Assembly: GCA_025055455.1 (NCBI GenBank)
Contig: JANWXD010000001.1
Coordinates: 62,001 to 126,000 of the forward strand
Reading direction: 5' to 3'
Length of the DNA stretch: 64,000 nucleotides
Origin: Bryobacteraceae bacterium
Lineage (GTDB): Bacteria > Acidobacteriota > Terriglobia > Bryobacterales > Bryobacteraceae
Made by a program: the position numbers and the translations under genes. Below, piece by piece: positions 1 through 64,000 of this stretch. The notes beneath the pieces are model-generated. The model was given only the letters and a program-made list of their open reading frames with translations. It made no database searches and was not told the DNA's origin. Each line of letters begins with the position of its first letter. Position 1 is the first letter of the stretch.

Positions 1-56
1 GGCCAAAGACTGAGCGGAGCTGAGGCAGGCGGCTCCCGGAGGCGCTGTTCTCCCCG

Positions 57-1910
57 ATGCCTCACGAACACGATCCCAAGGCGCTCGAGGAGGTCCATAC
101 CAAGGTCGAGAAGGCCTACGCGGCCTGGAAACAGTATGCCTCCTGGCCCCAGGAGCGCATGGACGCTGTCGTGGAGAAGGCGGCCGAGGCCGGACGGCTC
201 CACGCCCGCCGTCTGGCGGAAATGGCCGTCGAAGAGACGGGTTACGGCAACGTCGAAGACAAGGTCGCCAAGAACCTGCTGTGCGCTGATTTCCTCCCCC
301 GCGCCATGCGGGGCATGAAGCTGGTCGGCTTATTGCGCGAACTGCCGGACCAGAAGATTGTCGAATACGGGGTGCCGGTGGGAGTAATCGCGGCGATCAT
401 CCCCACGACCAACCCCACCTCCACCGCCATCTACAAGATCCTGATTTCCCTCAAGTCCGGTAACGCGGTTGTGATCAGTCCCCATCCGCGGGCCCGGCGC
501 TGCACGTGCGAGACGGCGGAGCTGCTGTACCGCGCCGCCCTGGAGGCGGGGGCGCCCGAAGGCATCATCCAGTGCTTGACCAACCCCACGCGGGAAGCCA
601 CCCAAGCCTTGATGCGGCATGAACGGACCGCGGTGATTCTGGCCACGGGAGGCCACGGCATCGTGCGCGCTGCGTACTCGAGCGGCAAGCCCGCCTTCGG
701 CGTCGGTCCGGGCAACGTGGCCGTGCTCGTGGATCGGACGGCCAACATTCCCGACGCCGTCGCGAAAATCGTCCAAGGAAAGTCCTTCGATTACGGGACC
801 GTCTGCTCGAGCGAGCAAGCGCTAGTCGCCGAACAGGCCCTGCGCGCGACGATTCTCAACGAACTCAAGCTGCGCAAGGCGCATCTGTGCACGCCGGAGC
901 AAAAGGAAGCGCTCGGCAAGCTGCTCGTGACGCCCCAGTGGACCATCGATCCCAAATGCGTCGGCCAGTCGCCGGTAAAGCTGGCCGAGATGGCCGGATT
1001 TTCCGTTCCGCCCGATACCTCCATCCTCGTCGCAGAATTGGAGGGCGTCGGCAAGCAGCACCCGCTCTCGATGGAAAAGCTCTCTCCCGTTCTGGCGCTC
1101 TATTTTGTGAAGGACTGGCCGGCAGCCCTGGAGACGTGCGAAGCAGTGACGCGGTTCGGCGGTCTCGGCCACACGGCGGTGATTTTCTCCAAGGACGATT
1201 CGCGGATTCGGGAATTTGCGGAGCGAATTCCGGCGATGCGCATCCTCGTGAACACTCCGGCGCCGCACGGCTCGGTGGGGCTCACCACCAACGTGTTCCC
1301 CTCGATGACGTTAGGCTGCGGCGCGGCGGCCGGCAACAGCACGAGCGACAACGTGGGGCCGCAACACTTGATCAACATCAAGCGCCTGGCTTACGCCGTC
1401 CGCCAGCCGGAGGAGGCCCTGACCATTCCCAAGCCCGCGTATGCAGTGCCGACGCCGAGCCCGGGCGAGGTGGCCGTGCCGGTCGGCACCGCCCCGGCTG
1501 CGAAGTGGGATCGCCAGACCGTGATGGCCGCCGTGGAGCAATATTTGGCCCAGCGCGGCATCCGCCTGGACGGCGCGCCGGCTCCCCCGTCGTCTCCCCC
1601 GACGGGCTCTTCCACCGCCCCGGTTGCGGCCGAGGCGCTAGTGGATCGCTTTCTCGCCGCACGGCGGGCGGCCAAGACCGCCGCGTCGCAGGCGGCGCAG
1701 ACGGCACCCGTGTGCGGTTGCCCCCACACGCCCGAGGGGACGGCAGTCTCGCCGGCCATCCAGGTGGTCGACTTCGTCTGCGAGAACGACGTGCGGGAGG
1801 CGATTCGCGCCTCGCGAAAAATCCATATTGGGCCGAAGACGATTGTGACGCCGGCCGCAAGGGAGCTGGCGGATCGGCATGACGTGCTCGTCTTCACCCA
1901 GCCAACATGA
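57..1910 (+). CDS. CoA-acylating aldehyde dehydrogenase, microcompartment type
   Basis: This is an EutE/PduP-like aldehyde dehydrogenase that should convert an aldehyde plus CoA and NAD+ into acyl-CoA. The catalytic cysteine is C250 in the context GTVCSSEQ, and the IIPTTNPTST and GGHGIVRAAYS stretches belong to the CoA-dependent group. The catalytic part ends near residue 465. The protein is about 150 residues longer than usual: the tail holds two short amphipathic helices (486-504 and 524-539) separated by Pro/Ser-rich linkers, a CGC motif near 552, and a C-terminal segment (568-617) containing IVTPAAREL. Such helices resemble encapsulation peptides that direct enzymes into bacterial microcompartments. 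No shell gene is inside the window, so a compartment locus would have to lie upstream. The ATG has GGAGG about 13 nt before it. The 3' end overlaps the next gene by ATGA. Family is clear; substrate is unknown. Confidence 0.9.
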   Translation: MPHEHDPKALEEVHTKVEKAYAAWKQYASWPQERMDAVVEKAAEAGRLHARRLAEMAVEETGYGNVEDKVAKNLLCADFLPRAMRGMKLVGLLRELPDQKIVEYGVPVGVIAAIIPTTNPTSTAIYKILISLKSGNAVVISPHPRARRCTCETAELLYRAALEAGAPEGIIQCLTNPTREATQALMRHERTAVILATGGHGIVRAAYSSGKPAFGVGPGNVAVLVDRTANIPDAVAKIVQGKSFDYGTVCSSEQALVAEQALRATILNELKLRKAHLCTPEQKEALGKLLVTPQWTIDPKCVGQSPVKLAEMAGFSVPPDTSILVAELEGVGKQHPLSMEKLSPVLALYFVKDWPAALETCEAVTRFGGLGHTAVIFSKDDSRIREFAERIPAMRILVNTPAPHGSVGLTTNVFPSMTLGCGAAAGNSTSDNVGPQHLINIKRLAYAVRQPEEALTIPKPAYAVPTPSPGEVAVPVGTAPAAKWDRQTVMAAVEQYLAQRGIRLDGAPAPPSSPPTGSSTAPVAAEALVDRFLAARRAAKTAASQAAQTAPVCGCPHTPEGTAVSPAIQVVDFVCENDVREAIRASRKIHIGPKTIVTPAARELADRHDVLVFTQPT

Positions 1911-2398
1911 AACACAATCTGGACACACTCAGGACCGAAATCGCCGAATACCTAGCCAGCCGAGGCTTCGCGGTCTTCCACGGCCAGTCCCGGAGAGACG
2001 AGTCCGGAGGGCTGTATTGGGATGTCGCGCAGTATCCCGATTTCCACTCGTTCCTGGCAGTGGCGGAAGCCCTCGGCGTCAAGCTGATCATCTTCCACCA
2101 CCGCGTGTTCACGTCCGCCGCTCTCGATAGCGCCTTCGAGGAACTCGAGGAAGCGGACGTGCCGCCTGAGGAGCGCCTGCCGCTCGAGCGGAGGCTGCGG
2201 GAGCTGCGGGTCTACCAGGGATTGACGGCCGTCATCGAGCTCTCGTTCGATCACGACGGTCGCACATATTTCTACGAACTGGAAAGCGACTGGCACCGAC
2301 AGTTCGTGGAGACGCTGGACGAGATCGAGAGCTACCTCCCGGAAGAAGGCGAGGGAGACGAGCGGGATTCTTTCGGAGGATATTTTTCCCGAAATTGA
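1907..2398 (+). CDS. conserved hypothetical protein, 163 aa
   Basis: I do not recognise this family. The ATG overlaps the stop of the aldehyde dehydrogenase as ATGA, so translation is probably coupled. The product is soluble, acidic and has no signal peptide or membrane segment. The N-terminal half looks alpha/beta (LGVKLIIFHHRVF), the middle is a charged helix rich in Glu and Arg (about 75-105), and the C-terminal part includes an aromatic strand (RTYFYELESDW) and a helix ending in an acidic run. Its stop codon overlaps the candidate TTG start of recJ. The tight packing with genes on both sides supports a real, expressed gene. A role cannot be assigned from sequence alone. Confidence 0.75.
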   Translation: MKHNLDTLRTEIAEYLASRGFAVFHGQSRRDESGGLYWDVAQYPDFHSFLAVAEALGVKLIIFHHRVFTSAALDSAFEELEEADVPPEERLPLERRLRELRVYQGLTAVIELSFDHDGRTYFYELESDWHRQFVETLDEIESYLPEEGEGDERDSFGGYFSRN

Positions 2399-4140
2399 CG
2401 CGGAGCATGCGCCCTCCGGCGCTCTGGCGGCTGCCCCGGATTGACGACCAACGTGCGGTCGACCTCGCAGCCGCACTCGGCATCGGCAGGCTCGCCGCTA
2501 AGGTGCTGGTCCGCAGGGGCTACGGGGAACCGGAGGCGGCGAGCCGCTTCCTCAGGCCTTCGCTGGCTGACTTGCACGATCCCCTCCTCCTGGCCGGCAT
2601 GCGACAGGCGATCAGCCGGCTCCGGCGGGCGATCGAGAACGGTGAGCCAATCCTGCTCTACGGCGACTACGACGCCGACGGGACCACCGCCCTCGTTTTG
2701 CTCAAGGCGGCCTTGGAGCGGGCCGGCGCGCAAGTGCGATTTTACGTGCCTCACCGGCTGCGGGAGGGTTACGGCATGCGGCCCGAGGTCATCGAAGAGG
2801 CCGCAACCGCCGGCGTCAAGCTCGTCATCAGCGTGGACACCGGAATCCGGGCTCACGAGGCCGTACGACGCGCCCGCGACTTGGGCCTGGACGTGATCGT
2901 GACCGACCACCATTTGCCCGAGGCACAGCTGCCCCCGGCCACAGTGATCCTCAATCCCAACCAGCCCGGCTGTTCGTATCCCGACAAGAACCTGTGCGGG
3001 GTCGGGGTCGCCTTCAAAGTTGCGCAAGCGTTGTTTGCGTCGCTGGGCTGGCCGGAGGAAAGACGGCGGCGGCTGGAGGAGTCCTTTCTGAAATTGGCGG
3101 CGATCGGCACGGTGGCCGACGTGGCGCCGCTGACAGGCGAAAATCGGATCCTGGTCAAACTGGGGCTGGAAGGGCTGCGCAAAGTGCGCAATCCGGGCCT
3201 GCGGGCGCTGCTGGATACGGCGGGTTTTGCGGAAGGCGACCGGCCCTCCGCCGGTCAAGTCGCATTCCGCATTGCTCCCCGCATCAACGCCGCCGGGCGG
3301 ATGGCGGACGCCGCCGATGCCATCCGGTTGTTTCTCACCGACGATCCCGAGACTGCGCGGGAACTGGCGGCGCGCCTTCACGGCTGGAACCAGGAACGAC
3401 AGCAGGCGGAGTCGGAAATCCTCCATCAGATCCTGGAGGCGTGCGCCCGCACGCCCGTGACGCCTCGGCAGAAAGCTCTGGTATTTTGCGGTGAGGGCTG
3501 GCACCGCGGCGTGGTCGGCATCGTGGCGGCACGGCTCGTCGAGGAGTACTACCGTCCCTCATTCGTGCTGAGCGTGGATTCCGAGAGCGGGCTCGCGGAG
3601 GGATCGGGTCGCAGCATTCCTCGGTTCCATCTTCTGGAGGCTTTGGAGACGATGCCGGACCTGTTTGTCCGCTTTGGCGGGCATCGTCAGGCGGCGGGAG
3701 TGACCCTCAAGGCGGAACGGGTGGAAGAATTCCGAAGCCGCCTCGACCATTACGCTGCGGCCCGTTTGACGGACGAGGATCTGGTCCCGGAGCTCGAGAT
3801 TGACGCGATGCTGGACTTCCGGGAAATCGATGAACGCAACGTGACCGACGTGCTCGCCCTCGCTCCCTTTGGCTGCGGCAACCCCCGCCCGCTGTTTGCC
3901 GCTCTCGGAGCCGAAGTGGCCGCCGAGCCGTCGGTGTGGAACGACAAGCACCTCCGCGTGCACTTGCGACAAAACGGCCGCACGCTCACCGTTACAGGCT
4001 GGCGGATGGCGGACCGGGCCGCCGAATTCGGGCGGGGCGCGCGCCTGGACGTCGTCGTCTCCTTTGACGAGGATCCTCACGGCCTCGCGCGCGGCTGGGA
4101 GGGGTGGTGCGCCACGCTGGAGGCCGTACGGCCAGGATAA
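2395..4140 (+). CDS. recJ: single-stranded-DNA-specific exonuclease RecJ
   Basis: RecJ degrades single-stranded DNA 5' to 3' in recombination and mismatch or base-excision repair. The DHH phosphoesterase core is visible: motif I YGDYDADG at 89-96, an SVDTGI strand, and the DHH triad D171-H172-H173 in VTDHH. The DHHA1 domain carries the FGGHRQAAG motif, and the C-terminal OB-type region ends with the protein; 581 aa is normal for the family. The start is uncertain: TTG at 2395 makes a 4-nt overlap with the upstream stop and has GGAGGA 14 nt before it, whereas ATG at 2407 would shorten the protein by four residues. It is the last gene of a three-gene run with 4-nt overlaps. Confidence 0.95.
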   Translation: MTRSMRPPALWRLPRIDDQRAVDLAAALGIGRLAAKVLVRRGYGEPEAASRFLRPSLADLHDPLLLAGMRQAISRLRRAIENGEPILLYGDYDADGTTALVLLKAALERAGAQVRFYVPHRLREGYGMRPEVIEEAATAGVKLVISVDTGIRAHEAVRRARDLGLDVIVTDHHLPEAQLPPATVILNPNQPGCSYPDKNLCGVGVAFKVAQALFASLGWPEERRRRLEESFLKLAAIGTVADVAPLTGENRILVKLGLEGLRKVRNPGLRALLDTAGFAEGDRPSAGQVAFRIAPRINAAGRMADAADAIRLFLTDDPETARELAARLHGWNQERQQAESEILHQILEACARTPVTPRQKALVFCGEGWHRGVVGIVAARLVEEYYRPSFVLSVDSESGLAEGSGRSIPRFHLLEALETMPDLFVRFGGHRQAAGVTLKAERVEEFRSRLDHYAAARLTDEDLVPELEIDAMLDFREIDERNVTDVLALAPFGCGNPRPLFAALGAEVAAEPSVWNDKHLRVHLRQNGRTLTVTGWRMADRAAEFGRGARLDVVVSFDEDPHGLARGWEGWCATLEAVRPG

Positions 4141-4159
4141 GGCGAGGACGCTTGCCGCA

Positions 4160-4996
4160 TCAGAGCCCGAGGATCGGGCGTCCGTCCAGGAAACAAGCCA
4201 CACTCCGCTTGGCGGCCTGTTCGGCCGCCAGAGCGTCCACCTGACGTCCGGCAACTGCTGGAATCACCGGCCTGCCGGTGACTTTCTGCAACAAGGCCGC
4301 CCGGGAGGCGGCGCGCTCGACGTCACCGGCGTCCACTGTGACGGAGACTTCGACGGCCAAATAAGCCTCCTCGCCGTCACGACGGCCCTGCGCCACGACA
4401 TCCACCAAAAGGATCTGCTCCTTCTCCTCCGGAGTGATGACGCCTGCGTCTAACGCTTCGTCCAGCAGCAGTCCTAAGGTCTGATGGTCCAGAACCTTGA
4501 TTCGGCGCAGAAACTTTTGGAAGTACGCAGCCGCGCGCTCGCGGTAGCGCCGTTCCAAATCGATCCCCAGGAGGCCGTCCAAGTCCTGGCGAATCTTAGA
4601 AACTGCAACGCCCAACTGTTCGAGCCGCTGTTCCGTTGCGCGCTGCGCCTCCGCGAGCTGCCGTAACGCCGTGGCGAGCTCTTCAAAGCGGTCCTCCAGT
4701 GTCTGCAGCCGCTCCTCGGTACGCTGCTGCGCCTCGGCCAACTGGTTAACGCGCTCCTCGGTGCGGCGCTGCGCCTCCGCGAGTTGATTGAGATGCTCCT
4801 CGGTGCGCCGCTGCGCCTCCGCGAGTTCGTTGAGACGCTCTTCGGTGCGGCGTTGGAGTTCGGCGATATGCCGGACCAGCTCGGGCAGGGACAGCAGTTC
4901 CTGGCTCAATACGAGCCGGCGCAGCTCGGCGCTCCACTCGGGGTGCTGTTCGAGAAGGCGCACCAAGTCGTGGAATTCTTGAATTGTGAACGCCAC
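4160..4996 (-). CDS. coiled-coil DUF3782-like protein with nuclease-like C-terminus
   Basis: The protein has an N-terminal helical part (1-45), a long coiled coil (46-135) built from repeated 14-residue units of the form LAEAQRRTEERLNQ, and a compact C-terminal domain (about 140-278). The C-terminal part has a strand pair with D199 (LLVDVV) and E216 (LAVEVS), which fits the PD-(D/E)xK arrangement described for DUF3782-type proteins; the fold assignment is inference. The start is GTG at 4996, preceded at nine bases by a TAGAAT hexamer, so the transcript may be nearly leaderless. It faces recJ tail to tail with 19 nt between. Function unknown; such proteins are often multicopy in cyanobacteria and other environmental bacteria. 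Confidence 0.75.
   Translation of the reverse strand: MAFTIQEFHDLVRLLEQHPEWSAELRRLVLSQELLSLPELVRHIAELQRRTEERLNELAEAQRRTEEHLNQLAEAQRRTEERVNQLAEAQQRTEERLQTLEDRFEELATALRQLAEAQRATEQRLEQLGVAVSKIRQDLDGLLGIDLERRYRERAAAYFQKFLRRIKVLDHQTLGLLLDEALDAGVITPEEKEQILLVDVVAQGRRDGEEAYLAVEVSVTVDAGDVERAASRAALLQKVTGRPVIPAVAGRQVDALAAEQAAKRSVACFLDGRPILGL
4711..4857 (-). repeat. in-frame 42-bp tandem repeat in coiled-coil gene
   Basis: Three and a half copies of a 42-bp unit encode successive 14-residue (two-heptad) turns of the coiled coil. The copies differ mainly at third codon positions and at a few residues (R/Q, N/T), so they are diverged but still alignable at DNA level. Confidence 0.8.
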
Positions 4997-5005
4997 CCTG
5001 CGCTT

Positions 5006-5011
5006 ATTCTA
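5006..5011 (-). promoter_or_regulatory. -10-like TAGAAT before the DUF3782-like gene
   Basis: TAGAAT read on the minus strand ends nine bases before the GTG start at 4996. A polymerase using it would start at or next to the start codon. No convincing -35 was found. Confidence 0.4.
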
Positions 5012-5496
5012 TCAAGCTGCACGTGAGTAGCCCGGTGAGGCCTGTGGCGCTGCGGAAGGACAGTCCTAAGCCTTGCCATTTCGGCCCGAGCGGAGACATA
5101 CTCAAGCGGTCGCACTGCGCTTCCCGCAACGGCCCCGTAACATCCTTGACGCAAGGATTCTGTGTCGGGGTTGGGGGTAAAGCACGGGCGCAGCGGGACA
5201 AGGTCTCTCAAGGGGCCGAACCACAGTCGCGCTGTTTGGGAAGGCCAAGCTCAGTGGCGCGCGAGCCTTCGCTCTGCGGCTCATCCGAGCCCGCCAGCGC
5301 CGTGTGATTCTCACCTCGCGTGAACTCCCCGGTCCCCAGAGGACGCCGAGGAGAAGGGGCAGCACGGCCTGGGCCAGGGCGCCGACCTTGGGCCCGCGGC
5401 TTGATCGCAAGGGGCACCTTGACCTCGAGTCCGACGCCGAGCGAGATGGGCCGGCTGTCGGCTCACCGGGAAAAAGCGGCCAGATCGCCCGTTTAC
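5012..5496. other. intergenic stretch without a supported gene
   Basis: About 485 bases between the DUF3782-like gene and the ompH terminator. The open frames overlap each other on both strands and show no start signal, motif or family resemblance. A short hairpin (ATCCTTG/CAAGGAT, 5142-5158) lacks a T-run. One minus-strand frame near 5380-5440 has barrel-like alternation (GVGLEVKVPLAIKP) and might be a decayed outer-membrane protein, but nothing continuous supports it. Confidence 0.5.
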
Positions 5497-5540
5497 AAAA
5501 AAGACCCGCAAGCCCCGGCGGCGCCGCCACCCGCTTGCGG
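5497..5540 (-). terminator. intrinsic terminator after ompH
   Basis: Read on the minus strand: CCGCAAGC stem, an inner self-complementary GGCGGCGCCGCC, the closing GCTTGCGG, then GTCTTTTTTG. An 8-bp perfect outer stem followed within three bases by six T's is a textbook Rho-independent terminator, placed 55 nt after the ompH stop. Confidence 0.85.
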
Positions 5541-5594
5541 AAACTCCCGACCGCAAAAAGCACGCGAAGCCGATGAATTCGTGTGCCTGATTTC

Positions 5595-6209
5595 TTATTT
5601 CTTGGTTGCGGGAGTGGCGGGTTTCGGCGGGGGCGGCGTCGCAGGGGTTGAAGTCGCCGCGGTATCCGAGGGCGTGTTCTTGTCGTAGAGCGCTACGATG
5701 TCGGAGGTGATGTCGATGCCATTGGCTGCATACAGCACGGGCGTCTGCGGCGAGCTGACATCGAGGATCAGCGCGTAGCCGTTATCGCGGGCGTACTTGC
5801 CGATCACCACCATCATGCGCTGCCCCAGCTCCTGGAGAATCCGGTTCTGATCCTGCTCGAAGTCCGCCTGTGCATCTTCCGTGTCGCGGTTTAGCGCCCG
5901 GGTCTTCTGGTCGATCTGCCGCATCAGCGCCTGGCGGGCCTCTTCGCTCATCGTGTTGCTGCCGCGGTTGAGCTGCTCCCGCAGTGCGTTAATCTCGTTC
6001 TGTTTTTGCTCGAGTTCCTTCCGCTTTGGTTCGTAGCGCTGTTGCAGGTCGTTGGCCGCCTTTTGGCCGTCCCGCGTGCTGAGAATGGCCTGCTGGATGT
6101 TGATGATACCCACCTTGGTCGGCACCGTCTGTGAGCCAGGACCCTGGGCGCCCATGGCCACGGTGGCGACGACAAGCGACATGCCCAAGCAAATTGGTAG
6201 GTTGCCCAC
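5595..6209 (-). CDS. periplasmic chaperone, OmpH/Skp family
   Basis: Skp-type chaperones bind unfolded outer-membrane proteins in the periplasm and hand them to the BAM complex. Here a signal peptide (LGMSLVVATVAMGAQ) is followed by the OmpH start KVGIINIQQAI, a long charged helical pair (about 40-125) and the conserved C-terminal part with YALILDVSS. The last 30 residues are Pro/Thr/Ala-rich and outside the usual domain. I chose GTG at 6209 because AGGAG lies eight bases before it; the upstream GTG at 6218 overlaps that same AGGAG. It lies 52-61 nt after bamA on the same strand, the classical bamA-skp order, and ends at a strong terminator. Confidence 0.9.
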   Translation of the reverse strand: MGNLPICLGMSLVVATVAMGAQGPGSQTVPTKVGIINIQQAILSTRDGQKAANDLQQRYEPKRKELEQKQNEINALREQLNRGSNTMSEEARQALMRQIDQKTRALNRDTEDAQADFEQDQNRILQELGQRMMVVIGKYARDNGYALILDVSSPQTPVLYAANGIDITSDIVALYDKNTPSDTAATSTPATPPPPKPATPATKK

Positions 6210-6270
6210 GGGAAACACTCCTGAAGATTCGTTGACCCTATATGTGTATCATAACCGAGCCGCCCGCGCC

Positions 6271-9186
6271 TCAGAACGTCCGGCCGATCGTGAAGCGGAA
6301 GGTGCGGCGCTGCTCAAAAAACGGAAGCGGCGTTCCGTAATCCGCCACCGCGCTCAAGAAGGTCGCTTGATTGGGGAACGCGGAACGGTCCAGCACGATC
6401 GGGGGTTGCAACCACGTCCGCACGATCGTCGGATTGTAGGCCCAGTAGAGGCGGAACGGAGCGTTGACCACGGGCATCAAAACCTGCAGCTCCAGTCCGG
6501 TGGAGGTGCGGATCCGCTGCGTCGCCTTCACCACGACCGCCCGCCCGTCAAAGCCGGCTTGGGGGAACCGGTAGTTCAGCTCGCTCAGGCGTCCGTCGTT
6601 CAGACGTAACTGACCCGGAAGGCTGATGCGGTTCACGCCCGCATCGAAGAACGCTGCGAGGGTGACGGGACCCGCGATCGGGATGCGGTATTCGAGGTTG
6701 CCCACGGCCTGGGTGTCGCCCCCGACAAAGACCGGGGTGTAGACGGGAATCCTCTGCGTGACCGGCTCGAAGGTTTCGACGCCGTCGCGAATGACCTTTT
6801 GGGTGCGTGCCGAGCCGTCGTCGTTGCGCACCACCACCGCCCTCTCGTCCGGAACGAAAGCCCACGGGGAAATGCCCCAAATTTCGAAGCCGCGCACGTC
6901 CTGTTCGCCGCCCATATAAAAGCGGCTGAAGGGCGGCGCCAGCTTGCCGCCGTAGCCCGTGATGAAGCTCCCCATCAGACGCATCCCGATGACGTGGCCC
7001 CGCTTGAAGCCGCCGCGGAAGTACGTCGTCGAAATCGTCGGCCGGATCATGTTGACGTTGCCGCCGAGGAAGCTCCCCGCAAACTCGGTGGCGATAAAGA
7101 GGCTCTTGCCCGCTGTGGGCGTCAGGGGATGGTTGACCGTGTTATAGGAGTACGAGGGAATGATCTTGCTAGTGCGAATTCCGGTGAGCGAGTTGGGACC
7201 TCCCAAGCCCTGGAAGTTCAAATACTGAAAATAGGTTTGCGAAGCGGAAGTCAGTGTAGTGATATTGGAGACGTCGTAGCCGTAGGTGATGCCCACGCGC
7301 GCAAAAGTGCGCCGCAACGGGTAGCTTGTGAAGATGGTAAAGCCGTGGCCGTTCGAAACGTAGTTGAGCAGATTGTCCTTGCCCAGGGCTTCGAAGAACG
7401 GGATCAGGTTCCGTCCCGATAACAGCGACACTTCGCGGCCCTGGTCGAAGTTGAAGCGCTGTGTGTAAATCGTGAAGCCGAGCTGGATCGGCCGGTCCAG
7501 AAAATACGGCTCCGTGAACCCGAACGAAACGCTGCGCAGCCGGTCTCCAAACTGCGAGTCGATGCTGAGCGTCTCCCCTAAGCCGAGAAAGTTGTTGGTC
7601 GCATAATTGAATCCGATGAAGCTTCCCGCAATGCCGGAAACGCCGCCTTGCAACCCGACCGAGTTCTTGCCCCGCTCCTTGACCTTGAGCGTGATATCCA
7701 CAGTGTTAGTGCGCGTGTCGCGTTTGATATCGGCCGCTTCTTCCTGCTTGAGCATCTCGAAGTAGCCGAGCTGGTTGAGCCGGAGGATGCTGAGTTCCCA
7801 CAGCCGCGTATTGAACATGTCGCCTTCGTCGAGCAGCAGCTCGCGCCGGATGACTTTGTCGCGCGTGGTCGTGTTGCCCTGGAAGTCGATCCGCCGCACG
7901 AAAAACTGCTTGCCTTCATCGATGTTGAGCACCAGGTTGAGCTTGTCGGAATTCGGCAGGAGGTCGAAGTCGGGCTCCGGCACCATGTCAATGTAGCCGA
8001 ACTGTCCGTAGAGTTTCCGCAGCTCCTCCAGCCCCTTGCGCAGCTTGGCCGTCGAGAAGACGTCGCCCGGACGCATCTGGAACACGTCTTGCGCGATCAA
8101 CTCCGGCGTGCGGAACAATTTCATGCCGACGAAGTTGATCTTATTCAAGTGGTAGCGCCGTCCTTCTTCCACCTGCACGCTCAAGTCGGCGCGCTTGCCC
8201 GGGCGGTTCGGATAGAACAATGGCACGCGGAACCAGCCGCCGCCCACGTCCCGAATGTTGACCTTATGCTCCAGAGCCCGGGCCGTAAAGTAGCCGCGCT
8301 CTTGGTAAAAGTTCCGCACGCGGTCCTTGTCTTCTTCGAGCTTGCTCAGGTCGTAGGCCTTGGAGAACAGGTTCTCGAAGAGGATGGAACGGGGAATGCC
8401 GATGGGCCGCAGGTTTCTCATGGCGCGGATCACGGCCCGGTCGGAAAAGGCCTTGTTTCCCTCGATCTCGATCTTGCCCACCTTGACCTTCGGGCCTTCC
8501 TTCACCCGGAACGTGACTTCCAGGGAGGCCGGCGGGATGCGGCGCAATTCCGGTTCGACTTCGGCAAACTGACGGCCGCGCTCGCTCAGAAACTCTTGCA
8601 GCACGACTTTGGCGCGCTGCACTTTGTTCGGCTCGTAGAGGGACTCCACGCTCAGACCGACGCGGCGCTCCTTGAAGCGATCCAGAATCTCGGAAACGGT
8701 GACCGACTTGATCCCCTCGTACTTGATGGAACGGATCATCTGGCGCTCCTGGAGCACGAAGCGCACGATCTGGCCGGTCTTGCCCGGCTCGACCTCCAGG
8801 CGGATGTCATCGAAGCGCCCGGTGTTCCACAAGTGCATAAAGTCGCGCCGCAAGACGTCTTCATCGAGCTTGTCGCCCCGCCGGGAAAAGATCATGGCGC
8901 GCAGGGTGTCGGCCGGGACGCGGCGCGCGCCGCGGAACTCGATCGCCTCGATGACGTTTTGGACCATCGCGGGGGGCGGCGCTTCGGCGGTCGGCTTGGG
9001 CGCTTCAAACGGCGAGGGTTGCTGGCCGGGCTGGGGCCGTGGCGGCTCCGGCTTCACCTCTTCAGCCGGCCGCACCGGCTCGAAGGGGCTGGGAGGCTTC
9101 GGCGGCGGAGTTTGCTGCGCGTTGGCGAGACCCAGACACAAGCAGCCGCACAATAGGACCGCGCCGCGGAGCCTGTGGCGTCTCAT
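6271..9186 (-). CDS. bamA: outer membrane protein assembly factor BamA
   Basis: BamA is the Omp85 core of the machine that folds beta-barrel proteins into the outer membrane. A signal peptide (to about residue 23, ending LANA) is followed by a Pro-rich linker (25-75), then POTRA domains from about 77 to 480 (first one IEAIEFRGARRVPAD; later ones with KVGKIEIEGNKAFSD and FVRRIDFQGNTTTRD), and a C-terminal barrel of about 400 residues. The MGGEQDVRGFE segment is the VRGF motif of the Omp85 lid loop, and the protein ends in a terminal Phe (FTIGRTF), the outer-membrane insertion signature. The proline-rich insert before POTRA1 is unusual. A promoter-like pair lies about 110 nt upstream; ompH follows directly. 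Confidence 0.95.
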   Translation of the reverse strand: MRRHRLRGAVLLCGCLCLGLANAQQTPPPKPPSPFEPVRPAEEVKPEPPRPQPGQQPSPFEAPKPTAEAPPPAMVQNVIEAIEFRGARRVPADTLRAMIFSRRGDKLDEDVLRRDFMHLWNTGRFDDIRLEVEPGKTGQIVRFVLQERQMIRSIKYEGIKSVTVSEILDRFKERRVGLSVESLYEPNKVQRAKVVLQEFLSERGRQFAEVEPELRRIPPASLEVTFRVKEGPKVKVGKIEIEGNKAFSDRAVIRAMRNLRPIGIPRSILFENLFSKAYDLSKLEEDKDRVRNFYQERGYFTARALEHKVNIRDVGGGWFRVPLFYPNRPGKRADLSVQVEEGRRYHLNKINFVGMKLFRTPELIAQDVFQMRPGDVFSTAKLRKGLEELRKLYGQFGYIDMVPEPDFDLLPNSDKLNLVLNIDEGKQFFVRRIDFQGNTTTRDKVIRRELLLDEGDMFNTRLWELSILRLNQLGYFEMLKQEEAADIKRDTRTNTVDITLKVKERGKNSVGLQGGVSGIAGSFIGFNYATNNFLGLGETLSIDSQFGDRLRSVSFGFTEPYFLDRPIQLGFTIYTQRFNFDQGREVSLLSGRNLIPFFEALGKDNLLNYVSNGHGFTIFTSYPLRRTFARVGITYGYDVSNITTLTSASQTYFQYLNFQGLGGPNSLTGIRTSKIIPSYSYNTVNHPLTPTAGKSLFIATEFAGSFLGGNVNMIRPTISTTYFRGGFKRGHVIGMRLMGSFITGYGGKLAPPFSRFYMGGEQDVRGFEIWGISPWAFVPDERAVVVRNDDGSARTQKVIRDGVETFEPVTQRIPVYTPVFVGGDTQAVGNLEYRIPIAGPVTLAAFFDAGVNRISLPGQLRLNDGRLSELNYRFPQAGFDGRAVVVKATQRIRTSTGLELQVLMPVVNAPFRLYWAYNPTIVRTWLQPPIVLDRSAFPNQATFLSAVADYGTPLPFFEQRRTFRFTIGRTF

Positions 9187-9300
9187 CGGGTGCTACCTGG
9201 TCCCTTTCCGACTCTTGGCCTACAAGGAGACGTGCGTGCAGCCGCTCACGTTTCCCAGGACCCACGCCCGTCCACGAGCGCAGGCTGCCCGCGAAGTTTT

Positions 9301-9329
9301 ATTGTAGCCGACGGATCGGAGGACGACAA
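9301..9329 (-). promoter_or_regulatory. candidate sigma-70 promoter for bamA-ompH
   Basis: On the minus strand TTGTCG (9329-9324) and TACAAT (9306-9301) are separated by 17 bp. Initiation would fall near 9294 and leave a leader of roughly 108 nt before the bamA ATG. Confidence 0.6.
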
Positions 9330-9430
9330 CGCGCCCGAAAACGCGGTGGGAGTCCGCCGCCGAAAGCCGCGTGGCGCCTTCCGCCGGGACCCGGAGACCT
9401 GGCCGGGTCGAAGATCGCTGACCGGTCTGC

Positions 9431-9436
9431 TATAGT
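9431..9436 (+). promoter_or_regulatory. -10-like TATAGT before purE
   Basis: TATAGT lies 14 bases before the purE ATG with no Shine-Dalgarno sequence in between; the -35 position has only a weak match. The mRNA leader would be under ten bases. Confidence 0.5.
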
Positions 9437-9450
9437 GGGCGGTTACGCGT

Positions 9451-9957
9451 ATGTCGCAGGGAGCTCACCCAAATTCTGGACCTTTGGTTGCGATCATGAT
9501 GGGCAGCAAGTCGGATTGGGAAACGATGCGGCATGCTGCCGAGACTTTGGAGCGCTTCGGCGTCCCGCACGAATCGCGCGTGCTGTCCGCCCACCGCACG
9601 CCAGCCGAGACGGCGGACTACGCCAGTCAGGCCGAACGGCGCGGCATCGAGGTGATTATTGCGGCCGCCGGCGGCGCGGCGCACCTGGCCGGCGTGGTGG
9701 CGGCCCATACCCTGGTTCCGGTGCTCGGCGTACCGATTGAGAGCCCGTCGCTCAAGGGACTGGACTCGCTCCTTTCGATGGTGCAGATGCCGGGGGGCAT
9801 CCCCGTCGGAACCCTGGCGATCGGGAAGGCCGGGGCGATCAACGCAGCCTTGCTCGCTGTAGCCATTCTCGCCAACCGGCGCCCGGAGCTTCGCGAAAAG
9901 TTGCGTGCCTTCCGTCAGGAGCAAGCCCGCAAAATCTTGGAAGAAAAGCTCTCCTGA
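9451..9957 (+). CDS. purE: N5-carboxyaminoimidazole ribonucleotide mutase PurE
   Basis: PurE moves the carboxylate of N5-CAIR to carbon 4 to give CAIR in de novo purine synthesis. Class I signatures are present: GSKSD (18-22), the SAHRTP loop with H48, AGGAAHLAG and the [29 protein letters not shown] block (read here as shorter motifs GVPIES and MPGGIPVGT). At 168 aa it is the normal length. No purK accompanies it; comEC follows after about 50 nt, so the neighbours give no pathway context. The start is fixed by the domain beginning ten residues later. Confidence 0.97.
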
Positions 9958-10007
9958 GCCCGCCGGAGAAATCCCGCCGCGCACGGTCCACTTACTAGAC
10001 GAGGGCT

Positions 10008-12551
10008 GTGCGCGAACCGCTGTTGGCGCCCGCGGTCGCTCTGGCCGCCGGAATCGCCATCTCCCGGCTGATTCCCTTCAGCTCCGCCGAGCTGCTGCCG
10101 CGCATTGGCGCCTTGGCGCTGCTCGGTTGGGTCGCGGCGCGGCGCGGATCGCGCCCGCTAGCGACGGTGGCCGTCTGCCTCGCCGTATTTTTCGCCGGGA
10201 TTTGGCTGGAGCGGGCGCGGCGCCCCGGGCCCCCGCCCGTGCTCGATGCAGCCCCACGTGAGGTGGTCCTGCTGGAAGGTTGCGTGGTCGAGCCGCCCTT
10301 GTTTTTCGCCGACCGCCAACGCTTCGTTTTGGAGCTGGCGCCGGGAGCCCGCGCCCAAGTCACGCTGTACCGGCGAGAGGGAGAGGCGCCGCCCCGGCTT
10401 GTTTACGGCCAGCGGATCGAACTCGAGGCCAAAGTACGCTCCCCGCGCAACTACGGCAATCCCGGAGCGTTCGACTACGAAAGCTACTTAGCTCGCCGAC
10501 ACATTTACTGGCTGGCCTCGGCGCGCGCCTCCACGGTGCGCACGCTTCCCGGCACCTGTGGAAGCCCCTTTTGGAGCGCGGTCTACAAAGCGCGGGAGAA
10601 GGCGATCGAACGCCTCGACCGGCTCTACCAAGGCAACGCGTACGCCACCGGGATGATGCGCGCCATCTTGATTGGCGACGAGGGCAAACTCGAGCGGGTT
10701 TGGACCGAGACCTTTCGCCTCACCGGGACCTATCATGCCATTGTCATCTCCGGCTTGCACCTGGCCGCCTTCGCTGCTGTCTTTCTGTTCCTGGTTCGTG
10801 TGGTGAGCCTGCCGCATGGGCCCGCCTTTGTCGCCACCGCGGCGGTGGCTTGGTTTTACGCGCTGATCACGGGGGCGGAAACTCCGGTGGTGCGCGCCGC
10901 CTGGGGACTCTCGTTGTACTTGATCGCGCGCTACTGCTACCGCCGACCGCGCCTGCTCAACCTGCTGGCGACCGTGGCGATTCTCTTCCTGGTTTGGGAT
11001 CCCCACCAGCTCTTCGAAGCGAGCTTTCAACTGTCTTTTCTGTGCATCCTCACAATTGGCGCGCTGGCGCTCCCGGTGCTCGAACGGACTTCGGCGCCGC
11101 TGGCGCGCGGCCTGTCCGATTTGTCCAACCCGGATCGGGACGTGCACTTGGCGCCGCGCATCGCACAGTTCCGCGTCGAGCTACGCTTGATCGCCGAAAC
11201 CGTGACGCTGCTCGTCCGGATTCCTCCGCGGTACACGCTGGCCGGCCTCGCGTTGTTGCTGCGCCTCGCCTTCTACGCCTACGAGCTGCTCGTGGTATCG
11301 GCAGCGACCCAAGCGGGCCTGGCGCTGCCTATGGTCGTCTACTTTCACCGGCTGTCATGGTCGGGCTTGTCGGCCAACCTGCTGGTGGTGCCGCTGATGT
11401 CGCTGGTGGTGCCGCTCGGGCTGCTGGCCGTCGCCACCGGATCGGATCTGGCCGGCAGGGCCGCAGCCGTGTTTCTGGAAGCCTCGCGGCGCGTCGTGGA
11501 ATGGCACGCTGCGTGGGAGCCAGCCTGGCGCGTGCCGCCGCCGCCCCTGTGGCTGGCCGTGGCCTTGGTGGCTTCCCTCGTTGCACTCGCCTTGAGTCTG
11601 CGACAGGGCCGTCGCTGGCGCGTTGCCGTCGTTGCCTTCGTAGCCTTGCTAGGCGTCGTCGCCTGGCATCCGTTCCGGCCCAAGGTGCGCGGCGGAACCC
11701 TGGAGCTGACAGTGATGGACGTCGGCCAAGGCGACGGCCTGCTGGTGGCGTTCCCGGATGGGAAGCTCATGGTCGTGGATGCCGGTGGCGTGCCGCAGTT
11801 CCTCCGCCAGTCCCGGTTTGACACCGGCGAGCAGATCGTGGGGCCGTATCTCTGGAGCCGTTCCATCCGCCGCCTGGACGCGATCGTGATGTCGCACGCT
11901 CACGAGGACCATATGGGCGGCCTGGCGAGCTTGATCCGCAATTTCCAACCTGGCGAGCTGTGGCACGGCGCCGTCCCCGAAACCCCGTCCTGGAGGGAAT
12001 TGCGGACGGCGGCCCTTGGCGCCGGGGTTCGCCTGCGCCGGCTGGATGCGGGGCACAAGTTCCGCTTCGGCGGCGCGGAGATCGAAGTGCTGGCGCCGCC
12101 AGAGAACTACGAGCCCGGAGAGCGGGCGCGCAACGACGACTCTCTGGTGCTGCGAATCCGCTACGGGACGCGGTCAGTGCTGCTGACCGGCGATGCCGAG
12201 AAGCGCACGGAACGATTTCTCGTGGAGCGAGGCGTCCTGTCAGCCAGCGACGTCCTCAAAGTGGCGCACCACGGCAGCCGCAGCTCGACCACGGAGCCGT
12301 TTCTGGAGCGCGTCTCGCCCGTCTTCGCCATCATTTCCGCAGGGAAGGACAACCTGTACGGGTACCCTCACCCGGAAGTGATCGAGCGTCTGCGGGCCAA
12401 GCGGGTCACCGTACTCGGCACCAGCGAGTGGGGCGCGATCACGCTGCGCACCGACGGCGTCCGGTGGGAGTTGGGGACTCATCGCTGGTCGCGGGCCTTG
12501 TGGCATCCCTGGCCCGTACTCGCCGCCTTTGTCGACGGGGCGGCTCCGTGA
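10008..12551 (+). CDS. comEC: ComEC/Rec2 family DNA-uptake channel
   Basis: ComEC forms the inner-membrane channel that passes single-stranded DNA into the cytoplasm during transformation. The protein has an N-terminal DUF4131 region with two membrane helices and a soluble OB-like part (to about 200), the multi-helix Competence domain (about 215-530, starting around GMMRAILIGDEG and HAIVISGLHLAAF), and a C-terminal metallo-beta-lactamase-like domain with the H630-A-H632-E-D634-H635 motif and a VAHHGS second histidine site. All three domains are intact, so a functional channel is plausible. The start is GTG at 10008. No other competence gene is in the window. Confidence 0.93.
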   Translation: MREPLLAPAVALAAGIAISRLIPFSSAELLPRIGALALLGWVAARRGSRPLATVAVCLAVFFAGIWLERARRPGPPPVLDAAPREVVLLEGCVVEPPLFFADRQRFVLELAPGARAQVTLYRREGEAPPRLVYGQRIELEAKVRSPRNYGNPGAFDYESYLARRHIYWLASARASTVRTLPGTCGSPFWSAVYKAREKAIERLDRLYQGNAYATGMMRAILIGDEGKLERVWTETFRLTGTYHAIVISGLHLAAFAAVFLFLVRVVSLPHGPAFVATAAVAWFYALITGAETPVVRAAWGLSLYLIARYCYRRPRLLNLLATVAILFLVWDPHQLFEASFQLSFLCILTIGALALPVLERTSAPLARGLSDLSNPDRDVHLAPRIAQFRVELRLIAETVTLLVRIPPRYTLAGLALLLRLAFYAYELLVVSAATQAGLALPMVVYFHRLSWSGLSANLLVVPLMSLVVPLGLLAVATGSDLAGRAAAVFLEASRRVVEWHAAWEPAWRVPPPPLWLAVALVASLVALALSLRQGRRWRVAVVAFVALLGVVAWHPFRPKVRGGTLELTVMDVGQGDGLLVAFPDGKLMVVDAGGVPQFLRQSRFDTGEQIVGPYLWSRSIRRLDAIVMSHAHEDHMGGLASLIRNFQPGELWHGAVPETPSWRELRTAALGAGVRLRRLDAGHKFRFGGAEIEVLAPPENYEPGERARNDDSLVLRIRYGTRSVLLTGDAEKRTERFLVERGVLSASDVLKVAHHGSRSSTTEPFLERVSPVFAIISAGKDNLYGYPHPEVIERLRAKRVTVLGTSEWGAITLRTDGVRWELGTHRWSRALWHPWPVLAAFVDGAAP

Positions 12552-12576
12552 CTGCCGGGGCAGAGCCTAACTCTTG

Positions 12577-12867
12577 CTAGCCGATCGTAGAGGCAGCCTT
12601 GAGAATCTGATAGACGTTCCAGACGACGATCGCAGCGAAGACATAGTTTACCCAGTGGATCACGTTTAACCGGCGGCTCCAGACACAGTAGCCGCCCAGC
12701 ACAACCCCGATCAGTTTGACCAGGGTAAGGCCGCCGACCGTGTCGATCTCAATCAGCCACCGGGCAAAGGGACTCATTTCCACTCCGCCCATCCGCAACC
12801 CGGCAAGGGTGGTCATGAAGTCCAACACCTGCAGCAGGAAAAACAGCTCGATGGCATTCATGGTCAC
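12577..12867 (-). CDS. small membrane protein, DUF5658-like
   Basis: This 96-residue protein has three hydrophobic helices (about 6-24, 44-62 and 70-88). The arrangement of a first helix ending in DFMTTLAGLRMGGVEMSP and a following FARWLIE matches the DUF5658 type, whose role is unknown. AAGGA sits about ten bases before the ATG, and TATAGT (12913-12908, minus strand) would give a leader of about 34 nt. It converges on comEC. Confidence 0.65.
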   Translation of the reverse strand: MTMNAIELFFLLQVLDFMTTLAGLRMGGVEMSPFARWLIEIDTVGGLTLVKLIGVVLGGYCVWSRRLNVIHWVNYVFAAIVVWNVYQILKAASTIG

Positions 12868-13035
12868 ATCCTTCGGCGCAAGAGGCCCAGCCCTGCACCT
12901 CCTCGGTACTATAGTCCCGACAGCGCTCGTTCCCTCTCACGTACAAGCGCGCGGTTCGTCGGAGTCATCGGCAGTCAACCGCGTCAACTGTAGTGTTCGC
13001 CCCGCTTGGCCCAAGCGATTATCGCACAACGCCAA

Positions 13036-13065
13036 TCGACGCAGCGCGGAGCGAACCGCTATAAT
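13036..13065 (+). promoter_or_regulatory. candidate promoter, TCGACG-N18-TATAAT
   Basis: A perfect TATAAT at 13060-13065 with a 4/6 -35 match (TCGACG, 13036-13041) lies about 60 nt before the small ORF at 13125. Confidence 0.5.
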
Positions 13066-13124
13066 GGGGTCAGTCCCGCGAACGATCTCGAAGGCTGTTT
13101 CTCCAAGGCGCCGCGATTGTTTCG

Positions 13125-13364
13125 ATGCAGATAGACGGCTGGCTCGGTCCGCTTGCCATCCTTGTTCCCGCCGCAGTAATCTTGGTGGTCATCTTGGTGG
13201 AGTCGCGGCGGTGGGTGCAGTCCCGACGGCGTGAGCGAGAGATGGCCCGCGCGCTGCGTCGCTATTTGGCACAAACCACGCTGGCACAGGGCGGCACGGA
13301 TCGCCGCAATTCTGACGGAGAGGAACTTTCGGGCAGCAACACGGTCGGGGAAGAGTTCCGATAG
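13125..13364 (+). CDS. small single-pass membrane protein, 79 aa
   Basis: A hydrophobic helix (about 6-25, GPLAILVPAAVILVVILV) is followed by a strongly basic stretch (RRWVQSRRRERE) and a polar tail. The topology suggests an inner-membrane anchor with a cytoplasmic tail. A perfect TATAAT lies upstream, but there is no clear ribosome-binding site. It converges on the DUF362 gene with five bases between stops. No family is recognised and the ORF could be spurious. Confidence 0.45.
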   Translation: MQIDGWLGPLAILVPAAVILVVILVESRRWVQSRRREREMARALRRYLAQTTLAQGGTDRRNSDGEELSGSNTVGEEFR

Positions 13365-13369
13365 CCGGC

Positions 13370-14389
13370 TCACGACGCGAGACGGATTCCGCGTTGGGCC
13401 GGTATGAAATCCAAAAGCTGGAAATGCTGCCGTAGGCGGCGCCAGTTCTCGCCTCGCTGAGCAATGTGGCTTTCACGGATCGGGCCGAGCCATCCGCTTG
13501 CAGCGCGGAGGTGAGGGATCTTCCGCGGATCCACTCCCATGAGGCGAGCACAAGTGGCGTCCACCGCGGGCAAGTTGGCCCCGAGGACCAGTACTCCCGC
13601 CTGTCGGGGTGTGCCCATAATGGGGCCATCACCTTCCATCCCCACAATTCCGTCGACGATGGCGAGCCCCGGCGCCACCGTGGCGCAGATGTCCACGATG
13701 GACTCGTGGATCCCCTCTTGATGAAACACGTTCTTGGGCCAACCGTACACGTTGCCCGGCATCAAGCCGAACAGGTTTTTCATCGAAAGCGTGACGCCCG
13801 TCCAATGGTGCGTCTTGAGTTTGGGCATGGACACGATGAGGTCGGCCTCACGCAAGGCCGCCGGCAGCGCCAGCCACTTCAGTCTGGTCAGTCGGCCACG
13901 ATTCGGGACACGGAAAAAAGCATCCGTATTCAGATCCACGAACGGGAGGCGATCTTCCAGCAGGACCTCGCTGAGCCCGGATTCTTCGAGGACCCACAGG
14001 GAGTCACGCACATGTCCGGCCCCTTCGCCCACAGTGACCCGTGCCGCACCCAGTCGGAGAAAGGTCTCGGCCACGGCACGTACGAGTAACGGATGGGTAT
14101 TGACGTGTCCACGGGAACGATCCGGCTCGACGAGGTTGGGCTTGAGAAGCACCTTCTTGCCGCGGAGTTGCGCAGACCCCCAGCCCAGCTCGGCGAGTCC
14201 CCGGCGCAACACGTCCTCCAGAGGGCCGTCGTACCGCTCCGCTTTGGCGATGAACACACTCGCCCTCAGCCCGGACTCGTATGGGCCCTTGTACCATGAG
14301 GCAGCGCCCAAGCCGACGGCAGCTCCGGCGCCGGCGAGCTGCACAAACCGGCGTCGCGACAGGCTCTGCTTATCCCGCTTTTCCGGCAT
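13370..14389 (-). CDS. DUF362 domain protein with Tat signal
   Basis: The N-terminus has a twin-arginine signal (SRRRFVQLAGAGAA), so the protein is probably exported folded. The rest is a DUF362 domain: KVLLKPNLVEPDRSRGHVNTHP (read as KPNLVEP then VNTHP), VGEGAGH, a SMPKLKTHHWTGVTLSMKN core (MPKLKTH) and a C-terminal DATCARLMGVDP element. DUF362 proteins are often iron-sulfur or ferredoxin-linked, but I see no cysteine cluster here, so this is the cluster-free form. Its ATG abuts the stop of the toroid gene (TAGATG) with AAGGAG in front, so the two are translated from one message. Function unknown. Confidence 0.85.
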   Translation of the reverse strand: MPEKRDKQSLSRRRFVQLAGAGAAVGLGAASWYKGPYESGLRASVFIAKAERYDGPLEDVLRRGLAELGWGSAQLRGKKVLLKPNLVEPDRSRGHVNTHPLLVRAVAETFLRLGAARVTVGEGAGHVRDSLWVLEESGLSEVLLEDRLPFVDLNTDAFFRVPNRGRLTRLKWLALPAALREADLIVSMPKLKTHHWTGVTLSMKNLFGLMPGNVYGWPKNVFHQEGIHESIVDICATVAPGLAIVDGIVGMEGDGPIMGTPRQAGVLVLGANLPAVDATCARLMGVDPRKIPHLRAASGWLGPIRESHIAQRGENWRRLRQHFQLLDFIPAQRGIRLAS

Positions 14390-15262
14390 CTAAACTCCTT
14401 TTCGGCTCGTCAGCCCATTCGGCGAGCAGCTGGCCAGCAATAAGACCGCGACAGAAGAAGTTTCATAGGGTCCGAAATGCGTCTCCCGGTCGAGCGCCTC
14501 CTCGATCCAGGCGCTCGCAGATTGGGGCCGGGCACCCCAGCTCGCTAGGCCGAGAAGGCCCCACCCCAGACTCAAGGGGGTGCGAATCCGCCCGAGGATT
14601 CGTTCGAGGTAGCCGATCGACAGCAGGACCGAGCTGCGCCCCGTAAGACCGGCCAAAGCACACAGAGCTACACCTGTCGTGTCGGGAAGAGGACGCAACG
14701 GTTGACCAAACACGGTTGTGTTGCCGTAGTTCCAGCCGCCGCCGGGCAGTTGCCGGTTCAGCAACATTCGGGCTGCCTCCGTGACCCGGCCATGGCGGCA
14801 ATAACCGGTCCGACACAACGCCAACACAGATAACGAGGTCGGCACGACCCAGGAATGCGTACCCAAGACCCAGGGCCATCCCCGGAGGCTTGTGTCATGT
14901 CCCACCGGACTGTCCGCCTCCCGGACCGTGTGGCGGCCCGTGTGAGCGAGCAAGAACTGAGCCGCCCTTTGCACTCGGTCCCGGTGGGAGCCAGCCGCGG
15001 CCCAAGCGAGCATGGCCACTGGCGTGGGCCAGATCACGTCCGGTTGATCGGCGGCGACCGGAACGCGCCCATCGGGCAGCTGACGGGCAGCCAACCATGC
15101 CAGCGACGGCTGTAAGTCGCTCGCAGGCGCCTCTGCCGTCGCCATCGCCAGCGCCGCCCACGCGGTCGCCCCCGGTTCGGCGGGCAGTGAAGGTCTGGTG
15201 GGGAACCCGCCGTCAGGCAATCGGCGGCGGAGCAAGGTCTGGAAGGCGCGGGCCGCCCCCAT
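14390..15262 (-). CDS. prenyltransferase/squalene-oxidase-repeat (alpha/alpha toroid) protein
   Basis: The sequence is made of repeated helical hairpins with QxxDG/W-like turns: RRLPDGGFPT near 17, RQLPDGRVPV near 70 and RQLPGGGWNYGN near 173, typical of squalene-hopene-cyclase-like toroids. The DXDD acid motif of cyclases and the zinc ligands of protein prenyltransferases are not seen, so enzymatic terpene cyclisation is not supported; only one half of a cyclase would fit into 290 aa. No signal peptide. I chose ATG at 15262 over TTG at 15271. It sits between a small membrane protein and the DUF362 gene on one message. A binding or scaffold role is as likely as catalysis. Confidence 0.75.
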   Translation of the reverse strand: MGAARAFQTLLRRRLPDGGFPTRPSLPAEPGATAWAALAMATAEAPASDLQPSLAWLAARQLPDGRVPVAADQPDVIWPTPVAMLAWAAAGSHRDRVQRAAQFLLAHTGRHTVREADSPVGHDTSLRGWPWVLGTHSWVVPTSLSVLALCRTGYCRHGRVTEAARMLLNRQLPGGGWNYGNTTVFGQPLRPLPDTTGVALCALAGLTGRSSVLLSIGYLERILGRIRTPLSLGWGLLGLASWGARPQSASAWIEEALDRETHFGPYETSSVAVLLLASCSPNGLTSRKGV

Positions 15263-15316
15263 AAAATACAACGCCCAGTTTAGCGTAGGGCGGAAACAGG
15301 CTGCGTGCGACCTGTC

Positions 15317-15727
15317 TCAGCGGGGAGAGGTGACGGCTCCACTCAGCACCGCGCCAATCAGGGCAGCCATTCCCAGAGTTAGGTACCGTCCGGCATGCTC
15401 CTGAATCAGCCTCGGAAGTTGCTCCACGTCCAAACCGTGCTGCGGCGTAACCGGCTGAAGCCTCCACAGCCACTCCGAGACCGGGACAAGTAGCATCGCC
15501 GCGACAGCCCAGCGCCACGGTCGGCTCGGCGCGAGCACGCCCAGCACACAGCCGAGACTGAAAAACGCGCCACATTGCACCAAGAGACGGACCCATGCCG
15601 ACCCAAGCGGCACGACAAAATCCGGAGTGTGGACGGCCACGGCTCCCGCAAGGGCGCCGATCAACCAGAGAACTGCGTCTCCGGCAGGCAGCCAGTCGTG
15701 CCTCCTCCGGACCGGCATCGTCGGCAC
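15317..15727 (-). CDS. multi-pass membrane protein, first gene of toroid-DUF362 unit
   Basis: Four hydrophobic segments are visible (around AVLWLIGALAGAVAV, LLVQCGAFFSLGCVLGVLA, WAVAAMLLVPVSEWL and YLTLGMAALIGAVLSG) in about 136 residues. No family recognised. The longest frame starts at 15811, but that codon overlaps the start of the divergent FAD oxidoreductase and would leave no promoter. GTG at 15727 has GGGGAA seven bases before it and is my choice; ATG at 15718 is an alternative. The toroid gene follows after about 54 nt. Confidence 0.6.
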   Translation of the reverse strand: MPTMPVRRRHDWLPAGDAVLWLIGALAGAVAVHTPDFVVPLGSAWVRLLVQCGAFFSLGCVLGVLAPSRPWRWAVAAMLLVPVSEWLWRLQPVTPQHGLDVEQLPRLIQEHAGRYLTLGMAALIGAVLSGAVTSPR

Positions 15728-15809
15728 CGCAGCTTTCCCCAGAATAACGCGCAGTGCTCGGAGGATCCGAGTTCCCGGAGCGGCCGCCATCGGCGACAAT
15801 GGTTGCCGC

Positions 15810-17399
15810 ATGGCTACGAGCTACGACGTCATCGTGATCGGCGGCGGCCACAACGGCCTAGTTGCCGCGGCGTATCTGGCCCGGGCTGGGCGCAAAGTGC
15901 TGGTGCTCGAGCGGCGCGAACTCGTCGGCGGCTGCTCGGTCACCGAGCCGCTCTGGCCGGGCTTTCGCGTTTCCACCGCCGCTTACCTGACGAGTCTCCT
16001 CCACGAACGCGTCATTGCCGACCTGGAACTGGAACGGTTCGGCTACCGGGTGGATCCCAAGGATCCGGCCTTCTTTTCGCCGCTGCCCGACGGCCGGCAT
16101 CTGTTCATGTGGCAGGATGGGCGCCGCACCGTGGAAGAGATCGCCCGGTTTTCGCGCCGCGATGCCGAACGCTATCCCGCTTACGAGGCCCACCTCGAAC
16201 GGCTGGCGCGAATCGTCGAGTGGTTGCTCACGAGGACCCCGCCCCGCTTTCCGCCGCAGGGCGCCGGAGACGTCCTGGACTGGGTGAAATTCGCGGCCCG
16301 GCTTCAGGGGCTGGCACGCCGCGAGCTCGCCGCCCTCGTGAAGATCTTCACCCAGAGCGCTGCCGACTTCTTGGACGAATGGTTCGAGTCCGACGAGCTG
16401 AAGGTGACGCTGGCCACGGACGGTGTGATCGGCGCCAACGGCGGACCGCGTTCGCCGGGGACGGCTTACATCCTGCTGCACCACTGCATGGGCGGCGTGG
16501 GAGGCAAGCGCGGACTTTGGGGCTTCGTGCGGGGCGGCATGGGCGCCGTCGCCGAAGCCATGGCGGCTTCGGCCCGCCGCTGGGGCGCGGAGATTCGCAC
16601 CGGCTCGAGCGTGGAGCGGATCCTGGTGCGGGACGGGCGCGCCCGCGGTGTAGTGCTGGACACCGGGGACACGGTCGAATCCTCCATCGTCGTCTCCAAT
16701 CTCGACCCGAAGCGCACGTTCCTGAAGCTGGTCGAAGCGCGCGAACTGCCCGAGGATTTCCTCGCAGCGATCCGTCGGTATCGATCCGAGGGGACCTCGC
16801 TGAAGATCAACCTGGCCCTGGGCGGGTTGCCGGAGTTCCGCGCCTTGCCGGGCGCGCCTGGGCCTCAGCATCGGGCCACGATTCACATCTGCCCCTCGAT
16901 CGACTATGTCGAACGCGCCTGGGACGACGCCAAGTACGGCCGTCCTTCGGCGTACCCGATGCTCGAGTTGACCATCCCCACAATGTACGATCCGTCGCTA
17001 GCGCCCCCGGGCAAGCATATTATGGGCGTGTTCCTTCAGTACGCGCCCTACTGGCTGCGCGAGGGCACTTGGGACGAGTTGCGGGAGCCTTACGCCGAGC
17101 GGGTGTTGAACCTGATCGCCGAGTACGCTCCGAACATTCGTGCGATTGTCGAAGCCTGCCACGTGCTGACGCCGCTCGATCTGGAGCGCACCTTCGGTCT
17201 GACCGGCGGCAACATCTTCCACGGCGAGATGAGCCTCGATCAGATGTTCGCTATGCGGCCGGTTGCCGGTTGGGGGCAGTACCGCACACCGATCCGCGGT
17301 CTGTATCTGTGCGGCTCCGGCACGCATCCCGGCGGCGGCGTCACCGGCGTTCCCGGACACAACGCCGCCCGGGAAATCTTGCGGGACGGGATCCGGTGA
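15810..17399 (+). CDS. FAD-dependent oxidoreductase, phytoene-desaturase/PYROXD2-like
   Basis: The protein starts directly with an FAD-binding Rossmann motif (VIVIGGGHNGLVAAAYLARAG, seen as GGGHNGL and LVLERRELVGGCS) and ends with the family C-terminal dinucleotide signature (LYLCGSGTHPGGGV then GHNAARE). It belongs to the COG1233 carotenoid-desaturase-like flavoproteins; the closest-looking group is the PYROXD2-like one with unknown substrate. At 529 aa it is full length. The start is certain because the Rossmann strand begins at residue 5. A GACAAT hexamer ends nine bases before the ATG. It is divergent from the membrane/toroid/DUF362 unit, which makes an isoprenoid or lipid link thinkable but unproven. 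Confidence 0.88.
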   Translation: MATSYDVIVIGGGHNGLVAAAYLARAGRKVLVLERRELVGGCSVTEPLWPGFRVSTAAYLTSLLHERVIADLELERFGYRVDPKDPAFFSPLPDGRHLFMWQDGRRTVEEIARFSRRDAERYPAYEAHLERLARIVEWLLTRTPPRFPPQGAGDVLDWVKFAARLQGLARRELAALVKIFTQSAADFLDEWFESDELKVTLATDGVIGANGGPRSPGTAYILLHHCMGGVGGKRGLWGFVRGGMGAVAEAMAASARRWGAEIRTGSSVERILVRDGRARGVVLDTGDTVESSIVVSNLDPKRTFLKLVEARELPEDFLAAIRRYRSEGTSLKINLALGGLPEFRALPGAPGPQHRATIHICPSIDYVERAWDDAKYGRPSAYPMLELTIPTMYDPSLAPPGKHIMGVFLQYAPYWLREGTWDELREPYAERVLNLIAEYAPNIRAIVEACHVLTPLDLERTFGLTGGNIFHGEMSLDQMFAMRPVAGWGQYRTPIRGLYLCGSGTHPGGGVTGVPGHNAAREILRDGIR

Positions 17400-17479
17400 G
17401 CACCTTGTAGCTAAATCCACCGCGCGCCACGCCAGACGGCCCGGCCGAAACTTTTGTGCCGCCGGGCTAGACTGCTTTG

Positions 17480-17508
17480 CCCCGCGGGGGTTGATTCCCC
17501 CCGCGGGG
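17480..17508. terminator. GC-rich hairpin between convergent genes
   Basis: CCCCGCGGGGG-TTGATT-CCCCCCGCGGGG forms an 11-bp stem with a 6-nt loop, between the stop of the FAD oxidoreductase and the stop of the TonB receptor. It lacks a T-run on either side but is well placed to serve both genes. Confidence 0.6.
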
Positions 17509-17549
17509 CCTACGAAGGTGCGTCCGCTGCTCCGGAGCGGACCCGTGCT

Positions 17550-20500
17550 TCAGAAGCGGATCCGCGCGCCGAACTGCAGGGTGCGCGGCCCGCCAACGGT
17601 GTTGGTGATGGTGTTGAACTCCGAGTCGGACAGGTCGCCCGAGGGCAGCGCGAAGTTCACATGGTTGAAGATGTTGAAGGCCTCCCAGCGGAACTCGAAG
17701 CTTGCGCGCTCGCTCAGCCGCGTCTCTTTGGACAGGGCCAAATCGAACCGGACTTGGCGCGGTCCCCGAAGGACGTTGCGCCCGAGGTTGCCGAAGCCTC
17801 CGCGAGGCGAAGCCAAGGCGGCCACGTTGAAGTATTGCAGCGTCGGATCCGGCCCGCTGCGGCGCAAGTCCGCCAAGGTTGCGCCCGGCGCAAGACTGGG
17901 CCGACCGAAGCCCAGCCGGAACAGGCCCCCAGATCCCGTACCGAGCGCAGCCAGAGCGGCCGGTGTGTTGGCCTCAGGCTCCGGATAGAAGATCGAGAAC
18001 GGTGCGCCGCTTTGCGCCTGCACAAAGCCCGCCACCTGCCAGCCCTGAACCCACCGGGAGCGCGCGGCGAAGCCTGGCAATTGCCAGGTATAACTCAACG
18101 AGAAACGGTGGGTGCGGTCCAGATCGGACAAGGCTCGGTTGGCGCGCAAGTTCCGCTGGTCGCCCTGCACGACAAAGCCGCTGTTCGGAACGTCCGGGCG
18201 CCCGCTGCCGGCGGTGGAACCCGGATCCGTCGAGGACGTGTCAATGGCCTTCGCGAAGGTATAGGCGCCCCGAAGCTGCAAGCCGCGCGAGAATCTCCGG
18301 TTCAGACCTAGTTGCAGGCCGTGGTAGATCGAATTGCCATTGGACTGCAAGAGCAAGGCTTCGGGGATGTTGAAGCCGAGAATCGGAGCGCGCGCCTCGA
18401 AAGGAATCACCACGCTCGTCGTCGCGTTGGGTACCGGCCGGCCGTAGTTCAGATTGATTTGACCAGTGAGGGGATCCTGGAAGCCGAAGGCCCTTCCTAC
18501 GCCGCGCTCCCGCGCCGTGGCCCCAGGGTTCAGCGGCCCCCGCGGCGCGCCGGAAGCCACGTAGACGCGATTGAACCGCTCGTAGACATAATCCGGCGTT
18601 GCGGGATCGTTGAGGTCAAAGCCTTGATTGAAAGCGATCGCTTGAAGGAGTTTGGTTCCCTTGGTGCCTGCGTAGCGCACCTCGAGCATCGTCTCCGGCG
18701 CGAATTGGTACTGGATGCCGAAGTTCCATTGCTGGATGTAGGGTGTCCGGAGGCCCCGATCCACGGCGCGAAATTCGAACGTTTCGGCGACATTGCCGAG
18801 CGCGGGCTGCCCGGTGATGGGATCCACCGGGTTGAGTGTGCCGTCGGCTCCCCGCGTCACCCCGGTCCCGTCCCGTAGCACATAATTGCCATTCGGCCCA
18901 CCGCTAAAGGTAATGCGCATGGGCAGGTAGCGGTTGAAGGGCAAGTTGGGGTCTTGTTGAGAGAAGGCCGTGCGCATCGGCACGCGGCCCGAGGGGTAGG
19001 TCACCTCGATTTCCCGCAAGAACGGATAATTGCTGAACACGGTGTTCATGAAGGCAGCCGAGGGACGGTCGAAGAAGATGCCGTAGCCGCCGCGGACCAC
19101 CAACTTGCCGCTGGCGAGCGGCGAGTAAGCCAAGCCGAACCGGGGCTGGAAGTTGTTCAGATCCTGGCCCCTCAGGGTGTGCTTGGTGGCAGCTCGACGC
19201 GAGGCTTCGATCGCCCCATCCACCGCCCGGATGCCGGTGAGCCGCACGTTGCTCGGCACGATGAACGCATTGACCGGATTGTCGAGATCGTTCAAGAGAG
19301 CGAAATCCACGTTGCCGATCCGCCCGTCGCGCTCCACCGGCCAGCCGAACCAGTCCCAGCGCAGGCCCAGATTCAACGTGAGCCGGCGCGTGAGCTTCCA
19401 GTCGTCGGCCACGAACCAGCTGAAGTCGTTCATGCGGAAATGCTTCTGGGTGATACCGAATTGCGTGTCTCCTTCCTGAGCCCAGCCGCGCAGCAGCTGG
19501 TCGAAGCTGACGAACTTTTCGAATTCCAGACCCTGTTCTTCCGGCAGGTTGGTGTTGTAATAGTGGCGCTTGAACTCGGCGCCGAATCGGAGGCTGTGCG
19601 AGCCGCGGAACCACGAAACCGTATGCGCTGCGCTGTAGCTGCGCTGATCGCGCTGATTGAAAGCGTCGTTGGGGCCCCCGAAGGAGAAGCGCGGCCCGCG
19701 GAAGACGAAGTGGCCCAGCCGCTCCGTGGCGGGCCGGCGGTCGAACAACAGCGCTGGGTTGCTGAGGCCCACCGACTCGTTAGTGAGCGGCAGGAAGGGA
19801 TCGTCCAGGCGCCGGCTGTTGTCGAGCAGGAACACGCCGAAGCGCGTCTCGCTGGTCAGGCTCGGTCCGAAGGTGTGGATATCGGTCAGCGCCAACGCCC
19901 GCGCCCGGTCGTCGCGCCGCAGGGTGAACGGCGACGCCAAACTGCTCGGATCCGGGAACGGATCCAGGCCCGGAAAATTGCTGAAGAAGAAAGTCCCGCT
20001 GAGGCGGTTGGCGGCCGTCAGCTGGGCGTCAAGCTTGGTGGTGAACTGGTGCTGCCAGAAATCCGCCGGAACAACGTTGCGCACCAGCGTGAGCGGGTTT
20101 CCAGCGCCATCCGTGGTCCGGCCCAGGGCGGGCTTGCCCGCCGGAGAGGGAATCACGTAGTCGCCGGTGACGGGATTGCGCAACTGGAACAGCTTGAGCG
20201 CGACCGGGTCGATCTGCGAGGGATCCGACAAGGAGAAGTTCGGGTTGGCCTGCCGGAAGGCTTGAAAGAGACTCTCGGCGGTGCGTTGCCCGGTGACCAA
20301 CCGGAGTGCGTCGGGCAGATGCGACAGGCTTTGCGCCGTGGGCACGAAAGCGGTCTGCGCTTTGGTGCGTTGATAGCCGCCGAAAAAGAAGACCTTGTCT
20401 TTCTTGATCGGCCCCCCCGCCGTGAAGCCCGTCTCCCAGCGGCGGGCTCGCGGCCGCTCGATTCCCTCGCGGTTGTAGAAGAAGTCGTTGGCGTTGAAGG

Positions 20501-21290
20501 CCTCGTTCTGGGCGTAGCCATAGACCGAGCCATGCCATTCGTTGCCGCCGCTGCGGGTGATGAGCTGGAAATTCCCACCGCCCGAGCGTCCGACGGAGGC
20601 GTCATACAGGCTGGTTTGGAGCTTGACCTCCTCGAGCGTTTCCGGCGCCGGAGCGATGTTGTCGGCCAGCGATCCTTCGTTGCTCGACAAATTGGTGGCG
20701 TCCACGCCGTTGAACTGCACGCTGTTGGCGGTGGTCCGCAGACCATTTACTGACGGCGAGATGTTGCCGGTTCCGTTGACGAGCACCGGCGGCAGATCCG
20801 CGCTGACGCCCGGCTCGGCCGACAACAAGTGGGTAAAGCTTCGCGTCGAGGTCGGCACCTCCAACAACTCCCGTGCGTCGATCTGCCGGACCGTGGTCGC
20901 CGAGTTGGGGCTCACCAGGGGAATTTCGCTGACCACCGTGATCGAGGTCTCGAGCGCCGCCACGGCCAGCTTCGCCGGCAACGCCAGCACGACGGAGGCC
21001 TCCACCGGCACGTTTTCTTGCACGAGCTTCTGGAAGCCGTCGGCGGTGATTTCCACGCGGTAACGTCCCACGGGGAGAAAGCGCACCTCCCACTGCCCCG
21101 TATCGTTGGACGCCGTGTCCCGCGTCAAACCATTCTCCAGACCGATGACGCGCACGCGAGCGCCTTTGATGGCCAGCCCCGTGGCGTCGACGACCGTTCC
21201 CGACAGCCCGCCGGAAGGGCCTGTTTGCGCAGCCGTAGTCGCTGCCAGAGCGATCCCAAGCAGAATCCGGAAGCCTGTTCGTTTGCTCAT
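17550..21290 (-). CDS. TonB-dependent receptor with carboxypeptidase-regulatory-like N-terminus
   Basis: An outer-membrane receptor for TonB-powered uptake. A signal peptide (ILLGIALAATTAAQ) is followed by a carboxypeptidase-regulatory-like beta sandwich (about 27-105, GGLSGTVVDATGLAIKGARV), a plug (about 115-260, with VRQIDARELLEVPTSTRSF) and a large barrel ending in the terminal Phe signature (LQFGARIRF). At 1,246 aa it is the usual length for the acidobacterial Oar-like group. The start ATG at 21290 has GGA about ten bases upstream. It lies downstream of a PhoR/PhoB-type pair and has a regulator-like direct repeat in its own upstream region, so phosphate-dependent expression is likely; the transported compound is unknown. 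Confidence 0.92.
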   Translation of the reverse strand: MSKRTGFRILLGIALAATTAAQTGPSGGLSGTVVDATGLAIKGARVRVIGLENGLTRDTASNDTGQWEVRFLPVGRYRVEITADGFQKLVQENVPVEASVVLALPAKLAVAALETSITVVSEIPLVSPNSATTVRQIDARELLEVPTSTRSFTHLLSAEPGVSADLPPVLVNGTGNISPSVNGLRTTANSVQFNGVDATNLSSNEGSLADNIAPAPETLEEVKLQTSLYDASVGRSGGGNFQLITRSGGNEWHGSVYGYAQNEAFNANDFFYNREGIERPRARRWETGFTAGGPIKKDKVFFFGGYQRTKAQTAFVPTAQSLSHLPDALRLVTGQRTAESLFQAFRQANPNFSLSDPSQIDPVALKLFQLRNPVTGDYVIPSPAGKPALGRTTDGAGNPLTLVRNVVPADFWQHQFTTKLDAQLTAANRLSGTFFFSNFPGLDPFPDPSSLASPFTLRRDDRARALALTDIHTFGPSLTSETRFGVFLLDNSRRLDDPFLPLTNESVGLSNPALLFDRRPATERLGHFVFRGPRFSFGGPNDAFNQRDQRSYSAAHTVSWFRGSHSLRFGAEFKRHYYNTNLPEEQGLEFEKFVSFDQLLRGWAQEGDTQFGITQKHFRMNDFSWFVADDWKLTRRLTLNLGLRWDWFGWPVERDGRIGNVDFALLNDLDNPVNAFIVPSNVRLTGIRAVDGAIEASRRAATKHTLRGQDLNNFQPRFGLAYSPLASGKLVVRGGYGIFFDRPSAAFMNTVFSNYPFLREIEVTYPSGRVPMRTAFSQQDPNLPFNRYLPMRITFSGGPNGNYVLRDGTGVTRGADGTLNPVDPITGQPALGNVAETFEFRAVDRGLRTPYIQQWNFGIQYQFAPETMLEVRYAGTKGTKLLQAIAFNQGFDLNDPATPDYVYERFNRVYVASGAPRGPLNPGATARERGVGRAFGFQDPLTGQINLNYGRPVPNATTSVVIPFEARAPILGFNIPEALLLQSNGNSIYHGLQLGLNRRFSRGLQLRGAYTFAKAIDTSSTDPGSTAGSGRPDVPNSGFVVQGDQRNLRANRALSDLDRTHRFSLSYTWQLPGFAARSRWVQGWQVAGFVQAQSGAPFSIFYPEPEANTPAALAALGTGSGGLFRLGFGRPSLAPGATLADLRRSGPDPTLQYFNVAALASPRGGFGNLGRNVLRGPRQVRFDLALSKETRLSERASFEFRWEAFNIFNHVNFALPSGDLSDSEFNTITNTVGGPRTLQFGARIRF

Positions 21291-21323
21291 AGCTGATCCA
21301 GAGCTACAAGCTAACAGGCACCG

Positions 21324-21339
21324 GTTACGGAACTGTGAC
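21324..21339 (-). promoter_or_regulatory. Pho-box-like direct repeat upstream of TonB receptor
   Basis: Minus strand: TGTCACAGTTCCGTAAC, two half-sites (GTCAC, GTAAC) spaced 11 bp start to start. Ten bases after the second lies TAGCTT, a possible -10. The layout matches PhoB-type activation, where the regulator replaces the -35, and the same half-site and spacing occur before the response-regulator gene. Confidence 0.55.
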
Positions 21340-21371
21340 AGGGTAATGAAATAACGGATGCGGAGGAGCGG

Positions 21372-22073
21372 TCAGACCTCTGCGGGTGCCGCGGTCTGCT
21401 CGGCGAAACTGTACCCGAACCCGCGGACGGAGCGCAGAAACGACGGGTTCGCCGGGTCGTCTTCGAGCTTCTGGCGCAAGCGCAAAATGTAGACGTCCAC
21501 CGTGCGATCGGTCACGGCACGGTCGTGTCCCCAAACCGCATCCAGCAACTGATCGCGCGTGAAGACCACCCCTGGCCGGCTCATCAAATACTCCAGCAGC
21601 CGGAACTCGGTCGCCGTCAGCGCCACGGGGCGTCCCCGCAGCCGGACTTGGCGCCGCGGCCGGTCGAGCTCCAGATCCCCGACTTTCAGCACGCTGGCTC
21701 CGTTGGCCGGCTCCCGGAAGTGCACCCGCACACGCGCGATGAGCTCCCGGACAAAAAACGGCTTGACGATATAGTCGTTGCCGCCGAGCTCCAGACCCAG
21801 GATCCGATCCGTTTCCGAGGCCCGCGCCGTCAGAAAAAGGATGGGAATATGCGCCAAGTCCGGGTGGGCGCGCACGCGCTTGCAAATTTCCAAGCCGTCC
21901 GAGTCCGGCAGCATAATATCCAGGATGATCAGGTCCGGCCGCTCCCGACGAAACAGCTCCACCGCCCCCTTGCCCGTCTGTGCTCCCACTACCGTGTAGC
22001 CTTCTTTTTGCAAGTTGTATTCGAGCAGCGAATAAAGATCCGCGTCGTCCTCGATCAGGGCGATCTTTTTCAT
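21372..22073 (-). CDS. PhoB-type OmpR-family response regulator
   Basis: Receiver domain (1-120) with the acidic pair E8/D9/D10, phospho-acceptor D52 (LIILDIMLPD) and K104-region KPF motif, followed by a winged-helix DNA-binding domain (about 135-225: LTATEFRLLEYLMSRPG, VDVYILRLRQKLE, VRGFGYSF). This is the PhoB/OmpR layout at the expected 233 aa. Two-component partner: the PhoR-like kinase immediately upstream; kinase first, regulator second is the reverse of the enterobacterial order. GGGAAGG lies about six bases before the ATG. A Pho-box-like repeat upstream suggests autoregulation. Regulation of phosphate genes is inferred from resemblance, not from a neighbouring pst or phosphatase gene. 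Confidence 0.92.
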   Translation of the reverse strand: MKKIALIEDDADLYSLLEYNLQKEGYTVVGAQTGKGAVELFRRERPDLIILDIMLPDSDGLEICKRVRAHPDLAHIPILFLTARASETDRILGLELGGNDYIVKPFFVRELIARVRVHFREPANGASVLKVGDLELDRPRRQVRLRGRPVALTATEFRLLEYLMSRPGVVFTRDQLLDAVWGHDRAVTDRTVDVYILRLRQKLEDDPANPSFLRSVRGFGYSFAEQTAAPAEV

Positions 22074-22110
22074 GATTGCCTTCCCTTGCCTCGATGCTAG
22101 AGATCCCGTA

Positions 22111-22126
22111 GTTACAACTCCGTTAC
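22111..22126 (-). promoter_or_regulatory. Pho-box-like direct repeat upstream of response regulator
   Basis: Minus strand: CGTAACGGAGTTGTAAC, two identical GTAAC half-sites 11 bp apart, overlapping the kinase stop codon. Eleven bases further is TAGCAT, a 4/6 match to -10. The spacing is that expected for a PhoB-activated promoter. Confidence 0.55.
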
Positions 22127-23598
22127 GATCTCATAAAATCTCCGTGAAACACCTCGCGCAGTGTGCCGGCGGGGGCATCCATCGGCAGCGTGAAATAGAA
22201 CGTCGAGCCTTTGCCCACTTCGCTTTCCACGCGCACGGTGCCACCGTGAGCCAGAACGAGGTGCTTGACGATGGCCAGCCCCAAGCCTGTGCCTCCCAGC
22301 TCCCGGGAGCGAGCTTTGTCCACGCGATAGAAGCGCTCGAAGATCCGCGGCAGATCCTCCTCCGGAATCCCGGGGCCCCGGTCTCGCACCCAGATCTCGA
22401 CCACCGGCTCTTGCTGAAGCCGCCCGGCGCCCACCGTGACCACGGCTCCTGGGGGACTGTACTTGATGGCGTTATCCAACAGGTTGCCGAGAATCTGATG
22501 AAAGGCCTGAGCGTCACAAAAGACTTCCAAGTGAGTAGAGACCGGTTCGACTTCGACCTTCACGCCTTTCTTGTCTGCCATCGGGCGCATGGCGTCGGCA
22601 GCGTCTGCCAGCAGCGAGGCGAGCCGATACGTAGCGAATTGAAAATGGCGGCTCTTGAGCTCCAGGCGCGACAGCGTCAACAGGTCTTCGGTGAGCCGCC
22701 CCAGGCGCTCGGCGTTCTGCCGGATGATCTCCAGGAAGCGACGGTTGTGGCGCGCATCCTCGAGAGCTCCGTCCAGCAAGGTCTCGGCATAGCCCTGAAT
22801 GGAAGCCACCGGGGTGCGCAATTCATGGGACACGTTGATGACGAAATCCTTGCGCACCCGCTCCAGCTTTTCTAGCTCGGCCCGGTCACGCTCCAGCTCC
22901 TCGGCCGCGGCTTGAAGTTTCCTCCCAGTTTCGTTGAGTTGGCGGATGAGCAGGCGAAACTCGGAGCTACCTTGCTCCTGGAGCTGCGCGTGGAAATTCC
23001 CGCGAGCCAGCTCCGAGCTGAATTCGATGACTCGCGCCATTTGCTTTGCCGTTCGGCGCGCGAGCACGGCGGCCACGGCGGCGAGCGGAAGGAAGGCCAG
23101 GGCAATTGCACCGATCAGGCGCAGGCGGATGGCTTGGATACGCCCCTCGATTTCGGCCAGCGGCGCCGCGACGCGCAACACGAAATCACCGGCGGGAATC
23201 GCCACGTACAAGAAGGGGTATCCCACGGTGGGACTTTGCCGGATGACCCGCCCCGTTCGTCCCGCCAGAGCCTGAGCCACCTCGGGCCGCCCGCGGTGGT
23301 TTTCCATCTTCTTCGGGTCCCCTTCGGAGTCGGCCAGGACGGTGCCGTCCCGGGCGATCGCGGTAAGACGAGCTCGGAGCGGTTCGGCGAGCCTGGCGAT
23401 CTCGCGCTGGCTGAGCAACTGGGGATTCGAGTTGGCCGCTCGCGCCAACGTCCGCGCTTCCAGCTCCAGCCGCTCCGCTACCGTGTCCACGTAGCTGGAC
23501 TCGGCGATGCGCGACACGGCCAGATCCACTCCAACCGCCGCCGCACCGACCAAACCGAGGAGCACCGCAGCTAACTTGAGAAACAGCCGGGCGGCCAC
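22123..23598 (-). CDS. PhoR-like sensor histidine kinase
   Basis: A membrane kinase with a first helix at 4-25 (LFLKLAAVLLGLVGAAAVGV), a periplasmic region of about 125 residues, a second helix (LIGAIALAFLPLAAVAAVLA), HAMP, the HisKA domain with phospho-acceptor H258 (NVSHELRTP) and an HATPase domain with N (LLDNAIKYS), G1 (DRGPGIP) and G2 (GGTGLGLAIVKH). No PAS domain lies between HAMP and HisKA. The long frame begins at 23889, but the region before 23598 is antisense to the RidA gene; GTG at 23598 with GAGAGG upstream gives the correct membrane start. It probably phosphorylates the PhoB-type regulator 49 nt downstream. Signal unknown; phosphate limitation is the family's usual cue. Confidence 0.92.
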   Translation of the reverse strand: MAARLFLKLAAVLLGLVGAAAVGVDLAVSRIAESSYVDTVAERLELEARTLARAANSNPQLLSQREIARLAEPLRARLTAIARDGTVLADSEGDPKKMENHRGRPEVAQALAGRTGRVIRQSPTVGYPFLYVAIPAGDFVLRVAAPLAEIEGRIQAIRLRLIGAIALAFLPLAAVAAVLARRTAKQMARVIEFSSELARGNFHAQLQEQGSSEFRLLIRQLNETGRKLQAAAEELERDRAELEKLERVRKDFVINVSHELRTPVASIQGYAETLLDGALEDARHNRRFLEIIRQNAERLGRLTEDLLTLSRLELKSRHFQFATYRLASLLADAADAMRPMADKKGVKVEVEPVSTHLEVFCDAQAFHQILGNLLDNAIKYSPPGAVVTVGAGRLQQEPVVEIWVRDRGPGIPEEDLPRIFERFYRVDKARSRELGGTGLGLAIVKHLVLAHGGTVRVESEVGKGSTFYFTLPMDAPAGTLREVFHGDFMRS

Positions 23599-23658
23599 GA
23601 AGTCGCCTCTCGATCCACCGTGGATGCTCCTTATTGTACGATTTTGCGGGAGGTGTTC

Positions 23659-24111
23659 ATGAAGCTGCAGAAAAAGACCCGAAGGAATGTGTTGAAAACG
23701 GCGCTGGCGGCCGCCACGGCGACGAGTGTGGCGCGGGCGCAGGAGCGGCCTGTGAAGAAGGTGCATTATCGGGGAGAAAAACCCAAGACGACGCCCCTGT
23801 TTTCCAGCGCTGTCTCCTTCGGCAATCTGCTGTTTATCGCGGGCAAGGGGGCACACTTCGAGGGCGACATCAAGGCCCACACCAAGCACGTGCTGGACGA
23901 GATCGAGAAAGAACTGCTCAACGCGGGCTCGTCGATGGAAAAAGTGCTCAAGTGCAACGTGTACTTGAACGACCTAAAAGATTATCAGGCGATGAACGAA
24001 GTCTTCCGCGGCCGCTTCGGACCGGAACCGCCGGTCCGCACCACTATCGCCGCCGCGGGGGGCATCCCGGGCAACTCGCTGATTGAAATCGACGTCATCG
24101 CGTATATTTGA
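23659..24111 (+). CDS. RidA family protein with Tat-like export signal
   Basis: RidA (YjgF/UK114) proteins hydrolyse reactive enamine/imine intermediates, normally in the cytoplasm. The C-terminal 115 residues fit the fold (LFIAGKGAHFEGDI, VLKCNVYLNDLKDYQAMNEVF, PVRTTIAAAGGIPGNSLIEID). The usual catalytic Arg is in the VRTT context (PPVRTTI). The N-terminus is unusual: TRRNVLKTALAAATATSVARAQ is a twin-arginine signal, so this member is probably periplasmic. ATG at 23659 has GGGAGG six bases before it; a longer frame from 23620 is unlikely. Divergent from the histidine kinase with about 60 nt between. Confidence 0.87.
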   Translation: MKLQKKTRRNVLKTALAAATATSVARAQERPVKKVHYRGEKPKTTPLFSSAVSFGNLLFIAGKGAHFEGDIKAHTKHVLDEIEKELLNAGSSMEKVLKCNVYLNDLKDYQAMNEVFRGRFGPEPPVRTTIAAAGGIPGNSLIEIDVIAYI

Positions 24112-24149
24112 CGGTAGCGGCGCGGGCGCGCCGCATCCCGGGAGGTGAC

Positions 24150-24527
24150 ATGCTAGCCGGTAAGACGGTGGCGATCGGCGTGGCGCTGATCGTGTTGGGC
24201 GTGGCGGGCTATGTCGCATCTTCGGCAGCGAGCCCGACGGCTCTCATTCCGGCGGCGTTCGGCGCGGCGTTGGCCGTACTGGGCTGGCTGGCCTACGACG
24301 AGCGCCGCCGCAAGACGGTCATGCACCTCGCGGTCGCCGTAGGTTTGGTCGGATTTCTCGGCTCCGTGCGAGGACTCCTGCGGCTCGCGGACTGGCTGTC
24401 GGGCTCTCCTGTGGAGCGGCCGCTGGCGGCCGTCTCGCAATCCCTGATGGCGGCACTGACGGGCGTGTTCGTGGGCCTGTGCGTGAAATCGTTCATCGAC
24501 GCGCGGCGGCCGCGTCGGGAAGCGTGA
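24150..24527 (+). CDS. four-helix membrane protein, 125 aa
   Basis: Hydrophobic segments at about 8-27, 33-50, 60-77 and 92-115 with a positively charged RRRK between the second and third. No family recognised. ATG at 24150 has an excellent GGAGGTGAC ribosome-binding site; the frame starting at 24108 (TTG) overlaps the RidA stop but lacks one. It follows RidA by 38 nt and may share its message. It converges on nadD with four bases between stops. Confidence 0.7.
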   Translation: MLAGKTVAIGVALIVLGVAGYVASSAASPTALIPAAFGAALAVLGWLAYDERRRKTVMHLAVAVGLVGFLGSVRGLLRLADWLSGSPVERPLAAVSQSLMAALTGVFVGLCVKSFIDARRPRREA

Positions 24528-24531
24528 CACC

Positions 24532-25116
24532 TCAGGCCGCGCGGCGTGTGCCGTAGAGCCCGCGCTCGCGGATGTACGCCAGCACGGGAGCGGGCAGCCA
24601 GTCGGCGGGTTCCTCGCCGGAAGCCAGCTTAGCGCGGACTTCGGAGGAGGACACCGGAAGGGCGAGCGTCTCCAAGCGGTGCACCCGCGCGCCCGGCGGG
24701 ACGTCGTAGCGGTGGCCGGGCCGGGACACGACGATGAACTCCACGGCTGCCACCACGTCCTGCCACCGGCGCCAGGTGCGGATCTCGGCGAAGGCGTCCG
24801 CGCCAATGAGGAAGTACAGCTCGTCCGCCGGCCCGAGCGCCGCTCGAGCTTTTTCGATGGTGCGGATCGAGTAGCTGGGCGCCTCGCCCTCGTCCAGCCG
24901 CGACGCAACGAATTCCGGCCGGCCCTGACAGGCCAGCTCCACCATGCGGTAGCGGTCTTCGTACGATGCGGCCGTCGCGCTGGTCTTGTGCGGGGGCTGC
25001 CAGGCGGGAATGAACCAGACGCGGTCCAGGGCGAATCCTCGCATCGCCTCGTCCGCCACCGTGAGGTGACCGTTGTGGATCGGGTCGAACGTCCCGCCGA
25101 ACAGCGCGATTCTCAT
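24532..25116 (-). CDS. nadD: nicotinate-nucleotide adenylyltransferase NadD
   Basis: NadD joins nicotinate mononucleotide and ATP to make deamido-NAD. The nucleotidyltransferase motif FGGTFDPIHNGH (6-17, with H14 and H17) and the C-terminal SSSEVRAKL (family ISSTxIR) are intact, and 194 aa is the normal size. The start at 25116 overlaps the rnhA stop as ATGA, which decides it over the longer in-frame extension to 25386. Part of an rnhA-nadD pair on the minus strand. Confidence 0.95.
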   Translation of the reverse strand: MRIALFGGTFDPIHNGHLTVADEAMRGFALDRVWFIPAWQPPHKTSATAASYEDRYRMVELACQGRPEFVASRLDEGEAPSYSIRTIEKARAALGPADELYFLIGADAFAEIRTWRRWQDVVAAVEFIVVSRPGHRYDVPPGARVHRLETLALPVSSSEVRAKLASGEEPADWLPAPVLAYIRERGLYGTRRAA

Positions 25117-25568
25117 CGGACGGGGCGGCTGCCGAGCTCCTGCTGGAGGGCGGCGCGGCTGGCGAGCGCGTCGGCCCGGTTGTTGTCCTCGTCGAGGGCG
25201 TGGCCTTTGGTCCACACCCAGCGCGTCTTGTGTCGCTGCATCTGGGCATCCAACGCCTCCCACAGGTCTCGGTTCTTCACGGCCCCGCCGCCGCTCGTCT
25301 TCCAGCCGTTTCGCTTCCAGCGCGGGAGCCACTCCATCACGCCGCGTTTGAGATATTGCGAATCCGTGACGATTTCGACCTCGCAAGGCTCCCTGAGGGC
25401 CCTCAATCCTTCGACCGCCGCCGTCAGTTCCATGCGGTTGTTAGTGGTCATGGGCGCCGAACCGTGGAGCTCCCGCTTGTGGTGTTTATAGCGCAGGATG
25501 CAGGCCCAGCCGCCGGGTCCTGGATTGCCTTTGCAGGCGCCGTCGGTGATCAGGCGGACCTTTTTCAT
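25113..25568 (-). CDS. rnhA: ribonuclease HI
   Basis: RNase HI cuts the RNA strand of RNA-DNA hybrids, e.g. R-loops and primer remnants. The four carboxylates are D9 (ITDGACKGNPG), E47 (NNRMEL), D69 (VTDSQY) and D133 (NNRADALA), with H123 (KGHA) in place. The handle region KRNGWKTSGGGAVKNRDLW is of the E. coli type. 151 aa, complete. It lies six nt after dusB and overlaps nadD by four. Confidence 0.97.
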   Translation of the reverse strand: MKKVRLITDGACKGNPGPGGWACILRYKHHKRELHGSAPMTTNNRMELTAAVEGLRALREPCEVEIVTDSQYLKRGVMEWLPRWKRNGWKTSGGGAVKNRDLWEALDAQMQRHKTRWVWTKGHALDEDNNRADALASRAALQQELGSRPVR

Positions 25569-25574
25569 GCCGCC

Positions 25575-26588
25575 CTAGGCGGGACAAGCTTCCCGCCGGC
25601 GCTCGAAGAAGCGATCCACTAGCTCGAGGATTTCGACTGCCTCCCGCGCACGATGGATTTCCGCGCGCAACCGGCTGCCCTCCCGCACGCCGTGGGTGAA
25701 GTAGGAGGCGAATTGCTTCATGCGCGCCACCAAATCCGGTTCGGCGCGCTCGATCAGCACCGTAAAGTAGCGGCGCATCAGTTCGTACCGGTCCGCCTCG
25801 GAAGGAACTTCGTAACGTCCCGCGGTGACGTACTGGGCGATCTGGCGGAAGATCCACGGATTGGATGCCGCAGCCCGTCCGATCATCACCGCGTCACAGC
25901 CGGTTTGTTCGACCATGCGCACGGCATCCTCGGGCGTGAGGATGTCGCCGTTGCCGATCACCGGGATGCGCACGGCGGCCTTTACGTCGCCGATGAGGCG
26001 CCAGTTGGCCTTGCCGCTGTAGCCTTGCTCGCGCGTGCGCGGGTGCAGCGCCACCGCCGCCACGCCGCAGTCCTCAGCGAGACGCGCCACTTCGACGGCG
26101 ACGATCTCCCGCGCGCTCCAGCCCGCCCGGAACTTGATCGTAAGCGGAATCCGAACGGCTTGCCGCACCGCGCGAAGGATCCGCTCCATCAGGCCCAAAT
26201 CGCGCAACAGGCCCGAGCCGCCGTTGGCGCACACCACCTTCCGGGCGGGGCATCCGAAGTTGAGGTCCACAATATCGAAGCCCAGCTCCTCGCAGATGCG
26301 CGCCGCCTCGGCCATCACGGCGGGGTCCGAGCCAAAAAGCTGCGCGCTGATGGGATGCTCGTCGGCTTCAAACGCCAGGTATTCCCACGCCTGGGCCGGA
26401 CCGCGCCCGTCGCGCGCGCGCACCACTCCGTGGGAGCTGGTGAATTCGGTCATCAGCAGTCCGCAGCCGCCCATGGCGCGGATGAAGCGCCGGAACACGG
26501 TATCGGTGATCCCGGCCATCGGCGCCAGCACGGTGGCGGGACGAATGTCGACGGTTCCGATCCGAAACCCGGCGGGAAACGGGATCAT
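25575..26588 (-). CDS. dusB: tRNA-dihydrouridine synthase, DusB type
   Basis: Dus enzymes reduce specific uridines in the tRNA D-loop with FMN. The TIM-barrel begins with APMAGITD (22-29), has TEFTSSHG, the catalytic cysteine C113 in NFGCPARKV with K117, the HPRTREQGYSGKANW motif and the phosphate-binding IGNGDI and IGRAA segments. The C-terminal helical domain is complete (337 aa). The barrel motifs favour DusB. A TAGAAT hexamer ends nine bases before the ATG. Dus-rnhA-nadD form one transcription direction with close spacing. Confidence 0.95.
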   Translation of the reverse strand: MIPFPAGFRIGTVDIRPATVLAPMAGITDTVFRRFIRAMGGCGLLMTEFTSSHGVVRARDGRGPAQAWEYLAFEADEHPISAQLFGSDPAVMAEAARICEELGFDIVDLNFGCPARKVVCANGGSGLLRDLGLMERILRAVRQAVRIPLTIKFRAGWSAREIVAVEVARLAEDCGVAAVALHPRTREQGYSGKANWRLIGDVKAAVRIPVIGNGDILTPEDAVRMVEQTGCDAVMIGRAAASNPWIFRQIAQYVTAGRYEVPSEADRYELMRRYFTVLIERAEPDLVARMKQFASYFTHGVREGSRLRAEIHRAREAVEILELVDRFFERRREACPA

Positions 26589-26597
26589 TCTCCCCTC

Positions 26598-26603
26598 ATT
26601 CTA
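26598..26603 (-). promoter_or_regulatory. -10-like TAGAAT before dusB
   Basis: TAGAAT on the minus strand ends nine bases before the dusB ATG; GGGGAG also lies just before the ATG, so either leaderless or normal initiation is possible. Confidence 0.4.
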
Positions 26604-26676
26604 GCCGCCGGCCGCGTCCGAAACGAAATGGGAGGCGCACCCGTCCGATAATACACACAAGGAGGATTCTTGTTTG

Positions 26677-27567
26677 ATGAAAGCCATCCAGATCGCGATC
26701 CTAGCCGCCCTGGTCGTAACGGGCACGCTCCTGTACAAAGTCTGGCGCGGGCAACAAATCCAGCAGGCGCAGGCGCCCGCTCCGGCGGCGGCGACGGAGC
26801 CGACCGCTTCACCGGCGGTGGAGCCACCGGCGGCGGCTCCGGTTGCGCCCTCCGCCGCGGCCGCTCCGGGCAAGCCTGCCCCGGCCTCGAAGCGCGCCCC
26901 GGCTGCGCCCAATGAGACCGCGCAGAGCGCAGCCCCGGCCGCGCCCGAACAGACCTCGCCTCAAGCGAGCCTGGCACCAGCGCCGCCACCCCGCAGCGAC
27001 AGCCACGCCGTTTCGGCGCCCCCTGCGCCGGCGCCCGCTCCGCCGCGCACCGTGACGATTCCTGCCGGAACGCTGATCCCGGCCCGGCTTTCCGAAACGC
27101 TGGCGAGCGACAAGATGCAGGTCGGCGACAGCTTCTTCGCCGTCCTCGACAGTCCGTTAGTGATCAACGGGCTGGTCATTGCCGAAAAAGGAGCGCGTCT
27201 GGAGGGCCGTGTGGTGGAGATCGAACAGGCGGGGCGCGTCAAGGGCAGGGCTGCCCTGGGCATCCAACTTGTGCGGCTGCACACGAGCGACGGCCAGCGG
27301 GTTGCTATTGAAACGGAAACCTTCCGCAGGGAAGCGGAGGCCACCAAGGGCGACGACGCGGCCAAGGTAGGGCTCGGAGCAGGTCTGGGCGCCGCTATCG
27401 GCGCGATTGCCGGAGGGGGCAAGGGTGCGGCGATCGGCGCTGCCGCCGGAGGGGCCGCGGGCACGGGCGCCGTGCTGGCCACACGCGGCAAGCCCGCCGT
27501 GATCCCTGTCGAGACGCGGATCGAGTTCCGCCTCAACAGCCCCGTCACCCTCACGGAAAAGAGATAG
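26677..27567 (+). CDS. membrane-anchored VirB10-like/glycine-zipper protein
   Basis: An N-terminal helix (4-20, IQIAILAALVVTGTLLY) anchors a long Ala/Pro-rich linker (25-120). The folded part begins at VTIPAGTLIPARLSETLASDKM and continues through GLVIAEKGARLEGRV, which resembles the TrbI/VirB10 C-terminal domain. Near the C-terminus a glycine zipper (GAGLGAAIGAIAGGGKGAAIG, shown here in part as GAAIGAIAGG and GAAIGAAAGG) may insert in a membrane. No type IV secretion genes accompany it, so the fold rather than secretion is what can be claimed. ATG at 26677 is preceded by GGAGG at 11 bases; a TTG directly before it is the alternative. A hairpin follows the stop. Confidence 0.75.
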   Translation: MKAIQIAILAALVVTGTLLYKVWRGQQIQQAQAPAPAAATEPTASPAVEPPAAAPVAPSAAAAPGKPAPASKRAPAAPNETAQSAAPAAPEQTSPQASLAPAPPPRSDSHAVSAPPAPAPAPPRTVTIPAGTLIPARLSETLASDKMQVGDSFFAVLDSPLVINGLVIAEKGARLEGRVVEIEQAGRVKGRAALGIQLVRLHTSDGQRVAIETETFRREAEATKGDDAAKVGLGAGLGAAIGAIAGGGKGAAIGAAAGGAAGTGAVLATRGKPAVIPVETRIEFRLNSPVTLTEKR

Positions 27568-27593
27568 CCCGGCGGGTTTCGGACACCCCGAGC

Positions 27594-27618
27594 GCAAGGC
27601 CCAGCTCTGCGGCCTTGC
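27594..27618 (+). terminator. hairpin after the VirB10-like gene
   Basis: GCAAGGCC-CAGCTCTGC-GGCCTTGC is a perfect 8-bp stem 27 nt after the stop. No T-run follows; its right arm touches a TAGACT hexamer (27618-27623) that ends 16 bases before the next gene. Confidence 0.5.
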
Positions 27619-27639
27619 TAGACTTTCAAACGCGTCGCC

Positions 27640-29439
27640 ATGGGAACAGAATCGCTCCTTGTGTTGTGCACGGTCGGCTTGGTGCTGATTCTGCTCGGGA
27701 CCACTCGCGTGCCGGCCGATGCGCTTCTGCTCGGGGCCCTGGCCCTTCTTTTGGTGATTCCCGTCCCCACCGCCGCCGGCTGGAAGTTGGGCATTCTCGA
27801 GGTGACGGACGCGTTCGCGGGGTTCAGCAACCCCGGCGTGCTCACGGTCGCTGCGCTTTTTGCCGTCACCGCCGGTCTGCGGGAGACGGGCGCCATTGAC
27901 TGGATCGCGCAGCGCGCCCTGGGACGCCCTCGCAGTCTCCGGAGCGCCGTTGCTCGCGTCGTCTTCCCCGCCCTGCCCATCAGCGCGTTCCTCAACAACA
28001 CAGCGGTGGTGGCGATGCTGGTTCCGGCGATCGGTGAGTGGGCCAAGAAGCTGCGCTTGCCGGCCTCCAAGCTCATGCTTCCGTTCAACTACGCCACTAT
28101 CCTGGGAGGCACCTGCACGCTGATTGGCACGAGCACCAATCTGATTGTTAGCGGCTTGGTCCTCAAGTCAGGCACACTGGCGCCTATTGGGCTGTTCGAC
28201 ATCACGTGGATCGGCTTACCGGTGGCCGTGATCGGGTGCCTCTTCATCTGGCTCGCAGGTCCCGCTCTGTTGCCGGATCGGGGATCGGCGTCCAGCCGGC
28301 TGCGCGAGGCGCGGGAGTACATGGCCGAGATGGTGGTCCCGCCGGGCAGCCCGCTGATTGGAAAGACGATCGAAGAGGCCGGCCTCCGTCATTTGCCGGG
28401 AGCCTTCGTGGCCGAAATCGAGCGGGACGGCGAAAGCTTGGTCGCCGTCGATCCGGACCAGCGACTGAAGGCCAACGACCGGCTCGTGTTGGTCGGCGTG
28501 GTCGAATCCATCCGCGATCTACAGAATTTGCGCGGCTTGGTTCCGGCCACGGACCAGGTGTTCAAGCTCGATTCGCCGCGCTACCGCCGGCGCCTTTTCG
28601 AAGCCGTCGTCTCCAATACGTGCCCTTTGGTGGGCAAGACAATCCGCGACGGCCGCTTTCGGAATCGCTACAACGCCGTGGTGCTGGCCGTGGCGCGCAA
28701 CGGCGAACGTCTCCGAGGCAAGATCGGGGACATCGTGCTCCGACCCGGCGACACGTTGTTGATCGAGGCCAATCCGTCCTTTGCCCTCCAGCAGCGGGAC
28801 TCCCGCGATTTCTTTCTGGTGAGCGGCGTGGAAAATTCCACGCCGCGGCGCCACGAACGCGCCGGCGTCGCGCTGGCGATCCTAGCCGCCATGGTGCTGG
28901 CGGCGGCCTTCGGGGGCCTGAACATGCTCGTGGCGGCGCTGCTGGCCGCGTTCCTGATGATCGCCACCGGCTGCTGCACGGTCAGCGATGCCCGAAATGC
29001 CCTGGATTGGCCGGTGCTGGTCGCCATCGGCGCCGCGCTCGGGCTCGGCCGGGCCATGGAGGTCTCCGGCGCCGCCAAGGTGGTGGCCGGGGCCATGCTT
29101 TCCCTCGGCGGCGACAACCCCTGGCTCACGCTGGCGGCATTTTACGCCGCCACATGTTTGCTCACCGAGATCTTGACCAACAATGCGGTGGCGGCGTTGA
29201 TGTTCCCGGTGGCTCTGGCCACCGCCCAAGGGTTGCAGGTGAGCGCGTGGCCGTTCGTGATGACGCTCATGGTCGCCGCCTCGGCCGGCTTTGCCTGCCC
29301 GATCGGCTATCAGACCAACTTGATGGTTTATGGCCCGGGCGGCTATCGTTACGCCGACTACTTCCGGCTCGGCATCCCCCTGGACGTCGTGGTCGGCGTC
29401 GTCAGCGTGCTGCTGGCGCCTCTGATCTGGCCGTTCTGA
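27640..29439 (+). CDS. SLC13/DASS-type permease with two RCK_C domains
   Basis: An inner-membrane transporter of the divalent anion/sodium family; candidates for substrate are sulfate or dicarboxylates. The two NNT-type motifs are FLNNTAVVAML (about 111) and LTNNAVAALMF (about 515), and GTSTNL is also present. Between the two membrane halves are two TrkA-C/RCK_C modules (about 228-305 and 310-390: GSPLIGKTIEEAGLRHLPG and CPLVGKTIRDGRFRNRYN), which bind regulatory ligands in related proteins. 599 aa, complete. A TAGACT hexamer ends 16 bases upstream. The Ni/Co exporter follows. Confidence 0.88.
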   Translation: MGTESLLVLCTVGLVLILLGTTRVPADALLLGALALLLVIPVPTAAGWKLGILEVTDAFAGFSNPGVLTVAALFAVTAGLRETGAIDWIAQRALGRPRSLRSAVARVVFPALPISAFLNNTAVVAMLVPAIGEWAKKLRLPASKLMLPFNYATILGGTCTLIGTSTNLIVSGLVLKSGTLAPIGLFDITWIGLPVAVIGCLFIWLAGPALLPDRGSASSRLREAREYMAEMVVPPGSPLIGKTIEEAGLRHLPGAFVAEIERDGESLVAVDPDQRLKANDRLVLVGVVESIRDLQNLRGLVPATDQVFKLDSPRYRRRLFEAVVSNTCPLVGKTIRDGRFRNRYNAVVLAVARNGERLRGKIGDIVLRPGDTLLIEANPSFALQQRDSRDFFLVSGVENSTPRRHERAGVALAILAAMVLAAAFGGLNMLVAALLAAFLMIATGCCTVSDARNALDWPVLVAIGAALGLGRAMEVSGAAKVVAGAMLSLGGDNPWLTLAAFYAATCLLTEILTNNAVAALMFPVALATAQGLQVSAWPFVMTLMVAASAGFACPIGYQTNLMVYGPGGYRYADYFRLGIPLDVVVGVVSVLLAPLIWPF

Positions 29440-29470
29440 GCTCTGCCTCGGGCGCCACGCCGCGGCGCGG

Positions 29471-29476
29471 TACAAT
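29471..29476 (+). promoter_or_regulatory. -10-like TACAAT before Ni/Co exporter gene
   Basis: TACAAT ends seven bases before the ATG at 29484, so initiation would fall on the start codon itself; no Shine-Dalgarno sequence fits in the gap. Confidence 0.5.
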
Positions 29477-29483
29477 CGGGCTC

Positions 29484-30239
29484 ATGGCCGGCCTGTGGCT
29501 GGTTCTGGTGGAACGCCCGCGGTTGGAAAGCCTGCTGGCGCAATCCTCCGGACCCGGCGTTCTCGCGATCGCCCTCGTCGTCGCTTTCTTTCTCGGAGCC
29601 GCCCACGCGCTAACCCCCGGGCATGGCAAGGCGCTGGTGGCGGCCTATCTGGCCGGGAGCCGGGGGCGCGTGGCGGACGCGATCTATTTGGGCACGGTCG
29701 TCACCATCACGCACACGGCCAGCGTGTTCGTCCTCGGGCTGGTGACCTTGTACGCCACCACACAGGTGGCGGTGGACCGCATTTATCCGTGGTTGGCGTT
29801 TTCCAGCGGCGCTTTGGTGAGCCTGATCGGCGCTGGGCTGCTCTGGAAGCGCTGGAGCGCGTGGCGGCGCGGCGCGGCAGCCGGCCACCCTCATCCCCAT
29901 CCCCATGCCCATACGCATGCTCACCCGCGACCGGGCAAACTCGGCCTGACCTCGCTCGGCGTTTCCGGAGGCTTGGTGCCGTGCCCGGAAGCCCTCGTGG
30001 TGCTGATGCTCTCCGTTTCCTTGCGGCGAGTGGCCTTGGGGCTGGCGATCCTGGCGGCGTTCAGCCTCGGCTTGGCCGCCGTGTTGATCGCCATCGGCGT
30101 GGCCATGGTGCAAGCAGTGCCCCTGATCGAGCGGTTTACCAGGGAAGGCCCGATGTTACGGGCGCTCCCCGTCGCCAGCGCGGCCTTGGTAACGGCGATC
30201 GGACTGGTGATGTTGTTCCAAGCCTCTCAGCGGCTCTAA
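29484..30239 (+). CDS. nickel/cobalt exporter, RcnA/NicO family
   Basis: Members of this family pump Ni2+ or Co2+ out of the cytoplasm. The signatures are HALTPGHGKALVAAYLAGSRG (read as HALTPGHGKA, about 34-43) and GGLVPCPEALVVLML in the second half, as in RcnA. A loop of alternating His and Pro (HPHPHPHAHTHAHP, about 134-147) is a likely metal sensor or binding loop. Six hydrophobic segments, 251 aa. The long frame from 28206 is an artefact; the start at 29484 is set by the domain. No rcnR-type regulator is nearby. Confidence 0.9.
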   Translation: MAGLWLVLVERPRLESLLAQSSGPGVLAIALVVAFFLGAAHALTPGHGKALVAAYLAGSRGRVADAIYLGTVVTITHTASVFVLGLVTLYATTQVAVDRIYPWLAFSSGALVSLIGAGLLWKRWSAWRRGAAAGHPHPHPHAHTHAHPRPGKLGLTSLGVSGGLVPCPEALVVLMLSVSLRRVALGLAILAAFSLGLAAVLIAIGVAMVQAVPLIERFTREGPMLRALPVASAALVTAIGLVMLFQASQRL

Positions 30240-30260
30240 TGCGGGGCGAGGACGTCGGAA

Positions 30261-30827
30261 TTGCCGGAACAGATCTACTTGTCACTCTGGCTAAGGGAGA
30301 ATAGCCCGGAGAGGATTTTGGAGGGTTTCCGCAAGCTCCTCGAAATCTTCCCTTTCTCCCGACAAGCCCCCGTCGCGCCGACGCTCAAGGTCTATGCGGT
30401 CGAGTATGCCGAACCCCCTGCTTTGGAGCAGCGGCTCACGCCCGATGCCACGCCGGAGTCGGTCGTGGCGACCGTTCGGGATTTTTACCAAGAGGATTGC
30501 GCCTGCCTGATCGAGGGCCATTGGGATCTGTGGCACTACGAGGACACCTGGAAACTCAAGCCCACCTGCGTGCTGCTTTGGGCTCACGGGCCGCATTTTG
30601 ACAGCGGCCTCGGCGACCACCTTCGGATCGAGGCGGGGCTGGATACCTATTTTCTGCCGCACCCGGACGTTCCCGGAAGTGCGCGCAGGGTGCAGTCCAA
30701 TCTGCAGAGCTTGCTGCGGCTCGCTCGCGAATTAGCCGAACGGCTGCCGCTGGAGCGGCGCCAGTTGTGGACGGAGACGGGCGAGAGTTTTCTGGAGAAG
30801 CTCCAGGCGGCGCTGCCGGAAGTCTGA
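30261..30827 (+). CDS. conserved hypothetical protein, 188 aa
   Basis: Soluble protein with no signal peptide and no family I recognise. It has an N-terminal alpha/beta part (IYLSLWLREN, RILEGFRKLLEIFPFSRQ), a middle rich in aromatic residues (GHWDLWHYEDTWKL) and a C-terminal helix. TTG at 30261 is the start, with GAGGAC about eight bases before it. It follows the exporter by 21 nt and may be cotranscribed. Composition and codon use look like its neighbours. Confidence 0.7.
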   Translation: MPEQIYLSLWLRENSPERILEGFRKLLEIFPFSRQAPVAPTLKVYAVEYAEPPALEQRLTPDATPESVVATVRDFYQEDCACLIEGHWDLWHYEDTWKLKPTCVLLWAHGPHFDSGLGDHLRIEAGLDTYFLPHPDVPGSARRVQSNLQSLLRLARELAERLPLERRQLWTETGESFLEKLQAALPEV

Positions 30828-30845
30828 CGCTGACGTACCGCGGCC

Positions 30846-31232
30846 TCAGGTGGACAGCTCCGAGACGAGCGCCGCTAACGCTTCTGGCAGGAATGGCTTT
30901 TGGAGGAAACGGACGCGCTCATGACACCGTGCCGGCAGGGAGGAAAGCTCGAACAGATAGCCGCTCAGTAAGATCGCCCGCAATTGAGCGTCCGCTTCGC
31001 ACAGGCGGCTCAACAGCTCCTCACCGGCCATGTCCGGCAAACTCCGGTCGGCGACCACGAGCCGGTATTTCCCGTCGAGGGCCTGCTCGAGGGCTTCGGC
31101 CGCCGAAGAACACACGTCCACCTCGTAACCCAATCGGGCTAAGTAGCGCTTCAGCAAGCTCGCCAACGTCGGCTCGTCTTCGACCACCAGGATTCGCCCG
31201 GCTGTCCGGCCGCTTTCGCCCATCGCGCTCAC
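30846..31232 (-). CDS. single-domain response regulator (CheY-like)
   Basis: A receiver domain without output domain: ILVVEDEP acidic cluster (E18, D19), phospho-acceptor D62 (VVADRSLPD), a Ser in LLSGY and the K in LQKPF. Such proteins act by protein contact or in a phosphorelay; no kinase is adjacent. GTG at 31232 gives a GTGA overlap with the preceding beta-barrel gene; ATG at 31223 is the alternative. Coupling with an outer-membrane gene is odd for a stand-alone receiver. Confidence 0.88.
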   Translation of the reverse strand: MSAMGESGRTAGRILVVEDEPTLASLLKRYLARLGYEVDVCSSAAEALEQALDGKYRLVVADRSLPDMAGEELLSRLCEADAQLRAILLSGYLFELSSLPARCHERVRFLQKPFLPEALAALVSELST

Positions 31233-32572
31233 CACAGCGAGAGCGGAACCTCGCCGGGGCTGAAAGCCAGACCGATGCTGACGTGATATGTCGTCCTCCG
31301 GAACGAGCTCCCATGGATTTCGAAGTTGCGCGCATCAGCCCGCGCGGTGAAATGCGTGTGGCGGAACATCTGGTAGCCGACGCCTCCGCCAGCGTGATAG
31401 CTGACGTAGCTCCCGAGCTGTTCGGACAGGCTCGCAAGTCGCGAATAACCCGCGGAGGCCCCGAGATTCCACTTACGAAACCCGGTGTAACTGAAATCCA
31501 CTCCCGCCGATTCCGCCGCGGAGGTCAGAAAAATTCCGTTGCCGGGATGAATGCCGCGACTGTAGTAAAAGCCCAGCCGGGAGCGGCGGAACACGCGCGA
31601 CAAACGAGCATCGCCGCGACCAAGATAGTTGAGACTGTGGAACGCCTCGATGCCGGTCGTTTGGCCCAAAATTGCGGCGACGACCGGGTCGAGCGTGACG
31701 CGGCGCAACCCTTTGATTTCCAGCCGCACGGCCCCGGCCCGTACGCCAAAGTCCCAACGCCGCCCGAGGCGCGCCGCCCAGTTGAAACCGACCCCGTGGC
31801 CGTCAGCCGTGCCGAACAACCGCGTGAAGCCGAAGTGCACATAGTCGTAGTCAAAGCCGATGGCATGGTTGCGACCCACGCGGCGCGCCACATCGCCCCG
31901 TGCGATCCAGCCCTGCACGCCGATCAACGACGCGTGCCGACGGCGGACGACGAAGCCACTGCCGCCGAGGTTGGAAGACCAATGTCGGCCCATTTGGAAC
32001 GTGACGTCCCCTAGCGAGCTCAGGTAATAGACCTGGGCGTCGAACAGCTCGTTACGCGGGGTGGGAGAAAAATACGGATCGAGGAAACCCTGAGCGTCGG
32101 GAATGCCGAAGCTGCGCGAGAACACGCCCGCCTGTTGGCGCAGCGACATCACCACCCGGCGCGAGACTTGGTGAGCCACGCCCAAAGCCAAGTGATGATC
32201 CGTTCCGTTGAAGTAAGTCTGTGCCGGATAATGGCGGTAGTTGCCACGATAGTCGGCGCCCAACACGGTGCGCCGCCACTGCCGATAGCCTAGCACGCCG
32301 AACTCGACGGCGGCGCCGTAATGATTCACCTCCGGCACCTGGCCCTGGGGGTCGAGGGAAAAGGGCGTCAAGCCACTGTCGTAGAAGCCTGTGAGGCGCA
32401 CGAACGGCCGCAACCGGATGGCTTCGCCGCCCCCGCGCATGAGCGTGCCCGCTCCGCGGCTCAATATGGTCGGGCCGCCGTATTCGACACGCTGCGCCGA
32501 TAACGGGCCCGCCGCAACCAAAACCACTGCCGCGATTCGGGCGCGCCGCGCCCCGGTGAGCTTCTCGTTCAC
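31229..32572 (-). CDS. outer-membrane beta-barrel protein of unknown function
   Basis: A signal peptide (RIAAVVLVAAGPLSAQ) precedes about 420 residues of alternating polar/aromatic strands (e.g. IGFDYDYVHFGFTRLFG, LGRRWDFGVRAGAVRLE), ending in the aromatic C-terminal signature PLSLW. This fits a monomeric barrel of 16-18 strands; no family name can be given. GTG at 32572 is chosen because GGGAG lies eight bases before it and it starts the signal peptide; an upstream ATG at 32641 adds 23 residues that do not fit. It overlaps the CheY-like gene by four bases. Confidence 0.72.
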   Translation of the reverse strand: MNEKLTGARRARIAAVVLVAAGPLSAQRVEYGGPTILSRGAGTLMRGGGEAIRLRPFVRLTGFYDSGLTPFSLDPQGQVPEVNHYGAAVEFGVLGYRQWRRTVLGADYRGNYRHYPAQTYFNGTDHHLALGVAHQVSRRVVMSLRQQAGVFSRSFGIPDAQGFLDPYFSPTPRNELFDAQVYYLSSLGDVTFQMGRHWSSNLGGSGFVVRRRHASLIGVQGWIARGDVARRVGRNHAIGFDYDYVHFGFTRLFGTADGHGVGFNWAARLGRRWDFGVRAGAVRLEIKGLRRVTLDPVVAAILGQTTGIEAFHSLNYLGRGDARLSRVFRRSRLGFYYSRGIHPGNGIFLTSAAESAGVDFSYTGFRKWNLGASAGYSRLASLSEQLGSYVSYHAGGGVGYQMFRHTHFTARADARNFEIHGSSFRRTTYHVSIGLAFSPGEVPLSLW

Positions 32573-32674
32573 GCCGTTCTCCCACACGCCGTCGCCAACA
32601 GGCGCAATCTTCAGTCTCACTCCCTGCCATGCGCCTGTCAAGCCACGCCGCCGTAGCGGCCGGCCGCTGCGGCT

Positions 32675-33775
32675 TCATGACGACAATGCCGCTTGCAGCA
32701 TAGCGCGCGCATAAGCGACGTTGTACACTTCGCCCACGTAGCCGCCGCCTCCCGGGTAAAACGGCGAGAACCCAGGCTGCTCCCGGTCGGCATCGAGCGC
32801 CCGCGGGTGTTCCGGATAAATCCAACGCGGGTATTTCAGACGGACCAGCTCCCGCATCACCTCGAACATGTTCACCTCGCCTTCGTCCGGAAACACCTCC
32901 GTGTACTGCTCGTACGGCTTCCGCACACGAACGTTGCGGAAATGCGCGTGATTGATCCGATCGCGCGAGCCGAAGTACCGGCAGACTTCGATCGGGTCCT
33001 CTCCCAGCTCCCGCGTCACGCCGCAGTCGTACGTGATGCCGTTGGCCGGGCTGGGGACAATCTCGATCAAGCGCTTCCACCCGGCCACCGTGGCCATGAT
33101 CTGGCCCGAGCCGCGACTGATGGCCGGAGGCGGGTCATTGGGGTGCAGCGCCAAGCGCACGCCTGCCTCTTCGGCCACGGGCACTACCGCTTTGAGAAAG
33201 TAGGTCAGATTGGCCCACATCTCTTCCAAGGTGTAAGCTCGGTGACCGGGTAACGGCGGAAGATGCTTGACGCGCTCGTAGTCGAAGGCGGTCATGCCCG
33301 CTCCCGCACGCCCGAGCTCTTCGTAATACCCCTCCACCAGGCGATGAGCGTAGAAGTTGTACTCGATCACGGGCAGCCCCACCCGCCCGGCGGCCCGAAT
33401 GGACTGCTGCACCTTTTCGATTTCCTCATCGCGGCCGGGACGCCCGTAGATCGTGTTCGGGAAACCGCTGATCATCATGTTACAGATCGTCAGCCCCGCC
33501 GCCTTGAAGCGCTCCATGCGCGCCCGCAGCTCCGCTTCTTGCCAGGGGATGGGAGGGCCGCTCATCAGCACGTAATCCACGCCGATCTGCTTGATGCGCC
33601 GCATCCCGGCCGCGTCCAGGTTCGGTGAAACCCCGAGACACAACTTCGGCGTCTCGGCCCCCTCCAAGACCGGCCACGGGCGGCCGGCCCCCGAAGCCAC
33701 GGCCGGGGCGAGCGCGGCAGCGCACGCGGCCTGCATCAGTTTTCTCCGAGAGACTTGCGCACCCGAATGGTTCAT
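32675..33775 (-). CDS. mannonate-dehydratase-like TIM-barrel protein with Tat signal
   Basis: After a twin-arginine signal (VSRRKLMQAACAAALAPAVASG) comes a TIM barrel similar to UxuA: ALHPNDPPP in place of the UxuA HPDDPP metal site, NGITYDCG, a RINHAHFRNV strand (UxuA HLRNV) and a late EHPRALDADRE block. UxuA removes water from D-mannonate in hexuronate breakdown, normally in the cytoplasm; here the signal suggests a periplasmic enzyme, and the substrate may differ. ATG at 33775 starts at the Tat signal; the longer frame to 33913 is not needed. About 194 nt separate it from the truncated receptor on the other strand. Confidence 0.82.
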   Translation of the reverse strand: MNHSGAQVSRRKLMQAACAAALAPAVASGAGRPWPVLEGAETPKLCLGVSPNLDAAGMRRIKQIGVDYVLMSGPPIPWQEAELRARMERFKAAGLTICNMMISGFPNTIYGRPGRDEEIEKVQQSIRAAGRVGLPVIEYNFYAHRLVEGYYEELGRAGAGMTAFDYERVKHLPPLPGHRAYTLEEMWANLTYFLKAVVPVAEEAGVRLALHPNDPPPAISRGSGQIMATVAGWKRLIEIVPSPANGITYDCGVTRELGEDPIEVCRYFGSRDRINHAHFRNVRVRKPYEQYTEVFPDEGEVNMFEVMRELVRLKYPRWIYPEHPRALDADREQPGFSPFYPGGGGYVGEVYNVAYARAMLQAALSS

Positions 33776-33969
33776 GGCATCGCATCTTATCATGGGAGAG
33801 CGCCCCCGGAGATCTTGATCCGCCTGACCCCAGGACCCTGGCGCCGCAAGGTCACATGGCGACGCGGCGATCCTGCGGGTTGAAACCCCTCCGCGTTCGC
33901 GCCGCCTCAGCACGGTGCATGGGTTTTCGACCGTAGCTCCATCGCCGATTTGTTGCTCGCCTATACAGC

Positions 33970-35502
33970 GTGCAGTTTCCGCTCTATGAAATCCACAACC
34001 GGCTGCTCAACGGCTTCGACTTCCACTCGGTGCAACCGTTTAGCGACGCGGCTCTGGCTCGCTGGAGGGAGCTAGCGGCGGCGGATCCTACCTTTCCTAG
34101 ACCTCCCCAAGCAATCCGCGGCGGCCCGCGCTACGCAGGCGTTGGCGGCAGCCCACGTCGCGTCTACGAATGGGATTGGACCAACGTCCAGCCGCGTTTC
34201 GGCGTCGCCTGGAACTTTATGTCCAAGAGCGTCATGCGCGGTGGCTTCGGTATCTTCCACCGCACGGCGACGCAAGGAAACTTGAGCACCGGATTCAACC
34301 TCCAAACGCCCTACATCCATTCGCTCGATGCCGGGCTCACCCCGAGCAGCGGCCTGACCGGGCCCTATTCGCTCGAGAATCCGTTTCCGCAAGGGGTCGT
34401 GCGCCCGTTGGGAAACAAGCTCGGGATTTCCACGAACGTCGGCAGCGGGATTGAATTCGACGCCCGGAAACGCCCCATCCCCCGCACGTTCCAGTGGTCC
34501 TACACGCTCGAGCGCGAGCTCCCCTGGAACATGGTTTTGGAGGTCTCCTACGTCGGCAGCCTGACCAATAAGGAGCCCCGCACCACGCAGCTGTCCGATA
34601 TGAGTCGGGAACACTACGACCGTGCCCAGACGGATCCCGGCTTCTACCAGGCGCGCATTCCGAACCCGTGGTTCGGGATCCTCTCGCCGGCCACCCCGCT
34701 CGGGGCTTCTTCCACCATCGCCCGCCACGACTTGCTGCGCCGCATCCCGCAGTTCAACAGCGTCCGTAACTTCATCAACCCTTGGGGCCGCGTCTGGTAC
34801 CACGGTCTTCAGACCCGCTTCGAGCGACGCATGCTGGGCGAGCGCTCCCGAGTGGGCGCTGTGACGTGGGTGCTCGCCTACACCTGGTCCAAGCAGATGG
34901 AGCGCGTCTGGCTCGACGAACACACCTTCGAATGGCGCGGTCCGATCTCGCAGCTGACCGACATTGACCGGCCCCACAACCTCGCCTTTGCGGGCGTCTG
35001 GGACTTGCCGTTCGGTCGCGGCCGGGCGTTCCTCCGCGACATGGGCAAGGCCGGCCAGTTGCTCCTCGGCGGCTGGACCACCAACGTCAACTTCATCTAC
35101 CAGTCGGGCGTCCCCTTGGGCGCTTGGCGGGGGTGGGAGTTCCTCTGCGGAGACCCAACGGCCGTGGCGCGCACGGAAACCCAGTGGTTCTTCAATGACC
35201 GCTCGCGCTTCAGCCAGTGCTGGCGCCAGTTGCGCCCCTTCGAGTACGTGGTGCTGCCGAGCCGCTTCCACCAAATCCGCAGCCATGCCGCCCCGCAGAT
35301 TGACCTGATGGTCTCCAAGAAATTCGACGTCAGCGAGCGCTACCAGATCGAGTTCCGGGGCGAGGCGTTCAACGCTTTCAACACGCCTCTGCGCGGCGAC
35401 GCGCCTTCGACCAACCCGGCTGGGGCTGATTTCAGCATCTTGCCCGTGGCTCAGCTCAACTTCCCGCGCAACATCCAATTGGGCGTGCGCGTGCGGTTCT
35501 GA
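33970..35502 (+). pseudogene. TonB-dependent receptor, 5'-truncated (C-terminal barrel only)
   Basis: The 510-residue frame corresponds to the second half of a carboxypeptidase-regulatory-like TonB receptor: it opens inside the barrel (VQFPLYEIHNRLLNGFDF aligns with the segment after the usual LxLRYE strand) and ends with the terminal Phe (GVRVRF). The signal peptide, regulatory domain and plug, about 600 residues, are missing; an in-frame TAG lies 24-30 nt upstream and only 194 nt separate it from the next gene. A GTG at 33970 is the first usable codon but no export signal follows, so the product could not reach the outer membrane. Truncation by deletion is the simplest reading. Confidence 0.85.
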
Positions 35503-35509
35503 GCTCTAC

Positions 35510-35533
35510 GGTGGGCGCCGACTGGCGCCCACC
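35510..35533 (+). terminator. hairpin after truncated receptor
   Basis: GGTGGGCGCC-GACT-GGCGCCCACC is a perfect 10-bp stem seven bases after the receptor stop, followed by CTTTG. Probably a retained intrinsic terminator. Confidence 0.65.
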
Positions 35534-35551
35534 CTTTGCCGCTGGTGGAGT

Positions 35552-35911
35552 TTACACTGCCGGCGCGATCGTGGGAACCAGGGTCTGCCGTACCGGATCC
35601 CCGGTGACGGTGAGACTTTCTAAAGCGGTCAGGCCCAGCACGCTCGTGTCGCCGGGCTCGCCGAGCACCACGACGACGGGTCCGGTCCGCCCGTTCCAGG
35701 CGAGCAAAGCATAACCAAGCTGCCGTTCGATCACTGCCCCGGTGATCGTTGAAACTGCCGGGTTTCAGCCGGAGTAATGCCGATCTCTCGCAAGGTCGAG
35801 ACCGGAATCCACGTGAACAGGGAGCCTGTGTCTACCAGCAATTCGAGCTCGCGGCGGGCGCCCCGGCTCCGCGATATTGCAGACCGTAACACGGACGCTG
35901 AACAGACCCAC
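35552..35911 (-). pseudogene. retropepsin-like aspartic protease, two compensating frameshifts
   Basis: From GTG at 35911 the reading is GLFSVRVTVCNIAEPGR; one extra C near 35855-35862 moves the frame to ELELLVDTGSLFTWIPVSTLREIG with the aspartic protease motif DTG; a second indel near 35740-35745 returns to the first frame at TITGAVIERQLGYALL and runs to VLGEPGDTSVLGLTALESL and the stop. The joined product is about 119 codons, the usual length for this clan AA family, and the first and last parts are in the same frame. In the unshifted frame a TGA ends translation in the middle. Either a real pseudogene or base-calling errors. Confidence 0.75.
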
Positions 35912-36114
35912 CGATCCCTATCGTAGCCCGGCGCCGGCAAGCAGAGTGGCCTCCCGTGGGCACGGAGGGCCCACGCCATCATGCTCGACACCCGGCCAAT
36001 GGATGCGGCCACTTCGTCCCGGCGCCGGCAGTTGGTCTGCGATCCCTGTGCCCGGGCGAGAAGGGCGCAATCCTCTGCCTGCTCGCTTCGCGGACATCCG
36101 CTGGTCTCTTCGGC
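35912..36114. other. intergenic, nothing recognised
   Basis: About 200 bases between the protease remnant and the amidohydrolase stop. Apart from TACGAT (35925-35920 on the minus strand), eight bases before the protease GTG, I see no element. Confidence 0.5.
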
Positions 36115-37383
36115 CTACTTCGGCGGCCGGACGATGTGATCGATCCCTTCGCGCACGCCGTAGGTCGGCCCCAACTGGCGGTAATCCGTCGCCGCCCGGC
36201 TGTTCCAATCCCAAACGACGCGCCCTTCCCGCAGCGTCATCTCGCAAAACAAGCGGTGCCGGCCGCTCAAGCGCCCGTCGTGCGCGTCGCGAAAGCCGAA
36301 ATCGCCCTCCATCAAGCGCCAGACTGCAATATCCGCCACCGCGCCTTCGCTCAGGTGGCCCAGCTCCGGCCGCTGAATCATCTGCGCCGGGTTCCACGTC
36401 GTCCGCAGGATCACTTCCGCGAGCGGCATACCCATGGCCAGGAATTTGGACATCGTCGTCGGCAGATCCATCATGCCGGCGTTCATGCTGCCCGTGTGCA
36501 GGTCTGTCGAGATCGAGTCCGGATAAAACCCCTGCTCGATGGCGGGCACGGCGTTGCGAAAGGCAAAACTGCCGCCTCCGTGGCCGACGTCGAACTTCAC
36601 CCCGCGCTGGCGCGCTCGGAACAAGTATTCGTACAGCCGTCCTTTCTCGTCCACCCAAGGGACCGGCGCCCGGAAGCAATGCGTGCTGATGTCGCCCGGA
36701 CGCAGCCGCTCGGTCACCAGCCGCCAGTAGGGCCGCTCGGGCAAAAAGTAGCCGAAATCCACCATCACCGGAATGCCCGCCAGCTTGCCCGCCTCGACCG
36801 CCGCATCCACCGAGCGCCAGTCCGGCAGCCGGTAGTGCGCCGATTTGACCCCCACCACGACGTCTCTGTGTTTCTTTGCCAGGCGCGCCACCTCCTGCGG
36901 GTTGAAGCCGGACTGCTCCACCTCGTCGGTGATCATGCCGTACGGAGCGATGTTGATCATCGCCAGCACGCGCGTCCGCGTCCGGTCTGCCACCGTATAG
37001 CGCAAGGTCTCGAAGTTCTTCCAGCCGGCCGTCCCGGCGTCCACCATGGTGGTGGTTCCGGTGCGGAAGCTGAAATCGTCGGCGCGCACGCTCATGTCGC
37101 CGGCCCAGACGTCGGGAAGCCCATAGGTGGCAAACAGGTGGGTGTGAATGTCCACCAAGCCGGGCGTCACGTAGAGGCCACTCACGTCCACTGCCAGGCG
37201 TGCCTCCGAGGCGGCGATCCGTGGCCGCACCGCCGCAACTTTGCCGTCCCGAATGGCCACGTCGGCCACACGGTCCACTCCGTTGCGCGGATCGATCACG
37301 TGCCCGCCCCGGAGAACGAGATCGTAGGGTTGCGCCCAGATCCCGCAAGTAAGCGCTGCTAGCGTCAGGCAAGCTCGCTTCAT
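36115..37383 (-). CDS. secreted amidohydrolase-superfamily metalloenzyme
   Basis: A signal peptide ([14 protein letters not shown]) is followed by a composite-domain amidohydrolase: [18 protein letters not shown], the metal motif H80-T-H82 (GLVDIHTHL), a GVKSAHY segment where the bridging Lys would lie, [18 protein letters not shown] and DLHTGS with the barrel-end Asp. It resembles the dihydroorotase/D-aminoacylase-like deacetylases. The start at 37383 overlaps the oxidoreductase stop as ATGA. It is the last gene of the unit that starts with the MLE-type enolase, and with its signal it should act in the periplasm. Substrate unknown. Confidence 0.85.
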
Positions 37384-38598
37384 GACAGCACAATCCGCTC
37401 CCGCCGCGCGTCCCACACCGCGTACCTCCTTGTACGCCAGGACCGGACCCCCATCTCGCAGGCCACCACGCCATAGTAGCCCAGCTGGCAGTCACACTTG
37501 AGCGGTTCATTCATTCGGATCGCGTTGAGCAGGTTGCGGTGGTGCCACTCGATATCCTCGCCGCCCGTTTTCTGGTGCACGATCTCCTTCGCCTCGCTGG
37601 CATACAGCCGCTGCGGCCGGATGACGAAGCCGGTCCGGGTGAACCACAGCGTCGCTTTATGTCCGCGCAGCACGTGGTCGACGGGCGTGTCGTTGGCCAT
37701 AGAGGACACCAGCAACACGGTGGGGCCGCCCGGATAGTCCAGCATGAAGTTGAACGTGTCCGGCACCTCGGCCGGCGACTGCCGAAAGTGCCACTTCCCA
37801 CCGGCGCCGACGCCGCGCTCTGGGAATGTGAGTCCGAGCGCCTTGATGATGCGTGTGACGCGGTGGATGAACAAATCGCTGGCGATGCCGCTCGAATAGT
37901 CCCAATACCGCCGCCAGTGAAAGAAGCGCTCCGGGTCCCAGGGTCGCTTCGGCGCGGGCCCTAGCCAGGCGTTCCAGTCCAGATTGATCCCCGGCCGGGC
38001 GTCGGCATCGAGCGGCCCGGTCCAGAAATCGTGCCGGTAGTTGCGCGAGTAATCGATCTGCGCCAGAACTACGCTGCCCAGCACCCCCTCTTTCACGTAG
38101 CGATAGGGCTGTCTCGTAAGAGTCGTCCGACATGCCCTGCACACCCACCTGCATCTTCACGCCGGTCGAGCGGATCTTCGCCACCACTTTCTTGGCCTCC
38201 TCGGCGGTGCGCGTCATGGGTTTTTCGCAGTAGATGTGCTTGCCCGCGTCGGCCGCGTCTACGGTCATGCGATAGTGCCAGTGCTCGGGTGTGGCAATGA
38301 GGACCAACTCTACGTCCGGGCGCGCCAGCAGGCGGCGGTAGTCCCGGAAGGCGGGCGCCCCGGTCAGCTGGGCGGCCGCCTCCGCCCGTTTGTCGAAGAC
38401 GTCGCACACCGCGCCGATCTCGACATTGTCGGACTGGCGCATTTTCAAAAGGGTCCGGATGTGGGCCATGCCCATGCCGCCGCAGCCGATCACGCCGACG
38501 CGAATGCGCTCGTTCGCTCCGGAAATCTGGGCGTAGGCGCGCGCCGTCAAGGTTGCTGCTGCCGCGCGCGCAAAATCTCTGCGGCTCAGGTGCGCCAT
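37380..38598 (-). pseudogene. Gfo/Idh/MocA oxidoreductase with Tat signal, single frameshift
   Basis: The first part (from 38598) has a Tat signal ([21 protein letters not shown]), a Rossmann motif ([17 protein letters not shown]), TPEHWHYRM and the catalytic-region CEKPMTRT. It loses the frame after MSDDSYETA near 38110-38112, where one extra C is needed to explain the jump to [22 protein letters not shown] in the next frame, which carries on to the C-terminal domain and the stop at 37380. Repaired length is about 405 aa, the usual size. The intact second half, the ATGA overlap with the amidohydrolase and the lack of other damage argue for a recent mutation or a sequencing error. NAD(P)-dependent sugar or polyol oxidation is the family role. 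Confidence 0.82.
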
Positions 38599-38629
38599 GC
38601 CGCCATTGTAGCGATTGGAAGAACGGAGC

Positions 38630-39544
38630 TCAGTTGGACGGCAGGCCGGAAGATATCGTCACGCGGTAGCGCAGCCGCAACGGCTTGGGCGGGACCAGCC
38701 GGTAGGTTTCCAGGCCCGGATAGTTCACCCCGAGAAAGCCATAGTGCCGCAGGCACCAGCCGTTGGGGAAGCCGGGATTCCCTGGGTCGATTTCGATGCG
38801 CAGGGTCGCAGGACGCCCCTCGTAGAACGCTTCCAGTTGGGCCCAGCGGTGGGCCACCATGTCCGTGTCCTGGGTCTGGACCCCCGCGTCGGTGACGATC
38901 CGCGTTTCGCTCCGCGGGGCGAAGCGAACCGCGAAGCCGCCATAACCCTTCCGATCCAGTTGCTCGCCGGCGATCTCCACCGGCGCTCCCAGCGCCTCGA
39001 AAGCCAGGTGGAACTCCAGCACCCGGGCGTTGCCGGCGGTGCGGTGAGCGACGATCTCCACTTCCTCACGCACCACCTGACGGTCCTCTACGAACCAGCC
39101 GTTCTCGACACCGAGCCGCGCCGTCTCCACCCCGGTCTCTCGCTGGGTCCAACGCAGGAATTTCTGCCGGAGGCCCCGGATGGTCCACAGGTCATAGGTC
39201 CGGCCCCCGACCCGGACTACGGGCCAGCTCCAAAAGATCCCCCGGTGATGATAGTGATCCTGCGGAAAGTCATCCGTGACAACGGTTCCGTCCGGCGCCC
39301 AAACAGGATGTAGGTAGCAGCAGCGGCGGCGGTTCTCCGGAACGCCTTCTTTGAGAATCATCCCGTGGTTGTAGGCGAAGACCGGCCGCCCATTCTCCAG
39401 GAGCTCGATCCGCTGTGGCGCCTCCCGAAACGAAAACGGGCTCGCCGCCGGCAAGGTGGCGGCTTGAAACAGCGCGGCACCGCCGCACACCAAGGGCACG
39501 ACAACTTTCCATTTTCGAGGCCGTGTGCGACAACCGGAGGTCAC
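38630..39544 (-). CDS. DUF6807 (PmoA-like) exported protein
   Basis: The family signature DHYHHRG (96-102, [13 protein letters not shown]) and the surrounding strands are present. DUF6807/PmoA proteins are widespread in polysaccharide- and glycan-degrading clusters of planctomycetes and acidobacteria; the activity is not established. A signal-like segment ([21 protein letters not shown]) precedes the domain. GTG at 39544 starts three nt after the receptor stop, so coupling is likely. The oxidoreductase follows after 31 nt. Confidence 0.8.
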
Positions 39545-39547
39545 AAA

Positions 39548-42500
39548 TCAGAAATAGAACTTCGCTCCTAGCTGCACCTTCCGCGAAGCGCTCACCACGC
39601 TGTCCCGCACGCGTCCGAAGATCGACGAAGTCACCACGGCGGTCGGAAAGCCGAACGTGGGTGTGTTGGTCAGGTTGGTGAAGTCGCCGCGCAGCTCCAA
39701 ATAGACATTCTCGCGCCCCAGTCCGATGCGCTTCAGGACCGCCAAGTCCACGTTGAACGAGCCCGGCCCTTCCAGGAAATTCCGCCCGGTATTGCCGAAC
39801 TGTCCGGGCGCCGGGATGGAGAACTTAGCTCGCTCCGCCTCGTTCAGATACCACTTGAGACCGGAGCCCGGGTCATCGAAAAGCTGACCCAAGCTGCGCG
39901 TGCAACCGCTACAGTCGGCCGTGGACTGGTTGACGCTGCCGAAGGTGTTCGAGCCCGAATAGACCGTAAACGGCCGGCCGCTCATCAGCCGCAAAAATCC
40001 GGTGACCTGCCACCCTCCAAGGATCTTGTCGGCCGCCGCGGGCCAACCCGAGCCCCACCTGCGACCCCGTCCGAAGGGTAGCTCCCAGGACCAATTGGAT
40101 TGCACCACGTGCGTGCGGTCGAAATCCGAACGGGCATAATTCAGCCTGCGGTTGAAAATGTCGAACGGGGTCGAAGAAGCGGCCTGAGCGCTGCCCGTAG
40201 CGATGACGGTGAAGGCGGGATCATACGAGCGCGTATCCAGCGACTTCGCCCACGTGTAACTGACCTGGTAACTCAGGCCGCCGCTGAACCGCCGCTCCAC
40301 CTGGATTTCCAGCGCGTGGTAGGTCGAGAAATCATTCGAGTCGATCACTCGCATCCCGCCGCTGAACTGCGGGAACGGAATGAAGAAAAAGGGCCCCATG
40401 CCGGAAAGATCCGTCACCGAGCGCGGTGGGCTCCCTTGGAGACGCGTGGCGATGGCCGAGGCCAGGCCCGCCACGGAATTCAGTTGAAGCTGCGAGGCGA
40501 ACAATCGCCGCACCATCCGCGAACCCGTCTCGCCGGGCTGGAGCCGCGAGTCGGCCGCCAGCAATCGGTTCATCAAGTCCGACTCGCCGCCCGCCTGGAC
40601 CACTCGGAACGCTTCCAAGAAACCGTTGCGGAAAATCTCGGCCTGGTTAGCGTCGTAGGCTCCGAACAGATGATACGCCCTGCGGCCGATGTAGGCGATG
40701 TCCAGCACGGTGCGCGGCGCAATCTCGCGCTGAATGGAAAAACTCCACATGTGGGTGGTCGGCATCTTGAACTGCGGGTCCACCACCGTGATCAGATTGT
40801 TCGAAAAGGGAGCCGGCTGGGCCAGCTCCGAGGGCCGCACGGCCGGGGGCGTCAGACGCGGCAAGTTGGCCAGGCGCCCGCCCGCCTGTCCGAAACTGGT
40901 GTCGTTGATCCCCTGCGTCTGGCCCGGCAGCGTCTGAAACACAGCCGAGGACAGCACGAACGTGTTCAGCCGGTCATAGGCGATGCGGTAATTCGCCCGG
41001 ATCGAGGTCTTCCCCGTGCCAAAGGGGTCCCAGGCCAGCCCCACCGTGGGACCCAAGTTGTCCCAAGCGTCCTCGAACAATTTGCCCCGGACCCATCGCA
41101 GCGTCGTGGTCGGCCGCGCGCCGGCCTGCACGAGTTGGTCCGGCCGCGTGATCCGTTCCTCGGGATTGCGCGGGGCCAGCTTCATCTCCCACCGCAGACC
41201 CAAATCCAGAGTCAGATTGCGACGCAGCTTCCAGGTGTCGTGAATGTAGAAGTCGTACTCCGGATAGCGCGCGTCGAAGAAATACAGGCCCTCGATGAAC
41301 CGGTCCCCCCTGGAAGGGAAGCCGCGCGTGATGTTGCCCACGCGCCCCAGCAGGAAATTGATGTGGGACTGAAAGGCTGGCCGGTCGAACGCGACGTTGA
41401 GGTCCGGCGGCAAACCAAAGGTGGCCGGATCCACCGTGTTGACCGCCGTCGAAAAGTTCACCGCCTGCGTGGCGTTGGCCCCCGCAATCGAGCCGCGTAC
41501 GTCCACGTGTTTCTGGAAGCGCAGGTTGGCGCCGAGCTTGAGGGCATGCGAGCCCCGGAACCAGGAGAAGTTCTCGACGAACTGCCAGGTGTGGAGCCGC
41601 CGCTTGTTGCCGAAGCTGTATTCGGCCACCACCGCCACGGGCGCCACCAGCGTCACCTTGCTCAAGTCCGCCGTCGGGATCTGGAAGTCGAACGTGAAGC
41701 GGTTGAAGCCGAACACCATCTCGTTGGTGATGTTCGGTTGCGGGTTCCACCGCCAGTTCACCGCCAGGTTGCGCGGCGACCGCCGCGTGTCCACCACACA
41801 AGGGGTACCGGGAAAGATGGCCAGCCCGCCGTTGACGCTGTCGCAGAGCGTATCCTGCTGGCCCCACGCCATCCGGGCGTAGAACATGTTGCGTTCGCTG
41901 AAGATGTGGTCGATCTTGAACACCGCATCGTACTGCTTCTCTTTCTCCGGCGCCGTGAAGGTGTACAGCGCGGTATTCAATCCGTCGCCGCCGGTGAAGT
42001 TGTTCGGCAGCGGCTGCTGATTCACCAGTTCTTGGATCGTGCGATCCAAGCCCAGCCGTTGCGGGTCGCTGGCCGCGACATTGTAAGTGCCGATCGAGAG
42101 ACCCGGCAAAGGATTACCGGCAGCGTCCACCGAGGCACCCGGTACGCCGGCCGGCTGGTTCCGCCCGCCTCTCACGTAGCGCAGAATGCCGCGCCGCGCC
42201 TCGGCCGTGTACACGGTGCGGTTCACGATCTGCGTCTGGAGCGCCCGCAACAACTGGAGGTTCCCGAAGAAGAACGTCTTGTTGCGCACGACCGGGCCGC
42301 CCAGGCTGCCGCCCCAGATGTGCTGCACGAACTGCCGCTTGCCCACGCGGTTCAGATTGTTCTCCCACTCGTTGGCATTCAGTCGGGGCGTGCGGTAGAA
42401 CCAGAAGCCGTCGCCGTGGAATTCGTTGGACCCCGAGCGCGTCACCATGCTCACCTGACCGCCGCTGTTGCGTCCGTAATCCGCCGTGAAGCTCGAGGTC

Positions 42501-43144
42501 AACACGCGAAACTCCGCCAGCGAGTCGGGATTCGTCCGCAGCGGAGAAAAGTTCGATCCGCCGGCGCTCGTCTCGTTAATGTCGATTCCATCGAGCGTGA
42601 AATTCCAGGCCCGGTCCCGCGCCCCGTGCACGTGCACGCCGCCGCCGGTGTTGGCCCCGGAGACGACGCCCGGCTGCAGCAGCACCAACGTCAGCGGATT
42701 CCGACCCCGAACGCCGACGATGGGCAAATTCCGGATCATCTCGCCGGTGAACAGGTTGCCGATGTTGCCCGAGGTCGAAGTTTGCACCAGCTCGAAGGCC
42801 CCGCTCACCTCGATCTGCTCGGTGACCGCCCCGACCTCCAGGGTGACGTTCACCGTCGCCGGCTGCCCGATGCTCACTTGAGTGCCGCGCCCGACGAACT
42901 TCTTGAAGCCCGGCGCTTCCACCGTCACCGTGTAGCGGCCGGGCTGGACCGCCTCGAACACGTAGGTCCCCGTTTCAGACGTTCGGGTCGTAAACGAGAC
43001 CTGCGTCCGCTCGTTGAGCAACTGGACGGTCGCTCCCGGCACGGCCGCGCCGCTCGGATCCTGCACCACTCCGAGCACCCGCGACGTGGTCCCCTGTGCC
43101 AACGCGCCGGCCGTCGCCAGCAATAAGGCCATCAACAATCGCAT
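39548..43144 (-). CDS. TonB-dependent receptor of the exported catabolic unit
   Basis: Signal peptide (LLMALLLATAGALAQ), carboxypeptidase-regulatory-like domain (about 20-105: VLGVVQDPSGAAVPGATV), plug (about 115-260, GVHVHGARDRAWNFTLDGID is inside) and a long barrel ending LGAKFYF. 1,198 aa. ATG at 43144 has GGGAGG eight bases before it; the frame extending to 44563 is only an antisense-frame shadow of the enolase gene. It has its own promoter-like sequence and begins the stretch receptor-DUF6807-oxidoreductase-amidohydrolase, so it probably imports the compound these enzymes process. Confidence 0.92.
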   Translation of the reverse strand: MRLLMALLLATAGALAQGTTSRVLGVVQDPSGAAVPGATVQLLNERTQVSFTTRTSETGTYVFEAVQPGRYTVTVEAPGFKKFVGRGTQVSIGQPATVNVTLEVGAVTEQIEVSGAFELVQTSTSGNIGNLFTGEMIRNLPIVGVRGRNPLTLVLLQPGVVSGANTGGGVHVHGARDRAWNFTLDGIDINETSAGGSNFSPLRTNPDSLAEFRVLTSSFTADYGRNSGGQVSMVTRSGSNEFHGDGFWFYRTPRLNANEWENNLNRVGKRQFVQHIWGGSLGGPVVRNKTFFFGNLQLLRALQTQIVNRTVYTAEARRGILRYVRGGRNQPAGVPGASVDAAGNPLPGLSIGTYNVAASDPQRLGLDRTIQELVNQQPLPNNFTGGDGLNTALYTFTAPEKEKQYDAVFKIDHIFSERNMFYARMAWGQQDTLCDSVNGGLAIFPGTPCVVDTRRSPRNLAVNWRWNPQPNITNEMVFGFNRFTFDFQIPTADLSKVTLVAPVAVVAEYSFGNKRRLHTWQFVENFSWFRGSHALKLGANLRFQKHVDVRGSIAGANATQAVNFSTAVNTVDPATFGLPPDLNVAFDRPAFQSHINFLLGRVGNITRGFPSRGDRFIEGLYFFDARYPEYDFYIHDTWKLRRNLTLDLGLRWEMKLAPRNPEERITRPDQLVQAGARPTTTLRWVRGKLFEDAWDNLGPTVGLAWDPFGTGKTSIRANYRIAYDRLNTFVLSSAVFQTLPGQTQGINDTSFGQAGGRLANLPRLTPPAVRPSELAQPAPFSNNLITVVDPQFKMPTTHMWSFSIQREIAPRTVLDIAYIGRRAYHLFGAYDANQAEIFRNGFLEAFRVVQAGGESDLMNRLLAADSRLQPGETGSRMVRRLFASQLQLNSVAGLASAIATRLQGSPPRSVTDLSGMGPFFFIPFPQFSGGMRVIDSNDFSTYHALEIQVERRFSGGLSYQVSYTWAKSLDTRSYDPAFTVIATGSAQAASSTPFDIFNRRLNYARSDFDRTHVVQSNWSWELPFGRGRRWGSGWPAAADKILGGWQVTGFLRLMSGRPFTVYSGSNTFGSVNQSTADCSGCTRSLGQLFDDPGSGLKWYLNEAERAKFSIPAPGQFGNTGRNFLEGPGSFNVDLAVLKRIGLGRENVYLELRGDFTNLTNTPTFGFPTAVVTSSIFGRVRDSVVSASRKVQLGAKFYF

Positions 43145-43195
43145 GGACCCACCTCCCCGCCGCCACGGCGATCGGTTTCGCCGCAGCCTCCCTGC

Positions 43196-43225
43196 AATAT
43201 ACAGCCGGCGTCTTTTCGACGGCAA
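43196..43225 (-). promoter_or_regulatory. candidate promoter for the TonB receptor
   Basis: TTGCCG (43225-43220) and TATATT (43201-43196) on the minus strand, 18-bp spacer, 95-nt gap between the enolase stop and the receptor start; the leader would be about 45 nt and carries the GGGAGG ribosome-binding site. Confidence 0.6.
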
Positions 43226-43239
43226 CCCCGGACCGCGCT

Positions 43240-44400
43240 TTAGGTGAGCCCCCCGCGAACTTTGGCCTCGTCCACCTCCACGCCCAAGCCCGGACCCAGG
43301 GGCACCTCGATGGCGCCATCGCGCGCCACCAGCGGCGTTTTCAGACAGCTTCCCCGGAGAAACAGCGGCCCGGTGAGTGCCGCCGGGAATTTGAGCTGGT
43401 AGGCGGCGTAGAGCGGGAGCGAAGCCGCCAGCGACACGTCGGGGTCCGTCAAACCGCTGCCCAGAAACAGCAAGCCCGCATCCAGGACGATCTCGATCTG
43501 CCGCCGCGCATCCCATAGGCCCGCCGTCCGTGCCGGCTTCATCGCCACGCCGTCGAGGAGGCCCAGCTTGATGAACTCCACCAGCTCCGTGGACGAAACC
43601 ACTCCTTCGTCCATCAAGATAGGCAGCGCACCCAGCTTCCTCAGCTCGCGATAACCCGTCAGCCGGTTGGCGGGAAGCGGCTGCTCCAATACATTGACCC
43701 CTACATCGGCCAATTTCGGGATCACCTCCAACGCCGTGGCCAGGTCGTAGCCGCCGTTGGCGTCGGCCCACAAAAACGCTTCCGGGGCCAGCTTGCGGAC
43801 GCGGCGGCACAGTTCTAGGTCGTATTTCGGATCCGGCGCCACTTTCACGTTGAAGTGGCGGTAACCTCGCGCTCGCCCTTCTTCGACCAGCTGCTCGGTC
43901 TCCTCGAGCGAGGCCGGATTCACGGTCCAGCTCAGGGTGATGCGCTCGAGCGGCTTGCGCCCCCAGCGCCGGGGCAGGCTCTCGCCGTGGAGCCTTCCGG
44001 CCAGATCGTGCAGCGCCAAGTCGATGCCGGCTTTGGCAATCGGCATGCCCGTGGAAAACGACGGGGCAATCGCCCGGTTCATCCGCGCGTGCGCGCCGGC
44101 GATGTCCAGCGGGTCGTGCCCCAAGAGCGCCGGTCCCAAGTATCGCTCGATCGCCGACAGCACGGACTCCGGCGTCTCGTAGCTCCAGGTCGGAATCGGC
44201 ACGCACTGGCCCCAGCCGACCGCCCCATCGTCGCACGTCACCTTGACAAACACGGTGGGTCGTTCCGGCTTCGTGAAAAACTTGAAATGGGCCGTGACCG
44301 GATAGCTGACGGGGAACGCTTCGATGCGGGCGATGCGGCGCGCGGCGCCGTAGGCGATCGCGGCAGCGCCTCCCAATTCCAGAAACCTGCGGCGCGTCAT
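43240..44400 (-). CDS. enolase-superfamily protein, MLE subgroup, with Tat-like signal
   Basis: An N-terminal TRRRFLELGGAAAIAYGAA resembles a short Tat signal; the enolase domain follows at residue 23. Catalytic features: K186 (FNVKVAP, second Lys of the usual KxK, first is N), metal ligands D213 (WADANGG), E239 (VLEQPLP) and D264 (LMDEG), and K288 (AMKPAR) on the other barrel face. A Lys/Lys pair marks the muconate-lactonising/epimerase subgroup, rather than the His-Asp pair of sugar-acid dehydratases. The protein is complete. It follows rsmE by 15 nt, with GGGGAAG before the ATG, and precedes the TonB receptor unit. Substrate unknown. Confidence 0.87.
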   Translation of the reverse strand: MTRRRFLELGGAAAIAYGAARRIARIEAFPVSYPVTAHFKFFTKPERPTVFVKVTCDDGAVGWGQCVPIPTWSYETPESVLSAIERYLGPALLGHDPLDIAGAHARMNRAIAPSFSTGMPIAKAGIDLALHDLAGRLHGESLPRRWGRKPLERITLSWTVNPASLEETEQLVEEGRARGYRHFNVKVAPDPKYDLELCRRVRKLAPEAFLWADANGGYDLATALEVIPKLADVGVNVLEQPLPANRLTGYRELRKLGALPILMDEGVVSSTELVEFIKLGLLDGVAMKPARTAGLWDARRQIEIVLDAGLLFLGSGLTDPDVSLAASLPLYAAYQLKFPAALTGPLFLRGSCLKTPLVARDGAIEVPLGPGLGVEVDEAKVRGGLT

Positions 44401-44415
44401 AAAATCTTCCCCATT

Positions 44416-45159
44416 TTACTGGAGCCGTTCCGCGGCGGCCCATGCGTTGGCCAGAACCGCCAGGGCCGCGATCGCCGCGGTTTCGGTGCGCATGATCAGC
44501 GGCCCGAGCGAGACCGCCACCCAGTCTGCTTTCCGGGCTGCCTCGCGCTCGGTCTCGGTCCACCCTCCCTCCGGCCCCACCAAGAGGGCGACCGAGTCCG
44601 CTGGAAGGCGCCGATTCGGCGGCGGCAGTGCGGCCAACAGCGGCGGCAGGTTTTTCGCCTCATCGAGCACGTAGCGGTACGGGCCAGACCAGGCCAGGGC
44701 CTCCCGCAGCGACTGGGGCCACTCTACTTCGGGCGGCCGCTGCCGCCGCGCCTGCTGGCTGCTTTCGAGCACGATCCGCCGCCAGCGCTCGAGCCGCTTC
44801 GGCGCGGCCAGCCGGAGGCCCTTCTGGCTCCGCACCGTCTCGATGGGAATCACAGATTCCACACCCAACTCCGTCGCCTTTTCGAGCATCCACTCGAACC
44901 GGTCGAACTTGATGAGGGCCACCAGCAGGTGGAGGCGCACCGGCAGCGGTTGGTCCTCGAGCCGCTCCAGCACCCGAAGCTCGACTCGGGCCGGGCCGAA
45001 GGCCACGATTTCCGCCAGGTAAACGGCTCGGTTGTCGGAGATCTCGTAGCGCTGGCCCCGCTCGGCGCGGAGCACGCGCCGCAGATGCTCGGCCGCCTCG
45101 CCCCGCAGCTCCGCCCGCCCCTGCCGGATCTCCTCCACAAAGAACCGCCGCCGCGCCAT
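44416..45159 (-). CDS. rsmE: 16S rRNA m3U1498 methyltransferase RsmE
   Basis: RsmE methylates N3 of U1498 in 16S rRNA using S-adenosylmethionine. The SPOUT knot motifs LLVGPEGGWTETE and SLGPLIMRTETAAIAAL are intact, and the N-terminal PUA-like part starts MARRRFFVEE. 247 aa. Its ATG is only 22 bp from the divergent ruvA ATG, so each promoter must reach into the other gene. Confidence 0.96.
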   Translation of the reverse strand: MARRRFFVEEIRQGRAELRGEAAEHLRRVLRAERGQRYEISDNRAVYLAEIVAFGPARVELRVLERLEDQPLPVRLHLLVALIKFDRFEWMLEKATELGVESVIPIETVRSQKGLRLAAPKRLERWRRIVLESSQQARRQRPPEVEWPQSLREALAWSGPYRYVLDEAKNLPPLLAALPPPNRRLPADSVALLVGPEGGWTETEREAARKADWVAVSLGPLIMRTETAAIAALAVLANAWAAAERLQ

Positions 45160-45160
45160 G

Positions 45161-45166
45161 TAGAAT
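45161..45166 (+). promoter_or_regulatory. -10-like TAGAAT before ruvA
   Basis: TAGAAT ends 15 bases before the ruvA ATG, within the 22-bp gap to rsmE. No -35 match was found; any -35 would lie in the rsmE coding sequence. Confidence 0.4.
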
Positions 45167-45181
45167 AGCTACGCTTCCCTC

Positions 45182-45781
45182 ATGATCGCATCGCTGCGCG
45201 GCAGGCTGCTCGAGAAGCACCCCAACCAGGTCATCGTCGAAGCCGGCGGCGTGGGCTACGACGTTACCATCCCCATCTCGACTTACTCGGCCTTGCCTGC
45301 CCCCGGAGCCGAAGTCCAGCTCCGCATCCACACCCACGTGCGGGAAGACGCGATCGCGCTGTACGGCTTCCTTTCGCTCGAAGAAAAGGCGCTGTTCGAG
45401 CGGCTGATTGCCGTCAGCGGCATCGGGCCCCGGCTTGCCGTGACGGTCTTGTCGGGCTTGCCGACGGCGGAGCTCATCGCTGCCATTCGCGCCGGGCAGG
45501 TCGAGTCGCTCGTGCGGATTCCTGGCGTCGGCAAAAAGACGGCCGAGCGGATCGTTCTGGAGTTGCGGGACAAGCTCGACTGGCCGGGCGGGCCGACCTC
45601 GGCCCCGAAAGCCGCGCCCGCTCCGGCGCTCACCGCCCTCGATCAGGACGTGCTCTCCGCTTTGGTCAATCTCGGCTGTACGCGAGCCGCCGCCGAAGCT
45701 GCCGTGCGGCAGGCCAAAGCGGCCGGCGCTCCGGCCGAGTTCGAACCGCTCTTCCGGAAAGCCTTGGCCCTGGTGCGCTGA
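45182..45781 (+). CDS. ruvA: Holliday junction branch migration protein RuvA
   Basis: RuvA binds four-way junctions and recruits the RuvB motor. Domain I (MIASLRGRLLEKHPNQVIVEAGGVGYDV, shown in part), the two helix-hairpin-helix motifs (LIAVSGIGPRLAVTVLSG and LVRIPGVGKKTAERIVLEL) and a C-terminal UBA-like domain III (about 150-195) are all present. 199 aa. ruvB and ruvC are not in the window. Confidence 0.97.
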   Translation: MIASLRGRLLEKHPNQVIVEAGGVGYDVTIPISTYSALPAPGAEVQLRIHTHVREDAIALYGFLSLEEKALFERLIAVSGIGPRLAVTVLSGLPTAELIAAIRAGQVESLVRIPGVGKKTAERIVLELRDKLDWPGGPTSAPKAAPAPALTALDQDVLSALVNLGCTRAAAEAAVRQAKAAGAPAEFEPLFRKALALVR

Positions 45782-45867
45782 GAACCCTCGAGCCGGTGAG
45801 CCGGATGTCGCCGTTCGGTTCTAGCGAGGACAGATGGGGTCCGCGGTGAGGCCTCTCGGCCGCTCGC

Positions 45868-45873
45868 TACAAT
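45868..45873 (+). promoter_or_regulatory. -10-like TACAAT before the UbiA-family gene
   Basis: TACAAT ends 15 bases before the GTG at 45889; the leader would be about 8-9 nt, too short for a normal ribosome-binding site. Confidence 0.45.
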
Positions 45874-45888
45874 GGCGGAGTAGCCCTC

Positions 45889-46791
45889 GTGAATCGCTCT
45901 GCGGTCTCCTTCGGGCAACGCCTGCGCCTGACGCTCGAAATGATCAAGTTCGAGCACTCGATCTTCGCCCTGCCGTTCGCCCTCACGGGGGCGTTGCTTG
46001 CTCTGCGCGAGGACGCTTTCGCGACACCGCAGCTTGGCTGGAAGTTCTTCTGGATCGTCGTCGCCATGGTGGCCGCCCGGTCGGCCGCCATGACCTTCAA
46101 CCGTATCCTGGACGCCGATCTGGACGCCCGCAACCCGCGCACGGCCTCCCGGCACCTTCCCGCGGGTCTGCTTTCGATGCGTTTCGCCTGGGCTTTTGCG
46201 GGCGCGACGTCCGGTCTGTTCCTGCTGGCCGCCGGAGCGCTCAACCCCCTCTGCTTCCGCCTGGCGCCCCTTGCTTTGGCGCTGCTGTTCTTCTACTCCT
46301 TCACCAAGCGCTTCACCTCGCTTTCCCATCTCGTTCTCGGCTTCTGTTTGGGGATCGCACCCGCGGCCGCGTGGATCGCCATCCGCGGATCCCTCGATCC
46401 TCGGATTTTGTGGCTGACAACCGCCGTTACGTTGTGGACCGCCGGCTTCGACATCATCTACGCTTGCCAAGACTACGATTTCGACCGCCGCGCCGGGTTG
46501 TACAGCCTTCCGCGCCGGCTCGGCATCGCCCGCGCGCTGTGGGTGTCGCGCGCGCTCCACGCGGGCATGCTGGCATGCCTGATGGCGCTGGTGGCCAGCT
46601 TCCGGCTGGGCGCAGCCAGCTTGGCGGGCGTCGCCGCGGTCGCCGCGCTGCTGGCATACGAGCAGAGCTTGGTGAAACCCCACGACCTGTCGCACGTCAA
46701 CACTGCGTTCTTTACGGTCAATGGCTACGTGAGCGTGCTATTCTTTCTGTTTTGGGCCGCGGACATCCTCTGGTTCTGCGCCCGCGCCTGA
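45889..46791 (+). CDS. mqnP: UbiA-family prenyltransferase, menaquinone (futalosine route) type
   Basis: Integral-membrane prenyltransferase that attaches a polyprenyl chain to an aromatic ring. The two Asp-rich motifs are NRILDADLDARN (71-82) and DYDFDRRAGLYS (D195, D197, D199). Eight or nine helices are visible over 300 aa. The gene is followed three nt later by mqnE, which makes a role in futalosine-route menaquinone synthesis (MqnP) more likely than ubiquinone synthesis; the family call is firm and the pathway is inferred from the neighbour. Start GTG. Confidence 0.88.
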   Translation: MNRSAVSFGQRLRLTLEMIKFEHSIFALPFALTGALLALREDAFATPQLGWKFFWIVVAMVAARSAAMTFNRILDADLDARNPRTASRHLPAGLLSMRFAWAFAGATSGLFLLAAGALNPLCFRLAPLALALLFFYSFTKRFTSLSHLVLGFCLGIAPAAAWIAIRGSLDPRILWLTTAVTLWTAGFDIIYACQDYDFDRRAGLYSLPRRLGIARALWVSRALHAGMLACLMALVASFRLGAASLAGVAAVAALLAYEQSLVKPHDLSHVNTAFFTVNGYVSVLFFLFWAADILWFCARA

Positions 46792-46794
46792 CGC

Positions 46795-47913
46795 ATGCCG
46801 CCCGTAATCGAAGATTCTCGCTTGCTCCCCATTCTGGAAAAGGTGGAGGCGGGCGAGCGTTTGAGCTTCCAAGACGGGCTCACGCTGTATCGCACCAACG
46901 ACCTGCTCGCCTTGGGCTACATGGCCAACTTGGTCCGGGAGCGACGGCACGGCAACGTGACGTACTTCAATGTGAACCGCCACATCAACCCTACCGACGT
47001 GTGCGTGGCCAGTTGCCGCCTGTGCGCCTTCGGCAAGCGGGCCAAGGATCCCCGGGCGTACACCATGTCGCTCGAGCAGGTCTGGGAGACGGCGGGCCGC
47101 GGGTGGACGGAAGCGGTGACGGAGTTCCACATCGTCGGGGGCTTGCACCCGGAGCTGACGCTCGACTGGTACTGCGAGATGCTGCGCGGGCTCAAGCAGC
47201 GCTTCCCGCAGGTCCATCTGAAGGCCTTCACCATGGTGGAGATCGCCTACCTGGCCCAGCGGGAACGGATCTCGGTTCGGGAGACGCTCGAGCGGTTGAT
47301 GGAAGCGGGCGTGGATTCGCTGCCCGGCGGCGGCGCGGAGATTTTCTCCGAACGCGTGCGCCGCATCATCTGCGATCACAAGATCGATGGCCAGCAGTGG
47401 CTGGACGTCGCGCGCACTGCGCACCGACTCGGACTGCGGTCCAACTGCACGATGCTTTACGGACACATCGAGACCGACGAGGACCGTGTGGATCACCTGC
47501 TGAAGCTGCGCGCCCTGCAAGACGAAACCGGAGGCTTCGTGGCCTTCATCCCCTTGGCCTTCCATCCGGCTAACACCGCTCTCCGTCACCTGCCGACGAC
47601 GACCGGCTTTCAGGACATCAAAAACATCGCCGTATCGCGGCTGCTGCTCGACAACATCGCCCACGTCAAGGCTTACTGGGTGATGATGACGCCACGGATC
47701 GCTCAGATCGCCCAGCGCTTCGGCGCCGACGATATCGACGGCACGGTCGTAGAAGAAAGGATTTACCACGATGCCGGCGCCACCACGGCCCAATCTTTGC
47801 GCCGGTCCGAGCTGCTGCGCCTGATCCGCGAGGCCGGCCGGGAACCGGTCGAGCGGGATACCCTGTACCGGCCGGTCGCCCGCACCGAAACCACCGTCAC
47901 CGTGTTGGTTTGA
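46795..47913 (+). CDS. mqnE: aminofutalosine synthase MqnE (radical SAM)
   Basis: MqnE joins adenosyl and enolpyruvyl-benzoate moieties to give aminofutalosine, a committed step of the futalosine menaquinone pathway. The radical SAM cluster ligands are C70, C74 and C77 (CVASCRLC), followed by EFHIVGGLHPEL and LPGGGAEIFSERVR typical of MqnE/MqnC. 372 aa. The start ATG comes three bases after the prenyltransferase stop. The last 42 codons also occur as a second partial copy at 49858-49985, outside the gene. Confidence 0.95.
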   Translation: MPPVIEDSRLLPILEKVEAGERLSFQDGLTLYRTNDLLALGYMANLVRERRHGNVTYFNVNRHINPTDVCVASCRLCAFGKRAKDPRAYTMSLEQVWETAGRGWTEAVTEFHIVGGLHPELTLDWYCEMLRGLKQRFPQVHLKAFTMVEIAYLAQRERISVRETLERLMEAGVDSLPGGGAEIFSERVRRIICDHKIDGQQWLDVARTAHRLGLRSNCTMLYGHIETDEDRVDHLLKLRALQDETGGFVAFIPLAFHPANTALRHLPTTTGFQDIKNIAVSRLLLDNIAHVKAYWVMMTPRIAQIAQRFGADDIDGTVVEERIYHDAGATTAQSLRRSELLRLIREAGREPVERDTLYRPVARTETTVTVLV

Positions 47914-47997
47914 CGGCCGGCGGGCGTTGTGACTTTAGTCATCGCCGCCCCCCGAAGACCCCTGTTAAGTTCGGAATCGAGGAGCCCCCCGATGAGC
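47786..47997 (+). repeat. 212-bp direct repeat, copy 1
   Basis: Covers the last 42 codons of mqnE, the 78-nt gap with a palindromic operator-like site, and the start codon region (GATGAGC) of the DUF438 gene. Identical to 49858-50069 except for four substitutions, no indels. Confidence 0.95.
47930..47941 (+). promoter_or_regulatory. CRP/FNR-type palindrome TGACTTTAGTCA
   Basis: Inverted repeat TGAC-N4-GTCA in the context TTGTGACTTTAGTCATCG, centred 56 bp before the DUF438 ATG. If the GTTAAG/TTAAGT hexamer at 47964-47970 is the -10, the start of transcription would be near 47977 and the palindrome centre at -41.5, the class II activator position. This is a geometric argument; the regulator is not in the window. 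Confidence 0.45.
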
Positions 47998-49248
47998 GAA
48001 CTCATTGACAACCGCGCGCACCGTGTCCGCACGCTGAAGGAAATCATCAAGAAACTTCACGCGGGCGCCCCTCCGGACGCGGTCAAGGCCGAGCTCCGCG
48101 AACTGGTGCGCCAGACCGATTACTCCGAAATCGTGGCCATGGAGCAGGAATTGATGGCCGAGGGGATGCCGGTCGAGGAGATCCAGCGCATGTGCGACCT
48201 GCACTCGCAGGTGACCCGTGAAGTCCTGGTGCCGCCTCCCCCGCGTCTCGTGCCCCCGGGTCATCCCGCCGACACGTTCCGGCGCGAGAACGAGGCCCTG
48301 CGCGGAGCCGTGTTGCGCATGCGCCTGGCCATGGCCGAGATCGACCGGCTGCCGGACGACGCGGATCCGGGCGACGCCTTGCTGCGTTGGCGCCAGACGT
48401 TCAACGAGCTGATGGACGTCGAGAAGCACTACCAGCGCAAAGAGCACGTCGTCTTCCCCCGCCTCGAGCGCTACGGCATCACCGGACCGTCCAAGGTCAT
48501 GTGGGCCAAAGACGACGAAGTCCGCGCCTTGCTAAGAGACCTGGGCGCCGCGCTCGGCCAGCAGGGGGCAACCGCGGGGGAATGGAAGATCGTCGCCGCG
48601 ACCGTCGCCGAAGCCGCCCTGCGCGCCGTCGAGGAGATGATCTACAAGGAGGAGCACATCCTCCTGCCGATGTGCGAGCAGACCTTCACCGAAGAGGACT
48701 GGGCCGAGATCTGGGCCGCTTCGCCCCGGTACGGATGGTGTCTGGTGGAGCCGCAGGAAGGCTACCGGCCGCCGGAGTCGGTTCTGCGCGAGGCCTTGCG
48801 GCTATCTTCGGCTGACGCGGTCCAGCTCCCCACCGGCAACCTCACCCTCGAGCAGCTCACCGCCATCTTCTCCACGCTGCCCGTGGACCTCACCTTCGTG
48901 GACGCCGATGACCGGGTTTGTTTCTACTCGGAAGGCCCGGACCGTATTTTCGCCCGCAGCCGCGCCATCCTGGGGCGCAAGGTGCAGCACTGCCATCCGC
49001 CCAAGAGCGTCGCGGTCGTGGATCGGATCCTCTCGGACTTCCGCTCCGGCCGCCACAGCGTAGCCGAATTCTGGATCCACTTCCACGGACGCTTCGTCCA
49101 CATCCGCTACCTGGCAGTGCGGGACAAGGCGGGCCGCTACCTGGGCACGCTCGAAGTCACTCAGGATCTCACGCGCCTGCGGACGCTCGAAGGGGAGCGG
49201 CGCCTGCTTCAATACGACGAAGAACCCAAAGAGGCGCCCGTCTCATGA
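47992..49248 (+). CDS. DUF438/hemerythrin/PAS protein
   Basis: An N-terminal DUF438 helical domain (about 8-75, TLKEIIKKLHAGAPPDAVKAEL in part) precedes a hemerythrin-like four-helix bundle (about 90-235) with H146 (VEKHYQRKEH), E151/H152 and the EEMIYKEEHILLPMCE helix, then a PAS domain (about 280-405, DLTFVDADDRVCFYSEG). Such proteins are thought to sense oxygen or nitric oxide and to handle iron. ATG at 47992 has GAGGAG eight bases before it; the longer frame from 47929 would begin inside the operator region. The next gene overlaps by ATGA. Menaquinone genes upstream and the DUF1858/DUF2249 partner suggest an anaerobic respiration or stress setting. Confidence 0.87.
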   Translation: MSELIDNRAHRVRTLKEIIKKLHAGAPPDAVKAELRELVRQTDYSEIVAMEQELMAEGMPVEEIQRMCDLHSQVTREVLVPPPPRLVPPGHPADTFRRENEALRGAVLRMRLAMAEIDRLPDDADPGDALLRWRQTFNELMDVEKHYQRKEHVVFPRLERYGITGPSKVMWAKDDEVRALLRDLGAALGQQGATAGEWKIVAATVAEAALRAVEEMIYKEEHILLPMCEQTFTEEDWAEIWAASPRYGWCLVEPQEGYRPPESVLREALRLSSADAVQLPTGNLTLEQLTAIFSTLPVDLTFVDADDRVCFYSEGPDRIFARSRAILGRKVQHCHPPKSVAVVDRILSDFRSGRHSVAEFWIHFHGRFVHIRYLAVRDKAGRYLGTLEVTQDLTRLRTLEGERRLLQYDEEPKEAPVS

Positions 49249-49769
49249 GAATCCCGATCCATCCCGAAACCAAGGTGGGAGCGCTGCTCGAGGCCTACCC
49301 GGAGCTCGAAGAGATCCTCATCGGCCTGGCCCCTGCGTTTGCGAAACTGCGTAACCCGGTGCTCCGGAAAACCGTGGCCAAAGTCGCCACGCTCGAGCAA
49401 GCGGCCCGTATCGGGGGCATCAGCGTGCGCGACCTGGTCCGGCGGCTGCGCGAGGCCGCAGGCCAGCAAGGGCCCGAAGTCCCAGAGCCGGAATCACCGC
49501 TGGCCGAGGGAACGCCGGCTTGGGTGGACGACGCTGTGGTGCGGCTCAGCCTGGATGCCGATGAGCTGTTGGCCCGCGGCGAGCATCCCCTGGGCCGCGT
49601 CCGGGAGGCCCTGGAGCACCTCCAGCCCGGCGAAGCGGTCGAGCTGCGCAGCTCCTTCCGGCCCGAGCCTCTGATAGAAGCGATGCGCCGCGGAGGCTTC
49701 GCGGTCTCGAGCCACGAGCTCGGCCCGGGCCGCCACGTCACTTACTTCGGCCGTCCGGCGCTAGGCTGA
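49245..49769 (+). CDS. DUF1858/DUF2249 protein
   Basis: The first 65 residues match the DUF1858 pattern (IHPETKVGALLEAYPELEEILIGLAPAF, in short: IHPETKVG, YPELEEIL), a small helical domain, and the last 80 match DUF2249 (PLGRVREALEHLQPGEAVELRSSFRPEPL, in short: LQPGEAVELRSSF), related to the SirA/TusA fold. No active-site cysteine is seen in the TusA position. The start overlaps the DUF438 stop (ATGA), so they are translated together. The pair is common in bacteria with nitrogen-oxide or anaerobic metabolism; exact function unknown. Confidence 0.85.
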   Translation: MRIPIHPETKVGALLEAYPELEEILIGLAPAFAKLRNPVLRKTVAKVATLEQAARIGGISVRDLVRRLREAAGQQGPEVPEPESPLAEGTPAWVDDAVVRLSLDADELLARGEHPLGRVREALEHLQPGEAVELRSSFRPEPLIEAMRRGGFAVSSHELGPGRHVTYFGRPALG

Positions 49770-49857
49770 CGCATCCCTCCATCTGGGCAATCGTGCACGC
49801 GAGCTCCGGAATTCTCGCGGCGAGCTCTGCGCTCAACCCTTCCCGAAATCCCTCGGG
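49770..49857. other. spacer between cassette and repeat copy 2
   Basis: 88 bases with no signal seen, ending exactly at the left boundary of the second repeat copy. Confidence 0.6.
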
Positions 49858-50069
49858 CGGCCCAATCTTTGCGCCGGTCTGAGCTGCTGCGCCTGATCCG
49901 CGAGGCCGGCCGGGAACCGGTCGAGCGGGATACCCTGTACCGGCCGGTCGCCCGCACCGAAACCACCGTCACCGTGCTGGTTTGACGGCCGGCGGGCGTT
50001 GTGACTTTAGTCATCGCCGCCCCCCGGAGACCCCTGTTAAGTTCGGAATCGAGGAGCCCCTCGATGAGC
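49858..50069 (+). repeat. 212-bp direct repeat, copy 2 (orphan)
   Basis: Second copy of the mqnE tail plus the DUF438 upstream region. After GATGAGC the sequence diverges at once and reads a stop two codons later (ATGAGCTGGTGA), so no gene follows. It also carries the TGACTTTAGTCA palindrome at 50002-50013. Distance to copy 1 is 2,072 bp. Confidence 0.95.
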
Positions 50070-50099
50070 TGGTGACTCCTTCCGCGGCTCGCTTCCGCC

Positions 50100-50852
50100 T
50101 TACGCTGGCGCAATCAGCTCCCGTAACCGCCGCGCATTTTCGATGGCATAGCCATGGTAGTCGTTGTTGAAATAAGCGAAGACCGTGCGACCCTCCGCGC
50201 GCCACCTGCGGATGCGCTCGGCCCACTCTTGCAATTGTTCTTCGGGATACTTGGATGCAAACAGCGCCCCGGGGCCGTGAAAGCGCAGGTAAACGAAAGG
50301 GGCGGTCGGCGTAGCCGGCGCCTGGGGGTACCGTTCCGAGTGGGCGATGACCAGCGTTGCCCCGTAGCGCTGCAGCAGCTCGCAAATCTCCGGATCGAAC
50401 CACGTGGCGTGGCGAAACTCGAACGCCAGCAGAACCTCCTGCTTCGCCGGGCTCGAGCACACATGTCGAAGAAAGGCCTCCAGGCGCGTTTTGTCGGCGC
50501 GCATCGAGGGCGGCAGTTGCAGAAGCACCGGTCCCAGCTTCGGACCGAGCCTCAGAGCGCTTTCCAAGAATTTTTGCCATGCCTCGGCGACCTCGGACAG
50601 CCGCTTGACGTGCGTAATCACCCGGCTGGCCTTGACCGCGAACAGGAAACCCTCCGGCGTTTGCGAGGCCCATTTCTCGTAGGTGGACGGTCGGGGCAGG
50701 TGGTAGAAGGTGTAGTTGATTTCTGTCGTATCGAAATGCCGAGCGTAGTGGGTTAAGTACTCCGCGCTTTTGAGGCTCTCCGGATAAAAAACTCCTTTCC
50801 AGTCGCCGTAGTTCCATCCGGAGGTCCCCACGCGCAGCGCGCCTTGCGCCAT
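50100..50852 (-). CDS. DUF72 domain protein
   Basis: A TIM-barrel-like protein of the YecE/DUF72 family: the start RVGTSGWNYGDWKGVFYPE, NYTFYHLP, FAVKASRVITH, GPVLLQLPPSM, AFEFRHATWF and YLRFHGP blocks are all family hallmarks. 250 aa, complete. Its biochemical role is not established. It ends 30 bases after the orphan repeat on the opposite strand and begins 63 nt from vapC. Confidence 0.93.
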   Translation of the reverse strand: MAQGALRVGTSGWNYGDWKGVFYPESLKSAEYLTHYARHFDTTEINYTFYHLPRPSTYEKWASQTPEGFLFAVKASRVITHVKRLSEVAEAWQKFLESALRLGPKLGPVLLQLPPSMRADKTRLEAFLRHVCSSPAKQEVLLAFEFRHATWFDPEICELLQRYGATLVIAHSERYPQAPATPTAPFVYLRFHGPGALFASKYPEEQLQEWAERIRRWRAEGRTVFAYFNNDYHGYAIENARRLRELIAPA

Positions 50853-50915
50853 GGCCGCTCCTCACGATAACTCCCAACGGGCGCGGGAAGCAAACGAAAC
50901 CTTTTGCCGGCCGGC

Positions 50916-51305
50916 TCAGGCCAGCTCGATGCGGGCGCGGTGTGCCTTCGACGATGCTCGGCGCCGGTCACGCGTCACCAGCGGCGCTTCCAAGGCTTCG
51001 GCCAGCGCCACGTAGGCCGCATCGTACGGGGTCAGCCAATGGCGCAGCTGCCAAATTCTCGGCAGGAGCAGATCGTGCGGGTAGCGCACGATCGGCAGGG
51101 CGACAAGATCTTCGAGCGCTTCGGCCGCTCGGCGAGCCTCCACCTGCCCGGCGAGCGTATAACGGCGCAAAACTTGCGCCACCTCCAGGTCAAGCAGATG
51201 AGGTGCGTGCAGGGTCTCCTGTGGGGCCAGCATACGTTCGGACAACCGGTCGGATGCGGTCCCCAAGAGCACCTCCAGGACCGCCGAGGCATCTACCACA
51301 ATCAC
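50916..51305 (-). CDS. vapC: VapC-type PIN-domain toxin
   Basis: PIN-domain endoribonuclease: acidic residues D5 (VVDASA), E41 (DLEVAQVL), D95 (YDAAYVALAE) and D113 (VTRD) form the metal site. VapC toxins cut tRNA or rRNA and are held by the adjacent antitoxin. GTG at 51305 overlaps the antitoxin stop as GTGA, the usual order antitoxin then toxin. 129 aa, intact. Confidence 0.93.
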   Translation of the reverse strand: MIVVDASAVLEVLLGTASDRLSERMLAPQETLHAPHLLDLEVAQVLRRYTLAGQVEARRAAEALEDLVALPIVRYPHDLLLPRIWQLRHWLTPYDAAYVALAEALEAPLVTRDRRRASSKAHRARIELA

Positions 51306-51532
51306 CGGCGGTCCCTTTCCTGGCGAAGAGCTACTGCGGGCGACGGGCTGACGCGCGCCGGCCGTCGGCTCGCCAGTCTTTGCTTGAGCTCCTCCAGGGT
51401 CGGCAGGCGGGCAATCCGTTCTACCTCCCTTTTCAAGTAGTCGGAAAGCGTCAGCCCCTCCAAGGCGGCTCGCGCCTTCAGCTTCCGGTGCAGCTCGTCG
51501 GGGACGTTGCGAATCTGGATCATTTTGCTCAT
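51302..51532 (-). CDS. vapB: VapB/FitA-type ribbon-helix-helix antitoxin
   Basis: The first 45 residues form a ribbon-helix-helix (IQIRNVPDELHRKLKARAALEGLTLSDYLKREVERIA; strand IQIRNVP, helices 11-22 and 28-41), the rest is a flexible toxin-binding tail. It should bind and repress its own promoter together with VapC. Overlap with vapC is four bases. 76 aa. Confidence 0.92.
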   Translation of the reverse strand: MSKMIQIRNVPDELHRKLKARAALEGLTLSDYLKREVERIARLPTLEELKQRLASRRPARVSPSPAVALRQERDRR

Positions 51533-51614
51533 GTCCCCGGTTTAATCACATGTGATGAACATGTACCGCCGTTCCGCCCGGACTTTCCACACAGGCTCCC
51601 AGCCGCGTCCGTCG

Positions 51615-51620
51615 TACAAT
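51615..51620 (+). promoter_or_regulatory. -10-like TACAAT before mtgA
   Basis: TACAAT ends 26 bases before the mtgA ATG and leaves room for the GGAGGAGG ribosome-binding site at 51630-51637. Confidence 0.5.
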
Positions 51621-51646
51621 AACGCCGGTGGAGGAGGCTGGCGCGG

Positions 51647-52333
51647 ATGCCGGTCCGGGGTGCCAGGCGGGCCGCATGGCGCCGTTGGCTCGCCTACATC
51701 CTGGCCGCCGCCGGGGCGTTCTATCTTTTCTGCGCCGCCTCGCTCGTGCTGTTGCGTTGGGTCGACCCTCCCACCACGGCCGTCCACATCCAACGCCGCT
51801 TGGAGGCGGCGCTCAGCGCTAGACCCTACCGCAAGCAGTACCGCTTCGTGCCGTTATCGGGCATCTCGCCCCACCTGCGCCACGCCGTCGTGGCCGCCGA
51901 GGACGCCCGCTTCCTGCACCATCACGGCGTGGATTGGATCGAGCTGCGCAAGATCATCGAGGAAGAATGGGAGCGTGGGCGTTTTCGCGGCGGCTCCACG
52001 ATCACCCAGCAGCTTATCAAGAATCTCTTCTTGACGACGCGGGGCTCCGTCGTACGCAAAGCCTACGAGTTTGCCTTGGCACCGGTGGCCGAACTGGCGC
52101 TGCCCAAGCGCCGGATCCTCGAACTTTACCTGAACGTCATCGAATGGGGACCCGGCGTTTACGGAGCCGAGGCCGCCGCGCGATACTACTATCGAGTGCC
52201 CGCGGCGCGCCTGAACCGGGAGCAGGCGGCGCGGCTGGCGGCCGTGCTGCCGGCTCCGCTGCGGCGCCGTCCCGGGCGCATGCACGAGCGGAGCGCCGAG
52301 ATTCTCGAGCGCATGGCTCAGATGGGCTGGTGA
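51647..52333 (+). CDS. mtgA: monofunctional peptidoglycan transglycosylase MtgA
   Basis: MtgA polymerises lipid II glycan chains at the inner membrane. One helix (about 14-36, LAYILAAAGAFYLFCAASLVLL) anchors a GT51 domain with catalytic E85 (AAEDARFLHHHGVD), GGSTITQQLIKNLF and the second Glu region KRRILELYLNVIEWG. No transpeptidase domain, 228 aa. The ATG has GGAGGAGG ten bases before it. The radical SAM gene follows seven nt after the stop. Confidence 0.95.
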   Translation: MPVRGARRAAWRRWLAYILAAAGAFYLFCAASLVLLRWVDPPTTAVHIQRRLEAALSARPYRKQYRFVPLSGISPHLRHAVVAAEDARFLHHHGVDWIELRKIIEEEWERGRFRGGSTITQQLIKNLFLTTRGSVVRKAYEFALAPVAELALPKRRILELYLNVIEWGPGVYGAEAAARYYYRVPAARLNREQAARLAAVLPAPLRRRPGRMHERSAEILERMAQMGW

Positions 52334-52340
52334 CGAAGCC

Positions 52341-53471
52341 ATGGGGCCTGCGTTGCCCGTGCGCATTCGCCGAAAGCTCCGGGGCGCCGGCCGCCGGTGG
52401 CGCGAGGCGCGCATGTTCGCCCGCGCCATGGCGTCGCCGCGACATCCCATCGTGGTCCACCTCATCCCCATCCGGCGCTGCAACCTGGCCTGCGCTTACT
52501 GCAACGAATACGACGATTTCTCGCCGCCGGTCCCCTTGGAGACGCTCCAGCGGCGTGTGGATCTGCTGGCCTCCCTCGGCACAACCATCATCACGCTGAG
52601 CGGCGGCGAACCGCTGCTGCATCCGGAGCTCGATGCCCTCATCCGCCACATCCGCCGCCGCGGCATACTCGCCACGGTGATTACCAACGGCTACTTGCTG
52701 ACCCCGGAACGGATCCGCAGGCTCAACCACGCCGGGCTGGACTACTTACAGATCAGCATTGACAACCTGCGCCCGGACAACATTTCGATGAAGAGCCTCA
52801 AAGTCCTCGACCAGAAGTTGCGCTGGCTGGCGGCGCATGCCGAGTTCGCCGTCACCATCAACTCGGTGCTCGGAGGGGGGATGCCGAACCCGGAGGACGC
52901 TCTCGCCATTGCGCGCCGGGCCCGCGAGCTCGGCTTTACCGCCACGGTGGGCCTGCTGCACGCTCCGGGGGGTCACGTGCAGCCTCTCACCGCGCGGGAG
53001 CGGGAGGTCTACGAGCAAATCCTCGAGCTCGGCAAGTCGCTCTATTCGTTCGCCCACTACGACCGCTTCCAGAAGAATCTCGTCCGGGGCTTGCCGAACG
53101 AGTGGCATTGCCGCGCCGGCAGCCGCTACCTGTACGTTTGCGAAGACGGGCTCGTGCATTGGTGCTCGCAGCAGCGCGGCTATCCCGGCATTCCCTTGGA
53201 AGAATACACGCGGGCGCACCTGGAGCGCGAGTACAGAACCGTCAAGCCCTGCGCGCCGTATTGCACTGTTTCCTGCGTCCACCAGACGGCCATGGTGGAC
53301 TGGTTTCGCGAACATCCGCGCGAGGCGCTCACGCAACTGGTCCATTCGGTGGGCGCCCGTTCGCCGAGCTCGGCGCGGCTGCTGGCCTGGCTGCTGCTGG
53401 ACACTCGCAACCGGCGGCTGTTTCAGAAACTCGCCTTGCGCGTGTTGGGCATCGAGCGTCGCGCGGCGTAA
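52341..53471 (+). CDS. radical SAM protein with C-terminal cysteine-rich (SPASM-like) region
   Basis: The SAM cluster ligands are C47, C51 and C54 (CNLACAYC), with TLSGGEPLLHPEL (GGEP) and a partial TIM barrel. The C-terminal half has further cysteines (WHCRAG, YVCEDG, HWCSQQ, KPCAPYCTVSCVHQ), which suggests an auxiliary cluster. The N-terminal 30 residues are basic and may contact membranes. Substrate unknown; HpnH-like hopanoid enzymes are not a good match. ATG at 52341 is seven nt from mtgA, so the two are cotranscribed, hinting at a cell-envelope substrate. Confidence 0.85.
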   Translation: MGPALPVRIRRKLRGAGRRWREARMFARAMASPRHPIVVHLIPIRRCNLACAYCNEYDDFSPPVPLETLQRRVDLLASLGTTIITLSGGEPLLHPELDALIRHIRRRGILATVITNGYLLTPERIRRLNHAGLDYLQISIDNLRPDNISMKSLKVLDQKLRWLAAHAEFAVTINSVLGGGMPNPEDALAIARRARELGFTATVGLLHAPGGHVQPLTAREREVYEQILELGKSLYSFAHYDRFQKNLVRGLPNEWHCRAGSRYLYVCEDGLVHWCSQQRGYPGIPLEEYTRAHLEREYRTVKPCAPYCTVSCVHQTAMVDWFREHPREALTQLVHSVGARSPSSARLLAWLLLDTRNRRLFQKLALRVLGIERRAA

Positions 53472-53542
53472 CCTCCCCCCAATCCGGCTCGCCTTACGCC
53501 TGTTGGGGAGGCGTCCCGACATAGTGCACCGTGGCGCCGCCG

Positions 53543-53548
53543 TACAAT
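53543..53548 (+). promoter_or_regulatory. -10-like TACAAT before RND adaptor gene
   Basis: TACAAT ends nine bases before the chosen GTG; GGAGG (53549-53553) lies directly after it. Both cannot be fully used in one transcript. Confidence 0.4.
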
Positions 53549-53557
53549 GGAGGCAGC

Positions 53558-54751
53558 GTGCCCCAAATCCGCTCTCGACGTTGGATTTATCTGATCCCGG
53601 CCCTGGCGGCCTTGGCCCTGGCGGTCTGGCAATTCCGACCCGCCGCGCCTCCCAAGGCGGCCTCCCCGGCCAAGCCGCAGCGCGGCCCCTTGGTCCGACA
53701 GGTCACCGTAAGTTTGACTCGCTCGGTCACGGGACCGGTCCGCGAGAAGCTTCTGTTGACGGGGGCTCTCAAGCCCAAGGAAACCGTCGACGTCACGCCC
53801 AAGGCGACCGGACGCGTCGAACGCCTCCATGTCAACATCGGGGACCTCGTGCGCAGCGGGGCGCTGATTGCCGAGCTGGAGGACGACGAGCTCCAGCAGC
53901 AAGTGAACCGCGCCGAAGCGGCCCTGGCGGTGGCCCGCGCCTCCCGGGCGCAACGGGAAGCCGAGCTGGCCAACGCCAAAGCCGAGCTGGAACGGGCCGA
54001 ACAGCTGCGTCGCGAAGGTTTGATTTCCGCGCAGGACCTCGAGGCGCGCCGCACCAGCTACCAGGTCTTCCAAGCTCAGGTGCGCCTGGCCCAGGCGCAA
54101 GGTGAGCAGGCAGAAGCCGAACTCCGTGAGCTTAAAATCCGGCTGAGCCAGACCCGGATCTATGCGCCCATCACTGGCCACGTGGCCCAGCGCTACGTGG
54201 ATGTCGGCGCGCTGGTCAGTCCCACGACGCCCATCGTGCGCTTGGTCAATCTTTCTCCTCTCATCACCGCCGCCAGCGTGCCGGAGCGGGAGGTGGCCAA
54301 GCTCCGCGTCGGCAGTCAAGCGGTGGTGCGCGTGGACGCCTTCGGGGATCGGTCCTTCACCGGCCGTGTCGCGCGGATCGGCCCGGTGCTGGACGCGGCC
54401 ACCCGAAGCGCCATCATCGAGATTGAGATCCCTAACCCGGACTACGTGCTGAAAGCCGAAATGTTCGCCCGCGTCGAGCTGGACTTGGGCTCGACCCGCC
54501 AGGCGGTCCTGATCCCCCGCGAAGCGCTCGTTTACCGCGGCCAGCAACCGGGCGTCTATCTGGTAGACGGCAACCGGCCTGTCTTCCGCGCCGTGGAAAC
54601 GGGCCTGACCCAAGGCGACCACGTGGAGGTGCTGTCGAACCTGGCACCGGGCGTCGAGCTGGTGGGCCGCGGCGCCTCCATGCTGAGCGAGGGCGACCGG
54701 ATCGTCGTTCCGGGCCGGGACCGGCCGCGCCGCCCGGGTAACTCTACTTAG
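53558..54751 (+). CDS. RND efflux periplasmic adaptor (membrane fusion protein)
   Basis: The adaptor links an RND pump to an outer-membrane channel. An N-terminal helix (WIYLIPALAALALAVW), a lipoyl half-motif (GRVERLHVNIGDLVRSGALIAELED, in part), an Ala/Glu-rich coiled-coil hairpin (about 105-175), the second lipoyl half (TRIYAPITGHVAQRYVDVGALV), a beta barrel and a membrane-proximal domain are all visible. GTG at 53558 has GGAGG four bases before it; a GTG at 53531 would add nine residues. The pump gene follows after 11 nt. No TolC-like gene is adjacent. Confidence 0.92.
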   Translation: MPQIRSRRWIYLIPALAALALAVWQFRPAAPPKAASPAKPQRGPLVRQVTVSLTRSVTGPVREKLLLTGALKPKETVDVTPKATGRVERLHVNIGDLVRSGALIAELEDDELQQQVNRAEAALAVARASRAQREAELANAKAELERAEQLRREGLISAQDLEARRTSYQVFQAQVRLAQAQGEQAEAELRELKIRLSQTRIYAPITGHVAQRYVDVGALVSPTTPIVRLVNLSPLITAASVPEREVAKLRVGSQAVVRVDAFGDRSFTGRVARIGPVLDAATRSAIIEIEIPNPDYVLKAEMFARVELDLGSTRQAVLIPREALVYRGQQPGVYLVDGNRPVFRAVETGLTQGDHVEVLSNLAPGVELVGRGASMLSEGDRIVVPGRDRPRRPGNST

Positions 54752-54762
54752 GAGCCAGTGGC

Positions 54763-57700
54763 GTGAATCTTCCACAGTTTTCCATTCGCCGCCCCGTCAC
54801 CACCCTGATGCTGTGCCTGATCGCTATCCTGCTCGGGGCGATCGCCTTTATCCGGATTCCCGTCGACCTCATGCCCGAGGTGATCTATCCCACGCTGAGC
54901 ATCTCGGCCACCTATCCGGGCGTCGCGCCGGAGGAGATGGAAAATCTCGTCACGCGCCCGCTGGAAGAGGCCTTCGCCGCGGCCCCAGGCGTGGAGGAGA
55001 TCACCTCCGTCTCCATGGAGGGGCAAAGCTTCATCCGTGTCAGCTTCAGTTTCGGCGCGAATCTCGACGAAGCGGCCAACGAACTCCGCTCCCGGCTCGA
55101 CCGGCGCCGCGCCACGCTGCCGGAAGACATGGAGCCGCCAATCATCTTCAAGTTCGACGTGTCTCAGTTCCCGATCATGTTCCTGAGCGTCGCGGCCAGC
55201 GACATGGATCTCAAGCAACTTCGCCACTTCGTCGAAAAGCAAGTGCGTTACCGGCTGGAGCGCGTGCCCGGAGTGGCGCAATTCACGGTGCGCGGCGGAT
55301 TGCGTCGCGAGATCCACGTCAAGCTGGACCTCAAGAAGCTTCGCGCCCTGGATCTCTCGGTGGCCCGCGTGGTCGACATCATCCGCCAGGAAAACCTCAA
55401 CCGCCCGGTCGGGCCGGTGCGGGAAGGCCGCTTCGAACTCCTCTTGCGCACGCAGGGCGAATTCGACAACCTCGAGCAGATCCGCAACCTCGTGGTCACC
55501 ACCCGCAACGGAATCCCCATTCATCTGCGTGACGTGGCCGCGGTGGAGGACGCCCACGAAGAGGAGCGCTACAAGGTCTCCGTCGACGGTCAGCCGGCCG
55601 TGCGCTTGTTCGTTTACAAACAGGTCGGCGCTAACACGGTGAAAGTTTCCGAAGGCGTTTGGAAGGAGATCGCCCAGATCCACCGCGATTACCCCAACGT
55701 GCGCATCACGGCCAATATGGACAGCGCCGAGTTCATCAAAGCCGCGGTGCGCAACGTGCAGAATGCGGCAGCGTTGGGGGCGTTGCTGGCCGTCGCCGTC
55801 CTGCTGTTTTTCCTGCGCAGCCTGGCGAGCACCATCATCATCGGCATCGCCATCCCCATTGCCGTCATCACCACGTTCGCCCTGATGTACTTCAACGGCT
55901 TCACGCTGAACGTCGTCTCCTTCGGCGCTCTCGCCCTCGGTGTGGGGATGCTCGTGGACAACTCGATCGTGGTGCTGGAGAACATCTTCCGGCACCGGCA
56001 AGGAGGCAAGAGCGCCCGGGAGGCGGCGGTGGAAGGCAGCCGGGAGGTGGCCACAGCGATCACCGCGTCCACCCTCACGACCGTCGCGGTCTTCGTCCCC
56101 GTTCTGTTTCTGAGTGGCGTGTCGGCTCAGACTTTCAAGCAGTTGGCCTGGGTGGTCTCTTTTGCCTTGCTGTGCTCGCTCCTGGTGGCGCTCACCGTAG
56201 TGCCGATGCTCTGCTCGCGCTTCCTGTCGCGGCTGCGGCCCGAAGCCAGGGGCGGCGTGATCGGCATGTTGGGCCGATTCTCCGGCGCCTTTGTCGAGGC
56301 CCTCACGCGGACCTATTCGCGCGCCCTGGGTTGGGCGGTCGCGCATCCCAAGAGCATCCTGGCCTTCGGCGGCGCCAGCATGCTGCTCACGCTGTATCTC
56401 TGGCCCAAGATCGGCGTCGAGCTCACTCCCGAGGTAGATGAGGGAGAAATACGCATCACCGCGGATCTGGAGCCCGGCACCCATGTGGACGTCACGCATC
56501 AGGTGATGGAACGTCTGGCGGCCATCGTGCGGGAGCGGGTTCCCGAAGCGCGCCACATCATGGTGGAAAGCGGCGCCACCAGCCCCTTCCGGGGCGGCGG
56601 TGGCCAGCACGTCGGCGAGATTCGCATCAGTCTGGTTCCGCGGTCGCAGCGCGAGCGCGGCGCGCAGGAAATCTTGGCCGCGCTGCGGCCGCATTTGCAG
56701 TTGGAGCCGGGAATGATCGTGCGGGCGCGGGCCGGCGGGGGCATGTTCAGCCGCATCACCCGTACCGGAGTGGCCGAAGGCGACCGGCTCAGCGTGGAGA
56801 TCCGCGGCCACGAGCTGGAAGTCCTCGACCGGCTGGCCGCGCAGGTGCGCGAGGCCATGATCGCCGTGCCGGGCGTCGTCGACACACAGATCAGCCGTCA
56901 GCCGGGCCTGCCGGAAATGCTCGTCCTCGTGGATCGGCCGAAAGCCGCCAGCATGGGCCTCAATGTCTACGATGTGGCGGACACGCTCGAAACCGCCATC
57001 GGCGGCCGCCGGGCCTCCATGTTCCGCCAGGAGGGCGACGAGTACAACATCCTCGTCCGTCTTCAGGAACAGGACCGGTTCGATCTGGCCAAGGTCGGCC
57101 AGATCCCGATCGCCACGCCAGTGGGGCGCACCATTCCGGCCGAGAGCATCGTACAGCTGCGCCGACAGGAAGGGCCCGTGGCCATCACCCGCGCCGACCA
57201 GCAGCGCATCGTCACGGTGTCCGGCACCATCGCTGGGCGAGACTTGGGCAGCATCGTGCGCGACTTGGAGCCGGCCCTGCGTCAGATTCCCAAGCCGCTG
57301 GGCTACGAGATCACCTTCGGCGGCGAGTACGAGGAGCAGCAAAAGGCTTTCCGCGAGCTGACCTTCGCCGCGATTCTGGCCCTCATTCTCGTCTACATGG
57401 TCATGGCCTCGCAATTCGAGTCCTTGCGGGATCCTTTGATCATCCTGTTCTCGATCCCGTTGGCGGGCATCGGCGTGGCGGGATTGCTTCTCCTCACTGA
57501 CACCACCTTCAACATTCAAGGCTTCCTCGGCCTCATCGTGCTGGTCGGCATCGTGGTGAACAACGCCATCGTGCTGATCGACTACACGAACCTGTTGCGG
57601 CGCGAGCACGGCATGGCCGTGAGGGATGCCGTGCTGACGGCGGGTCAGCGGCGGCTCCGCCCCATCCTGATGACCACGGCGACGACGGTGCTGGGTTTGG

Positions 57701-57906
57701 TGCCGATGGCGCTGGGAATCGGCGAGGGAGCGGAGCTCCAGGCCCCGCTGGCGCGGGTGGTGATCGGAGGGCTGCTGACTTCGACCTTCATCACGCTGGT
57801 GTTCATCCCGGTCGTGTACCATAAGCTGGAGGAGCGGACCGAGCGCGCCGCGGTGCGGGAAGCCGCGCGGCCGGCGCCGGCTCCTGTCCCCGCCCCCGGC
57901 GACTAG
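54763..57906 (+). CDS. RND efflux pump, HAE family inner-membrane subunit
   Basis: Proton-driven pump with two halves of six helices each and two periplasmic loops: it starts [16 protein letters not shown], has the TM4 motif [17 protein letters not shown] (AcrB Asp407-Asp408 pair reads D-N here, as in SwrC-like pumps) and ends after the usual TM12 region [15 protein letters not shown]. 1,047 aa is the normal length. Multi-drug or lipophile export is likely, but the substrate cannot be read. A weak inverted repeat follows at 57918-57968. Confidence 0.93.
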
Positions 57907-57917
57907 GCGATACGTCT

Positions 57918-57968
57918 GGGCACTCCGGAAAGGGTCAAGCGCGGGTGCGCCCGGAGTTAGGTGTGCCC
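57918..57968. terminator. weak inverted repeat between convergent genes
   Basis: GGGCAC and CTCCGG on the left pair with CCGGAG and GTGCCC on the right, loop about 23 nt and four unpaired bases in the right arm. It lies between the RND pump and dinB stops. No T-run, so only tentatively a terminator. Confidence 0.3.
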
Positions 57969-58015
57969 TCGCGGCGACCGGAAACCGTGCCGCCGGTTCG
58001 GTGACCTCCCGTTTG

Positions 58016-59263
58016 TCAGGTTTTCCCGCCGTTTGGTTGTTTGCCCGGCAGCGCCACTGGGGTTTCGTGCACGCGCTCGCGAAAGCTCCCTCGCAAACCC
58101 GCGGCCAGCGATACGGCATCTTCGCCGAATCGGTCCCGCACCTGGTCAGCCGCCGATAGGGCCTGCCTCCACTTCCGGGCCCGCTCGGCGCCCAGCAGAT
58201 CGAGCTGGCCGGGGTGCGGCGCAAGCGACGACGCTTGCAGGCCCAGCAGCCGCACCGGGGCACCGTCCCAGTTGCGGCGGAACAGATCCCGCCCGCAGGC
58301 GATCAGTTCCATGTCGATTTGCGTCGCGTGATCGAGCCTCCGGGTCCGGGTGATGGTGCGGAAGCAGTGGTCGCGAAGTTTGAGCTGGACGGTGCGGGCG
58401 TACAGCCCGTGCTCCCTCAGGCGGCGCCCCACCATCTCCGCCAGGCGCGCCAGCGTCGCTTCGAGTTTCTCCTGATCCGTGGTGTCTTCGTCAAACGTGT
58501 GCTCGTGACCGACGGACTTCGGCAGCTCGGCGACGCCGATCTCGCCGTCGAACCACGCTCCGGCATCCTCTCCCCGCGCCTTGCCGGCCAGCGCGAGCCC
58601 CCATTTGCCGAAATGAGCTTCCAAAAAGGCCTCGTCGAACCGCGCCAGATCGCCCACCTTGTGGATTCCCAAGGCGTGGAGCCGCTGCTCGGTCACCCGA
58701 CCGACACCCGGGATCTTCCGTACTTCGAGCGGGCCCAGCCACCGTGCTTCGCAACCCGGCAGCACCCACAGAATGCCGTTGGGCTTGGCCTGATCGGAGG
58801 CGACTTTCGCCACCAGGCGCGAGGCGGCAATGCCGATCGAGCAGTTCAGTCCCGTGCGCTCGCGCACGGCCTCGTGGAGGAGGTGAGCGGCGCGCAGCGG
58901 CGGGCCATGGAGGCGCTCGGTCCCCGTCATGTCCAGATAGGCCTCGTCTACGCTCGCCATCTCCACGCGCGGCGAGAACGCGCACAAAACTTCGTAAACC
59001 TTCTGGGAGTAGCGGCGGTAAAGACGCGGGCGACCCTCGAGGAAGATCGCGTGGGGGCAGAGCCGGTAGGCCGTCCGCAACGGCATGGCCGAGTGCACGC
59101 CGAACTTTCGCGCTTCGTAGGAAGCCGCCGAGACCACGCCCCGCTGGTCCGGCCGGCCGCCCACGATCACGGCCTTGCCCTTGAGCGACGGATCTAGCAG
59201 CTCCTCGACGGAGACGAAAAACGCATCCATATCCACGTGAAAGACGACGCGCGCGTCGCTCAT
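58016..59263 (-). CDS. dinB: DNA polymerase IV (Y family) DinB
   Basis: Translesion polymerase. Catalytic acids D11 and D13 (HVDMDAFFVSVE) and D106-E107 (ASVDEAYLDMTG) are present, with KVASDQAKPNG in the thumb region, the IPGVGRVTEQRL helix-hairpin-helix and the little-finger domain (from about 235). 415 aa. The region near the C-terminus has no clear beta-clamp motif beyond LDLLG (QLDLLG), which matches the clamp-binding QxxLxL type loosely. Start at 59263 overlaps the prmC stop by four bases. No LexA-like operator is apparent in the overlap. Confidence 0.95.
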   Translation of the reverse strand: MSDARVVFHVDMDAFFVSVEELLDPSLKGKAVIVGGRPDQRGVVSAASYEARKFGVHSAMPLRTAYRLCPHAIFLEGRPRLYRRYSQKVYEVLCAFSPRVEMASVDEAYLDMTGTERLHGPPLRAAHLLHEAVRERTGLNCSIGIAASRLVAKVASDQAKPNGILWVLPGCEARWLGPLEVRKIPGVGRVTEQRLHALGIHKVGDLARFDEAFLEAHFGKWGLALAGKARGEDAGAWFDGEIGVAELPKSVGHEHTFDEDTTDQEKLEATLARLAEMVGRRLREHGLYARTVQLKLRDHCFRTITRTRRLDHATQIDMELIACGRDLFRRNWDGAPVRLLGLQASSLAPHPGQLDLLGAERARKWRQALSAADQVRDRFGEDAVSLAAGLRGSFRERVHETPVALPGKQPNGGKT

Positions 59264-60090
59264 GGCTGGAGGCGGGCGGTGAGCACCCGCGGAAGGCCGG
59301 CCAGATCCGGGACCACGCTCACGTCGCGCCAGCGCGCATCGAGCAAGGCGCGCACCGGCTCGAGCGACCGGTAGCCGAGCTCGACGATCAACCAGCCGCC
59401 GGGCTTCAGCACGCGGGGCGCGTCCCCAATCAAGCGTTCGTACACTTCCAGACCGCTGTCACCGGCAACGAGAGCCACCTCGGGCTCGTAGGCGCGAACT
59501 TCCCGCTGGAGACCTTGCACCTCGCTGCGCGAAACGTACGGCGGGTTGGACACGATCAGCTCCATGCTCGCCGGGGCGATGGCCGCCATCAGGTCGCACA
59601 GCACGAAGTGGACTTGCGCTCCCAGGCGCCGCGCATTGGTAGCGGCCACCTCCAAGGCGGCGGCAGAGATGTCCGTGGCCCACACCTTCGCGCCGGTCTC
59701 GAGCTGCAACGTCACGGCGAGGGCTCCGGAGCCGCAGCCCACGTCCAGGATGGTCTTCACGCCGGCAGCGACGCGCAGCGCCGCTTCGACCACGTGTTCG
59801 GTCTCCGGCCGCGGGATCAGCACCGCCGGTGTGACGCGGAACGGCCGGCCGTAGAACTCCTGGCGCCCAATAATGTACTGCGTCGGCTTGCCTTCCATGC
59901 GCTCATGCAGGTAGCGCCCGTAGTGGATCCAAGCGACCTCGGTGAGCTCCTCCTCCGGGTGCGCATAGAGCCAGGAACGCTCGCAATGCAGGGCGTGGCA
60001 CAGGAGGATTTCGGCGGTCAGCCGCGGCGAAGGAACGGCGGCTCGTTCAAGAAGTTTGGATCCCTGCCGGAGTGCGTTTTGAACCGTCAT
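59260..60090 (-). CDS. prmC: release factor glutamine methyltransferase PrmC
   Basis: PrmC methylates the Gln of the GGQ motif in release factors. The Rossmann-type methyltransferase shows [12 protein letters not shown] (115-126), D140 and the catalytic NPPY (182-185); the N-terminal helical domain binds the release factor. It follows prfA, its substrate gene, and the two coding regions overlap by 44 nt, so the two are translationally linked. 276 aa. Confidence 0.96.
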
Positions 60091-61177
60091 CGCCGGGCCC
60101 CCTCAAAGCGGCCTGCTCTTTGAGCTTTTCGGTTCGATAGTAAGTGGTCAAGGCGTCGACGATCGGCTCGAGGCGGCCGTCCAGGATCGCGTCGAGTTGG
60201 TAAAGGGTCAAACCGATCCGGTGGTCGGTGACGCGGTTCTGGGGGAAGTTATACGTGCGGATCTTCTCGCTGCGGTCGCCGGTGCCCACCATGCTGCGGC
60301 GCTCGGCGCCGATCTGGGCCCGCTGCTTCTCGAGCTCCCTCTCGTACAGCCGCGAGCGCAACACGCGGAGCGCTTTCGCTTTGTTTTTGATCTGGGATTT
60401 TTCGTCCTGGCACGACACCACGAGTCCCGTGGGCAGATGCGTGATGCGCACGGCCGAGTAGGTGGTGTTGACGGACTGGCCGCCCGGTCCGGAGGAACAA
60501 AACGTGTCGATGCGGAGGTCCTTGGGGTCGATCTCCACTTCCACTTCGTCCGGCTCGGGCAGCACCGCCACCGTCACCGCCGAAGTGTGCACGCGGCCCT
60601 GCTGCTCGGTGACCGGCACGCGCTGGACCCGGTGCACGCCGCTTTCGTACTTGAGCTTGCTGTAGACCCGGTCGCCGCTGATGAGGGCGATGATTTCCTT
60701 GTAGCCGCCGATTTCGGACTCGCTCACCGAGCTGATTTCCACCTTCCAGCCTTGCGATTCGGCATAGCGGGCGTACATGCGAAAGATCTCCGCCGCGAAG
60801 AGCGTGGCTTCGTCGCCGCCCGTGCCGGCGCGGATCTCGAGCAGCACGTTCTTTTCGTCGTTGGGATCCTTGGGCAGCAGGAGGATCTTGAGCTGCTCTT
60901 CGAGCTCCTTCTGGCGCGGCTCTAGGCGCGCGACTTCCTCTGCCGCCAGGCGTCGCAGCTCCGCATCGGAGTCCTCCAGCATGGCCCGCGCGCCCTCGAG
61001 CTCGGCCCGCACGCTCTTCCACTCCCGGTACTTGGCCACGATCTCCTCGAGCTCGCTGCGGGTCTTGGCGGTTTTGCGGTACCGCTCCGGGTCGCTGAGC
61101 ACCTCCGGCGCCGCCATCTGCCGCGTCAGCTCGTCGAAGCGCGCCTCGATCTCATCCAATTTCTGGAGGTATTGCAT
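60047..61177 (-). CDS. prfA: peptide chain release factor 1 (RF1)
   Basis: RF1 reads UAA and UAG. The GGQ motif is at 232-234 ([12 protein letters not shown]), and the stop-codon tripeptide PVT (188-190) identifies RF1 rather than RF2. The helical N-terminal domain and the C-terminal region are complete; 376 aa is slightly longer than the usual 355-360, the extra residues lie after LKEQAALRG and overlap the prmC start. GGAGAAG lies about seven bases before the ATG. DUF1385 is upstream, as in many genomes. Confidence 0.97.
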
Positions 61178-61196
61178 ACGGGCTTCTCCCGGATCC

Positions 61197-62183
61197 TCAG
61201 GCGATCACCAGCCGCCCGCCCTGAGCCTCTTCCAGAGCCATGGCCCGCTCCAGGGCGTGGATCGCCACTTCCACTTGATCGTCCGACGGGGGCCGCGTGG
61301 TGATGCGTTGTAGCCAGAGCCCAGGAGCCGTCAAGGCGGCCAGCAGCCCCGCCGGATGCCGGGCCGCCCAGCGGATCAGTTCGTAGCTGATTCCGGCAAT
61401 CAGCGGCAGCAGGAGAAGGCGCCCCGCAAAGCGCATGAGGAAGCTGTCGAACGGCAGCAGGGCGTACACGCCGATCGCGATTACCATCACCGCCAGAAGA
61501 AAGCTCGTGCCGCAGCGCGGATGGAAGCGGCTGCACCTCTGGGCATTTTCCACGGTGACGGGTAGACCCGATTCGTAATTGGAAACTACTTTGTGTTCTG
61601 CCCCATGATACTCGAATACGCGGCGAATCTCCTTCCACTGCGAAATCAGAACGAGAAAGGCGAGAAACAGTCCGATGCGCACCAGGCCGTCGGTAAGATT
61701 GAAGGCGAGCCAAGTACGCAGAACCGGCATGTGCTCTCCGAGCGCCGTGGCGACATACAGAGGGACGAACTTATAGAGAAAGATAAAGAAACCGAGGGAA
61801 ACTGCCAGGTTCAACCCCATCCAGGCGGGAGAAATTTCTTTGATTTTTTCCGATTTACCTTCGCCTTCGAGCTGCACGTTGGCCGAAAAGCGAAGGGCTT
61901 TGATGCCCAGGTACATGGCCTGGCCGAGCGTGCCCAGTCCGCGCAACAGGGGCCACCGGAAGGCTGGGTATTTTTCCGAGACGCGCGGGACCGGCATCTG
62001 TTCCACGGCGAGCTCACCCGAGGGACGCCGGACGGCCACGGCGTAACTATGCGGGGCACGCATCATCACGCCTTCGATCACCGCCTGGCCGCCGATGAGG
62101 GCCTCGCGTTCCTCGTCGGAGGCCGATAGCCACGGCGCTACGTGCGCCTGAAGCGCCAGGCGAACCCAGTAAGTCGACGACAA
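61197..62183 (-). CDS. DUF1385 membrane protein
   Basis: The signature [12 protein letters not shown] (32-43) marks the DUF1385 family, an integral-membrane protein often next to rpmE and prfA; its function is not known. Further family blocks are [16 protein letters not shown] and [14 protein letters not shown] with six or so membrane helices. TTG at 62183 is the start, with GGAG about nine bases upstream; TATACT at 62209-62204 (minus strand) is a candidate -10. 328 aa. prfA follows after 19 nt. Confidence 0.92.
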
Positions 62184-62203
62184 GGGTGGGCTCCTCGCTC
62201 TTC

Positions 62204-62209
62204 AGTATA
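62204..62209 (-). promoter_or_regulatory. -10-like TATACT before DUF1385-prfA-prmC-dinB
   Basis: TATACT on the minus strand ends 20 bases before the TTG start, with the ribosome-binding site in between. The -35 region has no good match. The hairpin CCATAAC/GTTATGG around the capA stop (62219-62244) is just upstream. Confidence 0.45.
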
Positions 62210-62237
62210 GCGCGAAGGCCATAACACTTCATAAAAG

Positions 62238-63278
62238 TTATGGAATTGGGATTTCCAGCACCTGCCTTGTGGGGTCCCAGCCCGTCAACGTGCCGAACTT
62301 CGCGCACAGGGCGCGCATGCGGGAGGCGATGCGCGCCGCATCCGCCCCGGAGGCGCGGCGCGATTGTAAGTAGCGAATCAAGATCGGGTGAAGGCGCAGG
62401 CCGTGCACGCGCTCCGCGCCGGCCTCGACCACGAAAAGGAACGTTTCGTCGTTGCGCTGGACCTCGTCCACCATGTAGTCGTCCACGAAATCGCCGGCGC
62501 TATACAGAATGGGCCGGCCCCGGTAAATTTCGATGCCGCGGAAGACGTGGGCGGAGTGGCCGAAGACAATGTCCGCCCCGGCCTCCACCAGGGCCCGGCC
62601 GAAGGGCACGTGCTCGGGCGGCGGCTCGTAGCCCCAGTTGCCGCCCCAGTGGGCCGAGACGACGAGCACGTCGGTTTCCGCATCCGCTCGCCGGACGGCC
62701 TCGAGCAAGCGCCGGGCGCGCGCGTCTTTGAGGTCCACCGGGACGTAGCAGGTGCCGGGGCGGTCGCGCTGAGCCTCCCACACCGGCTCGTTATCGGTGA
62801 AAGCCAGCAGCCCGACGCGCAGTCCTTTGCTGCTCAGTACGACAGGGGCGCAGGCGGCCCGGTCGTCGCGGCCGGCTCCTGCATAGCGGACGCCGGCCTT
62901 CTCCAGCAGGCCGAACATGTCGAGCAGCGCCTCGTAGCCGTAGTCGAGCACGTGGTTGTTGGCGAGCGAGACGGCGTCCATGCCCGCCGCGCGGAGCACG
63001 GCCACGTTCTTAGCGTCGGAGCGGAAGTGAAACACTTTCGGCGTCGCCGTCCAGCGCCGGCCCCGGTCGGAAATGACGCATTCGAGATTGCAGATGCGCA
63101 CGTCCGCCGCCTGAAACAGCGGCAGCGTGTCGCCCCAGGGGTGAGCCGGCGGGCGATACCGGAGCTGCTCGTTCACCAGGCGGCCGAGCATCACGTCGCC
63201 CGCCAGCGCGATCCGGATCGGTTCGGCGCGGAGGAACGCCGCCGAGACGGCGCAGAGCAGAAGCGTCCGCACGTCCAT
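62238..63278 (-). CDS. CapA/PGA-synthesis-like metallophosphoesterase-fold protein
   Basis: A signal peptide (TLLLCAVSAAFLRA) precedes a CapA domain: ALAGDVMLGR, NLECVISDRG, SLANNHVLDYG, VVSAHWGGNWGYEP and FGHSAHVFRGIE with the Asp/His/Asn residues of the calcineurin-like fold. CapA proteins are needed for poly-gamma-glutamate capsules, but lone members like this, without capB/C, have no assigned role. ATG at 63278 is chosen at the signal peptide; the longer frame from 63437 runs into the receptor gene. It follows the receptor stop by 25 nt. Confidence 0.88.
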   Translation of the reverse strand: MDVRTLLLCAVSAAFLRAEPIRIALAGDVMLGRLVNEQLRYRPPAHPWGDTLPLFQAADVRICNLECVISDRGRRWTATPKVFHFRSDAKNVAVLRAAGMDAVSLANNHVLDYGYEALLDMFGLLEKAGVRYAGAGRDDRAACAPVVLSSKGLRVGLLAFTDNEPVWEAQRDRPGTCYVPVDLKDARARRLLEAVRRADAETDVLVVSAHWGGNWGYEPPPEHVPFGRALVEAGADIVFGHSAHVFRGIEIYRGRPILYSAGDFVDDYMVDEVQRNDETFLFVVEAGAERVHGLRLHPILIRYLQSRRASGADAARIASRMRALCAKFGTLTGWDPTRQVLEIPIP

Positions 63279-63303
63279 AGGATAACTGCCGGCGCTGGGC
63301 CCG

Positions 63304-64000
63304 CTACCAAGCAACCGACAGCCCCAGCCGCACGAAGCGGGGCGGCTGGAGCGCCACCGGCAGGCGGTCGTTGAAGCGCGGTCCGCTGAGGTCGTCCTCG
63401 CGGAGGCGGCTGGCGCGGTTGAGCACGTTGAAGACATCGGCGATCAACCGCACGCGCGTCCGGCCCCCCGACAGCACCCGACTTAGGCGCAGATCCCAAT
63501 TCAGCAGGTACTGGGTGCGATGCCCGCCCTCGGGACTGCCGCGCGGCGTCGCCATCACGACCAGCGGGCCTTGAGCCAGATCGGCCACGAGCAGGCGCCG
63601 TCCGAACGCCAGCCCGTCGAGGTAGGTGACCATGCTCGCCAGCTCCAATTCGCCCGGCGCTTGCCACCGCACCATCAGGCGGCCACTATAGGCCCGGTCG
63701 AAGAAATTTCGTCCCGTGGCATGGAGCCACGTGTTCGGGTCGTGGAACAACGCGCCGATCACGCCCGAATCGTTTTCCCAGTAGTCGTTGCCCGGACCGG
63801 CCGGCCCGAACGTCTTGAGGGCCAGAAACGACGCCCGCCAGTCGAGGCGTGCGCTTCTTCCTTTCAGTTGTGCCATCAAACCCTTGTTCATCGTGCGAAG
63901 CCCCGGGTTCCGGAGCTCGAAGCGGTCCTGACCGAAGCTGGCGGGATCCTGGTCCCACAGGAGGAGCGCACCATCGTCGAAGGTACCCCTGATGAAGTCC
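63304..64000 (-). CDS. TonB-dependent receptor, C-terminal part (runs past window end)
   Basis: The reading frame is open from the window edge (DFIRGTFDDGALLLWDQDP) to TAG at 63304. The content is the last barrel strands of the same receptor class as the other receptors in the window (RLIADVFNVLNRAS is the conserved penultimate segment), ending in an aromatic W (RLGLSVAW). The 5' part lies beyond base 64000, so the N-terminus is not missing, only unseen. It is cotranscribed in direction with capA. Confidence 0.85.
   Translation of the reverse strand, partial: DFIRGTFDDGALLLWDQDPASFGQDRFELRNPGLRTMNKGLMAQLKGRSARLDWRASFLALKTFGPAGPGNDYWENDSGVIGALFHDPNTWLHATGRNFFDRAYSGRLMVRWQAPGELELASMVTYLDGLAFGRRLLVADLAQGPLVVMATPRGSPEGGHRTQYLLNWDLRLSRVLSGGRTRVRLIADVFNVLNRASRLREDDLSGPRFNDRLPVALQPPRFVRLGLSVAW

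Follow-up and report, generated by a model that had tools for sequence, protein, structure and literature searches.

Our analysis supports the idea that a cluster of five genes in the genome of a soil-type Bryobacteraceae bacterium joins two modules: a conserved pair formed by an enolase-superfamily enzyme and a DUF6807 protein, and a second pair formed by a MocA oxidoreductase and an amidohydrolase, in which the MocA gene is frameshifted. The stretch of DNA analysed (64,000 nucleotides, hereafter the window) comes from an assembly of 145 contigs and 3.95 Mb, and the nearest relatives of its enolase in the ortholog search belong to the Bryobacterales (Acidobacteriota). The five genes lie on the minus strand in the order enolase (43240-44400), outer-membrane receptor (39548-43144), DUF6807 (38630-39544), MocA (37380-38598) and amidohydrolase (36115-37383); this order, the gaps of 95, 3 and 31 nt and the final 4-nt overlap, all described in an earlier note made from the sequence, were confirmed. 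The housekeeping gene rsmE (16S rRNA methyltransferase, 44416-45159, same strand), which is outside the cassette, ends 15 nt before the start codon of the enolase, so the upstream boundary of the unit is not obvious. A scan of genes close to the unit revealed no SusD, glycoside hydrolase or regulator, the components that would accompany a receptor in a polysaccharide utilisation locus. Two further reading frames were observed: one at 32675-33913 (minus strand), 2.2 kb downstream of the amidohydrolase, encodes a TIM-barrel protein of the UxuA-like/AP-endonuclease kind, whose N-terminal stretch is Tat-like (SRRKLMQAACAAALAPAVASG), and the other, at 33970-35502 (plus strand), is of the receptor type, matches the barrel model from 393 to 838 only (its C-terminal half) and looks truncated.

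The enolase, whose N-terminus is Tat-like (MTRRRFLELGGAAAIAYGAA), was classified with Pfam and NCBIfam models (MR_MLE, 138.8 bits in Pfam), PDB alignments and orthologs. The alignment with the solved muconate/chloromuconate cycloisomerases 1nu5 and 3i4k revealed a common K/D/E/D/K active site, comprising the second Lys of the KxK motif, the D/E/D metal ligands and the opposite Lys, which bears out the Lys/Lys, MLE-type assignment previously proposed. In contrast to these cycloisomerases, the enolase of the window is predicted to be exported, scores 159.9 with the corresponding model TIGR02534 (cut-off 334.95), and has an Asn at the first Lys of KxK, while the catalytic second Lys is kept. The amidohydrolase is of the COG3964 type (amidohydrolase/deacetylase model NF006689, 404.6 bits vs. 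a cut-off of 371), and its HxH, K, H, H and D residues align with the metal site of PDB 2ogj, from which it differs in bearing a Sec-type signal. The COG3964 amidohydrolases include Atu3266.

Regarding MocA, both domains of a Gfo/Idh/MocA enzyme were found in different frames: the NAD-binding N-terminal part lies in one frame and the C-terminal part in the next, with the break at about 38106-38110. Within the class, the search recovered the window protein only from residue 164 onward, and none of the other 39 MocA matches listed (one of them partial) has an internal stop. The MocA step has probably been lost in this Bryobacteraceae genome, the gene then being a recent pseudogene, unless the break arose in the assembly. 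The best PDB matches of MocA were the 8tdf/8tdh dehydrogenases and DgpA, with which it shares the NAD-binding domain and an EKP motif; it differs from them in its N-terminal Tat-like signal, its frameshift and its scores below the NCBIfam cut-offs, since its two parts reach 62.8 and 38.2 bits with the glycoside 3-dehydrogenase model (NF058561, BT_2158), which has a cut-off of 750.

The DUF6807 protein belongs to its family (PF14100, 153.1 bits vs. a gathering cut-off of 27), and its predicted structure (pLDDT 93) is a galactose-mutarotase-like beta-sandwich. No meaningful match to this sequence was found in the PDB; the solved structures nearest to the model were galactose mutarotases and sandwich domains from other carbohydrate-active proteins (glycosidases and lyases), with weak similarity (Foldseek E of about 1e-4, TM 0.3-0.4). 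In the phylogenetic tree, the DUF6807 of the window groups with the enolase-linked copies of L032, L034, L103 and L106, with a support of 90/89 that is below the strong mark. Among the other loci, DUF6807 is fused to the trehalose-utilisation domain ThuA in two (L140 and L148, one Verrucomicrobial and one Acidobacterial) and doubled in two Verrucomicrobial ones; in L159 the enolase is immediately preceded by a melibiase-type GH36 gene, and in L207 a GH67 gene is near a DUF6807 locus. Additionally, in three loci (L119, L123 and L124) the DUF6807 protein is extended by a further domain of about 400-500 aa, which is unannotated and unmatched in Pfam.

A search of the literature on DUF6807/PF14100 retrieved one relevant operon, in the Verrucomicrobial cosmid Lac161, which restores growth on lactose; there, ORF8 (enolase superfamily) adjoins ORF9 (PF14100) as in the window, a likeness taken from the published description, and on either side of this uncharacterised pair is a protein that has beta-galactosidase activity, while, unlike in the window, receptor, MocA and amidohydrolase are unmentioned (PMC5342196). 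The earlier note knew of no described pathway with this set; no description of the whole cassette was found in the literature either, and an enolase–PF14100 pair is mentioned in this 2017 paper. Literature searches for enolases that are exported, and for MocA enzymes located in the periplasm, yielded nothing useful. Taken together, the mutarotase-like fold, the fusion to ThuA, the glycosidase neighbours and the pair in the lactose cosmid suggest that DUF6807 has a role related to carbohydrates, pointing to no particular one.

The four enzymes carry predicted export signals, as had been proposed, and these are conserved in orthologs: Sec-type signals in DUF6807 and the amidohydrolase, and Tat-like RR motifs in the enolase and MocA. 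An N-terminal hydrophobic stretch is present in all 21 amidohydrolase orthologs, and the RR motif in 10 of 10 MocA orthologs. In most enolase orthologs, the enzyme domain is preceded by an RR motif and then an uncharged stretch; about a seventh have no recognisable signal, and a group from Verrucomicrobiota and Omnitrophota begins directly at the enzyme domain. When the orthologs were sorted by an automatic rule, DUF6807 was directly downstream of 50/62 enolases with the motif vs. 3/11 without it (Fisher p of about 0.0009, for loci that are not independent and that in some cases share a genome or come from close ones, and with a few rows mislabelled: L104 and L115 have the motif and L156 does not). 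The hydrophobic regions of the signals of the window enolase and MocA are weak, and for this reason their export by Tat is graded as likely. The conserved signal sequences support an extracytoplasmic location of the four enzymes, and this part of the proposed pathway outside the cytoplasm is retained; for uptake by the receptor and the order of the reactions, the evidence goes no further than the adjacency of the genes.

The relationship among these genes in other genomes is pairwise. DUF6807 adjoins the enolase in 18/18 orthologs of the class (about 60-72% identity), in none of which is a receptor placed between them. In the GTDB set, which contains 73 enolase orthologs with at least 1 kb of downstream sequence, DUF6807 is downstream of the enolase in 53, from Acidobacteriota, Verrucomicrobiota, Planctomycetota and Armatimonadota, and a MocA gene is directly upstream in 33. 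These upstream MocA proteins are not orthologs of the one in the window (about 25-34% identity); an ortholog of them (57%) is encoded on another contig of this genome, right behind another receptor (L213:4866-9762). The orthologs of the window MocA pair with the amidohydrolase in four loci (L082, L086, L088 and L093), and in a fifth (L085) with about 0.5 kb between the two genes, and they pair with another DUF6807 in four (L190, L203, L204 and L205). In L105, the genes of the amidohydrolase and the enolase overlap, and the enolase orthologs of L101 and L104 stand alone. The four enzymes are thus tied by adjacency across genomes as enolase–DUF6807, DUF6807–MocA, MocA–amidohydrolase and enolase–amidohydrolase. 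Gene order in relatives is non-random for enolase–DUF6807, but MocA and the amidohydrolase usually lie apart from this pair or form one of their own, and the five-gene set was present in no other genome examined.

The receptor, a putative TonB-dependent one (CarboxypepD_reg and OMP_b-brl_4 domains), matches the barrel model PF25183 with 538 bits, and Plug with 21.7, below the cut-off of 23.9. Its orthologs (39-67% identity) occur in 31 other genomes of the class, and in the neighbourhoods covered only L190 contains any of the enzymes, at 6 kb; the recurrent neighbours are few and housekeeping-like. The receptor was therefore rejected as a conserved member of the cassette. Its position between the enolase and DUF6807, noted earlier, is correct, and among the genomes examined this arrangement was seen only in this one; a linkage to the enzymes is absent in relatives. 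Since the receptor does not travel with the enzymes and MocA is broken here, the unit, which had been called complete, is better described as a local patchwork. Moreover, the genome contains more than 50 receptor matches (74 to the receptor barrel family, some being fragments of one gene) and 33 MocA-type matches, so the adjacency of these two families means little by itself.

The explanation that we prefer, at about an even chance, is that two modules of exported sugar-processing enzymes, enolase–DUF6807 (MocA–enolase–DUF6807 in many relatives) and MocA–amidohydrolase, have been joined in this lineage specifically, with a receptor gene separating the enolase from DUF6807. The most likely site of action of the enzymes is the periplasm, and their most likely substrate a sugar or sugar-acid derivative. 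In the proposed scheme, MocA would be exported folded with bound NAD(P) and oxidise a hydroxyl, DUF6807 may bind or isomerise the sugar ring, the enolase would take the proton next to a carboxylate, leading to epimerisation, elimination or lactone chemistry, and the amidohydrolase could cleave an ester, amide or lactone. More tentatively, MocA–enolase–DUF6807 may be a widespread uncharacterised exported cassette, with an extracytoplasmic enolase and with DUF6807 as a new family of carbohydrate enzymes.

It is unlikely that the five genes form a functional periplasmic pathway with its own receptor, a reading in which the frameshift would come from the assembly. The tight spacing on one strand, the export signals of the four enzymes, their pairwise linkage elsewhere and the other receptor that precedes the ortholog of the enolase-linked MocA agree with this possibility; however, the location of the receptor orthologs, away from these enzymes except in one locus 6 kb apart, and the absence of the set from the other genomes examined argue against it. 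We consider similarly improbable a 3-keto-glycoside route in which MocA would produce a 3-keto sugar to be handled by DUF6807 (and, in other genomes, ThuA), and an elimination would cleave the linkage. The chemistry of the enolase superfamily normally requires a carboxylate, MocA is far under the 3-dehydrogenase cut-offs, and no ThuA is present in the window, although the best PDB matches of MocA, the DUF6807–ThuA fusion and the ThuA-like genes near 12/80 enolase loci favour this route, and thuAB has been linked to 3-keto disaccharides (PMC4765114). The least probable explanation is that unrelated catabolic genes came together by chance in a genome where such genes abound. The abundance of receptor and MocA-type genes and the unlinked receptor orthologs favour it, but it stands for the receptor only and is disfavoured for the enzymes, which are recurrently adjacent across genomes and phyla.

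The enolase–DUF6807 pair emerges as conserved in poorly cultured bacteria of soil and water from several phyla. An exported enzyme of the enolase superfamily, if true, would be unusual, and DUF6807, which papers label as methane oxygenase/PmoA, gains a testable role in carbohydrate metabolism.
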